From Candidatus Nitrospira kreftii (GTDB lineage Bacteria > Nitrospirota > Nitrospiria > Nitrospirales > Nitrospiraceae), in assembly GCA_014058405.1 (NCBI GenBank), contig CP047423.1, forward strand, positions 806,001 through 870,000: DNA of 64,000 nt. Reading direction: 5' to 3'. The position numbers were made by a program, and so were the translations under genes. Below the pieces are notes generated by a model. The model was not told the origin of the DNA. It saw only the letters and a list, made by a program, of their open reading frames with translations, and searched no databases. Of this stretch, positions 1-64,000 are shown one piece after another. How positions within the stretch are numbered: the first letter of the stretch is position 1; each line of letters starts with the position of its first letter.

Positions 1-91
1 TCATCATCGTGACCGATTCGCCCGACACGGCAAGCATCAGTTCCGCCAGCTGGCGAAGGCGTTCTTTGTATTCAGTCGTGGCAGTAGTCAT
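1..91 (-). CDS. Unidentified protein, N-terminal fragment cut by window edge
   Basis: An ATG at 91 on the minus strand opens a frame that runs off the left edge. It is preceded by a good ribosome binding site (AGGAG, about 5 bases upstream). The visible 30 residues begin MTTATTEYKERLRQLAELML and look helical. It follows hsdR by 48 bases on the same strand, so it is probably the next gene of the restriction-modification operon. I cannot identify the family from so short a piece. Confidence 0.55.
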   Translation of the reverse strand, partial: MTTATTEYKERLRQLAELMLAVSGESVTMM

Positions 92-139
92 GACTCTCCT
101 CTTAGCAAGCGAGGATTATAGCGGAGAGGTGCGCGGTAT

Positions 140-3100
140 TTAAAGCGAGGAGGAGAGGGATGAGCTTTCCGGGTACGAGCGGTACGGACTCGCTCCTTTC
201 TCGCCGTACATTTCATAGACATGCTCGAATACCGCTGAGCATTTCTGTTTGTACAAATCAGGATTGTAGGCTCGTGGAAGGCCTTGATCCAGCAGATCTT
301 CAATGGCCAGCTTCACGCGTGAACGAGCGGAGACGGTCTGTCGCCAATTCAGCACGAGCAGCTGTTTCAGTTTATCCAGTAGGTCTTTGGCCACCTTCTT
401 GAGTTCGGCTCGCTCGGCAGCACTCAATTCCGGGGCAGGACGAGTGAGGATATCAAAGATTACCAATTCCTCTTCAGTGAGGTTCTCCCGGACATGCCGT
501 TCATGCTCGTCGTTCAAACTACGGCTGAGCGCCAGGAGCTCCCTGAAGAGTTCGTCAATATTCCGACTGCCGGCGTTGTAGGATTCAATCAGTTCTTCGA
601 ACTTGCTGAGGTAGTCGGCTCTGGTCCGGTTCAGGCGAACGAGCTTGTTCAGTTGAGCGCGGATCGCCGCTTTGAGTTGTTCCAGGTCGATATTCTTAGT
701 CCTGGACTTCCCAAAGCGTTTTGCCAACGCCTCGAAGTCGATCTTCGTCAGATCGATGATTCCATGGCCGGTTCTTTCCTGAGGAATGTGAAACCCATCC
801 GCAGCGACGGACGCATCCAAAATCGTATTAAGATCGACCATCACGGCTGAAATATCTGCCGGTCCCTCGCCCGTTCGTTCACGAATGCTTTCGGCAATAG
901 TCGCCAGGCAGGCCACGCGGGACGTGAATTCCAACACAGATGGATCGGGCTTCACAGCCTGAAAGAGCACTCGCACCCATCCCTCCTGGCCCAGAAAGTC
1001 TTTGCGGAGAGGGTCGGGAGAGATCAGGCATTCAACCGCCTCGGCAATCTTCGTCAGCCGGTCAAGACTCCCCGCCGGAGTCTGCTCAATTTCTCTGAGA
1101 TTGACGCCATGAGCCAGGCAGAAGGCTTCGGTCTCCGTGATCGCCTGGCGCAGGTTTTCCACGAGCTTTTGCTTGTCCCGGATAGGCTGCTCCCCGCCGC
1201 GGCCTTTGGCATAGATCGCCAGCGCCTTCTCCAACGAGGCAAAGACGTTCGCATAATCCACAATAAGGCCGCTGTGCTTGCCGGGAAACACACGATTGGC
1301 TCGGGCAATCGTCTGCATCAACGTGTGATTCCGCATCGGTTTGTCGAGATACACTGTCGAGCAGCTCGGGGCATCAAAGCCCGTCAGCCACATGGCACAG
1401 ACGAAGACCAGCCGCAATGGATCGTCCGGGTTCTTAAAATCCTCATCCAAAGTCTCGTCATTCATGCGCTTCCGATGCGGTGCGATATCGAGCCCCAGCT
1501 TCTGCATATCTGCAATTTCATTTTGGGTAGACGACACAATCAACGCCATCTCGGTGGTGCGGATCACAGCCAGCCGTGCCTTCAGTTCCAGGATGCGATC
1601 AGGGTCGGCGGCCGTCGTTCCATAAGTCCTGAGCGTAGCCAATTCCTGTTCAACTCGTTGCTCTTCCCTCTTCCAGTGCACTCGGACTTTGTTATGCATT
1701 CGAAGGGCTGTGGCCTTATCGATGGAAATGACCATGGCCTTGCCCTGAAAGCCACGTCCGAGGAAGTGCTGGACAATATCTTTGGCGATCGTCTCCAACC
1801 TGTCCTCTCGAGTGAGCAATTGATATTGCCGGCCCAGCTCACGATCCAGCCGTTTCTCCTGCTCCTCATCCAACCCCGCCGCTTCGATCAGATTGTAGAT
1901 ATCGTCATTGAGGTTCGGATTCTCCAAGCGGAGTTCCGGCGCCCGGTTTTCATAGAACAACGGGACTGTCGCGCCGTCCTCAACCGACTGCTGGAAGTCA
2001 TAGATGGAGACATAGTCGCCGAATACCTCGCGAGTCCGTTCCTCCCCGGCAATGAGAGGCGTCCCCGTAAAGGCAAGGAAGAGCGCCTTGGGAAGGGCCG
2101 CCCGCATGTTCAACGCTAGGGTGTCGTACTGGCTGCGATGGGCTTCATCGGTCAGTACGATCACGTCGGGCCGATCACAGAGCACTTCAGGAGTCTGGAA
2201 CTTGTGAATCAGCGTAAAGACATAGCGGTGATTCTCACTCAGCAACTGTCGGAGCTCTGCCCCACTTTGTGCATGACACAACTCGCTTTCCGTCTCGCTA
2301 ACCGCACCGCAGGCCTTGAAGGTTTTGGCAATCTGGTCGTCCAGTTCGACACGATCTGTCACAACGACAAATTTCCAGTCGCCGGAAATCTTGCGAAGGA
2401 TCTTCTGCGCGAAGAACACCATGGCGAAGCTCTTTCCCGATCCCTGCGTCTGCCAGAACACGCCGCCCCGTCCGTGCCCTTGTTTCCGGGCAACCAGCGT
2501 CGCCGCGATAGCGTTGTTCACACCAAGAAACTGGTGGTTCTGGCCCAGCACTTTGACGAGTCCAGCTTTGTGTTCTGAAAAGAGGCTGAAGTTTTCGAGC
2601 AGATCGAGCAGACGGGATGGTTCACAGGTGCCTCGCAGCATCACTTCGAGCGACACCCGCCGCGGTTCGTCCTCTCGTTCGATCCGCTTCCACTCAAAGA
2701 ACCGATCCCAGTCGGCGGTCAAAGAACCCACGCGACTCTCCGTGCCGTTGGAGGCGATCATCACGCCGTTGAACCAGAAGAGTTGGGGAATATCGGACTT
2801 GTAGCAGGTGAGGTTATCGTCGAAGGCCTGCTGCGCAGGTACACCGGGCTTTTTCAGCTCGATGACGACGAGAGGCAGGCCATTGACGAATCCAACAAGA
2901 TCAGGTCGGCGGGTATAGAGTGTACCGGTGACGCTGAATTGGCTGACAAGGAGAAAGTCGTTGACCGTAGGGTTCTCCCAGTCGATGACGCGGACACGCT
3001 TAGACTCCTGCCCTCCAGTCTTAGCATCTGTGACGGAAATCTCCACTCCGTCCTTGAGAAGCTCGTACACCTCGCGATTCGCCGCAGTTAGGCTCATCAC

Positions 3101-3346
3101 CGAGCGGTCGCGGGTTAATTGATCGATGGCTGCAGAAATAGCTTCCGGTGGAAGGGAGGGATTCAGACGCTCAAGCACGGCACGCAGACGAGGAACCAAC
3201 ACCACCTCGCCCTTGGTTTCCCGCCCCAGCGTACTGGCAATGCCAAAGACCTCCTCCACGGCAGACAACGTCTGCCATCCCATTTCAGTGAAAAGCTGGA
3301 TGGCTGGCTGCTCGACGAGAGAGTCTTCGGTGTAGGATTGAGCCAC
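140..3346 (-). CDS. hsdR: Type I restriction enzyme, R (endonuclease/translocase) subunit
   Basis: The 1068-aa protein is the motor and nuclease subunit of a type I restriction system; it cuts unmodified DNA after ATP-driven translocation. The N-terminal nuclease core is visible as PD at residues 148-149 followed by VIELKK at 161-166, the PD-(D/E)XK pattern. A superfamily 2 helicase follows, with Walker A QTQGSGKS (299-306), DEAH (400-403) and motif III FTGTP. The C-terminal third is helical, as expected for the region that docks on the methylase. The start is GTG, three bases after the stop of the upstream 273-aa gene, so translation is probably coupled. It is transcribed in the same direction as hsdM and hsdS but separated from them by three extra genes. 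Length is normal for the family and no frame damage is seen. Confidence 0.96.
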   Translation of the reverse strand: MAQSYTEDSLVEQPAIQLFTEMGWQTLSAVEEVFGIASTLGRETKGEVVLVPRLRAVLERLNPSLPPEAISAAIDQLTRDRSVMSLTAANREVYELLKDGVEISVTDAKTGGQESKRVRVIDWENPTVNDFLLVSQFSVTGTLYTRRPDLVGFVNGLPLVVIELKKPGVPAQQAFDDNLTCYKSDIPQLFWFNGVMIASNGTESRVGSLTADWDRFFEWKRIEREDEPRRVSLEVMLRGTCEPSRLLDLLENFSLFSEHKAGLVKVLGQNHQFLGVNNAIAATLVARKQGHGRGGVFWQTQGSGKSFAMVFFAQKILRKISGDWKFVVVTDRVELDDQIAKTFKACGAVSETESELCHAQSGAELRQLLSENHRYVFTLIHKFQTPEVLCDRPDVIVLTDEAHRSQYDTLALNMRAALPKALFLAFTGTPLIAGEERTREVFGDYVSIYDFQQSVEDGATVPLFYENRAPELRLENPNLNDDIYNLIEAAGLDEEQEKRLDRELGRQYQLLTREDRLETIAKDIVQHFLGRGFQGKAMVISIDKATALRMHNKVRVHWKREEQRVEQELATLRTYGTTAADPDRILELKARLAVIRTTEMALIVSSTQNEIADMQKLGLDIAPHRKRMNDETLDEDFKNPDDPLRLVFVCAMWLTGFDAPSCSTVYLDKPMRNHTLMQTIARANRVFPGKHSGLIVDYANVFASLEKALAIYAKGRGGEQPIRDKQKLVENLRQAITETEAFCLAHGVNLREIEQTPAGSLDRLTKIAEAVECLISPDPLRKDFLGQEGWVRVLFQAVKPDPSVLEFTSRVACLATIAESIRERTGEGPADISAVMVDLNTILDASVAADGFHIPQERTGHGIIDLTKIDFEALAKRFGKSRTKNIDLEQLKAAIRAQLNKLVRLNRTRADYLSKFEELIESYNAGSRNIDELFRELLALSRSLNDEHERHVRENLTEEELVIFDILTRPAPELSAAERAELKKVAKDLLDKLKQLLVLNWRQTVSARSRVKLAIEDLLDQGLPRAYNPDLYKQKCSAVFEHVYEMYGEKGASPYRSYPESSSLSSSL

Positions 3347-3349
3347 AGG

Positions 3350-4171
3350 CTAAAGAAGATCCATCTGGGTTTCGTGCGGAATCGGGAATACTCCGATGAT
3401 GACCCACGGATTTGGGGAGAAACCATGGAACTGTTTCAGCGTTCCAAGGAAGAAATGGAGGTCACGGCCAGAAAACTCATGGAGGTATTTCTGGCGAACC
3501 TTTTTCAATGCGGCAGTTTCGGAATTGGACGTGGATTTCAAACAATTCAAGAAAAGCTGACCGGTCTCCCAATCAAGCACCTGAAGTTCACTCTCACGGC
3601 CATCGACATCGGCAAACCGATAGGAAAAGTTGTAGGGAAGCTTTGGCATCAACTGGAATGTCTCACGCCAAGCTTCATCTTCAAAGAGATTACCTTGCAA
3701 AGCAGCCTGATGCATTAGGGCGACCTTGGCCGTATCCCAGTCACGCTCACACTCCTCCCAGGTGAAATCAAGAATTCGAGCGGGCTTAAAGACGGCAAGG
3801 GAAAGTGTATTGGCTTTTGCGCCATCAAGCAGGGGTTGGAGGCGATGGTACACTCCGGCGGATTTCAGGAGTAACTGTCGTCGTTCCCTCCAGTTCTTGT
3901 CAGTCCCCAAATGGCCGACACGGCGCATGTCTTTCGGATCTACGAGACGATAGGTCTCCGGCCTGGAATCGGAGCCGCTCTTCACGAGTTCGGCTTCAAT
4001 CCAATCAAACTTTGCGTATTGGTCCTCTTCTTCAAGTCGGCGGAATGGAACCGGGTAGAGTCGCACCCACGATCCATCGGCGCGAATCCCTGCCGTGCAC
4101 ACCATCTCCCCATACTTCCGTGAGAGGGTGGGATAAGTCTTGACCGTGATGAGCACACGTTCCTTCGACAT
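3350..4171 (-). CDS. Unrecognised 273-aa protein in the hsd operon
   Basis: I do not recognise a named domain. The protein begins MSKERVLITVKTYPTLSRKYGE and has a compact N-terminal part rich in aromatic and basic residues (GSWVRLYPVPFRRL), then mixed alpha/beta sequence with many Trp, Arg and Asp residues. There is no signal peptide or membrane segment. It starts 12 bases after the stop of the DUF488 gene and ends 3 bases before hsdR, so it is clearly part of this operon. Its tight coupling to the DUF488 protein suggests the two act together, perhaps as a nucleic-acid-acting defence accessory; that is inference only. Confidence 0.85.
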   Translation of the reverse strand: MSKERVLITVKTYPTLSRKYGEMVCTAGIRADGSWVRLYPVPFRRLEEEDQYAKFDWIEAELVKSGSDSRPETYRLVDPKDMRRVGHLGTDKNWRERRQLLLKSAGVYHRLQPLLDGAKANTLSLAVFKPARILDFTWEECERDWDTAKVALMHQAALQGNLFEDEAWRETFQLMPKLPYNFSYRFADVDGRESELQVLDWETGQLFLNCLKSTSNSETAALKKVRQKYLHEFSGRDLHFFLGTLKQFHGFSPNPWVIIGVFPIPHETQMDLL

Positions 4172-4183
4172 TACTGTCCAGGC

Positions 4184-5080
4184 TTATAAGTGGACCGGTT
4201 GTAACCTCCCATCACCGTGTTGCTCGAACACCTTTGCGACACAATGGCGATGACACTGCTGCGGTAGCTCTTCAAAACACGTCAGCGCGACTCGTTGTTT
4301 GCCATCCACCAGCCACCGCCGAATCCGATCCAGCGCGGCATTTTGAGCTGGCAGATACTCCCGCTCATAGATCGCAAAGAGGGCGTCGTAGTCTTTCTGC
4401 GTTTCAAGATGTCGTCGTTTATCGGAGGCAATGCCCAACTCAGGCAGATGCTCGTATCGTATTCCAACCCCCTCGCACGCTTTGCTCAAGGTGAGCTTCG
4501 AAAATCCATACTTCCGGCTCAATGGGTTGCGTCGCACATCACACAGCAGCGTGACTCCAGCCTGCAACAGCTGGTTGAGATATCCTTCTAGGCATTTGCC
4601 TTCATAGCCGATGGTTAATAATGCCGGGCCTGACTGATTGGATGACGCCTCTGCCACGCGTTTGCGAGATTCTGCGTCCGGCAAAACCTTTTCAACAATT
4701 TCACTCCGCGTTGCGTAATACGGGTATCGACGATAGATCTCAGCAATAAGCGCGTTGCCCCGTAAGCCAGCTTGCTCTCGGCAAAATCTGGCTACCCGTT
4801 CCGGCGAGACCGGACGTCGCATCGCTTCATGCCGACCTTCCTTTGTCAGCTGCCATTGATGCTCATCCTCTTCCAGCAAACCCGTCTCGATAAGCCGACG
4901 CTTATCGGCGTAGGAGGTGAAGGAAAAGCCTCCGAATCGATACGGCACAAACTCATAGCTCGGTTTTTCCTCACATTCCTTCGTGTACAGAAAGAGGAGC
5001 TTCTGGAAATCCATGTGGCCAATTGGACCATCAAGGGCCTTCAGTAGCGTGAGGATCAATCGTTGTCGTTCGAAAAGCAT
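4184..5080 (-). CDS. Winged-helix-like domain fused to DUF488
   Basis: The 298-aa protein has two parts. Residues 1 to about 90 read FQKLLFLYTKE, FVPYRFGGFSF and LTKEGR, the pattern of YwgA/Panacea-like winged-helix domains found in toxin-antitoxin and defence proteins. From about residue 150 comes DUF488: LLTIGYEGK, LCDVRRNPLSRKYGFSK, HLPELG and the signature TCFEELPQQCHRH, with conserved Cys and His that may be catalytic or metal-binding. The biochemical activity of DUF488 is not established to my knowledge. The start is supported by GAGGTAAGG upstream. It lies between the Shedu gene and the 273-aa gene in a same-strand operon, so a defence role is likely by context. Confidence 0.85.
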   Translation of the reverse strand: MLFERQRLILTLLKALDGPIGHMDFQKLLFLYTKECEEKPSYEFVPYRFGGFSFTSYADKRRLIETGLLEEDEHQWQLTKEGRHEAMRRPVSPERVARFCREQAGLRGNALIAEIYRRYPYYATRSEIVEKVLPDAESRKRVAEASSNQSGPALLTIGYEGKCLEGYLNQLLQAGVTLLCDVRRNPLSRKYGFSKLTLSKACEGVGIRYEHLPELGIASDKRRHLETQKDYDALFAIYEREYLPAQNAALDRIRRWLVDGKQRVALTCFEELPQQCHRHCVAKVFEQHGDGRLQPVHL

Positions 5081-5103
5081 GAGAAACCTTACCTCACAGT
5101 GGC

Positions 5104-5180
5104 TCAGGCTGCAATCATTCCCGACAGCAGCCGCGGGAGCAGCAGGTCACGGGTGCGGCGGACCTTCGCTATGACTTTAA
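5104..5180 (-). pseudogene. Relic of an hsdS 3' end
   Basis: Read on the minus strand, this stretch encodes KVRRTRDLLLPRLLSGMIAA followed by TGA. That is the conserved C-terminal tail of type I specificity subunits, and it matches the tail of the intact hsdS in this window (LRRTRDLLLPRLLPGE) with about three mismatches over roughly 41 bases. No start codon or recognition domain precedes it. The last residues differ from the intact gene, so it probably derives from a different hsdS allele rather than a simple copy. It lies in the 123-base gap between the Shedu and DUF488 genes. Confidence 0.75.
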
Positions 5181-5203
5181 TCTTCGCTCTCCTTCTCAGA
5201 AAC

Positions 5204-6301
5204 CTAAGGACTGTTATCTGTGTGTTCGACAATGAATTTGGCACGCTCGTAAAGTTCGTCAAATGTCAGAATCTCGGGATTGGTTACGCTTCGCCTGAAC
5301 AGCTCAAAGGTGTTTCTCTTGGCAATGTCGCTCAACTGAGTCGTTGCGCCAATTACGAGAATGCCCTTGGGGTGCACGGTGTAAATTTTCTCTTGCAGGA
5401 ACGCTTCACGATTCTGTTCAGCCTGTGACCCCTCCACTTCCCAACGTCTACAGTTCGCCTGAAGTTGCGAGACGCCACCAGTAAGCTCCTCACCGAGTTG
5501 CCAAGCGCCATTTCTGTAAGACTTGCTTCCCAAAAGCAGAGAATCAGGCCGCTTGATCTCCACGAGAACCGTAAATTTCATCTCCGCTTCTGTTCGCTCT
5601 AGAAAATCACCCCTTTCTGTCCCTTTACCCACCACATTTGTACCGCCATACTGAGGCTGAGGCTGGACGGACTTCAGGATCTGATATTTCAGGCCATAAC
5701 CAAAAATCCAGGTGTTCCGTTCAAAGAAGTCTTGCCACCAGTTTTCCTGCCGAGTTTGCTTAAGAGAGAGGCGAAATGTTTCTAGCGCCCTTTTACGCTC
5801 CGCGTGGATTCGAGCGTAGGACAGCTGCGTTGCCAGGTCTGGATTCACAAGGACAAGTGCCTTCCAAATGTCGTCGGAATATCCCTTGGCAAGCAGCAGC
5901 TTGATGACTTTGGCTCGGCTAACATCTGCCTGGATGATTTCCTCCTCGCGTCCAACGACCAAACTGGTCTTTCCGAACCCAATCTTTCCCTTCGTTGCAA
6001 TGGTGTAAAGATTGTTCAGTTGCTGAAAAAGCTTCAACGTCGGCTCCGTGTGCAAACACAACTTTACTTCTTCCCCAGCTTGCATGGTGCTGAGAGGTTT
6101 TGCAGGCACATCTTCCCATGTGGCCTTCGGAGTCTTGCGTTGATACACAAAAGTGATGTTCACACTCGCGTCAACGTTGTGGGGGTTTGCGACGATTCCT
6201 GACCGCAGAACAAGCCGTGTCGTTGACGTTTCGTGCAAAACTTTGTCGGACACTGCGGCTGATTGCAGCGACGTCCTGTTCACTTCGTACTTTTCGGCCA
6301 T
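5204..6301 (-). CDS. sduA: Shedu-family (DUF4263) anti-phage nuclease
   Basis: The 365-aa protein carries a C-terminal DUF4263 domain (about 185-345): WWQDFFERNTWIFGYGL, then VLVEIKRPD at 245-253 with E248 and K250 as the PD-(D/E)XK catalytic pair, then LGEELTGGVSQL. DUF4263 defines Shedu (SduA), a single-gene nuclease defence system. The N-terminal half (1-180) is the variable region thought to sense infection; here it is beta-rich and has no named domain I recognise. The ATG is three bases after the hsdS stop, so it is co-translated with the restriction genes. It is bounded on the far side by an hsdS tail relic. Family assignment is strong; phage specificity is unknown. Confidence 0.9.
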   Translation of the reverse strand: MAEKYEVNRTSLQSAAVSDKVLHETSTTRLVLRSGIVANPHNVDASVNITFVYQRKTPKATWEDVPAKPLSTMQAGEEVKLCLHTEPTLKLFQQLNNLYTIATKGKIGFGKTSLVVGREEEIIQADVSRAKVIKLLLAKGYSDDIWKALVLVNPDLATQLSYARIHAERKRALETFRLSLKQTRQENWWQDFFERNTWIFGYGLKYQILKSVQPQPQYGGTNVVGKGTERGDFLERTEAEMKFTVLVEIKRPDSLLLGSKSYRNGAWQLGEELTGGVSQLQANCRRWEVEGSQAEQNREAFLQEKIYTVHPKGILVIGATTQLSDIAKRNTFELFRRSVTNPEILTFDELYERAKFIVEHTDNSP

Positions 6302-6304
6302 AGC

Positions 6305-7591
<1,287 letters not shown>

Positions 7592-7593
7592 CG

Positions 7594-9657
7594 TCACAAT
7601 TCCAGAATCTCCGCTACGTTGCATGCGATGGTTTGTTCGAGTTCGCGAGCCTGTGCATTCAGCGTTTCGAGTTCTTCATTCAGCGTTTCAAGCTGTTCTT
7701 TGAAGTCCTCGTCGCTGACTGCTTCGCCTGGTGCCACACCGACGTAGCGGCCAGGATTGAGGCTCCAGCCTTGCGCCTCGATCTCCTTGATCGTCGCGGC
7801 TTTGCATAGTCCTGGCACATCGGCGAATTTCAGTTTCTTCCCGAAGACTTCCTTCAGTTTGGCTTCTGCTTCCGCTCCGCCAAGGGTAAAATCAGGCTCC
7901 TCGCCTCGATAGAGACGCACGACGTTGGCCAAGAAGCCGATCTGGCCTTCAGTCCAGTCGCGGTGCGCTCGATCCACTTGGCGATAGATATGGCGGGCAT
8001 CTATGAACAACACGGTGTCGCTGTAGCGCGCCCCGCGTTGTTCACCCTCACCCCCGCCTCTCCCAGAGGGAGAGGGAAGGGATGAAGCGATTTCTCTGAG
8101 CAAGCTTTCGGTGTCTTCGAAGACCCGAGCGTTTGTGAAACGGAGCACGGTGTGACCAAGAGAACGAAGGTAGCCATCACGTTTGGCGTCCTTTCTCTGT
8201 CGGTCGGGCGTATCATGAACCGCACCATCAAGCTCGACAACCAGGCCGTATTTAGGGCAGAAGAAATCGACGATGTAGTCACCGATCTGGTGCTGCCTGC
8301 GAAACTTGAGGTCAGCAAGTTGTCGGTCACGCAACAACTGCCACAGCACGTCTTCGGCGGGTGTCTGTTTCTTGCGTAGCTCCCTCGCTTGATCCACCAA
8401 GCCTTGAAACTTGAAGCCACCCCGACCCTCTCCCTTTGGGAGAGGGTGGTTCGAAGAACCGGGTGAGGGTGGACAAGGCGGAAGCTGCGCTTTCGCCTTG
8501 TCCATGAACCACAGCGTGCATGGCAAAGTTACCGTGTAGAACATATTCGGTCCGACGGCGACCATCACATCGACGGCGCGGGCTTCGATGAGCTGCTTGC
8601 GTAATTCCTGTTCGGAAGAGCGGGCATCGGAGGCGCTGTTGGCCATGACGAATCCGGCGCGTCCGGTCTGGCTTAACGTCGAATAGAAGAGCTGAATCCA
8701 AAGATAGTTGGCATTGTCCGTGCGCGGCAGGCCGAAGGGATAGCGACGGCCCTTGCCGACTTCTGCTTCCAACCGCTCCTTATCGACGGCATTCACATTA
8801 AACGGTGGATTGGCGAGGACGAAGTCGAACCGGCCGGTGCTGTTGTGCAGATCATCGTAGTAGGTGATGGCTTCTTTGATATCCCCTTCGAGGCCGTGCA
8901 TGGCCAGGTTCATGCGGCAGAGGGAAACGGTTGCGGCAACTTTCTCCTGCCCATGAATGGCGAGTTCCGACGACGGGTTCTTCTTGTGCTCCGCCACGAA
9001 GCGGGCGCTCTGGACGAACATACCGCCCGACCCGCAGGCCGGGTCGAGAATGCGGCCATGGTACGGTTCCAACACTTCCACCAGGAGACGGACGATACTG
9101 GAGGGCGTGTAGAACTCACCGCCCTTCTGCCCTTCCGTCCTGGCGAATTCGCCGAGGAAGTATTCGTAGATGCGCCCGAAGGCGTCATAGTCGATGGTGG
9201 GCGGGATCTCGGAGACGCGCTTGAGGAGTTCTTTCAGGAGCGTGCTGTTGAAGATTTCGTAGGTCTTGGGCAGTACCCCAGCGAGCTGGGGATTGTGCTT
9301 CTCAATGTCGCGCATGGCTTCATTGATCGCCTTGCCGGCATTGCTCCCCTCCGGCAATCGAAGGAGCTTGTCGAAGCGGGCGTTTGGCGTGAGATAGAGT
9401 ACCCCTTCGGCATGGTAGGCGGCTGGTTCATCCACGCGAGAGCCGCGTCGTGACGAGGACGCCATCTTCTCTAGACCAGAGCGAATCTTTGCAAAGCGGA
9501 CATCGGCGAAGCGGAGGAAGATGAGCCCGAGAACCGGAGTGGAATACTGCGCGGCGTTGAGGCCGCTATTGGCTCGCAGCTGATCGGCGGCATCCCAGAG
9601 ACGCTTTTCCAGCGCGTTCGTCGCCGTGTCTTTTTCAGAAGGAGCGACCCAGAGCAT
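7594..9657 (-). CDS. hsdM: Type I restriction-modification methylase with inserted DUF559 domain
   Basis: This is an adenine-N6 methyltransferase of 687 aa from the ATG at 9657 (AAAGG upstream); an upstream extension to 9849 looks non-coding. The HsdM N-terminal helical domain is followed by the SAM-binding motif DPACGSGG (205-212) and the catalytic NPPF (283-286). After [12 protein letters not shown] (379-389) the HsdM sequence is interrupted, and it resumes near residue 545 with [19 protein letters not shown]. The intervening 150 or so residues form a DUF559 Vsr-like endonuclease domain (about 415-525, with IVDFFCP and VVELDG as probable metal-binding core) bounded by Gly/Pro-rich segments translated from palindromic repeats. 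Without the insert the protein would be about 540 aa, normal for HsdM. The frame is intact, so a fused product is expected. Confidence 0.93.
8044..8080 (+). repeat. Left inverted terminal repeat with palindrome
   Basis: CACCCTCACCC is followed by a palindrome built on CTCTCCC and GGGAGAGGG with a short AGA-like loop. It matches the opposite edge of the insertion in inverted orientation. It is translated in hsdM as Pro/Ser/Gly-rich sequence ([14 protein letters not shown] on the minus strand). Confidence 0.7.
8416..8472 (-). repeat. Right inverted terminal repeat with palindrome
   Basis: On the minus strand this reads CCACCCTCACCC, then an extra small palindrome (GGTTCTTCGAACC), then CCCTCTCCC and GGGAGAGGG. 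It mirrors the left edge of the DUF559 insertion. It is translated as [11 protein letters not shown] in hsdM. Confidence 0.7.
8470..8504. repeat. Long hairpin at the insertion edge
   Basis: TGGACAAGGCGGAAGC and GCTTTCGCCTTGTCCA form a 16-bp stem with one mismatch around a 3-base TGC loop. One arm lies in conserved hsdM sequence (encoding MDKAK) and the other belongs to the inserted side, so the hairpin straddles the junction. Confidence 0.75.
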
Positions 9658-9849
9658 AGGTTGCCTTTCTAGAGGGTCGTTTCGGTGGGGCAGTGTACCT
9701 GAAACCGAAAAATAGCTCGACCCCCTTGAGGTCTGAGCGGAGCTTATAAACGCCCATCCACTCGCGCGCTTCAACCGAACTTGCCTCTGGTTGCCGTACG
9801 TCATCCCTTCCGATAAAGTGAGCCCTACGGAATCAGAGGGGCTCTCCAA

Positions 9850-10377
9850 ATGGAATTCAGCTCAGTGCGAAATACGGAGTCGGAGCCTCGCGTTCAGGTC
9901 TTGCCGCGTGATCAGGCGCGTGAGCACCTGCTCGCGATTGCGGACATTCTTGCGAAGGTGATGGACACGACGATCAGGATTCCTGGGACGTCCTGGTACA
10001 TCGGGTTGGATCCGCTGTTGGGACTCATTCCTGGGATTGGGGATGTTCTGGCCAATCTCATCGGTACGGTGATTCTTGGATTGGCGACGCGGTTGCAACT
10101 TCCCCGGATCGTGCTGGCCCGGATGAGTCTCAACCTATTGATCAACGGCACAGTGGGCGCAGTTCCAATTATCGGGGATCTCTTTTCGGTCTGGTTTCGG
10201 AGTCATTCGCGCAACGCCGCGCTGCTTCGCGACGCGGCGATGAAGCCGGATCGGGAAACCCACACCGATTGGTTCTACGTGGGCGGGATCATCAGTGGCA
10301 CGGTCGCCCTCCTGCTGCTTATGATCGCCTTCATCATATGGTTGATCTTCAAGCTGTGGTCGGTGATTCAGGCATGA
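9850..10377 (+). CDS. DUF4112 membrane protein
   Basis: The 175-aa protein has the DUF4112 core: [22 protein letters not shown], a hydrophobic stretch, then [28 protein letters not shown]. Two short hydrophobic segments in the core and a long one at the C-terminus ([18 protein letters not shown]) indicate an inner-membrane protein. AGAGGGG lies upstream of the ATG. It is transcribed away from the restriction operon, so the two share the region between 9658 and 9849. Function of the family is not known. Confidence 0.85.
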
Positions 10378-10463
10378 GCGACCTCTCGCCTCGACTTGCT
10401 TGTCATTTGCAGTCGAGCAGCGTACAGTTATTATCGATTGTGATCCGCTGTGGATTGACCAAT

Positions 10464-10718
10464 ATGAATGAACAACAGTTGCTAGAACGTATCGTGGTGA
10501 ACCCTCAAATTTTTGGTGGCAAGCCGATCATTCGCGGGATGCGGATAGCTGTCGAGCATGTCCTTGGCATGTTGGCTGCTGGAGATACACCGGAGATGAT
10601 TCTGAAGGAGTACTCTTTCTTGGAGCGAGAGGATATTCAGGCGTGCCTTCTGTTTGCTCATCGTGTGCTGAGCGGTGAGCATGTCTATGATCGGATGCCT
10701 CTGACTAAATCTGCATGA
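10464..10718 (+). CDS. DUF433 antitoxin-like protein
   Basis: The 84-aa protein is a typical DUF433 small DNA-binding protein: RIVVNPQIFGGKPIIRGMRI, then VEHVLGMLAAGDTPEMILKE and an YSFLEREDIQACL helix. DUF433 proteins commonly act as the antitoxin half of a pair with a PIN-like DUF5615 toxin, as here. The ATG at 10464 was chosen because the DUF433 consensus begins right after it; a longer frame from 10269 overlaps the DUF4112 gene and has no homology. The stop overlaps the next start (ATGA). Confidence 0.9.
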   Translation: MNEQQLLERIVVNPQIFGGKPIIRGMRIAVEHVLGMLAAGDTPEMILKEYSFLEREDIQACLLFAHRVLSGEHVYDRMPLTKSA

Positions 10719-11068
10719 AGTTTCTTCTCGATGTCTGCTGTTCTTCGCACTCGCTTCGGCGCCTATTGGTCGAATGTGGTCACGATGTGAGACTCGTGAG
10801 TGAAACCGACCCTCGTGCTTCGGACGAGACAGTGTTGGCCATGGCACACGAGGAAGGCCGCGTCGTCATCACGGAAGACAAAGATTTTGGCGAGTTGATT
10901 GCTGTCCAGCGCCGTCCTCACTCTGGTATCATTCGATTCCTTGAATTGTCAGTCTCAGAACAAGTCACAGCAATGCAAGAAGTCCTGAGTCACTATCGAA
11001 GTGAATTGGAGTTGAGAGCCGTGATGGTCGTGACCCGTGGTCGCATACGAGTTCGCCCTAGAACCTAG
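10715..11068 (+). CDS. DUF5615 PIN-like toxin
   Basis: The 117-aa protein has the PIN-like fold markers of DUF5615: MKFLLDVCC at the N-terminus with Asp6, SETDPRASDETVLAMAHEEG, and VVITEDKDFGEL with a second acidic cluster. PIN-like toxins are predicted metal-dependent ribonucleases. Four-base overlap with the DUF433 gene shows co-translation as a toxin-antitoxin unit. The C-terminal tail ends in an Arg-rich stretch. Toxic activity is a family-level prediction. Confidence 0.88.
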   Translation: MKFLLDVCCSSHSLRRLLVECGHDVRLVSETDPRASDETVLAMAHEEGRVVITEDKDFGELIAVQRRPHSGIIRFLELSVSEQVTAMQEVLSHYRSELELRAVMVVTRGRIRVRPRT

Positions 11069-11131
11069 AGCAAATTTCTGCAGGCCTGATGCCGCGCTGG
11101 TTATCAAGTTTCTTTGTTTCAACTAAGTTCC

Positions 11132-13159
11132 ATGGAACGAGAAGTTAAAACCTACGTACTGAAGCGACCTACTGAGGAAGCTGGTCCACGCAAGTTGTCG
11201 ATCGACTACGCGGCGGCGCTGAATCCTCAGCAATTAGCCGCAGTGACAGCAGGTGATGGCCCGTCGCTGGTCATTGCCGGTGCGGGAAGCGGCAAGACTC
11301 GTACGCTGGTCTATCGTGTGGCCTATCTGATCGATTCGGGCGTGGATCCTTCGAATATTCTTCTGCTTACCTTCACGCGCAAATCCTCACAGGAAATGTT
11401 GGAGCGGGCTGGCGATTTGATCGGGGTGAGTAGTCGGCGGGTCTGCGGCGGGACGTTTCACTCGGTGGCCAATATGCTGCTGCGGCGGCATGGCCGATCG
11501 ATCGGCATCGAACCTGGTTTCACAATTCTAGATCGCGGCGACGCGGAAGATTTGATCGCCTTGATGAGGTCACAGCTGGGGCTCAACGAAAAAGACAAAC
11601 GCTTTCCCCGCAAGGGGACAATCATGGAAATGATCAGCAAGAGCGAGAACACGCTGCGCAGCCTTGATGAGATCATTCTGGAGGAGTTCAGCCATTTTGC
11701 GGATCATTCGGAGGATCTCGGCCGACTCCAGAAAGCCTATCAAACCGCCAAGCGTCAAAAACAGCTCTTGGATTACGACGATCTGTTGGTGATGCTGCGG
11801 CAGTTGCTCTTGTTAGATGAGACGGCTCGCGCGAACATCTCCCGACAGTATCGCTACATCCTTGTGGATGAGTACCAAGACACGAATCGGTTGCAGGCCG
11901 AGGTCATTCGACAACTGGCGACGACGTATCAGAATGTGATGGTGGTGGGCGACGACTCGCAGTCCATCTATGCATTCCGCGGCGCGACCTTCAAGAACAT
12001 CATGGAATTCCCTCTGCTGTTCCCCGGCACGACGGTCTATAAGCTGGAAGAGAACTACCGCAGCACGCAGCCGATTTTGAATCTCGCGAACTGCATTATC
12101 GAAGAGGCGGCGGAGAAGTATACGAAGCGGCTCTTCACGAGAAAGATCGATGGCCCACTTCCGTCGCTCGTGGAGGCCGCCGGTGAGAATGCGCAGTCGC
12201 GATTCATTGGGCAGAAGATTCTTGAGCTTCGCGAGGAAGGGGTTCCGCTCAGTGAGGTGGCAGTCCTGTTTCGCTCGAGTTTTCATTCGTTCGATCTGGA
12301 AATCGAGCTCTCTCGAAAGGGGCTACCCTTTATTAAGCGTGGGGGGGTGAAGTTTATCGAGACCGCTCATGTCAAAGATTTGTTGGCGCATGTGCGTGTC
12401 GTCTCGAACCCGCTCGATACGGTCAGTTGGCATCGCGTGCTGCTGCTGGTGGAAGGTGTGGGGCCGAAGAAGGCGCAGGACTTGCTCGCCGCGATCGTGA
12501 AAGCAGACCGACCATATGATGTGCTGCGTGGGGTGAGCGGGCGCTCCGGGCCTGGCCTCAAGAACTTGGCGAATACCTTGGAGAGCCTGGCTGGATCGGA
12601 TGATCGACAGCCTGAACATCAAGTAAGCCATATCTATGAGTATTACCTCCCAATTCTGAAGGACCAATACGACGACTACCCGAAGCGGACGAGAGATCTG
12701 GATCATCTCCATACGATTGCCGAGGGGTATCAGGGTATTGACGAATTTCTAGCCGATCTAGCGTTGGAACCGCCGGATGGCAGTACCGTGAATGTAGAGG
12801 CGGGTGACCGGGATGATGAACGAATGGTGCTCTCGACGATTCACTCCGCGAAGGGATTGGAGTGGCAGTGCGTGTTTGTGATCTGGGTCGTCGACGGCCG
12901 GTTTCCATCAGCCTATTCCTTCCTCACCGAGGACGAACTGGAGGAGGAACGGCGGCTCTTTTACGTGGCTGTCACTCGAGCCAAGCGTCATTTGTTTTTG
13001 ACCTATCCCATCAACGTGTACGATAAGACCAGCGGGATGTTGCTCTCGAAGCCTTCAAGATTTCTGGACCACGTGTCTTCGAACCTGCTCGACACGCTTG
13101 CTCTCGTCGAGGAAGGTGGACGAGATGGATGGGGGATGACCCCAGATCCCTACTATTGA
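11132..13159 (+). CDS. UvrD/Rep/PcrA-family DNA helicase
   Basis: This superfamily 1A 3'-5' helicase of 675 aa has all the usual motifs: Walker A AGAGSGKT (49-56), motif II VDEYQDTN (about 246), motif III GDDSQSIYAFRG (about 273), motif IV EENYRS, motif V TIHSAKGLEWQ and motif VI FYVAVTRAKR. No nuclease domain is attached. Family members unwind DNA in repair or restart stalled forks. The ATG at 11132 is preferred over an upstream TTG at 11114; neither has a clear ribosome binding site. It could be a housekeeping helicase or part of the accessory region; sequence alone does not decide which, so I give no symbol. Confidence 0.93.
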   Translation: MEREVKTYVLKRPTEEAGPRKLSIDYAAALNPQQLAAVTAGDGPSLVIAGAGSGKTRTLVYRVAYLIDSGVDPSNILLLTFTRKSSQEMLERAGDLIGVSSRRVCGGTFHSVANMLLRRHGRSIGIEPGFTILDRGDAEDLIALMRSQLGLNEKDKRFPRKGTIMEMISKSENTLRSLDEIILEEFSHFADHSEDLGRLQKAYQTAKRQKQLLDYDDLLVMLRQLLLLDETARANISRQYRYILVDEYQDTNRLQAEVIRQLATTYQNVMVVGDDSQSIYAFRGATFKNIMEFPLLFPGTTVYKLEENYRSTQPILNLANCIIEEAAEKYTKRLFTRKIDGPLPSLVEAAGENAQSRFIGQKILELREEGVPLSEVAVLFRSSFHSFDLEIELSRKGLPFIKRGGVKFIETAHVKDLLAHVRVVSNPLDTVSWHRVLLLVEGVGPKKAQDLLAAIVKADRPYDVLRGVSGRSGPGLKNLANTLESLAGSDDRQPEHQVSHIYEYYLPILKDQYDDYPKRTRDLDHLHTIAEGYQGIDEFLADLALEPPDGSTVNVEAGDRDDERMVLSTIHSAKGLEWQCVFVIWVVDGRFPSAYSFLTEDELEEERRLFYVAVTRAKRHLFLTYPINVYDKTSGMLLSKPSRFLDHVSSNLLDTLALVEEGGRDGWGMTPDPYY

Positions 13160-13207
13160 TTGATCGTGGTGTCGGATCGCAGCGCATTCATAGTCCTTCC
13201 TCTACTC

Positions 13208-14116
13208 ATGAGTCGTTTCACCATTCAACTATTTCTGGCGTGGTGCTGCTGGTCGATGTGGGGCCAGCCGGCAGGGGCCGCTGAGACAACTCAGAATGAC
13301 GAGCATGGTGCGGAACAGATGTGGGCACGTGTCATCGACGATGCGCAACGCTTGCAGTTGCCCACAAAGTTTTTGAAGGCACTTCCGCCGGGCTTTATGC
13401 ATGTTGAATTCGACGATCTGCGGACCTATGCCGCGGAGTATCATCCCGCCGACCATCGAATGGTGCTCGACCGCTCGTTATCATTCAACGCTGCGGGAAG
13501 GATACTGAAGCCGCTGAGCAAGATGACGCACAAAGAGCTGGAAGTGTTCTATCACGAGCTGTTTCATGCCTATCTCGATTACCTCACGGTCATTGGTGCG
13601 CAATCCGACGAGGCCGGTCAGCGGTCTGATGCGTTGCTGCATTTCGCCACGAGGCAGCAGGCCTGTCGATATGGAGAAGTGCAGATCACGCCGATCCTTC
13701 AGCGGAAGGATGAGGTAGAATCGCGCTATTTGACGCAGGCAGAGTCATGGGAAGCATTGAACGAAACATGGGCGGTCTTTATCGGTTGGGCGATTTGGAG
13801 TCAGCTTGAAGTGCAGCACAAGACCAAGCAATCGATGTTTCAAGAGCCGCGGCTCGCCGCTCACTGGATACGACGGTTCAAAACGGCTTTTGAGACAGGA
13901 GAGTTTCGCGGGTACTACGTTCCAGAGGATCCGGATGAACGTCGTCTCGCACGGAAAAGATACTTAGCGCACCAGTCGCAACTGACGTTGGAAGAGGCTG
14001 TGGTGTTAATGAGGCAAGTGCTTGGTTTTCAAGATGCTTTTATTGGGCGACTGATGACTTCGTTCGGGGCAACCAGGGCGTCACCCTGTTCCCCCGCAGG
14101 TGGGAGAACAGAATAA
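13208..14116 (+). CDS. Exported protein with HEXXH metalloprotease motif
   Basis: The 302-aa protein starts with a probable signal peptide (MSRFTIQLFLAWCCWSMWGQ, cleavage near PAGA/AE). It contains HELFH at 116-120 in the context EVFYHELFHAYLDY, and about 66 residues later ALNETWAVFIG with Asn185-Glu186, which fits a gluzincin zinc site (HEXXH plus downstream NE). No named family comes to mind. An upstream start at 13160 would place charged residues before the signal sequence and is less likely. It follows the helicase gene closely, but no functional link is evident. Confidence 0.8.
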   Translation: MSRFTIQLFLAWCCWSMWGQPAGAAETTQNDEHGAEQMWARVIDDAQRLQLPTKFLKALPPGFMHVEFDDLRTYAAEYHPADHRMVLDRSLSFNAAGRILKPLSKMTHKELEVFYHELFHAYLDYLTVIGAQSDEAGQRSDALLHFATRQQACRYGEVQITPILQRKDEVESRYLTQAESWEALNETWAVFIGWAIWSQLEVQHKTKQSMFQEPRLAAHWIRRFKTAFETGEFRGYYVPEDPDERRLARKRYLAHQSQLTLEEAVVLMRQVLGFQDAFIGRLMTSFGATRASPCSPAGGRTE

Positions 14117-14141
14117 AAATGACCAGAGCCGAATTCTCCTC

Positions 14142-14170
14142 TTGACACGGAGAAAGTTCATCAATAGAAT
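14142..14170 (+). promoter_or_regulatory. Sigma-70 promoter of the tRNA-tuf operon
   Basis: TTGACA at 14142-14147, a 17-base spacer and TAGAAT at 14165-14170. It precedes the tRNA-Tyr gene by about 170 bases and faces the tRNA-tuf-rpmG-secE run, with no other gene between. Confidence 0.75.
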
Positions 14171-14341
14171 CCAGCATTTCGTAATCTAGCCTGTCCGAGC
14201 ACACCAGTGGAATCAATCTTGAATGATTGAGGAATAAAGTTGTGCACGGGTAGGCCTACTTGTCTTTATGGGTGGCAAGTCGAAGAACGTATCCTCGGTT
14301 GAGCAATAAATTTTAATTCACGCAGACCAATGAATCATCGC

Positions 14342-14427
14342 GGGCAGGTACCCAAGTGGCCAAAGGGGGCAGACTGTAAATCTGCTGGCTTATGTCTTCC
14401 AAGGTTCGAATCCTTGCCTGCCCACCA
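14342..14427 (+). tRNA. tRNA-Tyr (GTA)
   Basis: A 7-bp acceptor stem GGGCAGG/CCTGCCC, T arm CAAGG-TTCGAAT-CCTTG, anticodon GTA within ACTGTAAAT, a long class II variable arm and an encoded CCA end. Length 86 nt. Confidence 0.96.
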
Positions 14428-14545
14428 TGCAGCGCTTGGCTCCTGTTGATTGAGCTTTATTATGAGTGGGCAAGGTTGATGTCGTTGATGTCAAATGTTG
14501 AGAACGTTTGGTTTGGCGCGATATGAACGGAGACTGGGGGAATGG

Positions 14546-14620
14546 GCGGGCGTAGCTCAGTGGTAGAGTTCCAGCCTTCCAAGCTGGCTGTCGTGGGTTC
14601 AAATCCCATCGCCCGCTCCA
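14546..14620 (+). tRNA. tRNA-Gly (TCC)
   Basis: Acceptor GCGGGCG/CGCCCGC, anticodon stem CCAGC/GCTGG around CTTCCAA giving anticodon TCC, T arm with GGGTTCAAATCCC, and an encoded CCA. Length 75 nt. Confidence 0.96.
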
Positions 14621-14718
14621 ATATAAAGAACGGCGCTAGAGCGATCTGTTGCAACCTGAAGTGCATGAAGTGTTTGAAGAGGGGCTAAACTTTACCGATG
14701 GCGCATGACGTGCCGAAT

Positions 14719-14794
14719 GCCCACGTAGCTCAGTTGGTAGAGCACGTCCTTGGTAAGGACGAGGTCACGCGTTCGATCCGCGTCGTGGGCTCCA
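14719..14794 (+). tRNA. tRNA-Thr (GGT)
   Basis: Acceptor GCCCACG/CGTGGGC, anticodon stem CGTCC/GGACG around TTGGTAA giving anticodon GGT, T arm GCGTTCGATCCGC, encoded CCA. It directly precedes tuf, the usual tRNA-tuf arrangement. Confidence 0.96.
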
Positions 14795-14795
14795 C

Positions 14796-14813
14796 CCCAA
14801 GCTTGGTCGTACC
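14796..14813 (+). repeat. Post-tRNA repeat, copy 1
   Basis: CCCAAGCTTGGTCGTACC begins two bases after the CCA end of tRNA-Thr. It matches the sequence after tRNA-Trp at 16577-16594 at 17 of 18 positions. Confidence 0.65.
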
Positions 14814-14990
14814 GCGAGCCATAAAATGGTTCACAGCGAGCGGATAGGGGCCTTGCGTTTTTTGGGGAGGAGCGACTAGGTCAGCTCCTCAAGTATGGGC
14901 TCTTCGATCTACATAAGCTGACTCGTGCTGCCGCCCTATGAAATGTGTGGCGGAGAGGTACCGGCGGCGGTTCTAGAAAAGGAGTGACGT

Positions 14991-16196
<1,206 letters not shown>

Positions 16197-16223
16197 CGAA
16201 GCAAACAGGCGGACAGGGGTCAG

Positions 16224-16269
16224 GCTGACAGGAGATTTTCCGTGCTTGCCCGTAGGCGGTCCTGTCAGC
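16224..16269 (+). repeat. Inverted repeat between tuf and rpmG
   Basis: GCTGACAGGA (16224-16233) and TCCTGTCAGC (16260-16269) are perfect 10-base inverted repeats with a 26-base spacer. No T-run follows, so it is not a standard terminator; it may be an RNA processing or stability structure. Confidence 0.5.
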
Positions 16270-16288
16270 TTGTCTCAAGGAGAAAGAG

Positions 16289-16438
16289 ATGCGTGAAATT
16301 ATCGACATGGCGTGTACGCTCTGCAAACAGCGGAATTACTCGACCATGAAAAACAAGAAGAACGATCCGGATCGGTTGGAGCGAAACAAGTTCTGCAAGT
16401 TCTGCCGAAAGCACGCGCCTCATAAGGAAGTGAAATAA
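16289..16438 (+). CDS. rpmG: 50S ribosomal protein L33 (zinc-binding form)
   Basis: This 49-aa protein reads [19 protein letters not shown] and ends with [15 protein letters not shown]. Two CxxC pairs make the zinc-binding (C+) form of L33. AAGGAGAAAG precedes the ATG. Its position between tuf and tRNA-Trp/secE is the conserved arrangement. Confidence 0.96.
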
Positions 16439-16500
16439 GGTGCTGAGCAGTCAGTGTTGAGTTTTCGAAGCGACGGTGAGCTTAGCACTGGGGGTTCAGG

Positions 16501-16575
16501 AGGGGCATGGTGTTAATGGTAGCACATCGGTCTCCAAAACCGAGAGTCTGGGTTCAAATCCTAGTGCCCCTGCCA
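16501..16575 (+). tRNA. tRNA-Trp (CCA)
   Basis: Acceptor AGGGGCA/TGCCCCT, anticodon stem TCGGT/ACCGA around CTCCAAA giving anticodon CCA, T arm GGGTTCAAATCC, encoded CCA end. It lies between rpmG and secE, as in many bacteria. Confidence 0.96.
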
Positions 16576-16576
16576 T

Positions 16577-16594
16577 CCCAAGCTTGCTCGTACC
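16577..16594 (+). repeat. Post-tRNA repeat, copy 2
   Basis: CCCAAGCTTGCTCGTACC starts one base after the tRNA-Trp CCA end and nearly matches 14796-14813. A short hairpin (ACCATC...GATGGT) follows directly. Confidence 0.65.
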
Positions 16595-16767
16595 ATCTGC
16601 TATCGGATGGTTCTTAGTAGATGATTTTGGGTCAGCGTGGGAAGTTCATCTCGGGGAATGAGTCGTGGTTTGAGGCGGCTGTAATTGCGTTGCGTAGACA
16701 AATGGTTTGCCCGTAACTGCGAGTTTCTAAAGAAGTTAGAAACATCTAGGTAAAAGACGGAGCTTCG

Positions 16768-16962
16768 ATGTTCAAACGCATGACGGATTCGATTCGATTG
16801 TTTATGACCGATGTACGGGCGGAGCTCAAAAAAGTTTCGTTTCCAAGCCGTGGGGAAACTGTCGGATCAACGGCCGTGGTCATTGTGTTTTGTATCTTGA
16901 TGTCGGTGTATTTGTCCGTCGTCGACTCATTCCTTTCATGGTTGGTCGGCAAGCTCATTTGA
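16768..16962 (+). CDS. secE: Protein translocase subunit SecE
   Basis: SecE (64 aa) clamps SecY in the inner-membrane Sec channel. It is the short single-span form: an amphipathic helix ending AELKKVSFPSRGETVGST, then one transmembrane helix AVVIVFCILMSVYLSVVDSF. It is directly followed by nusG, as usual. Confidence 0.97.
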   Translation: MFKRMTDSIRLFMTDVRAELKKVSFPSRGETVGSTAVVIVFCILMSVYLSVVDSFLSWLVGKLI

Positions 16963-17017
16963 ATCGAGCAAGAAGAGATAGGCTCATCGGCAGTTCATCG
17001 AAGTTTGAGGGTGGTGC

Positions 17018-17554
17018 ATGACAAAGAACTGGTACGTCATCCATACGTACGCGGGTTTTGAGGGGCGGGTGAAGACCAGCCTGATGGAACGGGCGAATCA
17101 AATGGGACTTGTGGAAAAGGTCGGACAAGTGCTCGTTCCAACAGAGGATGTGATTGAAATTAAAGACGGTAAGCGACGGACTTCACGGCGAAAGTTTTTC
17201 CCGGGTTACGTTCTCATCGAGTTGGAGTCGCCATTAGAGGATGAGACCTTGCAAATGATCAAGGAGACTCCGAAGGTGACAGGATTCGTAGGGGGAGGTA
17301 CGGTCCCAATCCCGCTCACCAACGAGGAAGTGGAATCGTTGCTCAAGCAAGTTGATGCGGGTCAGGCTGAGCCTCGCGAGCAGATCAAATTCATCAAAAG
17401 TGACAACGTTCGCATCATCGATGGCCCCTTCCTTGGGTTTAACGGCGTGGTCGATGAAGTCGATCAAGACCACAGTCGGCTGAAGGTGATGGTGAGCATC
17501 TTTGGTCGGTCGACCCCGGTTGAATTAGGGTTTTTACAAGTTGAACGGATATAA
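17018..17554 (+). CDS. nusG: Transcription termination/antitermination factor NusG
   Basis: NusG (178 aa) binds RNA polymerase and links it to Rho or to ribosomal S10. The N-terminal domain begins KNWYVIHTYAGFEGRVKTSL and includes RKFFPGYVLIE. The C-terminal KOW domain reads VRIIDGPFLGFNGVVDEVD. Length is normal. The gene is upstream of rplK in the conserved secE-nusG-rplKAJL order. Confidence 0.98.
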   Translation: MTKNWYVIHTYAGFEGRVKTSLMERANQMGLVEKVGQVLVPTEDVIEIKDGKRRTSRRKFFPGYVLIELESPLEDETLQMIKETPKVTGFVGGGTVPIPLTNEEVESLLKQVDAGQAEPREQIKFIKSDNVRIIDGPFLGFNGVVDEVDQDHSRLKVMVSIFGRSTPVELGFLQVERI

Positions 17555-17636
17555 GCCGATCGGTTGCCGTCCGATTTGGAGTCACGATTGACGGCTAAGT
17601 GCTGATTACCGGTCGTGTAAGGAGAAAGAAAACGAC

Positions 17637-18062
17637 ATGGCGAAAGAAGTTTCGGCGCAGATCAAGTTGCAAATTCCGGCCGGGAAGGCCAATCCAGCCC
17701 CTCCTGTCGGCCCTTCGTTGGGTCAGCACGGCGTCAACATTATGGAATTTTGTAAACAGTTTAATGCCAAGACTCAGAAGGAGGGGGATAGCATTATCCC
17801 TGTCGTCATCACGGTCTACAAAGATCGCACGTTTAGCTTCATCATGAAGACGCCCCCTGCGTCGGACCTCTTGAAGAAGGCCGCAGGCATTATTAAAGGT
17901 TCTGGCGTGCCACAAAAAGATAAGGTGGGAAAGATCACCAGACAGCAGTTGAACGAGATTGCGCGCAAGAAGATGGGCGATTTGAACGCGGCTGATGTTG
18001 AGGGCGCGGCCAAGATCATTGAGGGGACTGCTCGCAGTATGGGAGTCGTCATTCAAGGATAA
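17637..18062 (+). CDS. rplK: 50S ribosomal protein L11
   Basis: L11 (141 aa) lies in the GTPase-associated centre with 23S rRNA. It shows the N-terminal [20 protein letters not shown] and the C-terminal rRNA-binding part ([12 protein letters not shown]). AAGGAGAAAG precedes the ATG. It is followed by rplA after 25 bases. Confidence 0.98.
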
Positions 18063-18087
18063 TTTCGGGAACGAAGGAGCGGCAGGC

Positions 18088-18780
18088 ATGGGGAAAAAAA
18101 TGAATGCGGCGATCAAGAATGTGGAGCCGCGCGGCTATGGATTGCGTGAAGCCGTCGAAACGGTGAAGAAGTCAGCCTTTGTCAAGTTTGATGAATCGGT
18201 CGATCTGGCGCTCAGGCTGGGAATCGATCCGAAGCGCTCGGATCAGTTGGTTCGAGGAACGGCCTCGCTTCCTCATGGGACGGGGAAAAAAGTCCGTGTC
18301 CTCGTCTTTGCAAAAGGTGAAAAAGAGCAAGAAGCGCGGCAAGCAGGAGCCGACTATGTGGGGTCGGATGACTTGATGGAGAAAATTAAGGGCGGATGGA
18401 TGGATTTCGACTGCGCGATTTCTACGCCAGACTTGATGGCATCGGTTGGAAAGCTCGGTAAAGTGCTTGGGCCAAGGGGTCTGATGCCGAATCCGAAGAC
18501 GGGTACCGTCACCTTCGAAGTTGGAAAAGCTGTCGCGGATATCCGGAAAGGCCGTGTTGAGTTCAAGGTTGAAAAAGCTGGTATCGTGCATGTGCCAGTC
18601 GGCAAAGTGTCCTTCGAGCCAACGAAGCTGTACGACAATGCGTCCGCGATCATTGAGTCCGTCATCAAGGCAAAACCAGCCTCGTGCAAAGGGCGGTATC
18701 TCAAGAGTGCCACGATTTCGAGTACGATGGGTCCGGGTGTGAAATTAGACACTGTCGCACTGACAAAGCAATGGAGCTAA
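18088..18780 (+). CDS. rplA: 50S ribosomal protein L1
   Basis: L1 (230 aa) forms the L1 stalk that moves the exiting tRNA and in many bacteria represses its own operon. Conserved blocks [36 protein letters not shown] and the C-terminal TMGPGVKLD are present. The ATG at 18088 was chosen by homology and its GAAGGAG site; the open frame extends further upstream but overlaps rplK. Confidence 0.97.
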
Positions 18781-18874
18781 TCGAACGCCATTTGTCATCC
18801 TGCGAAAATCGGATCATTCGGATGATAGTGTGTTTCTCGATTGACGATTGGCGATTTTTCGAAGAGGGAGAGCG

Positions 18875-19810
18875 ATGAAGAAGGAAGCGAAGGTTACGGC
18901 AATAGCGGAATTGGCTGAAAAGTTTGGTCGCGCGCGTCTGGCTATCTTGACGGAATGCGTCGGACTTCCAGTCAATCAAGTTACGGAGTTGCGCAAGCAA
19001 CTCCGTGGAGTCAAGGCTGAATATCGAATCATTAAAAATACCCTTGCAGCTCGTGCCGCAGAGGGGACGGTATTGGCCGGGCTCAAGGCGCATCTGAAAG
19101 GTCCGACCGGTGTTGTCATTGGGTATGACGACCCTGTGTTGCCGACAAAGATTTTAAGAGATTTTATCGGAACAGAAAAGCGTGAAGAGAAGATTCGGAT
19201 GACGGTCGGCGTGCTGGAGGGCAAGATTCTCCAGCCCGATGAACTGACGGCCGTTGCGAAACTGCCTCAAAAAGAAGTGCTTGTTGCCATGTTGCTTTCG
19301 GCCATGCAGGGGCCGATTCGTGGAGTCGTGTATACGTTGAACGCAGTCTTGTCGAAGTTTGTACGAGTCATTGCAGCCATTCAGGATAAACGGAAAGGAG
19401 AAGGGGACATGCCAGCTACAGAGGGAAAGTTGTCACAAGAGGAATTGATTAAGGCGATCGAAAGCATGAGCGTGCTGGATCTCGCCGAACTGGTGAAGGG
19501 TTTGGAGACTCGCTTTGGTGTGACGGCAGCAGCTCCGGTTGCGATTGCTGCGGCGCCGGGTGGAGGAGGTGGAGCTGCAGCCCCTGCCGAGGAAAAGACG
19601 GCGTTTGATGTCGTTCTCGCGTCCGCGCCAGCCGATAAGAAAATTCAAATCATTAAAGTCGTGAGAGAGCTGACGAGTCTAGGACTCAAGGAAGCAAAGG
19701 ATCTTGTCGAGGGAGCGCCGAAGCCAGTCAAGACTGGCGTGACCAAGGACGAGGCCGACGCGATAAAGAAAAAGCTCGAAGAAAGCGGTGCAAAGGTCGA
19801 AGTCAAGTAG
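18875..19810 (+). CDS. rplJ: Ribosomal protein L10 in continuous frame with L7/L12
   Basis: L10 begins at ATG 18875 (GAGGGAG upstream) with [20 protein letters not shown] and keeps L10 homology to [15 protein letters not shown] at about residue 174. No stop codon follows. The frame continues through GEGD into the initiator Met of L7/L12 and on to its natural end, giving a potential 311-aa L10-L12 fusion. In known ribosomes L10 is a separate protein whose C-terminal helix binds the N-terminal domains of L12 dimers, so this join sits exactly at the interaction site. An out-of-frame TAA occurs at 19387-19389, but the L10 homology supports the frame as read. Either the fusion is real or a base change removed the stop. 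Confidence 0.9.
19409..19810 (+). CDS. rplL: 50S ribosomal protein L7/L12 (internal start in L10-L12 frame)
   Basis: L7/L12 (133 aa) is the multi-copy stalk protein that recruits translation GTPases. The N-terminal dimerisation domain ([20 protein letters not shown]), an Ala/Gly hinge and the C-terminal domain ([20 protein letters not shown]) are complete. Its ATG at 19409 is preceded by AAAGGAG at 19394-19400 with 8-base spacing, a strong internal ribosome binding site inside the upstream frame. Free L12 should therefore be made even if the fusion is also translated. Confidence 0.95.
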
Positions 19811-19931
19811 GCAAGGAATTCGTCATAGTCGTAGGTCATTCGTTGGTTGATGGGGGCGTGTTTCTCGTCCCGAGTCATCCTCTTTTGACCGGCGATAGCT
19901 ATTCACCGCCAACCAGCGTGGAGGGGGAGGA

Positions 19932-22900
19932 ATGTCCGAAACGACTCTGCAGGAGTTCGTCGAGCGAAAAGATTATTCTCGCATCCGCACGAACATCGAT
20001 ATCCCAGATCTGATCGAGATTCAGAAGCGTTCCTATGAAGAGTTCTTACAGCTTGAGGCGGAGCCTGAGCGTCGAAAAGATCATGGATTGCAGGCGGCGT
20101 TGGCCAGCGTCTTCCCCATTCCAGACTACAACAATACCGCCATGCTTGAGTTTTCGAGTTACACGCTAGGCACGCCGAAATACGACGAACGTGAATGTCT
20201 CGAGCAAGGGATGACCTTCGCTGTTCCGCTGAAGCTGCGTGTCCGCTTGGTGGTGTTTGACAAGGAAGATAAAGGTCCTCGCAAAAAAGTCCTCGATGTG
20301 CGGGAGCAAGAGGTCTATGTCGGCGAACTGCCGCTCATGACCGAGCGAGGGACCTTCATTGTCAACGGGACTGAGCGAGTTGTCGTCAGTCAGCTGCATC
20401 GATCGCCAGGTGCTTCCTTTACGCATGATAAAGGTCGAACCCATGCGAGCGGCAAGGTGTTGTACTCCGCGCGAATTATTCCCTATCGAGGGTCGTGGCT
20501 CGACTTTGAATTTGATGCCAGAGACATTCTCTATGTCCGCATCGATCGCCGTCGGAAAATGCCGGCTACCATTTTGCTGAAAGCGTTCGCTTTCTCGAGC
20601 GACGACTTGCTCAAGATGTATTACCCTGTCGAGGAAATTCGAGTGTCGAAGGGGAAGATGTTCCGTAAGCTTGATCCGGAAATCCACCATGGGCTTCGAT
20701 GCACGGTTGAGGTGACGGATAAAAATAGCAAGGAACCGTTGGCGCGGGAAGGGACCAGGCTGACCAAGGGTGTCATTGCCAAGCTAAAAGCGGCAGGAGT
20801 GAAGGAAATTCCTATGTTGCCCACTGAGTTGGTGGGGCGCGCCATTCTCACGGAATTGGTCGATTCGAAGAAAGAGAAGCTCGCGGAGAAGAATCAGCGG
20901 TTGACTGCAGAAATTGTCGAGCAGATTGCCGAGAGCGATGTTGAAGAATTCAAGGTGATCTATCTTGATATGGCCACGGCGACACCGGTGATTCTTGATA
21001 CCTTGGAGCTGGATAAGATCGGGTCAAAGGAAGAAGCGATGGTTGAAATCTATCGTCGCCTTCGTCCGGGTGAGACCCCTTCCGTCGACACGGCCCGGGC
21101 TTTGTTCGATAATTTGTTTTTGAACTCCAAGCGCTATGATTTGTCGCCGGTCGGCCGGCTGAAGCTCAATAAGAAACTCGGATTAGACCTACCTCTCGAG
21201 CAGCGGACCCTGACGGCCCAGGATATCGTGGAAGTCATTCGGTACATCGTCAATCTCAAGATCGGAAAAGGCGAAATCGACGATATTGACCATTTGGGCA
21301 ATCGTCGTGTCCGGTCTGTGGGAGAATTGCTTGAGAATCAATTTCGTCTGGGGTTGGTACGGATGGAGCGAAGTATCAAGGAGCGCATGAATCTCCTCGA
21401 TATGGAAACGGTACTCCCGCACGATCTTATCAACGCCAAGCCGGTGGTTGCGGCCGTGAAGGAGTTCTTCAGCAGTAGTCAGCTTTCCCAGTTTATGGAC
21501 CAAACGAATCCTTTGGCTGAAATCACGCATAAGCGGCGGCTTTCAGCGCTTGGTCCAGGCGGACTCACGAGGGAGCGGGCCGGGTTTGAAGTTCGAGATG
21601 TGCATCCGTCTCATTACAGCCGAATTTGTCCGATCGAAACACCCGAAGGTCCGAATATTGGATTGATTACATCTCTGGCGACCTATGCACGGATCAATCA
21701 GTTCGGGTTCATTGAGGCGCCATACCGGAAGGTCTCGAAGGGTCGAGTGACCGACGAGATCGAATTTCTTTCGGCCATTGAGGGTGACAAGTACATCATC
21801 GCTCAGGCCAATTCAAAACTAGATGGGTCGGGGAGATTGGTGTCGGAAACGGTTTCGTGTCGCCATGGTGGAGACTTTGTCATGGCGACTCCGGATCGAA
21901 TCGATTATATGGATGTCTCGCCGAAGCAAGTCGTGAGTGTAGCCACCGCTCTCGTGCCGTTCTTGGAGCATGACGATGCCAACCGCGCCTTGATGGGTTC
22001 CAATATGCAGCGCCAGGCTGTTCCATTGCTGACTTCCGAGTCGCCTTTGGTCGGGACCGGGATGGAAGCTGTGGTGGCCCGAGACTCGGGATACGTCATC
22101 CAAGCCCGCCGGGCCGGCGTTGTCGAGAGCGTCGATGCGACTCGGATCGTGGTGCGGGCTGATTCGAAAGACGGCAAGAAGGGAAAAGATTCCGGACTTG
22201 ACGTGTACGACCTCATCAAGTTCCAGCGCTCCAATCAAAATACCTGTATTACACAGACTCCTGTGGTCGGGATAGGGCAACCGGTCAAGAAGGGGCAAGT
22301 GCTTGGCGATGGACCGGCTATTGATCATGGGGAACTCGCACTGGGTAAGAATGTGCTCGTAGCATTTATGCCCTGGGGTGGTTACAACTTCGAGGATGCG
22401 ATTCTGCTCAGTGAAAAATTAGTCCGCGAAGATGCGTTCACCTCGATCCACATCGAAGAGTTCGAAGTAGAAGCTCGGGATACCAAGTTGGGCAAAGAGG
22501 ATGTCACGCGGGATATTCCCAATGTCGGGGAAGAGGCGCTGCGGAATTTGGATGAGAGTGGCATTATCCGTGTCGGAGCTGAAGTGAAGCCCGGTGATAT
22601 TCTGGTTGGCAAGGTGACCCCCAAAGGGGAAACCCAGCTGACGCCTGAAGAAAAGTTGCTTCGTGCGATCTTCGGTGAAAAGGCCGGTGATGTAAAGGAT
22701 ACGTCGCTGACTGTCCCTCCTGGAGTGGAAGGTATCGTGGTTGATGTGAAGATCTTTTCGCGTAAAGGCTTGGATAAAGACGAGCGCTCGAAAAGCATCG
22801 AGACCGATGATCAGATGAAGTTGCAGCGGGATCACCACGAAGAGCTCCGGATCATCGATGAAGAAAAGACGAAGAAGATACGGAAGTTGTTGCTTGGCAA

Positions 22901-23888
22901 GGTGGTGGGTCGTGATCTCATGGATCCGGAGAGCGGCGACGTCATCTTAAAAAAGAAAGGGAAATTGACGGCTGAGATTCTCCGTCGATTGCCTGACGAT
23001 ACCGTGCGCTACATTATTCTCAGTGATCCTGATGAGCAAAAGGAACTGGAAGACGTCGAGCGGAGGGCGAAGGAGCAAATTGAAATTCTCCAGACATTGT
23101 ACGATGAGAAAGTTGGCCGCTTAAAGCGTGGTGATGAGCTCCCCCCGGGTGTCATCAAGCTGGTCAAAGTGTACATCGCGATGAAGCGCAAGATCCAAGT
23201 CGGCGACAAGATGGCTGGTCGACATGGGAACAAGGGTGTCGTATCGAGGGTCCTGCCGGAAGAGGATATGCCCTATTTGCCAGATGGAACTCCGGTTGAG
23301 ATCGTCCTGAATCCGCTCGGCGTGCCATCCCGTATGAACGTGGGCCAAATCCTCGAGACTCACCTTGGGTGGGCGGCGAAAGCACTTGGCATCAAAGTGG
23401 CGAGCCCGGTGTTCGATGGAGCGGCTGAGAAGGAGATCAAGGATTTGCTCAAGAAGGCAAAGTTGCCGATGAGCGGCCAGTCTCAGCTCATCGACGGTAA
23501 AACGGGTGAGTCGTTCAGTAGTCCGGTCACCGTTGGATATATGTATGTCCTTAAGCTTCACCATCTGGTGGACGACAAGATTCACGCCCGATCCATCGGC
23601 CCATATTCTCTGGTCACCCAACAGCCACTAGGCGGCAAAGCTCAGTTTGGGGGGCAGCGCTTAGGGGAAATGGAAGTCTGGGCGCTCCAAGCTTATGGTG
23701 CTGCGTCGACTCTGCAAGAGTTTCTCACTGTCAAATCTGACGATGTACCGGGTCGATCACGCATGTATGAAGCGATTGTCAAAGGCGAACCGTTCCTTGA
23801 GCCAGGCTTACCTGAGTCGTTCAATGTACTGGTCAAGGAATTACAGAGCTTGGGACTCGATGTAGAGTTGGTTAAATCGCAAGACTAA
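19932..23888 (+). CDS. rpoB: DNA-directed RNA polymerase subunit beta
   Basis: This is the 1318-aa second-largest subunit of RNA polymerase. The rifampicin-binding region reads [20 protein letters not shown] followed by [18 protein letters not shown], so the residues equivalent to Asp516, His526 and Ser531 are the sensitive type. The C-terminal [20 protein letters not shown] block is intact. GGGGGAGG precedes the ATG. The 121-base gap after rplL may hold regulatory sequence, but I see no clear terminator in it. Confidence 0.99.
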
Positions 23889-23934
23889 CCGCTTGTGTGC
23901 CGGAGGAAACCCGGCATCAGAGGAGGTCATTACC

Positions 23935-26900
23935 TTGGAAGGCGTATATACATTGTTTGAGAAACAGCGGGATTCCGTGTCGTTTGATTCGATGCGCATT
24001 CGCATTGCATCGCCCGAGAAAATCCGCTCGTGGTCATATGGCGAGGTCAAGAAGCCGGAGACGATCAATTATCGTTCATTCAAGCCGGAAAAAGATGGGC
24101 TGTTCTGTGCAAAGATTTTCGGTCCCACTAAAGACTGGGAGTGCAATTGCGGTAAGTATAAACGCATGAAACACCGTGGGATCGTTTGCGATAAGTGCGG
24201 TGTCGAGGTCATTCAATCGAAGGTTCGTCGAGAGCGTATGGGGCATATCGAACTCGCTGCGCCCGTTGCGCATATTTGGTTTTTGAAGGGAGTCCCGAGT
24301 CGGATTGGGACCTTGCTTGACATGAGTCTCAAGCAATTGGAGAAGATTCTCTACTTTGAAAGCTACGTGTGCGTGGATCCGGGCTCAACCGACCTTTCGG
24401 AAAAGGAATTGGTTCCGGAAGACAAGCTCCGCACGCTCATCTCGGAGTTTGGAGCAAGTGGATTCAAGGTCGGAATCGGTGCTGAAGCTATTCGTGATCT
24501 GTTGAGGAAGATCGACATTAATGCATTGTGGGATGATCTGCAAGTAAAAGCCAAAGCGTCCACCTCGGCTGCGATGAAGAAGAAATACGCCAAGCGCTTG
24601 AAAGTGTTGGAGGCGTTTCGCAAGTCTGGGAATAAGCCAGAGTGGATGATCATGGATGTTATTCCGGTCCTCCCTCCGGAGTTACGTCCCTTGGTTCCGC
24701 TCGATGGCGGGCGGTTTGCCACGTCTGATCTGAACGACCTCTACCGTCGTGTGATCAATCGAAATAATCGTCTCAAGCGATTGATGGAGCTGAAGGCTCC
24801 TGGCGTCATCATCCGGAATGAGATGCGGATGCTGCAAGAGGCTGTGGATGCGCTTTTCGATAACGGTCGTCGTGGCCGCGCCATCCGTGGGCCCAACAAG
24901 CGTCCGCTGAAATCGTTGAGCGATATGTTGAAAGGGAAACAGGGTCGGTTCCGGCAGAACCTGTTGGGGAAACGTGTTGATTACTCCGGCCGTACGGTCA
25001 TTGTCGTCGGTCCAGAGCTGCGCCTCCATCAATGTGGCTTGCCTAAGAAAATGGCGCTGGAGCTGTTCAAGCCGTTCATCTTCCACAAACTCGAAGCAAG
25101 GGGAGCGGCTACCACCATTAAGAGCGCGAAGCGGCTGGTTGAAAAGGAGCGACCGGAAGTCTGGGATGTCCTGGATGAAGTGATTCGGGAGCATCCGGTG
25201 TTACTGAATCGTGCGCCGACGCTTCACCGGTTGGGCATCCAAGCCTTTGATCCTGTGTTGGTCGAAGGCAAAGCCATCCGATTGCACCCACTCGTCTGCG
25301 CCGCGTTCAACGCTGACTTTGACGGCGATCAGATGGCGGTGCACGTGCCCTTATCAGTCGAGGCACAGGTTGAAGCACGGGTTCTGATGATGTCGATCAA
25401 TAATATTCTCTCACCGGCAAACGGGAAACCGATTGCGGTGCCGTCGCAGGATATGGTGTTAGGTTGCTACTGGCTGACCAAAGAACGATTGGGTGCCAAG
25501 GGCGAGGGGAAGGTGTTTGGGTCTCCCGAAGAGGTTCGAATTGCCTTTGATGCGCGAGAAGTGGAAGAGCATGCGAGGATTAAGGTTCGCATTGTGGGCT
25601 CGATGGTACAGACGACCGTTGGTCGTGTATTGTTGTCAGAAATTCTTCCTCCTGGCTTACCCTTCGCCAACGCGAATAAGCTTATGACCAAGAAGGAGAT
25701 GACCAAGCTCATTGACTCTGTCTATCGCCAGACCGGTCATCGTGATACCGTCGAGTTCCTCGATAAGATCAAAGACATTGGGTTTACCAATGCCACCAGG
25801 GCTGGTTTGTCGATCTGTATCGACAATATGCATATCCCGAGCAAGAAGGAAGACTTTATCGGGAAGGCGCAGCGTGAAGTGAATGAGATCGAGAAGCAAT
25901 ATTCAGACGGCTTGATCACCAACGGAGAACGGTACAACAAGGTGATCGACATTTGGGCACACGTCACTGAGCAAGTTGCCAATGAGATGATGAAGGAGCT
26001 CGGTGCGGGAGGCGATCCGGCGAAGGCAGAATCGTTCAACCCGATCTTTATGATGGCGGATTCCGGTGCTCGAGGTAGCTCACAGCAAATTCGGCAGTTG
26101 GGTGGAATGCGCGGACTGATGGCCAAGCCATCCGGTGAGATCATTGAAACTCCGATCACCGCCAACTTCCGCGAGGGGTTGACGGTGTTGCAGTATTTCA
26201 TTTCGACTCACGGTGCCCGTAAGGGGCTTGCCGATACGGCATTGAAGACCGCCAACTCAGGATACCTCACCAGGCGGTTAGTCGACATCGCTCAAGACGT
26301 CATTATCAATGAGATCGATTGCGGAACGCGTGACGGCATTCTCGTCAGTGCACTGGTCGAAGGCGGTGAGATTATTCAACCGCTAGAAGAGCGTGTTCTT
26401 GGTCGTTTGGCGGCAGAAGATATTCGTGACCCCGTCACCGGTGAGATCATTGTGTCGTGGAACGAAGAGATCAATGAAGAATTGACGAAGTCGATCGTGG
26501 AGGCTGGAGTCGACCGTGTCAAAATCCGGTCCGTACTGACCTGTCAATCGCCGCGTGGTGTCTGTCGTGCCTGTTATGGTCGTGATCTGGCTCGCGGGCG
26601 TCTGGTGGAGAAGGGAGAGCCGGTCGGCGTCATTGCCGCCCAATCTATCGGTGAGCCTGGTACCCAGTTAACGATGCGCACGTTTCACATCGGCGGTACG
26701 GCCAGCAAGGTTGTCGAACAGACGGTGGTTGAGGCGAAGCATGCCGGGCGAATCAAATTCATGAGCTTCGATGCGAAGAAAAACGCGGATATTCACAACT
26801 CGGGAATCGCTGTTCGAAACAAAGAAGGAGAGTGGGTTGTGATGAATCGCAATACCAAGATTGCGATTGTCGACGATAGCGGGCGTGAACGTGAGAAGTA

Positions 26901-28122
26901 TCCCGTAGTGTATGGGGCTAAAATTAAAATCAAAGACGGCGATCCGGTGGTGGTTGGTCAGAAATTAGTTGAATGGGATCCCTATTCTCTGACAATTCTG
27001 ACTGAGGTTGGCGGGAAGGTTGCTTATGGTGACATCGTCGAAGGTGTCACGATGAAGGACGAGTTCGACGAAGTGACCGGTTTGTCGCGTAAGGTCATCA
27101 TTGAGCACAGCGGTCAGACTCTTCGCCCTCGCGTGTCTATTAAAGACGAAAGCGGGAAGACGGCCAAGGTTACTGGTGGCTCGAATGCGGTCGCGAGATA
27201 CTTGCTGCCGGTTGGGGCTCATATCTTCGTTGAGAAGGGTGCCACAGTGTTTCCCGGAGATGTGTTGGCGAAGATTCCTCGTGAAACGACGAAGACTAAG
27301 GATATCACTGGTGGCCTTCCGCGCGTGGTGGAGCTCTTTGAGGCTCGGAAACCAAAAGAGCAGGCCGTCATCACCGAGATTGATGGAGAAGTCTCATACG
27401 GCGGATTCGTGAAAGGTCAACGCAAAGTCCTTGTCGACAATAAGATGGGCGACGTGAAGGAATACTTTATTCCAAAAGGTAAGCACGTCAATGTGCATGA
27501 AGGTGATTGGGTTCGCGCTGGGGAACCACTGATGGATGGATCAGCAAATCCTCATGACATCCTCGACGTGCTTGGACCCAATGAATTGCAAAAGTATCTC
27601 GTGGACGAAGTGCAGGACGTATATCGACTGCAGGGCGTTTCGATTAATGACAAGCACATTGAAATCATCGTGAGGCAAATGTTGCGCAAGGTCCGTATCG
27701 AAGACCCTGGCGACACGCAGTTTTTACCAGGTAGCCAAGTTAGCAAGAGTGTGTTTGAAAAAGAGAATGAACGAGTCCTGGAGAAAGATGGAACCCCGGC
27801 TTTAGGTAAGCCCGTGTTGCTCGGTATCACGAAGGCTGCCTTGACTACCGACAGCTTTATTTCAGCGGCGTCCTTCCAGGAGACAACGAGAGTCCTTACG
27901 GAAGCAGCGATCAACGGGCGTGAGGACAACCTGTTAGGCTTGAAGGAAAATGTCATTGTGGGGCGACTGATTCCAGCGGGGTCTGGATTTGAAGAGTACC
28001 GTGACACGTTCGTAATTAGTGAAAAAGTGGAATCCGTGCCAGTGGGTGCAGGTTCGGCTGTGACTCCGATATCACCAGATGCCACGATTCCAGCTGTTTC
28101 TGGAGAAACTTCCAGGTCATGA
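23935..28122 (+). CDS. rpoC: DNA-directed RNA polymerase subunit beta-prime
   Basis: The largest polymerase subunit (1395 aa) is complete. The N-terminal zinc site is [20 protein letters not shown], the active-site magnesium loop is [12 protein letters not shown], and the second zinc cluster is [13 protein letters not shown]. The TTG at 23935 was chosen as start because AGGAGG ends 8 bases before it and the protein then begins (M)[12 protein letters not shown]; another TTG at 23893 would add 14 unconserved residues. The gene ends 22 bases before the strong promoter of the str operon. Confidence 0.98.
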
Positions 28123-28143
28123 CGAAAAGGGAATCTTCTTTAC

Positions 28144-28172
28144 TTGACAGCGCGATGCTTCATCACTATAAT
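28144..28172 (+). promoter_or_regulatory. Perfect-consensus sigma-70 promoter upstream of rpsL
   Basis: TTGACA at 28144-28149, exactly 17 bases, then TATAAT at 28167-28172. Both hexamers are the full consensus. It lies between rpoC and rpsL and should drive rpsL-rpsG-fusA-tuf and perhaps the ribosomal operons beyond. Confidence 0.9.
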
Positions 28173-28230
28173 TCTGCGGCTTTGGGCTTGATTGAAGTTG
28201 TTTTTTGGTTTTGAAGAGGGTCTAAATCTG

Positions 28231-28602
28231 ATGCCGACGATTAATCAGCTGGTTCGAAAAGGGCGAGTCTTTATAAAGGCAAAAACAAAGAGCCCTGCTC
28301 TGAAGTCCTGCCCACAAAAGAGAGGTGTCTGCCTCAGGGTCTATACCACAACGCCTAAAAAGCCAAATTCGGCTTTGCGGAAAGTGGCGCGTGTGCGTCT
28401 CACGAATGGCATGGAAGTGACGACCTATATTCCTGGAGTCGGGCATAATCTTCAGGAACACTCGATTGTCCTCGTGCGTGGAGGGCGAGTCAAAGACCTT
28501 CCCGGTGTACGGTACCACTTAGTTCGTGGCGCCCTGGATGCAGTGGGTGTGGCTGACCGAAAGCAGAGTCGCTCGAAGTATGGAGCGAAGCGGCCTAAGT
28601 AG
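28231..28602 (+). CDS. rpsL: 30S ribosomal protein S12
   Basis: S12 (123 aa) sits at the decoding centre. It begins [12 protein letters not shown], with the decoding loops [13 protein letters not shown] and [13 protein letters not shown]; the lysines that confer streptomycin sensitivity are present. The ATG at 28231 was chosen by homology over an in-frame upstream start at 28192. Confidence 0.98.
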
Positions 28603-28651
28603 TTCTGACCGCTTGTACGATTCTAACAAAGATTTTATTTAATAGGATAAT

Positions 28652-29122
28652 ATGCCACGCAGTAGATTTTTAGGCCAACGAGAAGTGCTTCCTGATGTCC
28701 GATATCGCGACAAGCTTGTCGGGAAGTTCATTAATACGCTGATGAGTAACGGGAAAAAGAGTACTACCGAGCGGATATGTTATGGGGCATTCGATGTCAT
28801 CCAGGAAAAAACTGGCGGCGACCCGTTGAAAGTATTCAAAGCTGCGGTGGACAACGTGAAGCCGATTGTTGAAGTCAAATCTCGTCGAGTTGGCGGAGCG
28901 TCCTATCAGGTTCCGGTTGAAATTAGGCCGGCTCGTCGAGTGTCATTAGCGCTCCGTTGGTTGTCGCAGTTTGCGCGTACGCGCGGTGGTAAAAGCATGC
29001 GTGAAAAGCTCGCAGCCGAGTTGATGGATGCATCGAACAATACCGGGGCTGCGGTAAAGAAACGGGAAGACGTACATCGGATGGCAGAGGCGAATAAAGC
29101 ATTCGCCCATTATCGTTGGTAG
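28652..29122 (+). CDS. rpsG: 30S ribosomal protein S7
   Basis: S7 (156 aa) nucleates assembly of the 30S head. It begins [18 protein letters not shown] and ends with the conserved [19 protein letters not shown]. It is 49 bases downstream of rpsL. The gap to fusA (113 bases) is unusually structured. Confidence 0.98.
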
Positions 29123-29130
29123 CGTCATTC

Positions 29131-29224
29131 TGTGCTGCAGTTGAGCCGCGCTGCGATCCGCAGACCGAAGTGCTTCTACATCGCAGCAGCGTGATGCGGC
29201 TTGATCTGCAGCACAAGTGTTTTT
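29131..29224 (+). promoter_or_regulatory. Long imperfect hairpin with T-run ahead of fusA
   Basis: Three nested paired blocks are visible: TGTGCTGCAG (29131-29140) with CTGCAGCACA (29206-29215), AGCCGC (29144-29149) with GCGGCT (29196-29201), and GCTGCGAT (29150-29157) with ATCGCAGC (29180-29187). The stem totals 24 bp, with bulges. TTTTT follows at 29220-29224, and the fusA start is 11 bases later. It could be an attenuator or a protein-binding leader. Confidence 0.65.
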
Positions 29225-29235
29225 AGGGGATTGAA

Positions 29236-31305
29236 GTGGCTCGTCAAACATCATTAGAGCATACGAGAAACATCGGCATCATGGCTCACATAGATGCGGG
29301 GAAGACTACAACCACCGAGCGAATTCTCTATTATACCGGCATGACCCATAAATTGGGCGAGGTTCATGAGGGTGCCGCTACGATGGATTGGATGGAGCAG
29401 GAGCGGGAGCGGGGTATCACTATTACAGCCGCTGCCACGACCTGTTTCTGGCGGGAACATCGAATCAATATTATTGATACCCCTGGGCACGTGGATTTTA
29501 CGATCGAGGTGGAGCGTTCCTTGCGGGTCCTCGATGGCGCGGTGGCAGCATTCGATTCTGTGCAAGGAGTTGAGCCTCAGTCTGAGACGGTTTGGCGTCA
29601 AGCTGATAAGTATAATGTTCCACGCATCGCTTTTATGAATAAGATGGATCGGATTGGAGCCGATTTTTACGGCAGCGTCCAGTCCATTATTGATCGACTT
29701 GGGGCAACGCCGGTTCCGATTCAAATTCCAATCGGCCGTGAGGCTGAATTTAGAGGTTCGGTCGATCTGGTCAAGATGAAGGGGTACTTCTACGACGACG
29801 AGACATTGGGTGCGAAGTATAAAATTGGTGAGATTCCTGATGATCTCCTTGTCCAGGCAAAAGAGTATCGCGAAAAACTGCTCGACGCAGTCGCTGAATT
29901 TGATGACCAGGTGATGGAAAAGTATTTGAGTGGTCATTCGTTGACAGAAGAAGAAGTGATGCGTGCGATCCGAGCTGGGACCATTTCGATGAAAATTACT
30001 CCGGTGCTCTGCGGATCCGCCTTCAAGAATAAAGGGGTGCAGCAGTTGTTGGATGGTGTGGTCGACTATCTGCCGTCACCGCTGGATGTTCCTGCCGTGA
30101 AGGGGATAGAGCCTGTCGGTAATAAGGAAGTGGAGCGGAGGTCGGATGACAGCGAGCCGTTCGCGGCGTTGGCGTTCAAGATCATGTCTGATCCATTTGC
30201 TGGCCAGCTGACATTTTTCCGAGTCTATTCTGGAACTCTGAAGACTGGGACGCCGGTTCTCAATGTGACGAAGGGTACAAAGGATCGGATCGGGCGTCTC
30301 CTGAAGATGCACGCCAATAAACGGGAAGAGATCGATGAGGTCCATGCAGGGGACATCGTCGCGGCTGTGGGACTCAAGGGAGCGACCACTGGAGATACAT
30401 TGGCGGATGAAAAGCAGCCGGTGTTGCTTGAAGTTATGAAGTTCCCTGAGCCGGTCATTGCGATGGCGATTGAGCCAAAAACAAAGCAAGATCAAGAAAA
30501 GATGGGCTTTGCGCTCCAGAAGCTGGCGCAGGAGGACCCATCATTCCGTGTGCGGACGGATGAAGAAACGGCGCAGACGATCATTGCCGGGATGGGAGAG
30601 CTCCATCTTGAGATTATTGTTGATCGGATGCTGCGTGAGTTTAAAGTCGAAGCCAACGTCGGAAAGCCAGAAGTAGCGTTCAGGGAAACAATCCGACGGA
30701 AGGCCGAGGCTGAATCCAAGTACATCAAGCAGACCGGCGGTCGTGGACAGTATGGTCATGTTGTGCTGACGGTTGAACCATCTGAGCCGGGCAAGGGGCT
30801 GGAATTTGTCAATAAGGTCGTAGGAGGGGCAATTCCTAAAGAGTATGTCCCTGCTATTGAAAAAGGGGTTCGCGAGCGAATGGAGACGGGAGTGGTTGCG
30901 GGATACCCTCTCCGGGACGTGAAGGTGACTGTTATCGATGGTTCCTACCATGACGTTGATTCTAATGAAATGGCGTTCAAGATTGCCGGTTCCATGGGCT
31001 TTGCTGATGCCTGTAAAAAGGCTGATCCGGTCTTGCTTGAGCCCATCATGAAAGTTGAAGTGTTGGTTCCTCAGGAATTTATGGGCGACGTCATTGGCAA
31101 TTTGAACGGGCGGAGGGGCAAGGTTCAAGGTATGAAGGTCAGGGCTGGCGCGCAAGCAATCGATGCTGCAGTGCCCTTGATGGAAATGTTTGGCTATGCG
31201 ACTGACCTTCGGTCTCGGACGCAAGGCCGGGCTACCTATAGTATGGAGTTTGAGCGGTACGACCAAGTGCCGAAGAATATTGCGGAAGCCATCATTAAGA
31301 AATAG
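29236..31305 (+). CDS. fusA: Elongation factor G
   Basis: EF-G (689 aa) is the GTPase driving translocation. Motifs are [22 protein letters not shown] and NKMDR; the C-terminal domains IV-V include GGRGQYGHV. The start is GTG at 29236 with AGGGGA upstream. A single fusA is present in this window and sits in the conserved rpsL-rpsG-fusA-tuf order. Confidence 0.98.
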
Positions 31306-31333
31306 TAGTTGGTGAATCAGGGAGGAGCGGGTT

Positions 31334-32539
<1,206 letters not shown>

Positions 32540-32577
32540 GTCGGAACGCGCTCAGTTGATAGATTAGGAGTAACGAC

Positions 32578-32889
32578 GTGAAGGTCGATCAGCGGATTAG
32601 AATTAGATTGAGGGGTTTCGACTATCGGGTGCTCGATCAGTCTGTGAGCGAAATTGTTGAGACTGTTCGACGGAGTGGTGCAAGAGTGGTCGGGCCGATC
32701 CCGCTTCCCACTCGAATTGAAAAGATCACGGTTCAGCGGTCGACACATGCCGATAAGAAGTCGCGTGAACAGTTTGAAATGCGCACGCATAAACGGTTGC
32801 TCGATATCATGGAGCCGACGCCTGAAACGATGGATTCATTGATGAAGCTCAATTTGGCGGCCGGTGTGGACGTAGAGATAAAGTTATAA
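32578..32889 (+). CDS. rpsJ: 30S ribosomal protein S10 (NusE)
   Basis: S10 (103 aa) is a 30S head protein and also the NusG/NusB partner in antitermination. It begins [17 protein letters not shown] from a GTG with AGGAG upstream, and contains [14 protein letters not shown] and [20 protein letters not shown]. It opens the S10 operon directly after tuf; no separate promoter was seen. Confidence 0.98.
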
Positions 32890-32957
32890 GCCCCGAGTGC
32901 TAACGACTGAACTCTAAGGGGCGGCACTCAGGGCGCAACATACAGCATTGGACGAAT

Positions 32958-33578
32958 ATGACAAACGGATTGATTGGAAAGAAACTTGGAATGACGCAAG
33001 TGTTTGACGAGACTCGCTTGACGCCGGTGACTGTCATTGAGGCTGGTCCATGCCGAGTTGTCACTGTGCGGACAAACGAACGAGACCGATACGAGGCGGT
33101 TCAACTTTCGTTCGGTGAAGTGAAGGAGCGTAAGCTTTCAAAGCCGGAACTTGGGCATCTGAAGAAAAATCAAGCGCCAGCCAGCCGCATTTTGCGAGAA
33201 TTTAAGAAAGACGGTGAAACGACGGTGGGACAATTCGTCACGGTCGAGATGTTTAAGAAGGGTGATTGGGTTGATGTGATCGGCGTTTCAAAGGGTAAGG
33301 GGTTTCAGGGTGTTGTGAAGCGACATCACTATGCCGGTGGGCCTGAATCGCATGGGTCCATGTTTCATCGGGCTCCTGGGTCAATTGGAGCCAGTTCATT
33401 CCCATCTCGTGTCTGGAAGGGGAAAACGCTGCCAGGTCATATGGGGTCGGAACGGGTTACCGTTCATCGGTTGAAGGTCATTGAGTCACGGTTGGACGAA
33501 AATCTCCTATTTGTGCGCGGTGCGGTTCCCGGGGCGGCGAATGGGATCGTTGTCGTGCGGAAGTCTAAGAAGAGTTAG
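32958..33578 (+). CDS. rplC: 50S ribosomal protein L3
   Basis: L3 (206 aa) reaches the peptidyl-transferase centre through its long loop. It begins [18 protein letters not shown] and includes [20 protein letters not shown] and [13 protein letters not shown]. Length is normal. It is two bases ahead of rplD. Confidence 0.98.
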
Positions 33579-33580
33579 AT

Positions 33581-34204
33581 ATGCCTACTATCGATCTGGT
33601 GGATTTGCAGAAAAAGAAAGTTGGAACGGTCGATCTGTCTCCGGTAGTCTTTGGGTGCGAGCCTCGCGCCACTCTGGTGCATGAAGCAGTGATTATGCAG
33701 CGTGCTTGCGAGCGTAGGGGGACAGCTTCGACTTTACGGCGAGGTGAGGTAAGTGGGTCTGGTAAAAAGCCCTGGAAGCAAAAGCATACAGGTCGTGCTC
33801 GAGCCGGCTCGCTTCGTTCTCCAGTCTGGCGTCATGGAGGGAGTGTATTTGGACCGAAGCCAAGAAGTTACGCCTATTCAATGCCCAAGAAAAAGTATCG
33901 GGCTGCTCTCCAGAGTGCGTTATCGGCTAAGGTAGCTGAGGAAAAGTTGTTTGTGGTTTCCGATCTTTCTCTGCAGCAGCCAAGGACGAAACTGTTGGCT
34001 CAAGCCTTGAGGCAATTCAGTGGAGGCGCTCACACCCTGGTAATCATTGGCAAATCACAGTCTGAGGTCTTGCAAGCCGCAGAAAACCTGAATGACGTTA
34101 AAGTTCTCAGTGCAGATCAATTGAACGTCTACGACATTGTTCGTGCTCACGTGATTCTGATCTCCGAGCGAGAGCTTGGTTCCGTGAGTGAGGCCTGGTC
34201 ATGA
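33581..34204 (+). CDS. rplD: 50S ribosomal protein L4
   Basis: L4 (207 aa) lines the peptide exit tunnel with a long basic loop, seen here as GSGKKPWKQKHTGRARAGSL. In some bacteria L4 also represses the S10 operon; no leader structure could be confirmed here. The stop overlaps the rplW start by four bases. Confidence 0.97.
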   Translation: MPTIDLVDLQKKKVGTVDLSPVVFGCEPRATLVHEAVIMQRACERRGTASTLRRGEVSGSGKKPWKQKHTGRARAGSLRSPVWRHGGSVFGPKPRSYAYSMPKKKYRAALQSALSAKVAEEKLFVVSDLSLQQPRTKLLAQALRQFSGGAHTLVIIGKSQSEVLQAAENLNDVKVLSADQLNVYDIVRAHVILISERELGSVSEAWS

Positions 34205-34494
34205 AGATCGATATGCATAGAGTCTTGGTTCAACCGTTACTGACTGAAAAGATTACCGGACTTCGAGAAAAAACCAATACCGTGGGTTTCGTGGTTCATC
34301 CCGAAGCGAATCGAGTTCAGATCAAGCAAGCGGTCGAGGCTCTGCTCAAGGTTAAGGTTGAGAAGGTCAATCTCATGAATGTTCGTGGGAAGGTTAAGCG
34401 GCTCGGTCGTTTTTCTGGTAAACGTTCTGATTGGAAGAAAGCTTTTGTCACACTTAAAGAAGGTGAAAAGCTGGAGATGTACGAAAGCGCCTAA
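34201..34494 (+). CDS. rplW: 50S ribosomal protein L23
   Basis: L23 (97 aa) sits at the tunnel exit and docks trigger factor and SRP. Conserved LVQPLLTEKITGLREKTN and VEKVNLMNVRGKVKRLGR are present. ATGA overlap with rplD implies coupled translation. Confidence 0.97.
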   Translation: MKIDMHRVLVQPLLTEKITGLREKTNTVGFVVHPEANRVQIKQAVEALLKVKVEKVNLMNVRGKVKRLGRFSGKRSDWKKAFVTLKEGEKLEMYESA

Positions 34495-34543
34495 TCTTGA
34501 TCTCGGTCTGTTCCGTAGGGTCTAGAGGGTAAAGGGGTATCGC

Positions 34544-35386
34544 ATGAGTTTAAAAGTCTACCGTCCAACATCCGCAGGTCGTCGAGGTATGACGGCCGTG
34601 GTGTCCAAGGAGCTTACTGAAAAAAAGCCGGAAAAGTCATTAACCTCGTTCCATTTGCGAAGCGGCGGCCGAAATAATAATGGACGGATAACTGTTAGAT
34701 TTCGCGGGGGTGGGCATAAGCGGCTATATCGAAAAATTGATTTTCGTCGAGACAAAGTCGGTATTTCAGCCAAGGTTACAGCTATTGAGTATGACCCGAA
34801 TCGATCTGCAAGGATAGCACTGTTGAGCTATCGAGACGGGGAGAAGCGGTATATCTTAGCTCCAGTCGGACTCAGTCTGAACGACGAAGTCCAATCTGGT
34901 CCACAGGCAGAAATCAGACCAGGGAATGCGCTTCCATTGATGAATATGCCGCTTGGTACGACCATTCATAACCTCGAATTGAAGGCTGGGAAGGGTGGTC
35001 AATTGATCCGAAGTGCCGGTGGGTTCGCGCAGGTCATGGGGCGTGACGGTGACTATGTACAGGTTCGACTGAAGTCTGGAGAAATGCGCAGAATCTTGGG
35101 CGTTTGTATGGCGACGGTCGGACAAGTCGGTAATGTGGATCATGAGAATGTCAGTGTCGGAAAAGCTGGACGGGGCCGATGGAAGGGGAAAAGGCCGCAT
35201 GTTCGCGGTGTGGTGATGAACCCGGTCGACCATCCGCATGGAGGGGGCGAAGGGAAATCAGGTCAGGGAAATCCACATCCTGTTTCGCCATGGGGGCTTC
35301 CGACGAAGGGCTACAAGACCAGGCAAAATAAAAAGACCGAGAAGTTTATCATTGCTCGACGAAAGTCAGGAGTGCGCAATGCCTAG
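34544..35386 (+). CDS. rplB: 50S ribosomal protein L2
   Basis: L2 (280 aa) is needed for subunit joining and peptide-bond formation. It begins [17 protein letters not shown] and contains [19 protein letters not shown] and the catalytic-region motif [13 protein letters not shown] with the key His. It overlaps rpsS by eight bases. Confidence 0.98.
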
Positions 35387-35666
35387 ATCGGTAAGTAAAG
35401 GGGCGTTTATCGATGGTCATTTGCTCAAGAAAGTGGAGCAGATGAATCAGACGAAGGACCGTAGGTTGATCAAGACGTGGTCGCGTCGGTCGACAGTCGT
35501 CCCGGACATGATCGGCCATACCTTCGCTGTCCACAACGGGAAAAAATTTATCCCCGTGTTTGTGACTGAAAACATGGTCGGCCATAAGTTGGGCGAGTTT
35601 GCTCCAACGCGGTTTTTCAAGGGGCACGGACAGGCTAAGACTGAGAAGGCCGTCGCGCTGAAGTAG
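35379..35666 (+). CDS. rpsS: 30S ribosomal protein S19
   Basis: S19 (95 aa) starts [19 protein letters not shown] at 35379, with AGGAG six bases upstream inside the end of rplB. It has the conserved [20 protein letters not shown] block and [17 protein letters not shown] longer frame from 35238 lies inside rplB and is not real. Confidence 0.97.
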
Positions 35667-35708
35667 AAGCATTAACGATATAAGTTTATCGATCACAGGA
35701 TTTTGAAG

Positions 35709-36065
35709 ATGACTGAAGCACATGCAATTCTAAGATTTGTTCGTGTCGCGCCGCGAAAAGCTAAGCCGGTGATCGATATGATTCGTGGCAGGCAGGTGCC
35801 GATGGCGTTGGCTATCCTGAAGCACATTCCTCGGCATGCCGCTCGAGTTGTCGAAAAGATCGTTCGTTCCGCTGTGGCGAATGCGGAATTGAAGGAAATG
35901 GGAGATAGTGAATCCATGGTGATCTCCAAGGCCTTCGTCAATTGCGGCCCCACATACAAGCGGGTGCGCGCGCGGTCAATGGGAAGGGCGAACGCAATAC
36001 AGAAACGTACGAGTCACATCACCGTCGTGGTCACGGCACCAGAAGGTCCAGGCAATCACAAGTAG
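35709..36065 (+). CDS. rplV: 50S ribosomal protein L22
   Basis: L22 (118 aa) extends a beta hairpin into the exit tunnel. It has the conserved RFVRVAPRKAKPVIDMIRGR and ends with the hairpin GRANAIQKRTSHITVVV. ATG 35709 is preferred (AGGA 8 bases upstream) over the TTG two codons earlier. Confidence 0.97.
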   Translation: MTEAHAILRFVRVAPRKAKPVIDMIRGRQVPMALAILKHIPRHAARVVEKIVRSAVANAELKEMGDSESMVISKAFVNCGPTYKRVRARSMGRANAIQKRTSHITVVVTAPEGPGNHK

Positions 36066-36096
36066 GCTGATTCTCCTTTATTGAGGCATTTAGCGC

Positions 36097-36768
36097 ATGG
36101 GTCAAAAAACACATCCAATCGGTTATCGTCTTGGTTACAACTACACGTGGAGTTCTCGTTGGTATGCGGGGAAAGATTACGCCAAGCTTCTTCATCAAGA
36201 CGTCAAAATTAGGAAGATGGTTAAGGCTCGGCTCTATCACGCTGGGGTAGCAAAGGTTGAAATTGAACGTTCTGGAGATCAAACCAGAGTGATCATTCAT
36301 ACGGCCCGTCCTGGGATCATCATCGGCCGTAAAGGTGCAGAGGTTGATAAGTTGAAGGCCGACTTGGAAAAACAATACGGAGGGCAGGTCTACATCACAG
36401 TGAAGGAAATCAAAAAGCCTGAACTTGATGCCCAACTTGTCAGTGAGAATGTGGCAACTCAACTTGAAAAGCGAGTGGCCTTTCGTCGGGCTATGAAGCG
36501 CAGTGTTCAGTCAGCACTGCGGCTCGGTGCTCAGGGTATTAAAATTATGGTCGCTGGTCGATTAGGTGGCGCAGAGATCGCGCGAACGGAGTGGTATCGA
36601 GAAGGACGGGTGCCCTTGCACACGCTTCGTGCTGAAATTGATTATGGCTTCGCTGAAGCGCATACAACAATGGGGCAGATCGGAGTGAAGACTTGGATAT
36701 ACAAAGGCGAGCTTCTTCCTGTTCGGCCTATGAAAGCAGAATCATCTTTAGATCGCCGCTTTGGATGA
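36097..36768 (+). CDS. rpsC: 30S ribosomal protein S3
   Basis: S3 (223 aa) lines the mRNA entry channel. It begins [18 protein letters not shown], has a KH RNA-binding motif at [15 protein letters not shown] and the C-terminal [20 protein letters not shown]. Length and order are typical. Confidence 0.98.
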
Positions 36769-36780
36769 GGAGATTGAGTC

Positions 36781-37197
36781 GTGTTAGCGCCTAAGAAAGT
36801 CAAATTCAGAAAAATGCAAAAGGGCCGAATGACGGGGAAGGCCTATCGTGGGGGGCAGATCACTTTGGGTGAATTCGGGTTAAAGGCTTTAGAGCCGGGG
36901 TGGGTCACAAGTCGCCAGATTGAAGCAGCGCGTATCGCCATTACTCGGCACGTGAAGCGTGGCGGGCAGGTCTGGACACGTATTTTCCCGGACAAACCTA
37001 TTACCAAAAAGCCAGCGGAAACTCGAATGGGAAAAGGAAAGGGTAATCCTGAGTACTGGGTGGCTGTTGTGAAGCCTGGTCGGATCCTTTATGAGATGGA
37101 TGGAGTCACTCCGGAAACTGCTCGAGAGGCGTTTCGGCTTGCGTCTCACAAGTTGCCTATCGCGACAAAGTTGGTTGTTCGTGGTGAGTTTGGCTAA
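36781..37197 (+). CDS. rplP: 50S ribosomal protein L16
   Basis: L16 (138 aa) contacts tRNA near the A site. It starts at GTG 36781 (AGGAG upstream) with [19 protein letters not shown] and includes [20 protein letters not shown] and [20 protein letters not shown]. Confidence 0.98.
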
Positions 37198-37235
37198 GTT
37201 CCTGCCGGTGTAAATAAAAGGCTAGGAGTGGGTAT

Positions 37236-37451
37236 ATGGCGTTAGACATAAAAGAACTTCGAAATATGAGTGTGGGCGAGCTTGCCGAGAAGGAAAAGCA
37301 GCTTGTGCAGGAGCTATTCAATCTGCGTTTTCAATTCGGTACTGGCCGTCTTGAAAATCCTATGCAGATTCGAAAAACCAAGCGGGATATCGCCCGGGTG
37401 AAGACGGTTCTTCAGCAGGGGATTGACCGAACTGAAGAGGCGAAGGGGTAA
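37236..37451 (+). CDS. rpmC: 50S ribosomal protein L29
   Basis: L29 (71 aa) is a two-helix protein near the tunnel exit. It reads LRNMSVGELAEKEKQLVQEL, then NLRFQFGTGRLENPMQIRK. AGGAG precedes the ATG. Confidence 0.97.
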   Translation: MALDIKELRNMSVGELAEKEKQLVQELFNLRFQFGTGRLENPMQIRKTKRDIARVKTVLQQGIDRTEEAKG

Positions 37452-37460
37452 AGGACGCTT

Positions 37461-37727
37461 ATGGCTGAAGTGGTGAAACGCCGCCATTGGTATGGCGATG
37501 TTGTCAGTAACAAAATGCAGAAGACAGTTGTCGTGGTGGTATCAAGGTCAGTTGTTCATCCGATCTACAAAAAAGTTCTCAGGCGAGTAACGAGATTGAA
37601 AGCTCATGACGAAAGTGGTGTCTGTAAAGTGGGAGATCGGGTCAAGCTTGTCCAGACGAGACCGCTGAGCAAAGAAAAGAATTGGCGTGTCGTGCAGGTT
37701 ATGGAAAAAGGACAGCCTGAAAAGTAG
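37461..37727 (+). CDS. rpsQ: 30S ribosomal protein S17
   Basis: S17 (88 aa), an OB-fold primary 16S rRNA binder. It contains GDVVSNKMQKTVVVVVSR and KAHDESGVCKVGDRVKLVQT, followed by RPLSKEKNWRV. It is nine bases after rpmC. Confidence 0.97.
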   Translation: MAEVVKRRHWYGDVVSNKMQKTVVVVVSRSVVHPIYKKVLRRVTRLKAHDESGVCKVGDRVKLVQTRPLSKEKNWRVVQVMEKGQPEK

Positions 37728-37778
37728 AAGGAACTTTTCTTTGGCTTCTACACTCGTGATACCCGTAGGAAGATCGCA

Positions 37779-38147
37779 ATGATTCAGAACTATACATATA
37801 TGGATGTGGCTGACAATTCTGGGGCCAAACAGGCCATGTGCTTTCATGTCTTTGGAGGCACAAGACGGCGCTATGCATCGTTAGGCGATATTGTGGTAGT
37901 GGCTGTCAAAGAGGCTATACCTCAGGCGAGTGTGAAGAAGGGTGACGTGAGTCGAGCTGTCATTGTTCGAACGACAAAAGAAGTTCGACGAGAAGATGGA
38001 TCGTATATCAAGTTCGATCGGAATGCGTGTGTCCTGATCAATAAAGACGGTGAACCGATTGGAACTCGTATCTTCGGACCTGTTGCCCGGGAGCTTCGCT
38101 GGAAGAAATTCATGAAGATTATTTCCCTGGCCCCAGAGGTTTTGTGA
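37779..38147 (+). CDS. rplN: 50S ribosomal protein L14
   Basis: L14 (122 aa) forms an intersubunit bridge. It begins [20 protein letters not shown] and contains [20 protein letters not shown] and [13 protein letters not shown]. It opens the spc-operon segment. Confidence 0.98.
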
Positions 38148-38166
38148 AGAGGAGCGAGCGAGGAGC

Positions 38167-38499
38167 ATGGTGGAAGCACTGAGAAAAAGTAGAATTCGCA
38201 AAGGGGATACGGTTGTCGTGGTTTCTGGCCGTGAACGAGGGAAGACAGGCAAGGTACTTTCCGTTGACCTCCGGGCCGGTAAAGTGACTGTGGAAAAGTT
38301 GAATATTATCAAGCGACATACAAAGCCGAATCAAAAAGCGAAGCAGGGGGGTATTTTAGAGCGAGAAGCCCCACTGCAGATTTCAAACGTCATGTTTTTT
38401 TGCCCGGTGACGCAAAAACCTACGCGAGTCGGTATTCGCCTTTTAGAAGACGGGCGGCGGGTGCGCTTTAGTAAGAAATCCAACGAGACTGTGGAATAG
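38167..38499 (+). CDS. rplX: 50S ribosomal protein L24
   Basis: L24 (110 aa) starts assembly of the 50S subunit. A KOW motif is visible in [20 protein letters not shown], followed by [20 protein letters not shown]. Length is normal. Confidence 0.97.
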
Positions 38500-38508
38500 G
38501 GTTAGGTG

Positions 38509-39156
38509 ATGGCTAAGGAACCGAAAAATCAATCGAGCAAATCCTCTGAACGAAAGAGTACGAAGAAGGAAGCTTCAGCTCCGCAATTGGACCAGGGAAG
38601 TGAGGAGTCGAAGTTCCGCCCACGGCTTCGCGATATGTATGAACAGAAAGTCATTCCGGCGCTGATGAAAGAGTTTGGGTATAAGAACCTGATGCAAGTA
38701 CCCAAGCTTGAGCGTGTGGTGTTGAACGTTGGAATGGGCGAGGCCATTCAGAATGTGAAGTTATTAGAGAGTGCCGTCACTGAATTGGGGATGATTACAG
38801 GGCAAAAACCGGTTGTCACGAGAGCGAAGAAAGCCATTGCTGGTTTCAAGCTGAGGCAAGGATTGCCGATTGGTGCTAAGGTGACACTCCGGAGTCGACG
38901 GATGTATGAATTCTTCGATCGGTTGGTATCGTTGGCACTGCCTCGTATCCGTGACTTCCGAGGGGTATCCCCCAAAGCGTTCGATGGTCGAGGTAATTAT
39001 ACGCTTGGGTTGAAAGAGCAGCTGATCTTCCCGGAAATCAAGTACGATGAAGTGGCATCCATTCATGGCATGGATATTACGGTGGTCACCACAGCCAAGA
39101 CAAACGACGAAGGAAAGGCTCTTCTGAAACATCTTGGAATGCCGTTCCGCGCGTGA
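38509..39156 (+). CDS. rplE: 50S ribosomal protein L5 with N-terminal extension
   Basis: L5 (215 aa) binds 5S rRNA. The core starts at [20 protein letters not shown] and includes [15 protein letters not shown] and the C-terminal [20 protein letters not shown]. About 38 extra residues precede the core ([20 protein letters not shown] and on), rich in Lys, Ser and Glu and probably disordered. The ATG at 38509 has only a modest ribosome binding site, but no later start gives a full core. Confidence 0.94.
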
Positions 39157-39201
39157 GAATGGTGGGATGGCGATGGTGTTGTTGGATGGGAGGGGTGATT
39201 T

Positions 39202-39387
39202 GTGTCACGATTAGCGCTGAGAAATAAGGCAGCGACAAAGCAGAAGTTTTCCACACGAGAGTATCACCGCTGTGGAGTCTGCGGTCGAGTGCGTGGCTAT
39301 CTTCGTCGGTTTCGAATGTGTCGAATTTGTTTTCGCATGATGACGTTGCGTGGGGAGATTCCTGGAGTTCGGAAATCTAGCTGGTAG
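39202..39387 (+). CDS. rpsN: 30S ribosomal protein S14, zinc-binding short form
   Basis: This is the 61-aa type Z S14. It begins at GTG 39202 ([20 protein letters not shown]) and has the zinc ligands CGVC and CRIC. The long zinc-free form is not seen in this window. Confidence 0.97.
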
Positions 39388-39436
39388 CTGGTGTTCTCAC
39401 GCTGATGGCTGTCAATAGAGAATAGAAGGGGATAGC

Positions 39437-39832
39437 ATGGTTACCGATCCAATCGGCGATCTTTTGGTTCGTTTGAAGAATGGTGCTCAGCGCCGTTTTG
39501 AAACAGTCACGGTTCCCACCTCAAAATTGAAACGAGCAATTTTAGAAATTTTGAAGCGGGAAGGTTATGTCGACTCGATCGAAGATGAGGTGCGGGATGG
39601 TCATCCTGTTCTGAACGTGCGGCTTCGATACATAGGCGAAGGACAGCCTATGATTACTGGCTTGGAGCGTATTAGCAAACCAGGGCGCCGTGTGTATGTT
39701 GGTAGTGAGGATATTAGAAAAGTTCGCAATGGTATTGGCTTATCCATTCTCTCCACTTCGAAGGGAATTATGACTGATCAAGAATCTCGCAAGAGTCATC
39801 TTGGAGGCGAGGTTCTTTGCTCGGTATGGTAA
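39437..39832 (+). CDS. rpsH: 30S ribosomal protein S8
   Basis: S8 (131 aa) binds the central domain of 16S rRNA and represses the spc operon in E. coli. It begins MVTDPIGDLLVRLKNGAQRR and ends with GIGLSILSTSKGIMTD and GGEVLCSVW. Confidence 0.98.
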   Translation: MVTDPIGDLLVRLKNGAQRRFETVTVPTSKLKRAILEILKREGYVDSIEDEVRDGHPVLNVRLRYIGEGQPMITGLERISKPGRRVYVGSEDIRKVRNGIGLSILSTSKGIMTDQESRKSHLGGEVLCSVW

Positions 39833-39868
39833 GTCGGTTCAATCTCGATTGAAGGATAGAAATACGCT

Positions 39869-40405
39869 ATGTCTCGCATTGGGAAAAAACCAATTGCCAT
39901 TCCTGGTGGAGTGGAAGTCAAAGTCGCTGGAACCACGGTGTCGGTTAAGGGGCCACTCGGAAAGTTAGATTGGTCTCTCGTGCATGGGGTGAAGGTGGCG
40001 GTCAGTGATGGCCAGCTCATTGTCGATCGTGCAAACGATGATCGAAAGGTGAGAGCGTTGCATGGCCTGACCCGTGCGGAGCTGAACAACATGATTCAGG
40101 GTGTTACGAAAGGCTACGAACGTTCGCTTGAAATTACCGGAGTCGGGTACAAGACTCAGCTTCAGGGTCGGACGTTAAGCTTCAATGTTGGATACATTAA
40201 TCCGGTGATCTATCAAGTGCCGGCAGGTATCGATGTAAAGGTTGATAAGCAGACACTGATCAACCTCAAGGGCGTTGATAAGCGATTGGTAGGTCAGGTT
40301 GCAGCTGATCTGCGCGCCATTAAACCGCCGGATGTCTATAAGCAAAAGGGTGTCCGGTATGCTGGTGAAATCTTGCGGAAAAAAGAAGGCAAGACAGGGA
40401 AGTAG
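39869..40405 (+). CDS. rplF: 50S ribosomal protein L6
   Basis: L6 (178 aa) has two alpha/beta repeats near the factor-binding site. It begins MSRIGKKPIAIPGGVEVKVA and ends with the conserved KPPDVYKQKGVRYAGEILRK. Length is normal. Confidence 0.98.
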   Translation: MSRIGKKPIAIPGGVEVKVAGTTVSVKGPLGKLDWSLVHGVKVAVSDGQLIVDRANDDRKVRALHGLTRAELNNMIQGVTKGYERSLEITGVGYKTQLQGRTLSFNVGYINPVIYQVPAGIDVKVDKQTLINLKGVDKRLVGQVAADLRAIKPPDVYKQKGVRYAGEILRKKEGKTGK

Positions 40406-40414
40406 GAACTCACG

Positions 40415-40780
40415 ATGAATGCGGCAAACAAGGTTCAACAACTTGAGCGACGACGGCGTCGGGTGCGACAGGTCATTCTAGGGACGTCCGAGCGACCACG
40501 ATTAAACGTCTTTAGAAGCACGGCCCATATCTACGCCCAAATTATCGATGATATTCGGGGTACGACGTTGGCTGCTGCCTCGTCACTTGATAAGGCGCTT
40601 CGCACAACCCTCAAGTCAACTGGTGGAATTGAAGCGGCCAAAGCAGTTGGCAAATTGATAGCGGATCGTGCCAAGGCTGCAAAGGTCACAACGGTCGTTT
40701 TTGACCGAGGGGGACGGATGTATCATGGCCGTATCAAAGCCCTTGCGGATGCCTCCCGTGAGGGAGGATTGAAATTTTAG
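40415..40780 (+). CDS. rplR: 50S ribosomal protein L18
   Basis: L18 (121 aa) binds 5S rRNA with L5. It contains [20 protein letters not shown] and ends [20 protein letters not shown]. It starts nine bases after rplF. Confidence 0.97.
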
Positions 40781-40868
40781 GCTCATATGGGGTCAGAGGC
40801 GAGAGAATGGTAGCGCGAGTAAGTCTCTTAATGAATTGTCGGCGAACTTAGGACTGAGGGGTACGAGC

Positions 40869-41378
40869 GTGCGAGTCAATCCCGATGAATTAAACCTGAA
40901 AGATAAAGTCGTATTCATCAACCGAGTTGCAAAGGTTGTCAAGGGAGGCAAACGCTTCAACTTCTGTGCTCTCGTCGTCGTTGGTGATGGCCATGGGTGG
41001 GTCGGTATCGGGAAGGGAAAGGCTGCCGAAGTTCCGGTTGCGATTTCTAAGGCTGTCGAGCAGGCGAAGAAACATCTCGTTCATGTCCCGCTCAAAGGTG
41101 GGACTATCCCGCATGAAGTACACGGTTTGTTCGGAGCGGAACACGTGTTGCTGAAACCCGCGGTCGATGGAACGGGTATCATCGCCGGGGGCGCCGTTCG
41201 TGCCGTTGTGGAATTAGTCGGTGCCCACAATATTATTGCGAAAACTCTTGGGCGCGGCAATCCCTTCAATACCGTTCGTGCCACTCTTGACGGACTAACC
41301 CAGCTCAGAAATTTGGACGATGTCCTTCGCTTCCGCCGGCAAGCTGTCGCCGAAGGGCGAGAAAGGGCAACGATCTAA
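40869..41378 (+). CDS. rpsE: 30S ribosomal protein S5
   Basis: S5 (169 aa) shapes translational accuracy at the mRNA entry side. It has [20 protein letters not shown] and [20 protein letters not shown]. The GTG at 40869 was chosen because GAGGGG lies 7 bases upstream and the length then matches the family; a TTG at 40836 gives a longer variant. Confidence 0.96.
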
Positions 41379-41600
41379 ATGAGTGCAGCGCGATCGTCAT
41401 CAAAAACTTCGCCATCAAAAGCGAATAACGTGCGAGTAACATTGAAGCGGAGTCCAATCGGAACGCCAGAGCGACATCGACTTGTTTTGCGTGGTCTGGG
41501 TCTCCGACACATTCGTCAAACAGTTGTCCGTCCTGATACGCCACAAGTACGAGGGATGATTCAAAAAGTTGGGTATCTTCTTGAGGTTGGCAAGCCATGA
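41379..41600 (+). CDS. rpmD: 50S ribosomal protein L30
   Basis: L30 (73 aa) has the core [20 protein letters not shown] and ends [14 protein letters not shown]. About 15 Ser/Lys-rich residues precede the core ([17 protein letters not shown]). The ATG abuts the rpsE stop and the 3' end overlaps rplO by four bases. Confidence 0.95.
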
Positions 41601-42046
41601 ATCTTCATGAATTGGCCCCAGCAAGAGGGGCAAAAAAACGACGTAAGCGTATTGGGCGTGGGCCGGGTTCCGGTCATGGAAAGACTGCCACCAAGGGGCA
41701 TAAAGGGTTACTGGCTCGATCTGGGGGAGGTAAGCGTCCCGGTTTCGAGGGTGGACAGATGCCGTTGGTGCGTCGGCTTCCAAAGTTTGGTTTCAGGAAC
41801 CCATCAAGAGTGGAATATGCCATCGTCAATCTGACAAGTCTTGTAGATTGGACAGGAAGCCAAACCATCACTCCACAGGCGATGGTTGATGCTGGATTAG
41901 TGAAGCGGAAAAAACGACCGATCAAGATTCTAGGTAACGGCGAACTAAAGAAGCCTCTCGTCGTGCAGGCTCATAAATTCAGTAAGTCGGCAGAGGCGAA
42001 AATCCAAGCGGCCGGAGGGCGAGTCGAGGTTATCGGCGGTGCTTGA
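41597..42046 (+). CDS. rplO: 50S ribosomal protein L15
   Basis: L15 (149 aa) contains the basic, Gly-rich N-terminal region [20 protein letters not shown] and [18 protein letters not shown]. The secY start overlaps its end by eight bases. Confidence 0.97.
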
Positions 42047-43358
42047 GCGGCTCCTCACCAGTTTTCAGAATATCTTTAAGATTCCCGAGCTGCGTACTCG
42101 CGTTCTGTTCACGCTCGGAATGTTGGTCGTCTATCGTGTGGGCTCACATATTCCAACTCCTGGTATCAACGGAGAAGCCCTGTCAGAATTTTTACAGAAA
42201 CAGGGTGGCGCTCTCTTAGGGTTTCTCGATATTTTTTCAGGCGGTTCGTTGTCACGCCTGACGATCTTTGCGCTGGGCATCATGCCATACATCAGCGCGT
42301 CGATCATTCTTCAATTATTGACGGTCGTCGTTCCGCATTTGACCAAGTTGGCCAAGGAGGGTGAACGAGGCCGTAAAAAGATTATTCAGTACACGCGGTT
42401 CGGAACGATTGGTATCGCTCTGATTCAAGGGTTTGGCATTGCGGTTGGATTGGAGCAAATGAATCAGGGGGCGTTTGTGCTCACAGCCGGATGGGGATTC
42501 CGTCTTATGACGGTGATCACGCTCACAGCAGGAACCGGCTTCTTGATGTGGCTGGGTGAGCAGATCACCGAGAGAGGCGTTGGAAATGGGATCTCGTTAA
42601 TCATTTTTGCCGGAATCGTGGCGCGGCTCCCATCGGCGGTCGCACAGACCTACAATTTGTATGAGATCGGCCAGCTCAACGCGTTCTTACTGGTTGCCTT
42701 GGGTCTACTCATGGTCGCTGTTGTGGCCGCAATCGTTTTTTTGGAAAGCGGGCGACGAAAGATACCGGTTCAGTATGCGAAGCGAGTGGTTGGACGAAGG
42801 GTTTATGGGGGACAGAGCACGCATATTCCATTGAAGATCAATACAGCAGGCGTGATTCCTCCCATATTTGCCTCGTCGATCATTGCGTTTCCTGCGACCA
42901 TAGCCGGGTTCTTTGAGACCCCATGGATAAAATCTATCGGAATGCAGTTAGCCCCTGGATCGCTTCTCTACACGTTGATGTATGTGGGGCTGATTGTCTT
43001 TTTCTGTTTCTTTTACACGGCGGTCGTCCTTAACCCTGTCGATATGGCTGACAACATGAAAAAGTACGGAGGCTTCATTCCAGGGATCAGGCCAGGGCAG
43101 CGGACTTCCGATTATATCTACAATGTTCTGACGAAAATTACGTTCGCCGGTGCTATTTACCTTGCAATTGTCTGTGTAATTCCTGAATTCCTTATTTACA
43201 AGTTGAATGTCCCTTTTTATTTCGGGGGAACATCTCTGCTCATTGTAATTGGGGTCGGGCTCGATACCGCTCAGCAGATTGAATCTCACATGTTGATGCG
43301 CAACTACGAGGGGTTTTTAGGTAAAGGGATGGCTCCGTTACGTGGAAGAAGTGGTTAA
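42039..43358 (+). CDS. secY: Protein translocase subunit SecY
   Basis: SecY (439 aa) is the channel of the inner-membrane Sec translocon, with about ten membrane helices. It begins at GTG 42039 (GAGG upstream) with [20 protein letters not shown] and contains GIMPYISASIILQLL and the cytosolic loop RKIPVQYAKRVVGRR. It ends with MLMRNYEGFLGKG. It partners the SecE encoded earlier in the window. Confidence 0.98.
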   Translation: MLERLLTSFQNIFKIPELRTRVLFTLGMLVVYRVGSHIPTPGINGEALSEFLQKQGGALLGFLDIFSGGSLSRLTIFALGIMPYISASIILQLLTVVVPHLTKLAKEGERGRKKIIQYTRFGTIGIALIQGFGIAVGLEQMNQGAFVLTAGWGFRLMTVITLTAGTGFLMWLGEQITERGVGNGISLIIFAGIVARLPSAVAQTYNLYEIGQLNAFLLVALGLLMVAVVAAIVFLESGRRKIPVQYAKRVVGRRVYGGQSTHIPLKINTAGVIPPIFASSIIAFPATIAGFFETPWIKSIGMQLAPGSLLYTLMYVGLIVFFCFFYTAVVLNPVDMADNMKKYGGFIPGIRPGQRTSDYIYNVLTKITFAGAIYLAIVCVIPEFLIYKLNVPFYFGGTSLLIVIGVGLDTAQQIESHMLMRNYEGFLGKGMAPLRGRSG

Positions 43359-43362
43359 GGCT

Positions 43363-44019
43363 ATGAGGTTGGTGTTCCTTGGTGCTCCGGGGGTTGGGAA
43401 AGGTACCCAGGCTGATAAGGCTGCAGCTCACTATGGCATCTGTAAGATCTCGACCGGTGATCTGCTTCGAGAGGCGGTTCGCAGTCAGACTCCTCTTGGC
43501 CTCGAAGCCAAAGAGCATATGGATCGAGGAGGATTAGTTCCTGACTCAGTGGTAATTGGATTAGTGCGAGAAAAGCTGGCAGATTCATCCAATGCATCCG
43601 GGTTTATTCTGGATGGATTCCCACGAACGGTTCCTCAGGCCGAAGCACTCGCTAAAGTGTTGAACGAACGAGGTCTGCATTTAGATCGCGTGATTAACTT
43701 CGAGGTCTCTCGAGAAGAAATCGTAAGACGTCTGAGTGGGCGTCGGAGTTGTCCTAAGTGCCAATCGATCTATCACGTCGACTTTGCTCCATCAAAGAGG
43801 GGAAGTGAGTGTGAGCGGTGTGGAGAAACATTGACTCAACGCAGCGATGATCAGCAAGAGGCGATTGAAACGCGGCTCCGTGTCTATGAAGAACAAACGT
43901 CACCATTGATCAGTTTTTATGAGAAGCAGCATGTGTTGTCGCATCTCAATGGTGCCGAGACGGTGGACACCGTGTCCCAAAATATCTTACAGATGCTGGC
44001 AACATACCAGACGGCATGA
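43363..44019 (+). CDS. adk: Adenylate kinase with zinc lid
   Basis: Adenylate kinase (218 aa) converts ATP and AMP to two ADP. The P-loop is GAPGVGKGTQ near the N-terminus, followed by the AMP site DLLREAVR and FILDGFPRT. The lid domain has four cysteines (CPKC and CERC), so it is the zinc-binding long form. The ATG at 43363 gives the standard start MRLVFLGAPGVGKG, four bases after the secY stop; the longer GTG at 43342 overlaps secY. Confidence 0.97.
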   Translation: MRLVFLGAPGVGKGTQADKAAAHYGICKISTGDLLREAVRSQTPLGLEAKEHMDRGGLVPDSVVIGLVREKLADSSNASGFILDGFPRTVPQAEALAKVLNERGLHLDRVINFEVSREEIVRRLSGRRSCPKCQSIYHVDFAPSKRGSECERCGETLTQRSDDQQEAIETRLRVYEEQTSPLISFYEKQHVLSHLNGAETVDTVSQNILQMLATYQTA

Positions 44020-44765
44020 TCATTCTCAAAACGCCTGCTGAGATTGAAGTTATGGCACAGGCGTCACGGGTAGTCGCTGAAGCGTTAGAGATTGTGAAGA
44101 AGGCAGTCCGGCCTGGTATCAGTACGGAAGAGCTGGATTGCATCGCTGAAGAGGAGATACGAGTCAGGGGAGCGCTTCCAGCGTTCAAAGGCTATCGGAA
44201 CTATCCCAAGACTCTCTGTGCCTCCGTGAACGACCAGGTGGTTCACGGAATCCCTTCAAGGCGAAAGCTGAAAGAAGGGGATATCATAGGCCTAGATCTT
44301 GGAGCAATTGTCGGCGGGTTCTATGGGGATTCAGCCGTGACCGTAGCCGTTGGGGCGGTTCCTGGAACAACGGAAAAATTGGTTCAAGTGACGAAAGAGG
44401 CGCTCTACTTGGGCATTAAACAGGCAGTGGTCGGTAATCGTCTTTCAGATATTTCACATGCAGTTCAAGAACATGTGGAAGCGTCAGGGTTTTCAGTCGT
44501 GACGGAGTTTGTTGGCCATGGAATCGGGCGACAATTGCACGAAGAGCCTCAGGTCCCGAACTATGGGAAACCGGGTCAAGGCCCTCGATTGCAGCCCGGG
44601 ATGGTGTTGGCGATTGAACCTATGGTGAATATCGGGAGGAGCGCCGTTCGTGTTCTCGATGATCGATGGACGGCCGTCACAGTAGATGGCAGTCTGTCAG
44701 CCCATTTCGAACACACGATCGCCATACAACCAACCGGAACTCCTCGTATCTTGAGTCAGTTATAG
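44016..44765 (+). CDS. map: Methionine aminopeptidase, type I
   Basis: This 249-aa enzyme removes the initiator Met from new proteins. Metal ligands appear in LDLGAIVGGFYGDSAVTVAV (two Asp), FVGHGIGRQLHEEP (His), AIEPM (Glu) and SAHFEHT (Glu). It overlaps adk by four bases (ATGA) in the common adk-map-infA order. Confidence 0.98.
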   Translation: MIILKTPAEIEVMAQASRVVAEALEIVKKAVRPGISTEELDCIAEEEIRVRGALPAFKGYRNYPKTLCASVNDQVVHGIPSRRKLKEGDIIGLDLGAIVGGFYGDSAVTVAVGAVPGTTEKLVQVTKEALYLGIKQAVVGNRLSDISHAVQEHVEASGFSVVTEFVGHGIGRQLHEEPQVPNYGKPGQGPRLQPGMVLAIEPMVNIGRSAVRVLDDRWTAVTVDGSLSAHFEHTIAIQPTGTPRILSQL

Positions 44766-44806
44766 AAAATATAGAGCTGGATTCATAGGGAAGAACACAA
44801 GACGAC

Positions 44807-45025
44807 GTGGCAAAAGAAGATATTATCGAAGTCCAGGGCTCGGTAGCGGAGACGCTCCCCAATGCCATGTTTCGAGTTAAGCTTGATAACGGCCATGTCA
44901 TACTGGCTCATATCTCAGGGAAAATGCGGATGCACTTCATCCGTATTCTACCCGGCGATAAGGTCACGGTAGAAATGTCGCCCTATGATTTAACGCGAGG
45001 CCGTATCACCTATCGCTTTAAATAG
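44807..45025 (+). CDS. infA: Translation initiation factor IF-1
   Basis: IF-1 (72 aa) occupies the ribosomal A site during initiation. It reads (M)[19 protein letters not shown] and ends [20 protein letters not shown], the standard OB fold. The start is GTG at 44807. Confidence 0.98.
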
Positions 45026-45045
45026 ATGGGAGTTGGGGAATTGGT

Positions 45046-45159
45046 ATGAAGGTCAAATCATCAGTCAAGCCCATTTGTGCGAAATGTAAAGTTGTTCGTC
45101 GTCGGGGAGTTGTGCGCATTCTCTGTAAGAACCCTCGTCATAAACAGCGGCAGGGTTAG
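45046..45159 (+). CDS. rpmJ: 50S ribosomal protein L36
   Basis: This 37-aa protein is the zinc-binding form of L36: [20 protein letters not shown], then [12 protein letters not shown], giving three Cys and one His. It is 20 bases after infA. Confidence 0.97.
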
Positions 45160-45271
45160 GTAAAGAAGCGTGCTGGGACAGAGTGAAGGCCAACCGTTAG
45201 GTGGCAAGACGGACACAGTTGACAGGAAAGTAGTCCATTGGAACCCTTGAGGACGTAGAGCTGGAGGAAGA

Positions 45272-45655
45272 ATGGCACGTATTGCTGGCGTCGATCTACC
45301 AAGAAATAAGCGAACTGGAATTGGGTTAACGTATATCTACGGGATCGGCCGGACATCTGCCCAACAGATTCTTGATGAGGCTGGGATCGATGGAACAGTT
45401 CGTGTCAAGGATTTAAGCGAAGACAAGATCGTCAAGTTGCGTGAAATCATTGAGCGCGATCATCGAGTTGAAGGTGATCTTCGTAAAGAAATATCCCTCA
45501 ATATCAAACGGCTGATTGATACGGGGACATACCGAGGGTTGCGTCATCGCAAAGGATTACCGGTCCGTGGTCAACGTACTAAAACTAATGCCAGAACACG
45601 TAAGGGACGGCGTGCGGGAGTGAGTAGTAAGCCGCGACCAACGGGTCCAAAATAG
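45272..45655 (+). CDS. rpsM: 30S ribosomal protein S13
   Basis: S13 (127 aa) contacts the P-site tRNA and the 50S subunit. It begins [20 protein letters not shown] and has [20 protein letters not shown] and a basic tail. It follows a 112-base gap after rpmJ where I see no clear promoter or terminator. Confidence 0.98.
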
Positions 45656-45694
45656 TCCAGCGCCTAATTTGATGAGCGGTCAGGAGGGGGTCGC

Positions 45695-46078
45695 ATGAGT
45701 GTTAAAAAAGGGAAAAAGAAAGAGCGTCGAATTATTCAGAGTGGGGTGGCGCATGTGCAGGCGTCATTCAATAATACAATTGTGACGATCACCGATATGA
45801 GCGGCAATACGGTGGTGTGGGCAAGCGCTGGCAACCAAGGGTTCAAAGGATCACGTAAAAGCACACCCTTCGCGGCGCAGAGGGCTGGAGAAGCTGCGGC
45901 ACGAAAGGCCATGGAAAGTGGGATGCGACAAGTTGATGTGTATGTGAATGGCCCAGGTTCCGGGCGAGAGTCCGCGATTCGCTCATTGCAGGGGGCTGGC
46001 TTGAGAATCAATCTGATCCGTGATGTGACACCGATTCCACATAACGGGTGTCGGCCACCCAAGCGGCGTCGAGTTTGA
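45695..46078 (+). CDS. rpsK: 30S ribosomal protein S11
   Basis: S11 (127 aa) is a platform protein. It contains [34 protein letters not shown] and the C-terminal [18 protein letters not shown]. The ribosome binding site is AGGAGGGG. Confidence 0.98.
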
Positions 46079-46164
46079 GATGATGAATCAAGAAATCCGT
46101 TTTTGAAGAAGTCTGAAGAGATCATGTTAGATGAATCAGTAAGCTAATTCTCGAGGAGGACGCA

Positions 46165-46791
46165 GTGGCAAAGTATCGTGGTCCTGTCTGTCGGTTGTGT
46201 CGACGAGAAGGTGAGAAGCTCTTTCTCAAGGGGACTCGCTGTATGACGGAAAAATGCGCCATCGAACGCCGAAGTTATCCACCTGGACAACATGGGCAGG
46301 GGCGACAGCGCACCTCTGACTATAGCCTTCAGCTTCGAGAGAAGCAAAAGTTGAGACGAATCTATGGGCTTCAGGAGTGCCAGTTCCGCGGTGTGTTTCA
46401 ACGTGCTGAACGACAGACCGGCGTCACCGGCGACGCCCTACTGCGTCTTCTTGAGTGCCGACTGGATAATGTAACCTATCGTCTGGGGTTTGGTGCTTCA
46501 CGCAAGCAGGCTCGTCAGATGGTCAGTCACGGGCATTTCACGCTGAACGGCAAGAAGATTACGGTTGCTGGTGCACTGGTGAAGCCGGGCGATGTGATTG
46601 AAATTCGTGAGCGAAGTCGGGACATGGCTGCAATCCAAGCTGCATTGGAATCTGTCGATAGTCGAGGAATTCCCGACTGGCTGGAACTGGATAAAGGCGC
46701 ATTCAAGGGAATTGTCAGGTCCTTGCCGGCGAAGGAGCAGATCGCGTTACCGGTGAACGAACAGATGGTAGTGGAATTGTATTCGCGCTAG
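46165..46791 (+). CDS. rpsD: 30S ribosomal protein S4, zinc-binding form
   Basis: S4 (208 aa) nucleates 30S assembly and helps unwind mRNA. The start is GTG 46165 after GAGGAGG. The N-terminus has CRLC and CMTEKC, the zinc-binding (C+) type. The S4 RNA-binding domain is clear (RLDNVTYRLGFGASRKQARQ). Confidence 0.97.
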   Translation: MAKYRGPVCRLCRREGEKLFLKGTRCMTEKCAIERRSYPPGQHGQGRQRTSDYSLQLREKQKLRRIYGLQECQFRGVFQRAERQTGVTGDALLRLLECRLDNVTYRLGFGASRKQARQMVSHGHFTLNGKKITVAGALVKPGDVIEIRERSRDMAAIQAALESVDSRGIPDWLELDKGAFKGIVRSLPAKEQIALPVNEQMVVELYSR

Positions 46792-46869
46792 TCCACCTTG
46801 GTCTTTCGTTCTGTCGGTCCGGAGTCATCTGTCAACGTGTTTGTTACTCGATGGTATGGAGGGTCGGTC

Positions 46870-47874
46870 ATGATCAAAGCGATGAAGGACTTTCAGATCC
46901 CGATGCGGGTGGAAGTCGACAAGGATGCACATTCGCCCACGTTCGGGCGGTTTACAACGGAAGCATTTGAACGGGGGTTCGGCACGACAATTGGTAATGC
47001 CCTCCGTCGCATTTTGTTGTCGTCGCTTACGGGGGCTGCTGTGACCACCGTGAAGATCGAAGGAGTCGTCCACGAATTTTCGACGATTGCAGGTGTAACC
47101 GAAGATGTCACGGCCATTATTCTCAATATTAAGAGCCTGCGGTTGGCGCTTCACACGGATAAACCAAAGACGATACGGCTGAAGAAGAAAGGACCAGGGG
47201 AGGCAAAGGGCTCCGACATCCTTCACGATGCGGATGTGACGATTTTGACACCTGATCTGCATATCGCTACGCTCGACAAGGATGCCACGCTGGACATTGA
47301 GATGACCATCAAGCATGGGCGTGGTTATGTGCCGGCAGAACGCAACAAAGAAGAAGGATTACCGATCGGAGTGATCGCCATCGACTCCATTTTCTCACCG
47401 ATCAAACGAGTCAATTTTTATGTTGAGAATGCGCGTGTTGGGCGCATGACCGATTACGATAAGCTAACAATGGAAATTTGGACGGACGGAACCATTAGCC
47501 CAAGAGACGCTCTATCGACCGGGGCAGGCATTTTACGTGAACATTTGGATATCTTTATCAATCCAGAGGAACGAAGCGAAGGGAAAAGTGAGGTCGGCTA
47601 TGAGGAATCTCAGCGAGAAGTGAATAGGAATCTCTTGCGTAGTGTAAATGAGTTGGAATTATCTGTTCGAGCGGCCAATTGTCTCAAAAACGCGAATATC
47701 AAAACCATCGCTGATCTTGTGCAAAAATCGGAAGGGGAGATGCTTCGTACGAAAAACTTTGGAAAGAAATCTCTCAACGAGATTAAGGAAATTCTAACTG
47801 AGATGGGACTTTCGTTGGGGACAAAAATAGAAGATGGGCCTTCGCCACACAATGGAAGTCCAAATCCTGAATGA
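46870..47874 (+). CDS. rpoA: DNA-directed RNA polymerase subunit alpha
   Basis: Alpha (334 aa) starts polymerase assembly. The N-terminal dimerisation domain contains [20 protein letters not shown], and the C-terminal domain ([20 protein letters not shown], then [14 protein letters not shown]) binds UP elements and activators. The ATG at 46870 has GGAGGG upstream; the longer frame from 46798 has no homology. Confidence 0.98.
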
Positions 47875-47898
47875 CGTTTTTTAGCTGAGAGGAACGCT

Positions 47899-48330
47899 GT
47901 GCGACATAGGAAAAAAGGACGACAACTTGGGAGGCAGACCAAGCACCGAGGAGCATTGTTTAGAAACTTGGTCACTTCACTGTTGGAGCAGGAGCGAATC
48001 GAGACGACTGGAGCGAAAGCGAAGGAGATACGAGGATTTGCTGATCGCATGATTACGCTTGGTAAAGAAGGAACTTTACCAGCGAGACGACGGGCTCTTA
48101 GCTTTCTTCGGAGCAAGGCTGTTGTGTCCAAACTATTTGACGACGTCGCAGGACGATTTAAGGATCGATCCGGAGGATACACCAGAATCATCAAGACTCG
48201 CCGGCGTGTCGGTGATGCTGCTGAAATGGTCGCAATCGAGTTGGTTTCACGCCAAGAGATCCCCCATAAGAAAACGACGGTTGCTTCCACGGCGCAGCCT
48301 GCGTCAGGCCAGTCTGGCTCCTCGACATAG
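47899..48330 (+). CDS. rplQ: 50S ribosomal protein L17 with short C-terminal tail
   Basis: L17 (143 aa) begins at GTG 47899 with [20 protein letters not shown] and contains [20 protein letters not shown]. The last 15 or so residues ([15 protein letters not shown]) are a low-complexity tail beyond the usual end. This is the last gene of the ribosomal run, followed by a terminator. Confidence 0.97.
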
Positions 48331-48357
48331 TTCTTTGCGCACTCCGCAGGGCAATGA

Positions 48358-48401
48358 CGAAACGACTCCCACATGAGTTCATGTGGGAGTCGTTTCGTTT
48401 C
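48358..48401 (+). terminator. Intrinsic terminator after rplQ
   Basis: A perfect stem pairs CGAAACGACTCCCACATGA (48358-48376) with its complement at 48379-48397; the tip likely opens to a six-base loop. A short T-rich run (TTTCT) follows. It ends the ribosomal supercluster. Confidence 0.85.
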
Positions 48402-48417
48402 TAAACCCCGGAGGACG

Positions 48418-48446
48418 TTTACATGGTAATCCGTGCATGCTACGAT
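48418..48446 (+). promoter_or_regulatory. Sigma-70 promoter for lptC-lptA-lptB-rpoN
   Basis: TTTACA at 48418-48423, 17 bases, TACGAT at 48441-48446. It lies between the rplQ terminator and lptC, about 45 bases before the lptC start. Confidence 0.65.
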
Positions 48447-48492
48447 CGTGCCAAACTTCGTTGTGAACTTATGCCGGGAGTACACCTAACTT

Positions 48493-49065
48493 ATGTGGGA
48501 GCTTATAGCGAGACGCACTCTTCTGGCATCGAGTGTGTTATTAGCTGCATTCCTTGGGTATCTTCTCGTCAGAAATGCGGATTCTCTGCCGACTAGCCAA
48601 CCGATTTCTCTTGCGCCACTGGAACAGGCCGATGCCAAACTCTCGGATTTTATTTTTACGCAATCGAGGGGTGACGTGGTGCAATGGCAAGTACAGGCAA
48701 AACAGGCTCGAGTATTTGAACAAGAAAAGCAAGCGTTGCTCTATGATGTGGCCCTCACTTTCTATGGCGGAGACGGTGAGGAAGTAACAGTCCATGGTGA
48801 AGAAGGAACCCTCGATACTGCGAGCAAGAATTTTGTGCTGTCGAATCGCGAGGCACCCATTATCGTAACAACCAGGAGTGGGTACACCATTTATACCAAC
48901 CATTTGGTTTGGACGGATCAGACTAAAGAAATTCGAACAGAAGAACCTGTCCGAATTGTAGGACAGGGGATGGAGATAAGAGGTCTTGGACTGCTCGGAC
49001 GAATGGAATCAGAAGAATTTGAGGTTCTACACGATGTTCATGTGGATCTCGTTCCTGCTTCTTAA
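48493..49065 (+). CDS. lptC: LPS export protein LptC
   Basis: LptC (190 aa) is the bitopic inner-membrane protein that passes lipopolysaccharide from LptB2FG to LptA. One N-terminal membrane helix (RTLLASSVLLAAFLGYLLVR) is followed by a beta-jellyroll periplasmic domain with WQVQAKQARVFEQEKQALLY and GEEGTLDTASKNFVLSN. It overlaps the lptA start by about 30 bases. Confidence 0.9.
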   Translation: MWELIARRTLLASSVLLAAFLGYLLVRNADSLPTSQPISLAPLEQADAKLSDFIFTQSRGDVVQWQVQAKQARVFEQEKQALLYDVALTFYGGDGEEVTVHGEEGTLDTASKNFVLSNREAPIIVTTRSGYTIYTNHLVWTDQTKEIRTEEPVRIVGQGMEIRGLGLLGRMESEEFEVLHDVHVDLVPAS

Positions 49066-49645
49066 TGTCATATCTTTCGGAGGCACGTCCACCGCGCATT
49101 CCACGGAGCTTGGAAGCCTGAAGCAGAATGTTGAGGAGCCTGGTGTTCCGACGACCATTACGTCTAAGAAGATGACGGTCCGCAATCAAGATAGTCAGGC
49201 AGTGTTCGAGGGAATGGTTGTACTGACTCGAGGCCCCCTTGTTGTTCACTCAGATAAAATGGTTGTGACATTTCATTCTCGAAAGCGAGAACTCATCCAG
49301 CGGTCGTCCAATGGAGCGAACCACGAAGAGCCAGCTCAGAACTTCCCTGCACCCATAGCTAGCAGTACCACGTCGACGATTTCGAATCGCTCCGTCAGTC
49401 GGATCGAAGCGACCGCGGATGCTCACCCTGTCAAGCTTGAATACGAGAACGGCAACGCCACTTGCCAAAAAGCAGTGTATTTCGTCGACGGAGACAAAGT
49501 TGTGTTAACTGGTGAACCCGTGGCATGGGAGAGGGGGACGCGTGTCAGTGGTAAGCAGATTACAATTTTTCTTACTGAAGAGCGGAGTGTCGTAGAAGGA
49601 GGGTCTCACCTTCGCATTGAGGGTGAAGGGGCGGACAAGCCGTGA
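49034..49645 (+). CDS. lptA: LPS transport periplasmic protein LptA
   Basis: LptA (203 aa) is the periplasmic bridge for lipopolysaccharide. A signal peptide starts at ATG 49034 ([20 protein letters not shown]). The OstA-type repeats appear as [20 protein letters not shown] and [21 protein letters not shown] Ser/Thr/Asn-rich stretch around residues 95-125 interrupts the jellyroll and is unusual. A four-base overlap (GTGA) joins it to lptB. Confidence 0.88.
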
Positions 49646-50424
49646 CTCAGAGTATTCACGCTGGGACAGGGGCTCTTATCGGTTCACACTCCGCACAGCA
49701 TGGAGACTGTCTACAGGCTAGGGCATTAGTCAAAAGTTTTCGTGGCCGAAAAGTTGTCAAAGGAGTTGCAATCGAAGTCTATGCTGGTGAGGTGGTCGGC
49801 CTTCTTGGTCCTAATGGAGCTGGGAAGACCACCATTTTTGACATGGTGGTGGGTTTATGCCAGCCTGATGAAGGGGAAATAACCTTCAAGGGAGAATCAG
49901 TTACCAGTCTGCCGATGTATAAGCGAGCACGAAGGGGGATAGGGTATCTTCCTCAGGAATCATCAGTCTTTCGCCGACTTTCCGTAGAGAATAATGTCTT
50001 GGCGATTCTTGAAATGCTGGGGTATGCTCGTAAAGAGCGGAGTCAACGGGTGGACGCTCTGCTCAAAGAATTGGATCTTCTCCATATTCGTAAGAGTATG
50101 GCCTATGCCCTGTCAGGAGGAGAGCGTCGACGTTTAGAGATTACGAGAGCCTTGGCAACCACGCCGTCATTTATGTTGCTGGATGAACCGTTTGCGGGGA
50201 TTGATCCCATCGCTGTTGCCGATATTCAACAGATCATCACTCGATTGAAAAATAAAGGGATCGGAATACTCATTACCGATCATAACGTCCAGGAAACGCT
50301 ATCCATAGTCGACCGAGCCTACATCATCAACGAAGGATTGATTCTAGAATCCGGACCTCCTGAGGTAATCGTCCAGAGCGAAACTGCTCGAGCGGTCTAC
50401 CTCGGTGAACAGTTCAAGTTATAG
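49642..50424 (+). CDS. lptB: LPS export ABC transporter ATPase LptB
   Basis: LptB (260 aa) powers lipopolysaccharide extraction from the inner membrane. Walker A is GPNGAGKTT, the signature is [15 protein letters not shown], Walker B is [13 protein letters not shown] and the switch His is in ITDHNVQ. About 25 residues at the N-terminus before [10 protein letters not shown] are extra. The permease genes lptF/lptG are not in this window. Confidence 0.96.
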
Positions 50425-50441
50425 AGGATGAGCCGTCAACG

Positions 50442-51947
50442 ATGAAATTGCGCCTGGATCTGAAACTTAGTCAGAAGTTGATCATGACGCCGCAGTTGCA
50501 GCAGGCAATTAAACTGTTGCAATTGTCACGACTTGAGTTGCAACAAAGCCTGACCCAACACCTGTTGGAGAATCCTTTACTGGATGAGCTCCAATCTGAT
50601 GGAGAAGAAAATGAGTCCTCTAGCAATGATGAGAAAGCAGAGGAAGCTTCAGCCGTGGCAGGACAGGAACAGGCAAGTACAGTAGAAACACCGGAAGAAC
50701 GAGGGTCTCCGGAGGAATTTTCAGCATCCGGGTGGGAAGAATACTTCGGTAGAGATCGGAGAGACGGACAGTCTGAATACTCCGGAGGGTCTGATGATTT
50801 CCCATCTTATGAACAGACGGTAGCAAAGGCGACGTCCCTTGAAGAGCATCTCCTCTGGCAGTTGTCCCTGTCTGCGCTTTCCGATCGAGACAAAGAGCTT
50901 GGTCGTTTAATTATTGGTAATCTTGATGATGATGGCTATCTTCGAATTCCTTTGACCGAGGTTGTGGCTGGTTCTACTTTTACGGAAACTGAGGTCGAAT
51001 CTGTGCTCAGGGACATTCAGACTTTTGATCCCACTGGAGTTGCCGCAAGGGATCTGGCGGAATGCCTTTTGCTACAACTTGGACATTTGGGTCGCAACCC
51101 ATTCGGTTCACTTGGCTCTCCTCCCGGAGCACTCAAAGGATCGGTGATTGAAAGCATTATTCAGCATCATCTAAAGGACTTAGAGAGGCGGCAGTATGCA
51201 AAAATTGCTAAGACCTTAAACGTCACTATCGAGGAAGTGTTCCAGGCTACAAAGATCATCGGTGAGCTCGAGCCCAAACCGGGGAGACCATTCACCAATA
51301 CTCAGAACTATGTGATCGTACCAGATGTCTTTGTCGTCAAGAATGAAGGGGAGTGGGTTGTTCTGTTGAACGATGATGGTCTCCCACGGATGAGGATCAG
51401 CCCGTACTACAAGCAGCTCATTTCCTCAGGGCAGGGTGGAACCCCAGAAACCAAAGCGTATATGGATGAGAAGCTGCGGGCCGCTCAATGGGTCATTCGA
51501 AGCATTGAGCAGCGCAATAGGACCATTGTCAAGGTGGTGTCGAGCATTGTGAAATTTCAGGAGCAATTTTTTGAGCAAGGCGTGCAGTACCTCAAGCCTT
51601 TGGTCCTCAAGCAGGTGGCAGAAGATATTGGAATGCACGAATCCACGATTAGCCGTGTGACAGCGAACAAGTATATGTATTGTCCGCAGGGTATGTTGGA
51701 GCTCAAATATTTCTTCAATGCCGGGCTTCAGCGGACTGATGAACCATCGAGCATGCATTCCTCTGTATCCGTTAGAGATATGATAAAAAACATGGTGGCA
51801 GAAGAGGATGGAAAACGTCCTTTGAAAGATGAGGAGATTGCGGGTAGGCTTCGTACCCAAGGCGTCCTCATCGCTAGGAGGACCGTGGCTAAGTATAGAG
51901 CTGAATTGAATATTGCATCAGCCAGTCAACGCAAACGATTCTTTTGA
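50442..51947 (+). CDS. rpoN: RNA polymerase sigma-54 factor
   Basis: RpoN (501 aa) directs polymerase to -24/-12 promoters and needs enhancer-binding activators. Region I is Gln/Leu-rich (QKLIMTPQLQQAIKLLQLSR), region II is acidic (about 45-120), the helix-turn-helix is near ESTISRVTANKYM and the RpoN box ARRTVAKYR is at 478-486. It follows lptB by 17 bases, the common lptB-rpoN-hpf order. Confidence 0.97.
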   Translation: MKLRLDLKLSQKLIMTPQLQQAIKLLQLSRLELQQSLTQHLLENPLLDELQSDGEENESSSNDEKAEEASAVAGQEQASTVETPEERGSPEEFSASGWEEYFGRDRRDGQSEYSGGSDDFPSYEQTVAKATSLEEHLLWQLSLSALSDRDKELGRLIIGNLDDDGYLRIPLTEVVAGSTFTETEVESVLRDIQTFDPTGVAARDLAECLLLQLGHLGRNPFGSLGSPPGALKGSVIESIIQHHLKDLERRQYAKIAKTLNVTIEEVFQATKIIGELEPKPGRPFTNTQNYVIVPDVFVVKNEGEWVVLLNDDGLPRMRISPYYKQLISSGQGGTPETKAYMDEKLRAAQWVIRSIEQRNRTIVKVVSSIVKFQEQFFEQGVQYLKPLVLKQVAEDIGMHESTISRVTANKYMYCPQGMLELKYFFNAGLQRTDEPSSMHSSVSVRDMIKNMVAEEDGKRPLKDEEIAGRLRTQGVLIARRTVAKYRAELNIASASQRKRFF

Positions 51948-51993
51948 TAACCGCTGCGCTGCATCCAACGCAATACACAAATTGGAGGTAGGC

Positions 51994-52314
51994 ATGAACT
52001 TGAGAATCACGGGTCGGCACATGGATGTTACCCCAGCCCTGAGAAGCTATGTGGAAGCACGATTTGGTCGCCTGGATCGCTATGGGTTGAAGGTCGGATC
52101 ACTTCAGATCGTGCTGGGAGTTGAGAAGCTACAGCATAAGGCTGAAGTCACTGGTGCTGTGAGCGGGAAGCGGATACAAGCCAAGACATCAACTTCGGAG
52201 ATGTATGCCACCATTGATGCGCTCGTTGACCGTGTGGACGCGCAGTTTCGAAAGTGGAAAGATCGTCTGGCAAATCACAAACCGGCCAAATCGAAGAAGC
52301 CAGTAATTATGTGA
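51994..52314 (+). CDS. hpf: Ribosome hibernation promoting factor, short form
   Basis: This 106-aa protein of the S30EA family blocks the decoding site of idle ribosomes. It begins MNLRITGRHMDVTPALRSYV, with the usual second half (STSEMYATIDALVDRVDAQF). It lacks the extra C-terminal domain of long HPF. The ATG at 51994 has TTGGAGGT upstream. It follows rpoN by 46 bases. Confidence 0.95.
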   Translation: MNLRITGRHMDVTPALRSYVEARFGRLDRYGLKVGSLQIVLGVEKLQHKAEVTGAVSGKRIQAKTSTSEMYATIDALVDRVDAQFRKWKDRLANHKPAKSKKPVIM

Positions 52315-52513
52315 TCCGAGCAGCATCAGGATGAACAATCGGCAGAGCATATCTTGGCAGCATCGTCAGATGAATAGTTGGTCGATGCACCCAGTTTGAT
52401 CGCAAGGGAGCACTTCCTATCTTGTCTCCTCAAGCGGCTCTCGTGTGGCTAATCGTCAGTTGTACAAGTCCGGTGAAGTAGTTCACGTGTCTGCGCCGCT
52501 ACCGTCTGGTTCT

Positions 52514-53380
52514 ATGGCACGACTGAACCTGGTGATCATCAGCGGTTTGTCGGGGTCCGGAAAATCCTACGCCCTAAAGGCGTTCGAAGATGCCGGCTAC
52601 TTCTGTATCGACAACCTTCCTCCTGCCCTGCTTCCGACCTTTGTCGATCTCTGTGACCAACAACATCATGAAATTGCCAAGGTCGCTCTCGGTATCGATA
52701 TACGAGAACGGGTGTTCTTTTCTGATCTTGTCGGTATTCTGGAACGAGTCAAAATGCTGGGTCATTCGGTTCAGTTATTATTCCTTGAGGCTCGTGAGGA
52801 AGTGCTGATCAGACGCTTCTCGGAATCCAGGCGCCCGCATCCACTTCTGCCGCATCTTCCCGTTTTGGAAGGAATCCGATTCGAAAAGGAGCGACTGACG
52901 GAACTTCGGCGGCATGCTGATCGTATCATTGATACCTCGGATCTTACCGTTCACGAACTCGGGGAGCTGCTCGCCAAGGAGTTCCAACGCGAATCCTCGG
53001 AACGACGGCTGACTATCTCACTCCTTACCTTCGGGTATAAATTCGGTGTACCCTACGACATTGATCTCTTATTCGATGTGAGATTTCTCAAGAACCCGTT
53101 CTTTGTCCCTGAGCTTAAACCGCTCCCCGGAAACGACCCTCGGGTTCGTCATTTTGTCTTAGCGGACCCAGATGCGCACGGGTTTATTGAACACGTTGAA
53201 AGGTTATTGAAGTTCCTCCTGCCATTGTTTCAACAAGAACGGCGTAGTTATCTGACTATCGCCATTGGATGCACCGGTGGACGCCATCGGTCTGTTGCAA
53301 TCGCCAGCCATCTCTGCGAAAGCCTCACGACGTTAGGGTACGAAGCGGGGCTTAAACATCGAGATGTCGATAAAACCTAG
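52514..53380 (+). CDS. rapZ: RNase adapter / nucleotide-binding protein RapZ
   Basis: RapZ (288 aa from ATG 52514) is an ATP/GTP-binding protein; in E. coli it guides RNase E to small RNAs that control cell-wall precursor synthesis. The P-loop is GLSGSGKS (11-18), followed by CIDNLPPALLP. The C-terminal domain has FGYKFGVPYDIDLLFDVRFL and CTGGRHRSVAIA. A GTG at 52445 would add 23 residues; neither start has a clear ribosome binding site. The usual neighbours ptsN and hprK are absent between hpf and rapZ. Confidence 0.94.
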   Translation: MARLNLVIISGLSGSGKSYALKAFEDAGYFCIDNLPPALLPTFVDLCDQQHHEIAKVALGIDIRERVFFSDLVGILERVKMLGHSVQLLFLEAREEVLIRRFSESRRPHPLLPHLPVLEGIRFEKERLTELRRHADRIIDTSDLTVHELGELLAKEFQRESSERRLTISLLTFGYKFGVPYDIDLLFDVRFLKNPFFVPELKPLPGNDPRVRHFVLADPDAHGFIEHVERLLKFLLPLFQQERRSYLTIAIGCTGGRHRSVAIASHLCESLTTLGYEAGLKHRDVDKT

Positions 53381-53440
53381 GCTATTGCAACAATAGCAGC
53401 AATCCCATCTCTCCAACAAACGCGGGTTAAAGCCCTTTCC

Positions 53441-53468
53441 TTGACAGCTAGAGCATATTGACTATACT
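53441..53468 (+). promoter_or_regulatory. Sigma-70-like promoter ahead of the MerR-like and pil genes
   Basis: TTGACA at 53441-53446, 16 bases, TATACT at 53463-53468. It is 48 bases before the small MerR-like gene and points toward pilM. Confidence 0.7.
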
Positions 53469-53515
53469 TAATTTTGTGAATACCAACAGTCTTATCTTAC
53501 GATACTAATACGCAA

Positions 53516-53728
53516 GTGAAGAAGCCTAGAAAATCATCGCTACAGGAAGGGTTTAAAGCCTATGAAATATGCGACTTGTTCGATATTTCCAAGGCCACAC
53601 TCTTTCGCTGGGAGCGGGACGGGGTTATTACCCAACCAGTTCGGGACTGGAGAAACTGGCGCCTTTATACACGAAAAAATGTGGATGAAATTGAGAAAGT
53701 TATCCGCACTCGCAAGGCGGTCGCGTAG
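53516..53728 (+). CDS. Small MerR-type helix-turn-helix protein
   Basis: The 70-aa protein starts at GTG 53516 and is a single winged helix-turn-helix: AYEICDLFDISKATLFRWER, then DGVITQPVRDWRNWRLYTRK. This is the DNA-binding head of the MerR family without the dimerisation and effector domains. It ends 18 bases before pilM and has a good promoter in front, so it is likely cotranscribed with and perhaps regulates the pilus operon. That role is inference. Confidence 0.85.
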   Translation: MKKPRKSSLQEGFKAYEICDLFDISKATLFRWERDGVITQPVRDWRNWRLYTRKNVDEIEKVIRTRKAVA

Positions 53729-53746
53729 AGTAGCAGGTACCGAATT

Positions 53747-54853
53747 ATGATGAGTTCACTTAAGAAGCTCGTAGAGACCGACATTATCTCAATGCTGACT
53801 CCTCGTCGCCAACTTGTTGGGCTGGACATTGGTTCAAGCGCGATCAAGGCTGCTCAGCTGAAGGAAAGTAAGGGGCGGTATTTTCTGCAAAAGTTTGGGG
53901 TCAAACCACTCGAGCCTGAGGTGATAGTTGACGGGACTGTCATGGATGAAGGCCGTGTCGTTGCGGCTATCCGAGAGCTATTCGATGAAGCAAACATCAA
54001 GAATAAACACGTGGCTATCTCGATTTCAGGACATGCCGTCATCGTCAAGAAGATTAATCTGCCGCCCATGCCGGATGAGGAATTGGAAGGCCAGGTAAAG
54101 CTAGCTGCCGAACAATATATCCCCTTCGACATCAACGAAGTCAACATCGACTTCCATGTATTGCCACCGGATCTATCGAGCGATGGACAGGGCGATATGG
54201 CGGTAATTCTGGTGGCTGCCAAGAAAGATAAAATCAACGAGCTGACGGAACTTGTGAAGGCAGCGGGGCTGATTCCAATGGTCATGGACGTCGATGCCTT
54301 TGCGATCGAAAATATGCATGCGATCAATTATCCGATGGCACAGGAAGAAACAACAGCTCTGGTCAATCTTGGTGCCAGTGTGATGAATGTCAACATCATT
54401 CGAGCAGGGTCATCCTTGTTTACCCGGGATATTCCTTTGGGTGGCAACCGCTATACCGAGGCGATTCAACGGGAAATGGGGTTGTCGTTCGAAGAGGCTG
54501 AAGAGAGTAAGAAAAATGACCGAGCCGGTGATTCCAGTGGAGTCTCAGTCGGCAACGTCATCGACAGTGTGAATGCGGAAGTTGCGGCGGAGATAGCCAG
54601 GACTGTGGACTACTTCAAGAATTCAACCGCCAATTCCGAGCTTAGTCGTGTGCTGCTTTGTGGTGGTGTGGCCAGGGCGAAGGGATTGATTCAGCAGCTT
54701 GGTGATCGGATGCAACTTTCTGTGGAAATGGCAGATCCGTTTGCAGAAATCGACATCGCTGGGTGCGATGTCGATCCTGACCTCCTGGCCGATATGGCTC
54801 CGTCTGCAGCTGTCGGTGTCGGGTTAGCACTGAGAGCGGTGGGTGACAGATGA
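53747..54853 (+). CDS. pilM: Type IV pilus assembly protein PilM
   Basis: PilM (368 aa) is an actin-like cytoplasmic protein that binds the PilN tail. The ATPase fold is marked by QLVGLDIGSSAIKAAQLKES and VLLCGGVARAKGLIQQLGDR. It overlaps pilN by four bases. Together with PilN, PilO, PilP and PilQ it forms the alignment complex. Confidence 0.96.
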   Translation: MMSSLKKLVETDIISMLTPRRQLVGLDIGSSAIKAAQLKESKGRYFLQKFGVKPLEPEVIVDGTVMDEGRVVAAIRELFDEANIKNKHVAISISGHAVIVKKINLPPMPDEELEGQVKLAAEQYIPFDINEVNIDFHVLPPDLSSDGQGDMAVILVAAKKDKINELTELVKAAGLIPMVMDVDAFAIENMHAINYPMAQEETTALVNLGASVMNVNIIRAGSSLFTRDIPLGGNRYTEAIQREMGLSFEEAEESKKNDRAGDSSGVSVGNVIDSVNAEVAAEIARTVDYFKNSTANSELSRVLLCGGVARAKGLIQQLGDRMQLSVEMADPFAEIDIAGCDVDPDLLADMAPSAAVGVGLALRAVGDR

Positions 54854-55407
54854 TTCGAATTAACCTACTGCCCGGTGGGCCAAAGGGACGACCAGCGAAG
54901 CCTCAATATGATGTTCGTGCACAGGCATTACTTGGCGTGGGAGTCATCCTGATCACGTTGGCTGGCTGTTGGTGGTATTCATCCTCCTTAGACGACGAAC
55001 TTGAGGCTCGGCAAGAGGAAAAGCAGGATAAGGAAAAGCAAGTTGCACAGCTCAAGGAGCAGGTCAAGCAGGTCCAGGACTTTGAGCAAAGGAAAAAGCT
55101 TCTGGAGGATAAGAATCGCATTATTGACCAGCTTGAGCAGTCAAGAATGGGACCCGTGAAAGTCCTGGATCATGTGAGTCAAAGTTTGGAGCCTCTTAAG
55201 GTATGGCTCACGCGACTGGGTGTAGCCTCCGAAACGGTTGAACTGGAGGGGAAGGCATTAACGAACGACGACGTGGTTGAATTCGTTAATAACTTGCGCC
55301 GCACGGATTACTTTACCGGCATCAATCTGCAGGAGAGTAAAGCCACGGTCGAAAACAAGATCAATCTGTACCAGTTCCGCTTAGCCTTCCGGCTAAAGGG
55401 GTCATGA
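54850..55407 (+). CDS. pilN: Type IV pilus assembly protein PilN
   Basis: PilN (185 aa) has the PilM-binding motif INLLP at its N-terminus, one membrane helix (ALLGVGVILITLAGCWWYSS), a Lys/Glu/Gln-rich coiled coil (about 55-100) and a periplasmic ferredoxin-like domain. Four-base overlaps with both pilM and pilO. Confidence 0.95.
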   Translation: MIRINLLPGGPKGRPAKPQYDVRAQALLGVGVILITLAGCWWYSSSLDDELEARQEEKQDKEKQVAQLKEQVKQVQDFEQRKKLLEDKNRIIDQLEQSRMGPVKVLDHVSQSLEPLKVWLTRLGVASETVELEGKALTNDDVVEFVNNLRRTDYFTGINLQESKATVENKINLYQFRLAFRLKGS

Positions 55408-56051
55408 TGGCGTTGCCACAAGTCAATCTGGATGCACTTCGCAACGTGCCAGCTACGCAAAAGGCCGCGCTCTTATTCCTTCTCGTCGGGGGCATCATCG
55501 CAGCATTTTACTTTTACATCGCGGAACCTAAGTCTGAGATCATCGTTGTGCTGGAGGCTGAGAATAGTAAGCTGGAGAGCGAGATTCAAACGCTCACGAT
55601 CAAAGTGAAGCATCTTGATGAATTAGTGGCGGCAAACAAGCAGCTCGAAATTGAGTTGGCCAAGAAGAAAGAACGACTCCCGCCGGAAGAAGAAGCCATC
55701 ATGCTGCTGAAACAGGTGTCTGACCTGGGAGTCCGACTGGGACTTGATATCAGGCTATGGAAACCGGGGGCGCCAACAGAAGATGCGTCGAAGCTCTTTG
55801 TCAAAATGCCGGTCAATGTTGAAGTAGCAGGTGTGTATCACACCGCCGCGCTGTTCTTTGATCGGATCAATCGACTACCACGGATCATTACCGTGTCGGG
55901 ACTCAAGATTGGATCTCCAAAGGTAGAACAAGGGCGAATCGTATCGCAAACGACGTTTGATCTTGTGGCCTATGCTGCGCCACAAGAGAAGCCGGTTTCG
56001 GGAACGCCAGCAGCAGGGAATGTACCGAACATTGCTCAAGCCGGGAAGTAG
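55404..56051 (+). CDS. pilO: Type IV pilus assembly protein PilO
   Basis: PilO (215 aa) pairs with PilN in the inner membrane. A membrane helix (KAALLFLLVGGIIAAFYFYI) is followed by a coiled coil and a periplasmic domain with LPPEEEAIMLLKQVSDLGVR. A short Pro-rich tail ends the protein. Confidence 0.95.
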   Translation: MMALPQVNLDALRNVPATQKAALLFLLVGGIIAAFYFYIAEPKSEIIVVLEAENSKLESEIQTLTIKVKHLDELVAANKQLEIELAKKKERLPPEEEAIMLLKQVSDLGVRLGLDIRLWKPGAPTEDASKLFVKMPVNVEVAGVYHTAALFFDRINRLPRIITVSGLKIGSPKVEQGRIVSQTTFDLVAYAAPQEKPVSGTPAAGNVPNIAQAGK

Positions 56052-56070
56052 AAGTAAGGGGTCGCCCACG

Positions 56071-56697
56071 ATGCAGCAACGGATTATGAATGAGAAGAAG
56101 GGCTGGAGCTCTTTCCTGATGGTTGGTCTTGGCATGGCATGGGTGTTAATCATCCCGTTCTGGACCGTAGATGTTCAAGCTGAGCCTTTCCCTCTACCTG
56201 GACAAATAGCGCCCATGAGGCAAGAGGCTATTAAAATCCCCCCCGTTCCGGATATTCCTCGGACGGCGCCGTCTGCCATGGAACTGCCATCCCTGGGTGA
56301 AGGTGCACAGCTGGTTCCCCAGCTGCCATTGACAGACGGTGTGACTGGTGTCGGATATGATCCTTCGGGTCGTCGAGATCCATTTGCTCCCATTGTCCAA
56401 GAACTTCAACCAGGAAAGATCGATACCACCCTTCCACCATTGCAACGTGTGACGCTGACCGAGCTCAACCTTATTGCCATTGTGTGGGGAGCATACGGCT
56501 ACACCGCGATGGTTCAAACTCCAGAAGGTCATGGGTATACCGTGCGTCGAGGAACAAGGATCGGGCAGAATAGTGGAGTGGTCAGCGCAATTACCGAACG
56601 TGGCATTATCGTTCAGGAGCGGTTCACGGATGTCTATGGCAAGAAGCAGGAGCGAGAGTACGTCAAGCTCCTTCATCCCAAAGAGGGCTCAGAATGA
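56071..56697 (+). CDS. pilP: Type IV pilus assembly protein PilP
   Basis: PilP (208 aa) links the inner-membrane PilNO to the PilQ secretin. The C-terminal beta domain reads YDPSGRRDPFAPIVQEL and LTELNLIAIVWGAYGYTAMV. A proline-rich linker precedes it. The N-terminal export signal ends DVQA/EP with no lipobox cysteine, whereas PilP is usually a lipoprotein. It overlaps pilQ by four bases. Confidence 0.92.
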   Translation: MQQRIMNEKKGWSSFLMVGLGMAWVLIIPFWTVDVQAEPFPLPGQIAPMRQEAIKIPPVPDIPRTAPSAMELPSLGEGAQLVPQLPLTDGVTGVGYDPSGRRDPFAPIVQELQPGKIDTTLPPLQRVTLTELNLIAIVWGAYGYTAMVQTPEGHGYTVRRGTRIGQNSGVVSAITERGIIVQERFTDVYGKKQEREYVKLLHPKEGSE

Positions 56698-58676
56698 AAC
56701 CAATAATCTCTCGCGCAGATAGTTTTATGACGACTAGATGCTTCATCAGGGCCTGGGGGCTCGTCTTCTTCGCTCTCACCGTATGTGCGGAGACGCGAGC
56801 TCTTGCTGACAAGACCGAGGCGGTAAAGCAAATCGACATGACACGAGCTGGAGCATCTCAGATGCGATTGCTCGCTCAAACTGTGACCGCTATTGAGGTT
56901 CGCCCCGAAGCAGATCTGGTGACCGTTGTGATCGCCGGCGATGGTCAACTATTTCCTGAGACTAACTTCTTGGACGAATCCCGCTTGGTCATCGATATCC
57001 CAGCTGTGTCCTCCACCCTCAGACGTTCCGTAATCCGGGCCGACCACTATTTACTTAAGAAGATTAGAGTGGGGCACCACGCTGATAAGATTCGGCTGGT
57101 ATTCGATGTTCCAGAACGGCCTATCTATTCGCTAGCCCGAGAAGCCAACAAGGTATTGATTACACTGAAACCGAGTGAACCAAGAGTCCTTTCTGCGATG
57201 GAGACGCGAGTTATTAATAGGGATCAGAGTGTGTCCATGCTTCCTCTCTCGCGAAAACCGAAGTTTGAAGCGAGAGAGCACGTGGCCAGAAAGGCGGCAC
57301 GAATTGTCAGGCCTGCGCAGTCTCAATTCAAGATACAGCGAGCTCAGATGACGGAAGACAGTACTTCAGCAGAGAAGGAGGAGCGATCCGATGACCTTGT
57401 CATTGGGAAAACGCGGTTTGTCGGTCGGCGCATCTCGCTCGACTTCCAGCAAGCGGACATCACCAATATTCTTCGATTGATCGCCGAAGTCAGTGGTTTC
57501 AACATCGTTGTTGGAGAGGGCGTGAAGTCGAAGGTGACGATGAAGATGGTCAATGTGCCATGGGACCAGGCATTGGATATGCTCTTAAAAATGAATGGCC
57601 TCGGCATGTTTCGTCAGGGGAGCATTGTCTGGGTCGATTCGTTGGCAAATCTTTCCAAACAGCAGGACGAAGAGGCACGGGCCAGAGATTCCAAGACGAA
57701 GGCTGAACCGGTGATCGACCGTGTCTTCTACATCAGGCATATCCCGGCGCAGGAGCTGATGCAATCGCTCAGACAGAACATGAGCCCACGCGGCCGGATG
57801 CAATTTAATAATGGAAGTAACGCGTTGGTTGTGCAGGATACGGAATCGCAGTTGACCGTGATTAAGCAGCTTGTCGAAGGGCTCGACCTAGAAGTTCCTC
57901 AGGTTCAGATTGAAGCGCGCATCGTACAGGCTGATACAGTCTATGCCCGCGGGATGGGGATTCAATGGGGGTTTAAGACCTCACAGTTTAATCCGAGCGA
58001 TTTTCATTTGATTGGAAACCCGACCGGAGGGTTTGCCCAAGCTGGCGGAACTGGAGCCACGACGATTGAGAGAACCTTCTTGGTGAATTTGCCTGCTCAG
58101 GTTGGAGGCCTGCCAGCTGTACCAGGCATCGGCTGGACCTTTGGAAAGCTGGCCGATGGATTTGCCTTGGACATGAGGCTATCAGCCGGTGAATTGCTAG
58201 GCTTGAGCAAGGTGATCGCCGCGCCCAAGATTACCACGTTGGACAAACGTGAAGCAAAGATCTCTCAAGGCGAATCAATTCCATTTCAAACGACATCGTT
58301 GCAGGGTACGCAAACAACATTCGTCGATGCGAACCTGGAGTTGAATGTCACGCCACAGATTACCTCACGTGATCCTAGGGAAGAGTATAAAAGAATCATG
58401 CTACGTGTGCGGGCGACTCGCAATGCCGTCGGCGCACGGAGTAACCCAGCTGGGCCTAGTATCGATCGACGAGAAGCGACGACCCAAGTGATCGTGAGAG
58501 ATGGAGAAACCATGGTAATCGGCGGAGTCTTTGTCGATACGCAATCCAACAACGTGCAGGGCGTTCCGTATCTTTCTCGCATGCCCGTCCTCGGTTGGCT
58601 GTTCAAGAACAAGTCTGAATCAGTCGGCAAACAAGAGCTGCTGATTTTCCTCACGCCCAGCATCGTCAAGACCTAG
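56694..58676 (+). CDS. pilQ: Type IV pilus secretin PilQ
   Basis: PilQ (660 aa) forms the outer-membrane pore for the pilus. After a signal peptide (FIRAWGLVFFALTVCAETRA) come one AMIN domain (about 60-165), the secretin/TonB short N-terminal domain (ISLDFQQADITNILRLIAEV), an N1-type domain (VFYIRHIPAQELMQSLRQNM) and the secretin barrel (about 460-655, ending MPVLGWLFKNKSESVGKQEL). Only one AMIN domain is clear. Confidence 0.96.
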   Translation: MKPIISRADSFMTTRCFIRAWGLVFFALTVCAETRALADKTEAVKQIDMTRAGASQMRLLAQTVTAIEVRPEADLVTVVIAGDGQLFPETNFLDESRLVIDIPAVSSTLRRSVIRADHYLLKKIRVGHHADKIRLVFDVPERPIYSLAREANKVLITLKPSEPRVLSAMETRVINRDQSVSMLPLSRKPKFEAREHVARKAARIVRPAQSQFKIQRAQMTEDSTSAEKEERSDDLVIGKTRFVGRRISLDFQQADITNILRLIAEVSGFNIVVGEGVKSKVTMKMVNVPWDQALDMLLKMNGLGMFRQGSIVWVDSLANLSKQQDEEARARDSKTKAEPVIDRVFYIRHIPAQELMQSLRQNMSPRGRMQFNNGSNALVVQDTESQLTVIKQLVEGLDLEVPQVQIEARIVQADTVYARGMGIQWGFKTSQFNPSDFHLIGNPTGGFAQAGGTGATTIERTFLVNLPAQVGGLPAVPGIGWTFGKLADGFALDMRLSAGELLGLSKVIAAPKITTLDKREAKISQGESIPFQTTSLQGTQTTFVDANLELNVTPQITSRDPREEYKRIMLRVRATRNAVGARSNPAGPSIDRREATTQVIVRDGETMVIGGVFVDTQSNNVQGVPYLSRMPVLGWLFKNKSESVGKQELLIFLTPSIVKT

Positions 58677-58700
58677 CGCCCATTCAGTGGGGGGTGGCCC

Positions 58701-58743
58701 AAAAGGGCGGGGGGACGCAAACCAGCGTCTCCCCGCCCTTTTT
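58701..58743 (+). terminator. Strong intrinsic terminator after pilQ
   Basis: GC-rich stem AAGGGCGGGGGGACGC pairs with GCGTCTCCCCGCCCTT around an AAACCA loop, followed by a T-run. About 18 paired bases including A-T pairs at the foot. It closes the pil operon. Confidence 0.93.
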
Positions 58744-58810
58744 ACTTGGTAGAGACCGCTGCAACGATCTTCAAGGATTTGGGTATTCTCCCCAGAAAAG
58801 TGGCGATCAT

Positions 58811-58838
58811 TTTAGTTTTGTCGGGGCTGTGTTACGAT
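58811..58838 (+). promoter_or_regulatory. Possible promoter ahead of aroB
   Basis: TACGAT at 58833-58838 with a weak TTTAGT 16 bases upstream. The -10 sits in the loop of a 7-bp inverted repeat (GGGGCTG/CAGCCCC). Confidence 0.35.
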
Positions 58839-58921
58839 GCAGCCCCTTGAGTATCGCCTGTACGACGGCAGCTTGGAAATGCTATGAACTCGTATCCCTC
58901 CGTTTTCCGCATGGTTAGGCG

Positions 58922-60016
58922 ATGACTCCGATCTTCACGATACCGGTGTCGCTAGCCGAACGAAGTTACGAAATTACGATCCGTGCGGGATTGTTGGGGA
59001 AGCTCGGGAGCGAGCTGAAGCACCATGCCGTTGAAGGAAAAGTCGCTGTCGTGACCGATCGACGAGTGGCGCGGCATTACCTAAAAAAAGTGATAGAAAC
59101 AATCAAGAGGCACGGAATTGAGCCGGTTCCGATCATTCTGGCTCCGGGTGAACGTTTCAAAACATTGAAGACAGTGGAGTTCGTGCTCGGTGTCTTGGCA
59201 CGTCATCGATTTGAACGCTCCTCTGTGCTGCTCGCGCTTGGAGGAGGAGTCGTCGGCGATGTCGCAGGGTTTGCAGCGTCGATCTACCAGCGCGGTATGT
59301 CCTATATCCAAGTGCCAACGACGCTTGTCGCTCAAGTAGATTCCAGTGTCGGAGGAAAGACAGGAGTCGACCATCGGCTGGGTAAGAACCTGATCGGATC
59401 ATTTTTTCAACCGCGTGCTGTATTGATAGATCCATTGGTGCTCCGAACCTTGCCCACGCGTGAATGGGTTGCCGGCTTGGCTGAAGTGATTAAGTACGGC
59501 ATCATCGCCGACGCGTCATTTTTTTCCTATCTGCAGCGGTACATGCCTGATCTTCTGAACCAAGTGCCCAAAGTTGTCTCGACGGTGGTGAAACGATCGT
59601 GCGAGATAAAAGCCGAGGTTGTTTCAGCTGATGAGCGCGAGTCCGATCGGAGACGAATTCTGAACTATGGCCATACTATTGGGCATGCGCTTGAAGCATT
59701 GGGCGGTTATCAATCACTGGTCCATGGAGAAGCGGTCGGAATCGGGTTGGTGCAGGAAGCTGATCTCGCCTGTTTTCAGGGGTGGTGTAGCCATGAAGTC
59801 GTTGAAGGAATTCGACGCATTGTGAAAGCTGCTGGGCTAAAAGACACAATGCCTCGGTGGAAACCTTCAAAAATATGGAAGGTGATGCTTCATGACAAAA
59901 AGGTTTCAGGGGGGCGGGTAATCGGAGTATGGCCCACGCGTCTTGGAGAGGTTCACATAGCCTCATTAGAGAAGCAGGTGTTCGATCGATGGTATGTTGC
60001 ATCGCAGTCAGCATGA
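58922..60016 (+). CDS. aroB: 3-dehydroquinate synthase
   Basis: AroB (364 aa) makes 3-dehydroquinate from DAHP, the second step of the shikimate pathway, using NAD and a divalent metal. Conserved blocks are LALGGGVVGDVAGFAASIYQ, PTTLVAQVDSSVGGKTGVDH, the metal-binding EVIKYG, and NYGHTIGHALE with a later HGEAVGIG. Length is normal. It starts a new transcription unit after the pilQ terminator. Confidence 0.97.
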   Translation: MTPIFTIPVSLAERSYEITIRAGLLGKLGSELKHHAVEGKVAVVTDRRVARHYLKKVIETIKRHGIEPVPIILAPGERFKTLKTVEFVLGVLARHRFERSSVLLALGGGVVGDVAGFAASIYQRGMSYIQVPTTLVAQVDSSVGGKTGVDHRLGKNLIGSFFQPRAVLIDPLVLRTLPTREWVAGLAEVIKYGIIADASFFSYLQRYMPDLLNQVPKVVSTVVKRSCEIKAEVVSADERESDRRRILNYGHTIGHALEALGGYQSLVHGEAVGIGLVQEADLACFQGWCSHEVVEGIRRIVKAAGLKDTMPRWKPSKIWKVMLHDKKVSGGRVIGVWPTRLGEVHIASLEKQVFDRWYVASQSA

Positions 60017-60133
60017 CTCACGCATGGATCGCTTCGTAAGGTTCCTCGGCGAGGAATCAAGTCGATGAAAATGGGTTTTTCTCTTCTGTCATGGTCGGCT
60101 TCCCGTGGGGTAACCCTGTTAGGCTAGCGTGCG

Positions 60134-61921
60134 ATGAGAGTCTTGCGAATCGCCATGGCACAGATGAACCCGACCGTCGGGGATCTGAGCGGGAATGTCC
60201 ATCGTATCCTGGAATGGATCGGTGAGGCGCGAAAATCCCAAGCGGACTTGATTGCCTTTCCCGAACTTGCCATTACCGGCTATCTTCCTGAAGACCTTCT
60301 CTTCAAACGGCAGTTTGTGAACGATAACTTACGCGCGTTGAAGGACATTGTCCGAGCCTGTCGCGGTTTGGTTGCTGTAGTAGGGTATGTGGCACGAAGT
60401 GGTCAAGCCCCGTCAAATGTCTTGCAGCTGTCGAGTGACGCAAGCGGTCGGCCGCAGCGCTATAATGCCGCGGCGCTGATTGCCAATTGCAAAATGGTCG
60501 GAACCTGTCACAAAGAGTATGTGCCGAGCGATGGAGATGAACGCCGATATTTTCGATCCGGTCAACAGCATCCACTACTCGTGATCAATGGCATGATGGT
60601 TGGTGTATCTATCGGCGAAGACTTGTGGCGTTCAGGAGAGTCTACCCGAGCGCAAGTGGCGGCCGGGGCTGAAGTGATGATCAACCTCAATGCTTCTCCA
60701 TTCCAGATCGGCAAAAGTCGTTCGCGAGAGCGGTTTCTGAGGACCTGGGCACGTAAGAACGGAGTTATTGCCTCCGTTGTGAATATGATCGGAGGCCATG
60801 ATGAGCTGGTCTTCGATGGGAATAGCCTCATCCTCGATCAATCAGGCCAAGTGATTGCGCGTGGTCGTGCCTTCAAGGAGGAGTTGGTGATAGCTGATGT
60901 GAGTCTTGATGCCGTCCGACGCAGAGGTGGTACGAGCAGGCGGACATCGGGATTGCTGAAAAAACCCATTTCGACTGTCGATCGTCTTCTGGTGAAGCTT
61001 CCGACGACGAAGGGAAATCGGGCTCATATTATGTCCAGAGTGACTGGGCCTTTGGAGGAGGTTGAGGAAATCTATCAGGCCCTGGTTCTTGCGGTGAAAG
61101 ATTATGTCCGGAAGAATGGGTTCACCCGCGTGGTGATTGGGGTGAGCGGGGGAGTCGATTCCGCATTGACGACAGTGATTGCCGCGGATGCACTTGGGGC
61201 ACCGAATGTACTCGGGATTTTCATGCCGTCTCCCTATACGTCTCATGAAAGCGAAGCAGATGCGAGGGAGCTTGCACAGAACCTCGGCATTGAGTTAAAC
61301 GTCATCCCGATTGCCCTAACATTCGAGTCCTATCGACAGTCGCTGGCTCCGGCCTTCGGTGAGCGCTCGACGGATCTGACGGAGGAGAACCTTCAGGCGC
61401 GCATTCGGGGGAATCTCCTTATGGCGATGTCCAATAAGTTTGGACATCTGGTGTTGACCACCGGGAATAAGAGCGAGCTGAGTGTGGGGTACTCCACCTT
61501 GTACGGCGATATGGCTGGTGGGTTTGCCGTCATCAAGGATGTGTCGAAGACGATGGTGTATGAGGTGGCAAGGTTCCGCAATGCTCAAGGCCCATCTCCA
61601 GTCATTCCAACGGGTACGTTGGACCGACCGCCGACCGCTGAACTCAAACCCGATCAAAAAGACGAAGATACATTGCCGCCGTACAGGGTTCTCGACCCTA
61701 TCCTTCAGGCCTATGTGGAAGAAGACCGTTCATTGGACGAGATTGTCGCGGCAGGGTTCGATCGAGCGACCGTCGCTCGTGTGGTGCGGATGGTCGATAA
61801 CAGTGAGTTTAAGCGCCGTCAGGCACCCATCGGTGTCAAGGTCACTCCTCGTGCCTTTGGGAAAGATCGTCGGATGCCGATCACGAACGGGTACCCAGCA
61901 TCGAAGAGTAGCTGTTCGTGA
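60134..61921 (+). CDS. nadE: NAD+ synthetase with inactive-looking glutaminase domain
   Basis: This 595-aa protein makes NAD+ from deamido-NAD+ and ATP. The N-terminal half is a nitrilase-type amidase domain that normally supplies ammonia from glutamine; the Glu (AFPELAITGY) and Lys (CHKEYVP) of its triad are present, but the catalytic Cys expected in the ICEDLW motif is Gly161 (SIGEDLW; codon GGC at 60614-60616). The C-terminal synthetase domain looks intact: GVSGGVDSALTTVIAADALG and TTGNKSELSVGYSTLYGDMA. The protein may therefore depend on free ammonia. glnB and glnA follow downstream. Confidence 0.95.
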   Translation: MRVLRIAMAQMNPTVGDLSGNVHRILEWIGEARKSQADLIAFPELAITGYLPEDLLFKRQFVNDNLRALKDIVRACRGLVAVVGYVARSGQAPSNVLQLSSDASGRPQRYNAAALIANCKMVGTCHKEYVPSDGDERRYFRSGQQHPLLVINGMMVGVSIGEDLWRSGESTRAQVAAGAEVMINLNASPFQIGKSRSRERFLRTWARKNGVIASVVNMIGGHDELVFDGNSLILDQSGQVIARGRAFKEELVIADVSLDAVRRRGGTSRRTSGLLKKPISTVDRLLVKLPTTKGNRAHIMSRVTGPLEEVEEIYQALVLAVKDYVRKNGFTRVVIGVSGGVDSALTTVIAADALGAPNVLGIFMPSPYTSHESEADARELAQNLGIELNVIPIALTFESYRQSLAPAFGERSTDLTEENLQARIRGNLLMAMSNKFGHLVLTTGNKSELSVGYSTLYGDMAGGFAVIKDVSKTMVYEVARFRNAQGPSPVIPTGTLDRPPTAELKPDQKDEDTLPPYRVLDPILQAYVEEDRSLDEIVAAGFDRATVARVVRMVDNSEFKRRQAPIGVKVTPRAFGKDRRMPITNGYPASKSSCS

Positions 61922-62033
61922 AAATCAGGATAGGACCCTCCCTTCCTCATTCATGGGTTTAAGTACCGAAAGCTACAGTTTCTGATTAGCCAAGAATTTG
62001 CGAAATTTTGCGGACTTGTCGCTATTTCGGCCA

Positions 62034-62062
62034 TTGAGAGACGGAAGAGGATGGGCTATGAT
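62034..62062 (+). promoter_or_regulatory. Sigma-70 promoter for glnB-glnA
   Basis: TTGAGA at 62034-62039, 17 bases, TATGAT at 62057-62062. The leader to glnB is about 110 bases. I found no convincing sigma-54 site in the nadE-glnB gap. Confidence 0.7.
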
Positions 62063-62140
62063 GATCCCCCTTAACCCACCAAAGCGTATGGTCGCATGAT
62101 CAGGGTTGTGGTGTTCTGAAAGACATTGGGTAGTGGGTAG

Positions 62141-62521
<381 letters not shown>

Positions 62522-62579
62522 CGCGAAAGATTCACACGATGGCAGTTCATTGTGGAGGATCTCTCAAAGGAGGACGGGA

Positions 62580-63989
62580 ATGAACGTGCGCGAGGTGTTG
62601 GAGTTCGCCAAGAAGCATAGGGTGAGGATGGTAGACCTGAAGTTCGTCGACTTGCCGGGTGTGTGGCAACACATGACCATCCCTCTGAGTGAACTGACAG
62701 AAGCCCTATTCAAGGACGGTTCCGGCCTTGATGGATCATCAATTCGTGGCTGGAAGGCTATTAACAACAGCGACTTATTGGTGGTTCCCGATCCCGAGAC
62801 GGCCTGCTTGGATCCCTTTACAGCAGTCCCGACGCTCAGCATGACCGGCAATGTTGTGGATCCGATCTCACGAGAAAATTACGAACGCGATCCCCGATTT
62901 ATCGCGCAGAAGGCGGAGAAATATCTCCAGAATACAAAAATTGGGGACAGCTCGTTCTGGGGGCCGGAGGCGGAATTTTTTATTTTTGATCATGCGCGTT
63001 ACGACCAAACCAGCCATAGCGGCTTCTACTATGTAGATTCCGAAGAAGGCGTATGGAACATGGGGCAAGAGGGCATCAACTTAGGGGGGAAGATCCGCCA
63101 TAAACAAGGATATTTCCCCGTCGCTCCGGCAGACACGCAACAGGATATCCGGAGTGAGATGGTCCTTGAAATGGAAAAAGCCGGCATCGTGGTGGAAAAA
63201 CATCATCACGAAACGGCCTCGGCCGGCCAGGCCGAAATTGATATTCGTTTTGATTCTCTCGTGCGAACTGCCGACAAGATGATGATGTACAAATACATCG
63301 TGAAAAACGTGGCTCGTCGGCACGGGAAGACGGCGACGTTCATGCCGAAGCCGCTGTTCAGCGATGCCGGATCCGGTATGCACACTCATCAGAGCATTTG
63401 GAAGGATGGAAAGCCGCTCTTTGCCGGGAAGGACTATGCCGGCATCTCACAGATGTGTTTGTATTATATCGGAGGCATTCTGAAACATGCGCCGGCGCTG
63501 GCTGCGTTTACGAATCCGACAACGAATTCGTACAAGCGCATCACGCCGGGATTTGAAGCGCCGGTTCTTCTCGCCTATTCCAGCCGGAATCGGTCGGCCG
63601 GCGTCCGTATCCCGATGTACTCTCCAAGTCCGAAGGCTAAACGCATCGAAGTGCGGTTTCCTGACCCCTCATGCAATCCGTACTTAGCATTCTCCGCGAT
63701 GCTCATGGCGGGTCTGGACGGTATCCAGAACAAGATCAACCCCGGTGAGCCGGCAGAAAAGGACCTCTATGATCTTGATCCAAAAGAGGCCGCCAGTATC
63801 CCCACGATGCCTGGGAGTCTTGATGAAGCGATCGGTAGTCTAGAGAAAGATCATCAGTTTCTGCTCAAGGGAGAGGTATTTACCGAGGATCTGATCGAGG
63901 CTTGGATCGGCTATAAGCGAACCAAGGAAATCGATCAGATGCGTCTTCGACCGCATCCCTATGAGTTTTTCTTATATTATGATGTCTAG
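62580..63989 (+). CDS. glnA: Glutamine synthetase, type I
   Basis: GlnA (469 aa) joins ammonia to glutamate. It begins [20 protein letters not shown] and has the GS beta-grasp motif [16 protein letters not shown], the metal and ATP sites ([44 protein letters not shown]) and the adenylylation site LYDLDPKEA with its Tyr. AAAGGAGG precedes the ATG at 62580. Confidence 0.98.
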
Positions 63990-64000
63990 CTTGATGAGAC

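Follow-up and report, generated by a model that had tools for sequence, protein, structure and literature searches.

The stretch of DNA analyzed here (the window; 64,000 nucleotides of the genome of Candidatus Nitrospira kreftii) carries near its start a type I restriction-modification (RM) operon, encoded on the minus strand. From upstream to downstream, it comprises hsdM (7594..9849; PF02384 at 6.4e-75, PF12161, and PF04480), encoding a methylase with an in-frame DUF559 insertion, hsdS for the specificity subunit (6305..7624; PF01420, 1.6e-24), a gene for the Shedu protein SduA (DUF4263; 5204..6301; PF14082 at 1.1e-31, PF21407 at 1e-26, and PDLC00394 at 1.9e-68), the two genes studied here, D (4184..5080) and B (3350..4171), and hsdR for the restriction subunit (140..3346; PF18766 at 2.7e-68 and PF04313 at 1.8e-48). 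D and B both start with ATG and encode proteins of 298 and 273 aa; in the list of open reading frames, 12 bases separate the stop of D from the start of B, and three bases separate the stop of B from the start of hsdR. These frames, their coordinates, and the 12-base spacing are as described in the initial annotation, which was made from the sequence alone. The pair therefore sits between the Shedu gene and hsdR, and Shedu, immediately before D, is a second defense gene embedded in the same operon. Both D and B are under strong purifying selection, with Nei-Gojobori dN/dS values of 0.10 and 0.08 respectively between the window and a contig from Nitrospira sp. W63 (L056), the closest named relative among the matches listed (B 91% and D 86% identical).

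Two further features of this region lie outside the pair. The insertion in HsdM spans ~152 residues (458–609; window 8020–8480), contains a DUF559 nuclease-like domain, has an inverted repeat at each boundary (21 and 28 nt), and is absent from the HsdM of another locus (L057), to which the window protein aligns in two parts (52–457 and 610–750). Another DUF559 match in the genome (G000:C1:1950160) is likewise part of a long open frame. Beyond the RM operon, on the plus strand (10442–11068), are two small adjacent genes that resemble a toxin-antitoxin pair, with an antitoxin of the DUF433 type and a PIN-like toxin (DUF5615-type).

Protein D displays a bimodular architecture. Its C-terminal moiety bears the DUF488 signature noted in the initial annotation, PF04343 matching residues 167–284 at 1.7e-26 with 93.6 bits against a curated cut-off of 22.2, and the PADLOC model PDLC04505 (PDC-M19A) matches residues 3–295 at 1.1e-103. 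Sequence searches of the PDB found no relative for either D or B, and both proteins were modeled with AlphaFold2, using alignments of 60 of 136 collected D sequences and 70 of 142 collected B sequences. In the model of D (mean pLDDT 96.1), residues 151–298 (4187..4630, minus strand) are predicted to adopt a PTP/rhodanese-like Rossmannoid fold. This module matches PTP-fold phosphatases with Z scores of 8.5–9.3, among them the laforin DSP (9.3), SsoPTP (8.9), and PRL-1 (8.7), while tetrapyrrole-methylase folds score at least as high as the PTPs, with a Z of 10.2 for a CbiL-type methylase. As modeled, its Rossmannoid fold, with an active-site loop between strand and helix, places it in the PTP/rhodanese-phosphatase superfamily.

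The strand-to-helix turn of this module carries the motif C268-x-E270-(x)5-C276-H277-R278 (4247..4279, minus strand), which is invariant in all 60 rows of the alignment and present in each of the 121 D proteins compared. In the model, C268 closes the strand and R278 opens the next helix, which is the position of the PTP loop, with a C-x9-R spacing. The C-x5-R loop of PTP phosphatases proper is not found in the window protein; taking C268 as the nucleophile gives C-x9-R instead, so that any phosphatase chemistry is putative. We consider it probable that the DUF488 moiety is an enzyme. Burroughs and Aravind are said to have described, in 2023, a RapZ-C-DUF488-DUF4326 clade of the rhodanese-phosphatase superfamily with a predicted role in DNA-end processing in conflict systems; D shares the DUF488 domain with this clade, and its PTP-like fold was found here independently. 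A housekeeping origin of D was considered and rejected. The other DUF488 protein encoded in the genome lacks the CHR motif and is therefore not a close paralogue.

The N-terminal moiety of D (residues 2–141; 4658..5077, minus strand) is predicted to be a winged-helix-containing domain. Its best match in VIA-align is 7yk3_B (Z 12.2, rmsd 3.2, 136 aligned residues), other winged-helix entries scoring ~8. This is a chain of the Mycobacterium tuberculosis DarTG complex named DNA ADP-ribosyl glycohydrolase, which we read as the DarG C-terminal domain on the basis of the chain length, of a passage of PMC11481870, and of a paper title that both this article and PMC12170906 cite. According to these same sources, the DarG C-terminal domain neutralizes DarT via ssDNA mimicry. 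With such a fold, an acidic surface might be expected in D, and we considered an acidic, ssDNA-mimicking N terminus that plugs the OB groove of B (described below); the median net charge of +4 across long D forms (residues 1–145) does not support it. D and B also differ from DarTG, defined by DarT plus a macro/NADAR DarG, in that Pfam finds no ADP-ribosyltransferase and no macro or NADAR domain in either protein. The Panacea-like N terminus proposed in the initial annotation shows up in some relatives, with SocA_Panacea (PF13274) matching eight of 60 D sequences in the alignment (best E 2.1e-4); the window copy has no such match.

Protein B had been reported as belonging to no recognizable family. 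This is true of Pfam and NCBIfam, where it has no match, and not of PADLOC, whose model PDLC04508 (PDC-M19B) matches residues 1–272 at 4.8e-105. The AlphaFold2 model of B (pLDDT 91.4) is a tandem OB-fold. Foldseek ranks highest a murine HIN-type DNA-binding protein in complex with dsDNA (4jbm_A, 1.4e-4), next to which stands CST bound to telomeric ssDNA (2.2e-4); below these come the telomere end-binding proteins Teb1 and TEBP, SSB, and RecO. No toxin is among the fold-search matches listed. B thus resembles HIN-200, telomere end-binding, and SSB tandem OB proteins at the level of fold, but with ~10% identity and a high whole-length rmsd, so we infer no descent. Since the full-length HIN matches have an rmsd of ~5–6.7, only the tandem OB assignment is firm. 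OB-folds also bind proteins and RNA. We consider nucleic-acid binding by B likely.

Sequence profiles connect B to a described family, the dual OB-containing domain (DuOB; PF22557). This model does not match the window B even at E values up to 1, and it matches two of 70 B homologues (best 3.9e-5); one PDC-M19B relative, in genome G004, passes its cut-off with 29.2 vs. 27 bits. Aligned with hhalign, the B profile matches canonical DuOBs with an E value of 2.2e-5 and a moderate probability of 76%, and a closer subgroup of B proteins does so with 2.9e-6 and 88%, over a mere 60 columns. The alignment of the two profiles keeps the order of a CxAG motif, a W-x-R-x-P region, an SL, and a D(W). Judged by these profiles, B is a divergent relative of DuOB, homologous at the superfamily level. 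The canonical DuOB genes of the phylum (L156–L164) adjoin two DUF488 genes, and PADLOC reads the one trio tested, at L156, as PDC-M45A, B, and C. Since DuOB with two DUF488 proteins is PDC-M45, the two systems can be united in a DuOB-DUF488 group: both consist of the same ingredients encoded by adjacent genes, but in PDC-M45 a canonical DuOB is accompanied by two DUF488 proteins, which makes three genes, whereas PDC-M19 has a single DUF488, to which a further N-terminal domain is often attached. Upstream of two of these DuOB genes (L157 and L158) is a gene that by eye resembles a DUF1156-type DNA methylase, and an ATPase follows at L158.

Because both halves match PADLOC PDC-M19, this kind of pair has already been cataloged. 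The A and B homologues are adjacent, in order, and matched end to end at ~1e-104, and nothing separates the window pair from PDC-M19. The latter is a candidate system for which the PADLOC models have no description, and PHROGs holds D and B as two families of unknown function. A literature search for PDC-M19 and PDC-M45 yielded no paper naming either one and matches for PDC-S11 only, and a search for DuOB yielded nothing relevant. A 2024 preprint by Payne et al. on "genetically embedded" systems is the likely source of PDC-M19. As far as we have checked, what is added here is the DuOB link between PDC-M19 and PDC-M45, the predicted folds of D (DarG C-terminal-domain-like and PTP-like), the predicted tandem OB-fold of B, and the RM relics described below.

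The pairing of B with a DUF488 gene is highly conserved. A DUF488 gene adjoins B in 40/42 loci on viral contigs, in 79/80 loci from genomes (the best 80 of at least 574 relatives, in 588 stretches, and hence biased toward close relatives), in 18 of the 20 matches among 295 genomes of the phylum, and in 11 of 12 annotated plasmid or phage regions, out of 30 matches. The exceptions in the viral and genome sets (L023, L047, and L076) are all cut by a contig end, and those in the phylum set are cut in the same way (L138) or are an 80-aa fragment (L155). A seemingly solitary B at L151 was discarded as an exception since D is present once the frames are read from stop to stop. The Sulfolobales plasmid pSOG2 (L007), which truly has no DUF488 adjoining B, is the sole such case among the 12 plasmid or phage regions. 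As the genome carries merely two DUF488 matches in 4.1 Mb, this adjacency is not due to chance. Moreover, the distances between B proteins correlate with those between their D partners (Mantel r 0.76, 0/2000 permutations; 121 loci kept out of 131 after removal of near-duplicates), part of which is shared ancestry. The neighborhood survey thus shows that the two genes do anything but rarely co-occur, and the functional pair suggested by the initial annotation is upheld. That D and B form a physical complex is, in our view, very likely.

The arrangement of the pair varies more than its composition. In a tally that counts near-identical viral contigs, 117 loci have D then B on the same strand (103 of them with a long D), 17 are convergent, and one has B then D (L132). 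In 105/117 tandem D-first loci the gap is between -30 and +25. The convergent loci (L027, L033, L035–L041, L045, L046, L048, L049, L051, and L053–L055) are seen only with a short D (~150–220 aa), and their 3' ends mostly overlap by 29–56 nt, two just abutting. Overall, the N-terminal domain is absent from 25 of the 121 D proteins, all of which keep the DUF488 motif. At three loci (L066, L139, and L142), a B that is 63–66% identical to the window protein is paired with a short DUF488 protein (33–36% identical), and no convincing sign of an N-terminal domain was found near these short genes, the best candidate being a 55-residue stretch (E 0.001) elsewhere in L142. Since a short DUF488 accompanies such a close B, the DUF488 half seems, from these comparisons, to be essential and the N-terminal half optional. 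Other copies carry a different N terminus. The DUF488 proteins of two Streptomyces plasmids (L005 and L012) are extended at the N terminus by a region that, by eye, resembles XRE, and a ParB-DUF488 fusion directly precedes B in the Sulfolobales plasmid pBEU9E1 (L006), with a ParB-type N terminus where D has a Panacea-like one. Archaeal ParB-DUF488 fusions are described in PMC12704722, according to which a ParB-fold protein with a DUF488-HTH fusion binds CTP.

The pair is found in Gordonia phages (in L008 between the repressor and the integrase) and on conjugative plasmids, and B is also found on the Sulfolobales plasmids pBEU9E1 and pSOG2. In the host genus, it was found in 0 of the 20 same-genus genomes listed. 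On the two Sulfolobales plasmids, B is followed by a gene of 163–168 aa (L006 5870–6358 and L007 5852–6355) that resembles PD-(D/E)XK by eye and has no match in Pfam or PADLOC. In L194 (genome G041; 4417–4659), an 80-codon fragment of B precedes a 1050-aa ORF that looks like a restriction-methylase by eye, and this could be a decayed pair.

Although the tests used here place most copies elsewhere, association with RM systems is recurrent. A comparison with the Hsd proteins of the window finds Hsd-like genes close to the pair at 12 of 80 loci from genomes (the best 80 of at least 574 relatives; L057, L065, L067, L079, L080, L081, L083, L084, L085, L094, L096, and L129), L112 being left out since its HsdM lies 6 kb away. 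Pfam adds seven RM-linked loci (L105, L106, L109, L115, L120, L124, and L133), with N6_N4 methylase/ResIII (type III-like), Eco57I/IIG-like, Type ISP, and DUF1156 methylase types. By these two tests, about three quarters of these best 80 loci have no RM gene next door. In a Pfam scan of adjacent genes that skipped two ORFs (67 same-strand neighbors of at least 150 aa, at 51/80 loci), RM domains rank first. Conversely, relatives of the window HsdR at least 77% identical are encoded elsewhere in the family (matches at 1e-100 in 23/175 genomes), and neither D nor B was found within reach of 15 sister hsdR loci, some of which end before the slot. In those sister loci that cover the slot, the gene before hsdR is PDC-M03B (L178), PDC-M04B (L182), PDC-S11 (L186), or a weak LeoBC match (L188), and in L189 it is hsdS itself. 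This reading of the slot as a site for cargo agrees with the location of DarTG2 between hsdS and hsdR in EPEC, a site termed a potential hotspot in PMC12255303.

The DNA around the pair retains traces of such exchanges. Just before D lies a relic of the 3' end of a foreign hsdS (5104..5162, minus strand), recognized by its translation and by a 43-nt repeat (5120–5162) that is 93% identical to the end of the resident hsdS (6345–6387). The relic reads ...RRTRDLLLPRLLSGMIAA-stop, the resident tail ...PRLLPGELSV, and the two copies of the hsdS end bracket the Shedu gene (5104–6391). It looks as if defense cargo stacks behind hsdS tails. An SGMIAA tail precedes D in L056 as well, where an intact D-B pair lies between an hsdS tail and remnants of an hsdR head and an hsdS tail (7329–7375 and 9146–9484): B is followed by a truncated hsdR head (~39 codons, then a stop) and, 0.3 kb further on, by another hsdS-tail piece. 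No hsd gene was found on this 10-kb contig. hsdS tails just before D are also present in L059 and L088. The simplest reading of these relics is that the pair moves when conserved hsdS tails recombine, and that it may outlive a lost RM operon. Together with its carriage by plasmids and phages, the relics around the intact L056 pair agree with the earlier proposal of a module that exists outside RM systems and has entered RM operons. The pair is real, conserved, mobile, and already listed as the candidate system PDC-M19, and we hold with strong confidence that it is mobile defense-associated cargo.

How might this pair work? We propose, with roughly even confidence, that D and B constitute a two-protein anti-mobile-element module carried as cargo between hsdS and hsdR. 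B, as a tandem OB protein of the DuOB group, would bind nucleic acid, with single-stranded or broken DNA as the likeliest target. D would bind B, helped in its long form by the DarG C-terminal/Panacea-like domain acting as a docking domain, and would act on the nucleic acid held by B, probably on its phosphate or ends, via a PTP-fold DUF488 site formed by C268, E270, and C276-H277-R278 with R183, K190, and K195. Beside RM systems, the pair might act on DNA that has already been cut or exposed, and so keep the invader's DNA from being repaired, ligated, or replicated. DNA ends as the actual substrate are a tentative and rather doubtful part of this scheme. As for a putative anti-phage effect, the context consists of a slot for defense genes and of the association with several types of RM system.

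A role in counter-defense or element maintenance would likewise be compatible with the presence of the pair on phages and conjugative plasmids. The pair might repair or modify nucleic acid in order to protect the element that carries it, and be co-located with defense genes by accident. Its presence in Gordonia phages, on conjugative plasmids, and on Sulfolobales plasmids speaks for this explanation, as does the fact that DUF488 occurs alone in chromosomes, including the second copy here. We consider it unlikely, however, since the pair recurs with different types of RM operon and in a slot that holds other defense candidates, and since its distribution in the host genus is sporadic, as is often seen for defense genes. 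If the pair regulated or assisted the RM operon, with the winged helix of D binding DNA and tuning hsd expression or HsdR activity, this would account for the winged-helix core, the tight embedding directly before hsdR, and the association with several RM types. Yet by the tests used here most copies do not adjoin RM genes, the pair occurs on plasmids, archaeal replicons, and phages, the L056 pair is intact amid RM relics, the sister RM operons inspected do without the pair, and short D proteins have no winged helix, which together make this role very improbable.

The initial annotation had raised the possibility of a toxin-antitoxin module, which could be DarTG-like. D would then be the antitoxin, combining a docking domain with a reversing enzyme, and the toxic part, restrained until infection, would be B or some DNA-modifying activity of the two proteins. 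It keeps some weight because of the N-terminal domain of D, with its predicted fold of the DarT-neutralizing DarG domain and relatives matching SocA_Panacea; the D-first order with tight spacing, the carriage by plasmids and phages, and the position of DarTG2 itself between hsdS and hsdR in EPEC (according to PMC12255303) are also in line with it. It founders on the short D forms, which have no antitoxin-like domain and at three loci accompany a close B, while the DUF488 motif is universal. Furthermore, convergent genes with overlapping or abutting ends are unusual for toxin-antitoxin operons, the N terminus of D is not acidic, unlike what ssDNA mimicry by DarG entails, and the predicted tandem OB-fold of B matched no toxin. 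On these sequence comparisons and models, we consider a toxin-antitoxin module improbable, and we favor the anti-mobile-element module.

A bolder version of the anti-mobile-element proposal, speculative and rather unlikely as it stands, would unite PDC-M19 and PDC-M45 in a single bacterial and archaeal immune superfamily. A tandem-OB sensor resembling cytosolic DNA sensors (HIN-200) or telomere end-binders would grip single strands or the ends of DNA, and a PTP-fold DUF488 would irreversibly alter the end, delivering a second strike behind any type of RM system. The docking domains (DarG C-terminal-domain/Panacea-like, XRE-like, or ParB-like) would be swappable, and the module would move between RM operons by recombination at hsdS tails.

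DUF488 is a common uncharacterized family. Its pairing with a tandem-OB protein in a recurrent module suggests, as a hypothesis, that the substrate is DNA ends or single strands, while the conserved motif offers a target for mutagenesis. The relics of hsdS tails and hsdR heads point to a route by which defense cargo may move between RM operons and persist after these have decayed. If a step that modifies DNA ends does follow restriction, this would explain why the same cargo recurs with different types of RM system.

What the first reader, a model, noticed from the sequence alone, without database searches (positions are those of the whole stretch)
29131..29224. Large structured leader with T-run between rpsG and fusA
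A 24-bp imperfect hairpin followed by TTTTT lies 11 bases before the fusA start, inside an operon where no terminator is expected. It could attenuate fusA-tuf relative to rpsL-rpsG, or bind a ribosomal protein or EF-G.
Basis: partly seen in the sequence, partly recalled or inferred. Interest (0 to 1): 0.5.

Follow-up and report, generated by a model that had tools for sequence, protein, structure and literature searches.

The report
Conserved terminator-like hairpin before fusA
In Nitrospira and its relatives the messenger RNA between the genes for ribosomal protein S7 and elongation factor G holds a conserved hairpin with a run of U's, most likely a partial transcription stop (attenuator) or a protein-binding switch that sets how much elongation factor is made; it is a new sequence family at a spot where a comparable control site has been predicted in streptococci.

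Summary
A long hairpin (29131-29215, extendable to 29219) followed by T5 (29220-29224) fills the 113-nt rpsG-fusA spacer of a Nitrospira genome. No other T5 run of the 133 in the window abuts so stable a hairpin. The structure is conserved: 12 of 24 pairs show double changes, covariation 0.270 against 0.211 +- 0.006 shuffled, one copy per genome, before fusA, in 60 of the 62 listed genomes of the family. All 91 distinct family spacers carry T4-8, 82 of them 5 nt after the stem core by pattern. In a sister family only the stem base (RUGCUGCAG/YUGCAGCAY) and a looser U-rich tail persist, in part of the genomes. A full sigma70-consensus promoter precedes rpsL, exact in 88 of 91. No Rfam match; no consistent resemblance to the E. 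coli S7 site or 16S rRNA. Best reading: a partial or regulated attenuator setting fusA-tuf output relative to rpsL-rpsG; protein-binding translational control, mRNA processing and a U-rich translation enhancer remain live rivals. An attenuator here was predicted in streptococci, and 3'-end data show ends there. Termination in Nitrospira is not shown.

The parts
28144..28172 (+). sigma70-type promoter TTGACA-17-TATAAT before rpsL, full consensus
   Evidence: exact in 88 of 91 distinct family loci, one mismatch in the other 3
28231..28602 (+). rpsL (S12); start codon chosen by eye inside the ORF listed from 28192
28652..29122 (+). rpsG (S7)
29126..29129 (+). weak 5' extension of the stem (CATT), pairs with AGTG 29216-29219
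   Evidence: MFE; only partly kept in relatives
29131..29140 (+). 5' arm of the conserved outer stem (UGUGCUGCAG)
29141..29149 (+). 5' arm of the middle stem
29150..29157 (+). 5' arm of the apical stem (GCUGCGAU)
29180..29187 (+). 3' arm of the apical stem (AUCGCAGC)
29196..29204 (+). 3' arm of the middle stem; U29205 is bulged
29206..29215 (+). 3' arm of the conserved outer stem (CUGCAGCACA)
29220..29224 (+). U tract; T4 or longer in 91 of 91 distinct family spacers
29225..29229 (+). AGGGG, Shine-Dalgarno-like sequence of fusA
   Evidence: read; inference
29236..31305 (+). fusA (EF-G), GTG start
31334..32539 (+). tuf (EF-Tu)

Best explanation
A cis-acting RNA element of the str operon. Transcription starts at the full-consensus promoter before rpsL; at the rpsG-fusA junction the nascent RNA folds into a long hairpin whose base lies next to a U tract, causing a fraction of RNA polymerases to pause or terminate, so that fusA-tuf and what follows are made at a set or regulated ratio to rpsL-rpsG. 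Because the 5' arm begins about 9 nt after the rpsG stop codon, a ribosome finishing rpsG would cover the base of the stem and favour readthrough, tying EF-G output to S7 translation. Shown: the hairpin, its covariation, the U tract at nearly fixed spacing in the family, its unique position, and the promoter sequence. Inferred: that the promoter is used, partial termination, the ribosome-coupled switch, and the physiological purpose.
For: Covariation 0.270 against 0.211 +- 0.006 in shuffles (0 of 500 as high) and at most 0.095 when slid; 12 of 24 pairs changed on both sides. T4-8 in 91 of 91 distinct family spacers, 82 of 91 exactly 5 nt after the stem core by pattern; in the 30 nt before rpsG the longest T-run is 3 or less in 81 of 91. 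Lowest energy of the 133 T5-abutting hairpins scored on both strands of the window. In the window the MFE stem reaches the U tract. On the + strand from 28100 to 34600 the only promoter-like site within two mismatches of TTGACA-N16-18-TATAAT is the exact one before rpsL, so the downstream genes appear to depend on polymerases passing this site. 5' arm 9 nt after the rpsG stop in 72 of 91 by pattern match. [quoted passage not shown] that this is Streptococcus pneumoniae is recalled).
Against: In MFEs of the RNA up to the U tract the last pair is 3-5 nt away in 51 of 91 and 0-2 nt in 40 of 91, whereas an ordinary terminator in the same window (58739) has its U run directly after a 34-nt GC hairpin. 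Sister-family spacers that keep the stem base have only a loose U-rich tail (100 of 160 bases T in 20 chosen spacers). T-runs of 4 or more also occur before rpsL, in 25 of the 39 loci where its start was located (52 not located), and the window's own rpsG upstream has TTTT, so U-rich stretches before ribosome sites are not unique to fusA. The U tract sits right before the Shine-Dalgarno sequence and could serve translation. No competing antiterminator stood out (not exhaustive). Strong termination would starve tuf and the r-protein genes behind it. The stem base is conserved in sequence beyond what a terminator needs.
Confidence: 0.46

Rival explanations
1. Protein-bound translational control: a str-operon product, S7 most likely, or EF-G or S12, binds the sequence-conserved stem base and represses or couples fusA translation; termination plays no part.
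For: The stem base RUGCUGCAG/YUGCAGCAY is conserved in sequence as well as pairing across two families although the interior is replaced. It is the best outer helix in 14 of 38 sister-family spacers tested, ending 14-23 nt before fusA in 13 of them and 28 nt in L213 (1 to 21 of 200 mononucleotide shuffles as good, each). In one sister genus the spacer can pair with the fusA Shine-Dalgarno: L209 over 15 bp (0 of 200 shuffles as good); L199, L202, L205 only CCTCC/GGAGG, which shuffles match often (137-156 of 200). In E. coli S7 represses the str operon by binding a spacer (PMC10931766, passages).
Against: No similarity to the E. coli rpsL-rpsG spacer (11 of 11 tested elements p at least 0.28) and none consistent to the 16S S7 region (1 of 11 at p 0.03) or to all of 16S (2 of 11 below 0.05, different places) against mononucleotide shuffles. 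It does not explain the U tract kept in 91 of 91 family spacers. The E. coli site lies before rpsG, not after it.
Confidence: 0.27
2. mRNA processing or stability element: the long duplex is cut by RNase III or shields the fusA-tuf 5' end, giving the two halves different half-lives.
For: Long, nearly perfect duplex at a cistron boundary with variable interior but preserved pairing.
Against: No tool here tests cleavage; a duplex alone would not need a conserved stem-base sequence or a U tract at nearly fixed spacing.
Confidence: 0.15
3. Passive insulator and U-rich translation enhancer: the hairpin only keeps the ribosome site clear and the U tract recruits S1.
For: U tract directly precedes AGGGG; T-runs of 4 or more also precede rpsL in 25 of the 39 loci where its start was located, and the window's rpsG.
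Against: Longest T-run before rpsG is 3 or less in 81 of 91; the Shine-Dalgarno region is not especially open in folds with fusA (median pairing 0.6); the conserved stem sequence is unexplained.
Confidence: 0.09

Closest known systems
Predicted rpsG-fusA attenuator of streptococci ('rpsL-leader', Figure 3b; Naville and Gautheret 2010, PMC2965389)
   Same: Same spacer, terminator-type hairpin with T stretch before fusA, same gene order; 3'-end sequencing shows ends in that spacer (PMC11585934, passages).
   Different: The paper reports no globally conserved sequence or structure among rpsL-leaders and proposes antiterminators, which did not stand out here. The streptococcal sequence was not fetched or aligned, so common origin is untested.
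E. coli S7 (uS7) autoregulatory site of the str operon
   Same: Structured spacer of the same operon next to rpsG.
   Different: It lies between rpsL and rpsG; no sequence similarity to this element. In this family the rpsL-rpsG gap is short, most often about 45 nt (range 18-100, one artefact aside).
rpsL motif of 'Candidatus Pelagibacter ubique' (Meyer et al. 2009, PMC2704228)
   Same: Structured RNA of the same operon that occasionally precedes rpsG or fusA (passages).
   Different: Bulged P1 leading to a three-stem junction according to the paper; the present element is one unbranched hairpin (0 branch points).
Ordinary intrinsic terminators
   Same: GC-rich hairpin followed by a U run.
   Different: Much longer stem, 3-5 nt gap to the U run in 51 of 91 relatives, placed before a translated gene in mid-operon.

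Membership tests
intrinsic terminator / attenuator | stable GC-rich hairpin | tested here: met
intrinsic terminator / attenuator | U run after the hairpin, kept in relatives | tested here: met
   91 of 91 distinct family spacers with T4 or longer; looser in the sister family
intrinsic terminator / attenuator | U run within about 0-2 nt of the stem (criterion recalled) | tested here: inconclusive
   0 in the window by MFE, but 0-2 nt in only 40 of 91
intrinsic terminator / attenuator | competing antiterminator structure | tested here: inconclusive
   none stood out in an uncorrected pairwise covariation list; not exhaustive
intrinsic terminator / attenuator | RNA 3' ends or coverage drop at the U run | not testable with these tools
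   no RNA-seq available
S7 autoregulatory mRNA site | resemblance to the S7 site of 16S rRNA or of E. coli str mRNA | tested here: not met
   11 elements; E. coli sequences were used because no 16S match was returned for the window's genome
S7 autoregulatory mRNA site | binds S7 | not testable with these tools
   -
any Rfam family | match at gathering score in the window, or at E up to 1 in 29050-29300 | tested here: not met
repeat element (REP/MITE-like) | several copies in the genome | tested here: not met
   one copy by DNA and by covariance model

The most novel reading that the evidence does not exclude
A new class of str-operon control RNA, so far seen only in Nitrospirales, in which the conserved stem base senses either the ribosome stopping at the rpsG stop codon or a bound str product, and decides whether polymerase runs on into fusA-tuf, so that elongation-factor supply is tied directly to S7 synthesis.
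Probability: 0.25. Interest if true: 0.62.

Novelty: new variant of a known kind. Interest (0 to 1): 0.42.

Why it matters
How the balance between ribosomal proteins and elongation factors is set outside E. coli is little known; [quoted passage not shown] A conserved, single-copy element at the rpsG-fusA junction gives a concrete place to test this in slow-growing nitrite oxidisers, and the parallel with 3' ends at the same junction in streptococci would suggest that different lineages put a control point at the same spot.

Tried and rejected
Repeat-element origin: rejected, single copy. Known RNA family: none. 16S or E. coli S7-site mimicry: nothing consistent beyond shuffles. U run as a general feature of the operon's ribosome sites: not so before rpsG in the family (81 of 91 with T3 or less), but T4 or more precedes rpsL in 25 of 39 located starts, so this is only partly rejected. 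Antiterminator search by an uncorrected pairwise covariation list: seven non-structural column pairs score above the best structural pair (30-114), scattered and probably lineage effects; the same noise means that raw covariation here should be read with the slid control, not alone.

Spread: the model built on the window's family hit 59 family genomes and 1 sister-family genome of 245 in the phylum, under filters that lose weak matches. Searched over 72 fetched loci it matched 8 at E up to 1. Of 38 sister-family spacers of at least 60 nt, 14 have the same stem base as best outer helix; the other 24 do not by that test, though some (L190, L195, L203, L204, L206, L210) show a related base by eye. 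L226 (46 nt), L214, L217 and L218 (39-45 nt) have short gaps without it; L186, L188, L191 have 177-191 nt, fusA start extrapolated, and no model match.

Rows dropped: A1 used 56 of 91 distinct family spacers; A2 used 18 sister-family spacers chosen for a visible stem base, so its pairing is biased upward, and even so its covariation score is not clearly above shuffles (0.271 against 0.252 +- 0.016, 63 of 500 as high; slid +3 gives 0.219). One search used 128 distinct spacers of suitable length: pairing of the nine outer pairs beats row shuffles for all (0 of 500) and for 77 close rows (2 of 500), not for 37 distant rows (80 of 500). Two family genomes (G121, G308) gave no convincing match; their best fusA-like hits were only 37-38% identical, so the str locus was not found in the held sequence (for G121 no S7 either).

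Literature: searches naming Nitrospira gave 0 papers; some searches gave the papers cited plus others seen only as a listing and not opened.

Full report
Where it is. The window carries rpoB-rpoC-rpsL-rpsG-fusA-tuf followed by the S10-type cluster (names by recognition of the translations). S7 is 98% identical to two records named Nitrospira, so the organism is taken to be a Nitrospira; families are otherwise known only by handles (window family f1, sister family f3).

Observation. Stability exceeds shuffles for the spacer alone (z -2.6) but only mildly with flanks (z -1.2). Of the 133 T5 runs of both strands it has the most stable abutting hairpin. It matches no Rfam family and is single copy.

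Conservation. S7 searches matched 71 of 79 genus genomes and 95 of 97 order genomes (the samples overlap). Loci whose S7 is at least 75% identical give 91 distinct spacers. An alignment of 56 of them folds into one unbranched hairpin of 24 pairs. Pair counts: 95.4% of cells paired; 12 pairs with double changes against 6.9 +- 1.3 shuffled; covariation 0.270 against 0.211 +- 0.006, 0 of 500 as high; slid versions at most 0.095. Shuffles do not remove relatedness, the slid control keeps it; an uncorrected list of all column pairs contains non-structural pairs scoring above structural ones. The covariance model finds the element in 60 of 245 phylum genomes, one match each: 59 of the 62 family genomes listed and one of the sister family. 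Of the three family misses, one has a weak match (E 0.006) directly before fusA with laxer filters, and in the other two no close fusA was found.

The U tract. All 91 family spacers have T4-8 in the last 30 nt, and 82 of 91 have it exactly 5 nt after the stem core by pattern; the longest T-run in the 30 nt before rpsG is 3 or less in 81 of 91, but before rpsL it is 4 or more in 25 of the 39 loci whose start the pattern located. In the window the stem can be extended by CATT/AGTG to touch the U tract; across the family the last pair lies 0-2 nt from it in 40 of 91 and 3-5 nt in 51 of 91. That is compatible with, but not ideal for, intrinsic termination; a textbook terminator exists elsewhere in the window (58739).

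The sister family. There the interior is replaced, yet the base of the stem (RTGCTGCAG / YTGCAGCAY) is recognisable in position and sequence in 14 of 38 spacers by the best-helix test and in further ones by eye. Compensatory changes occur in 3 of 9 pairs of 18 chosen sequences, but the covariation score is not clearly above shuffles (63 of 500 as high): conservation there is mainly of sequence. The tail is U-rich (100 of 160 bases T in 20 chosen spacers, whose overall T content is 27-45%) but not a clean run in most. So the stem base looks like the oldest part and is conserved in sequence more than a terminator needs, which keeps protein-binding models alive.

Operon context. TTGACA-17-TATAAT precedes rpsL (28144-28172), exact in 88 of 91 relatives and one mismatch off in 3. 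On the + strand between 28100 and 34600 no other site lies within two mismatches. If that promoter is the one in use, fusA, tuf and following genes depend on polymerases passing the hairpin, so any termination must be partial or regulated.

Mechanism. The most economical model is an attenuator: partial stop at the U tract, lessened when a ribosome finishing rpsG covers the stem base about 9 nt after the stop codon (72 of 91 by pattern match). The coupling step is inference. Direct support for a stop at this junction exists only in other bacteria: prediction in streptococci (PMC2965389, section 8 read) and a 3'-end peak between rpsG and fusA (PMC11585934, passages). S7 binding, as in E. coli, has no sequence support here.

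Verdict. A real, conserved cis-acting RNA of the Nitrospira str operon, not found in Rfam or in the paper searches; function most likely attenuation of fusA-tuf, confidence a little under one half; new variant of a known kind.

Noticed in passing
28144-28172: Full sigma70 consensus promoter TTGACA-17-TATAAT before rpsL, exact in 88 of 91 distinct relatives; such strict conservation of a full-consensus promoter is striking.
   Followed up: partly
L209, L199, L202, L205 (one genus of the sister family), rpsG-fusA spacers: The spacer can pair a CCTCC stretch with the fusA Shine-Dalgarno GGAGG: 15 bp in L209 (0 of 200 shuffles as good), 5 bp in the other three (matched by 137-156 of 200 shuffles). 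A possible translational switch.
   Followed up: no
L044 and L082 rpsG-fusA spacers (Sorangium and an uncultured delta proteobacterium): Long spacers (333 and 270 nt) share CGACATAAGGATCGGGTTAC and CCCCGACACCCTCTC stretches and fold strongly: perhaps another control RNA at the same junction. L047 (273 nt) also folds strongly but lacks these exact stretches.
   Followed up: no
L053, L080, L084, L101 rpsG-fusA spacers (Bacilli): Simple hairpins in the rpsG-fusA gap of Anoxybacillus, Staphylococcus and Evansella records, the same place as the predicted streptococcal attenuator.
   Followed up: no
58705-58743: Textbook intrinsic terminator, 34-nt GC hairpin followed by T5, after the ORF ending at 58676.
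   Followed up: no
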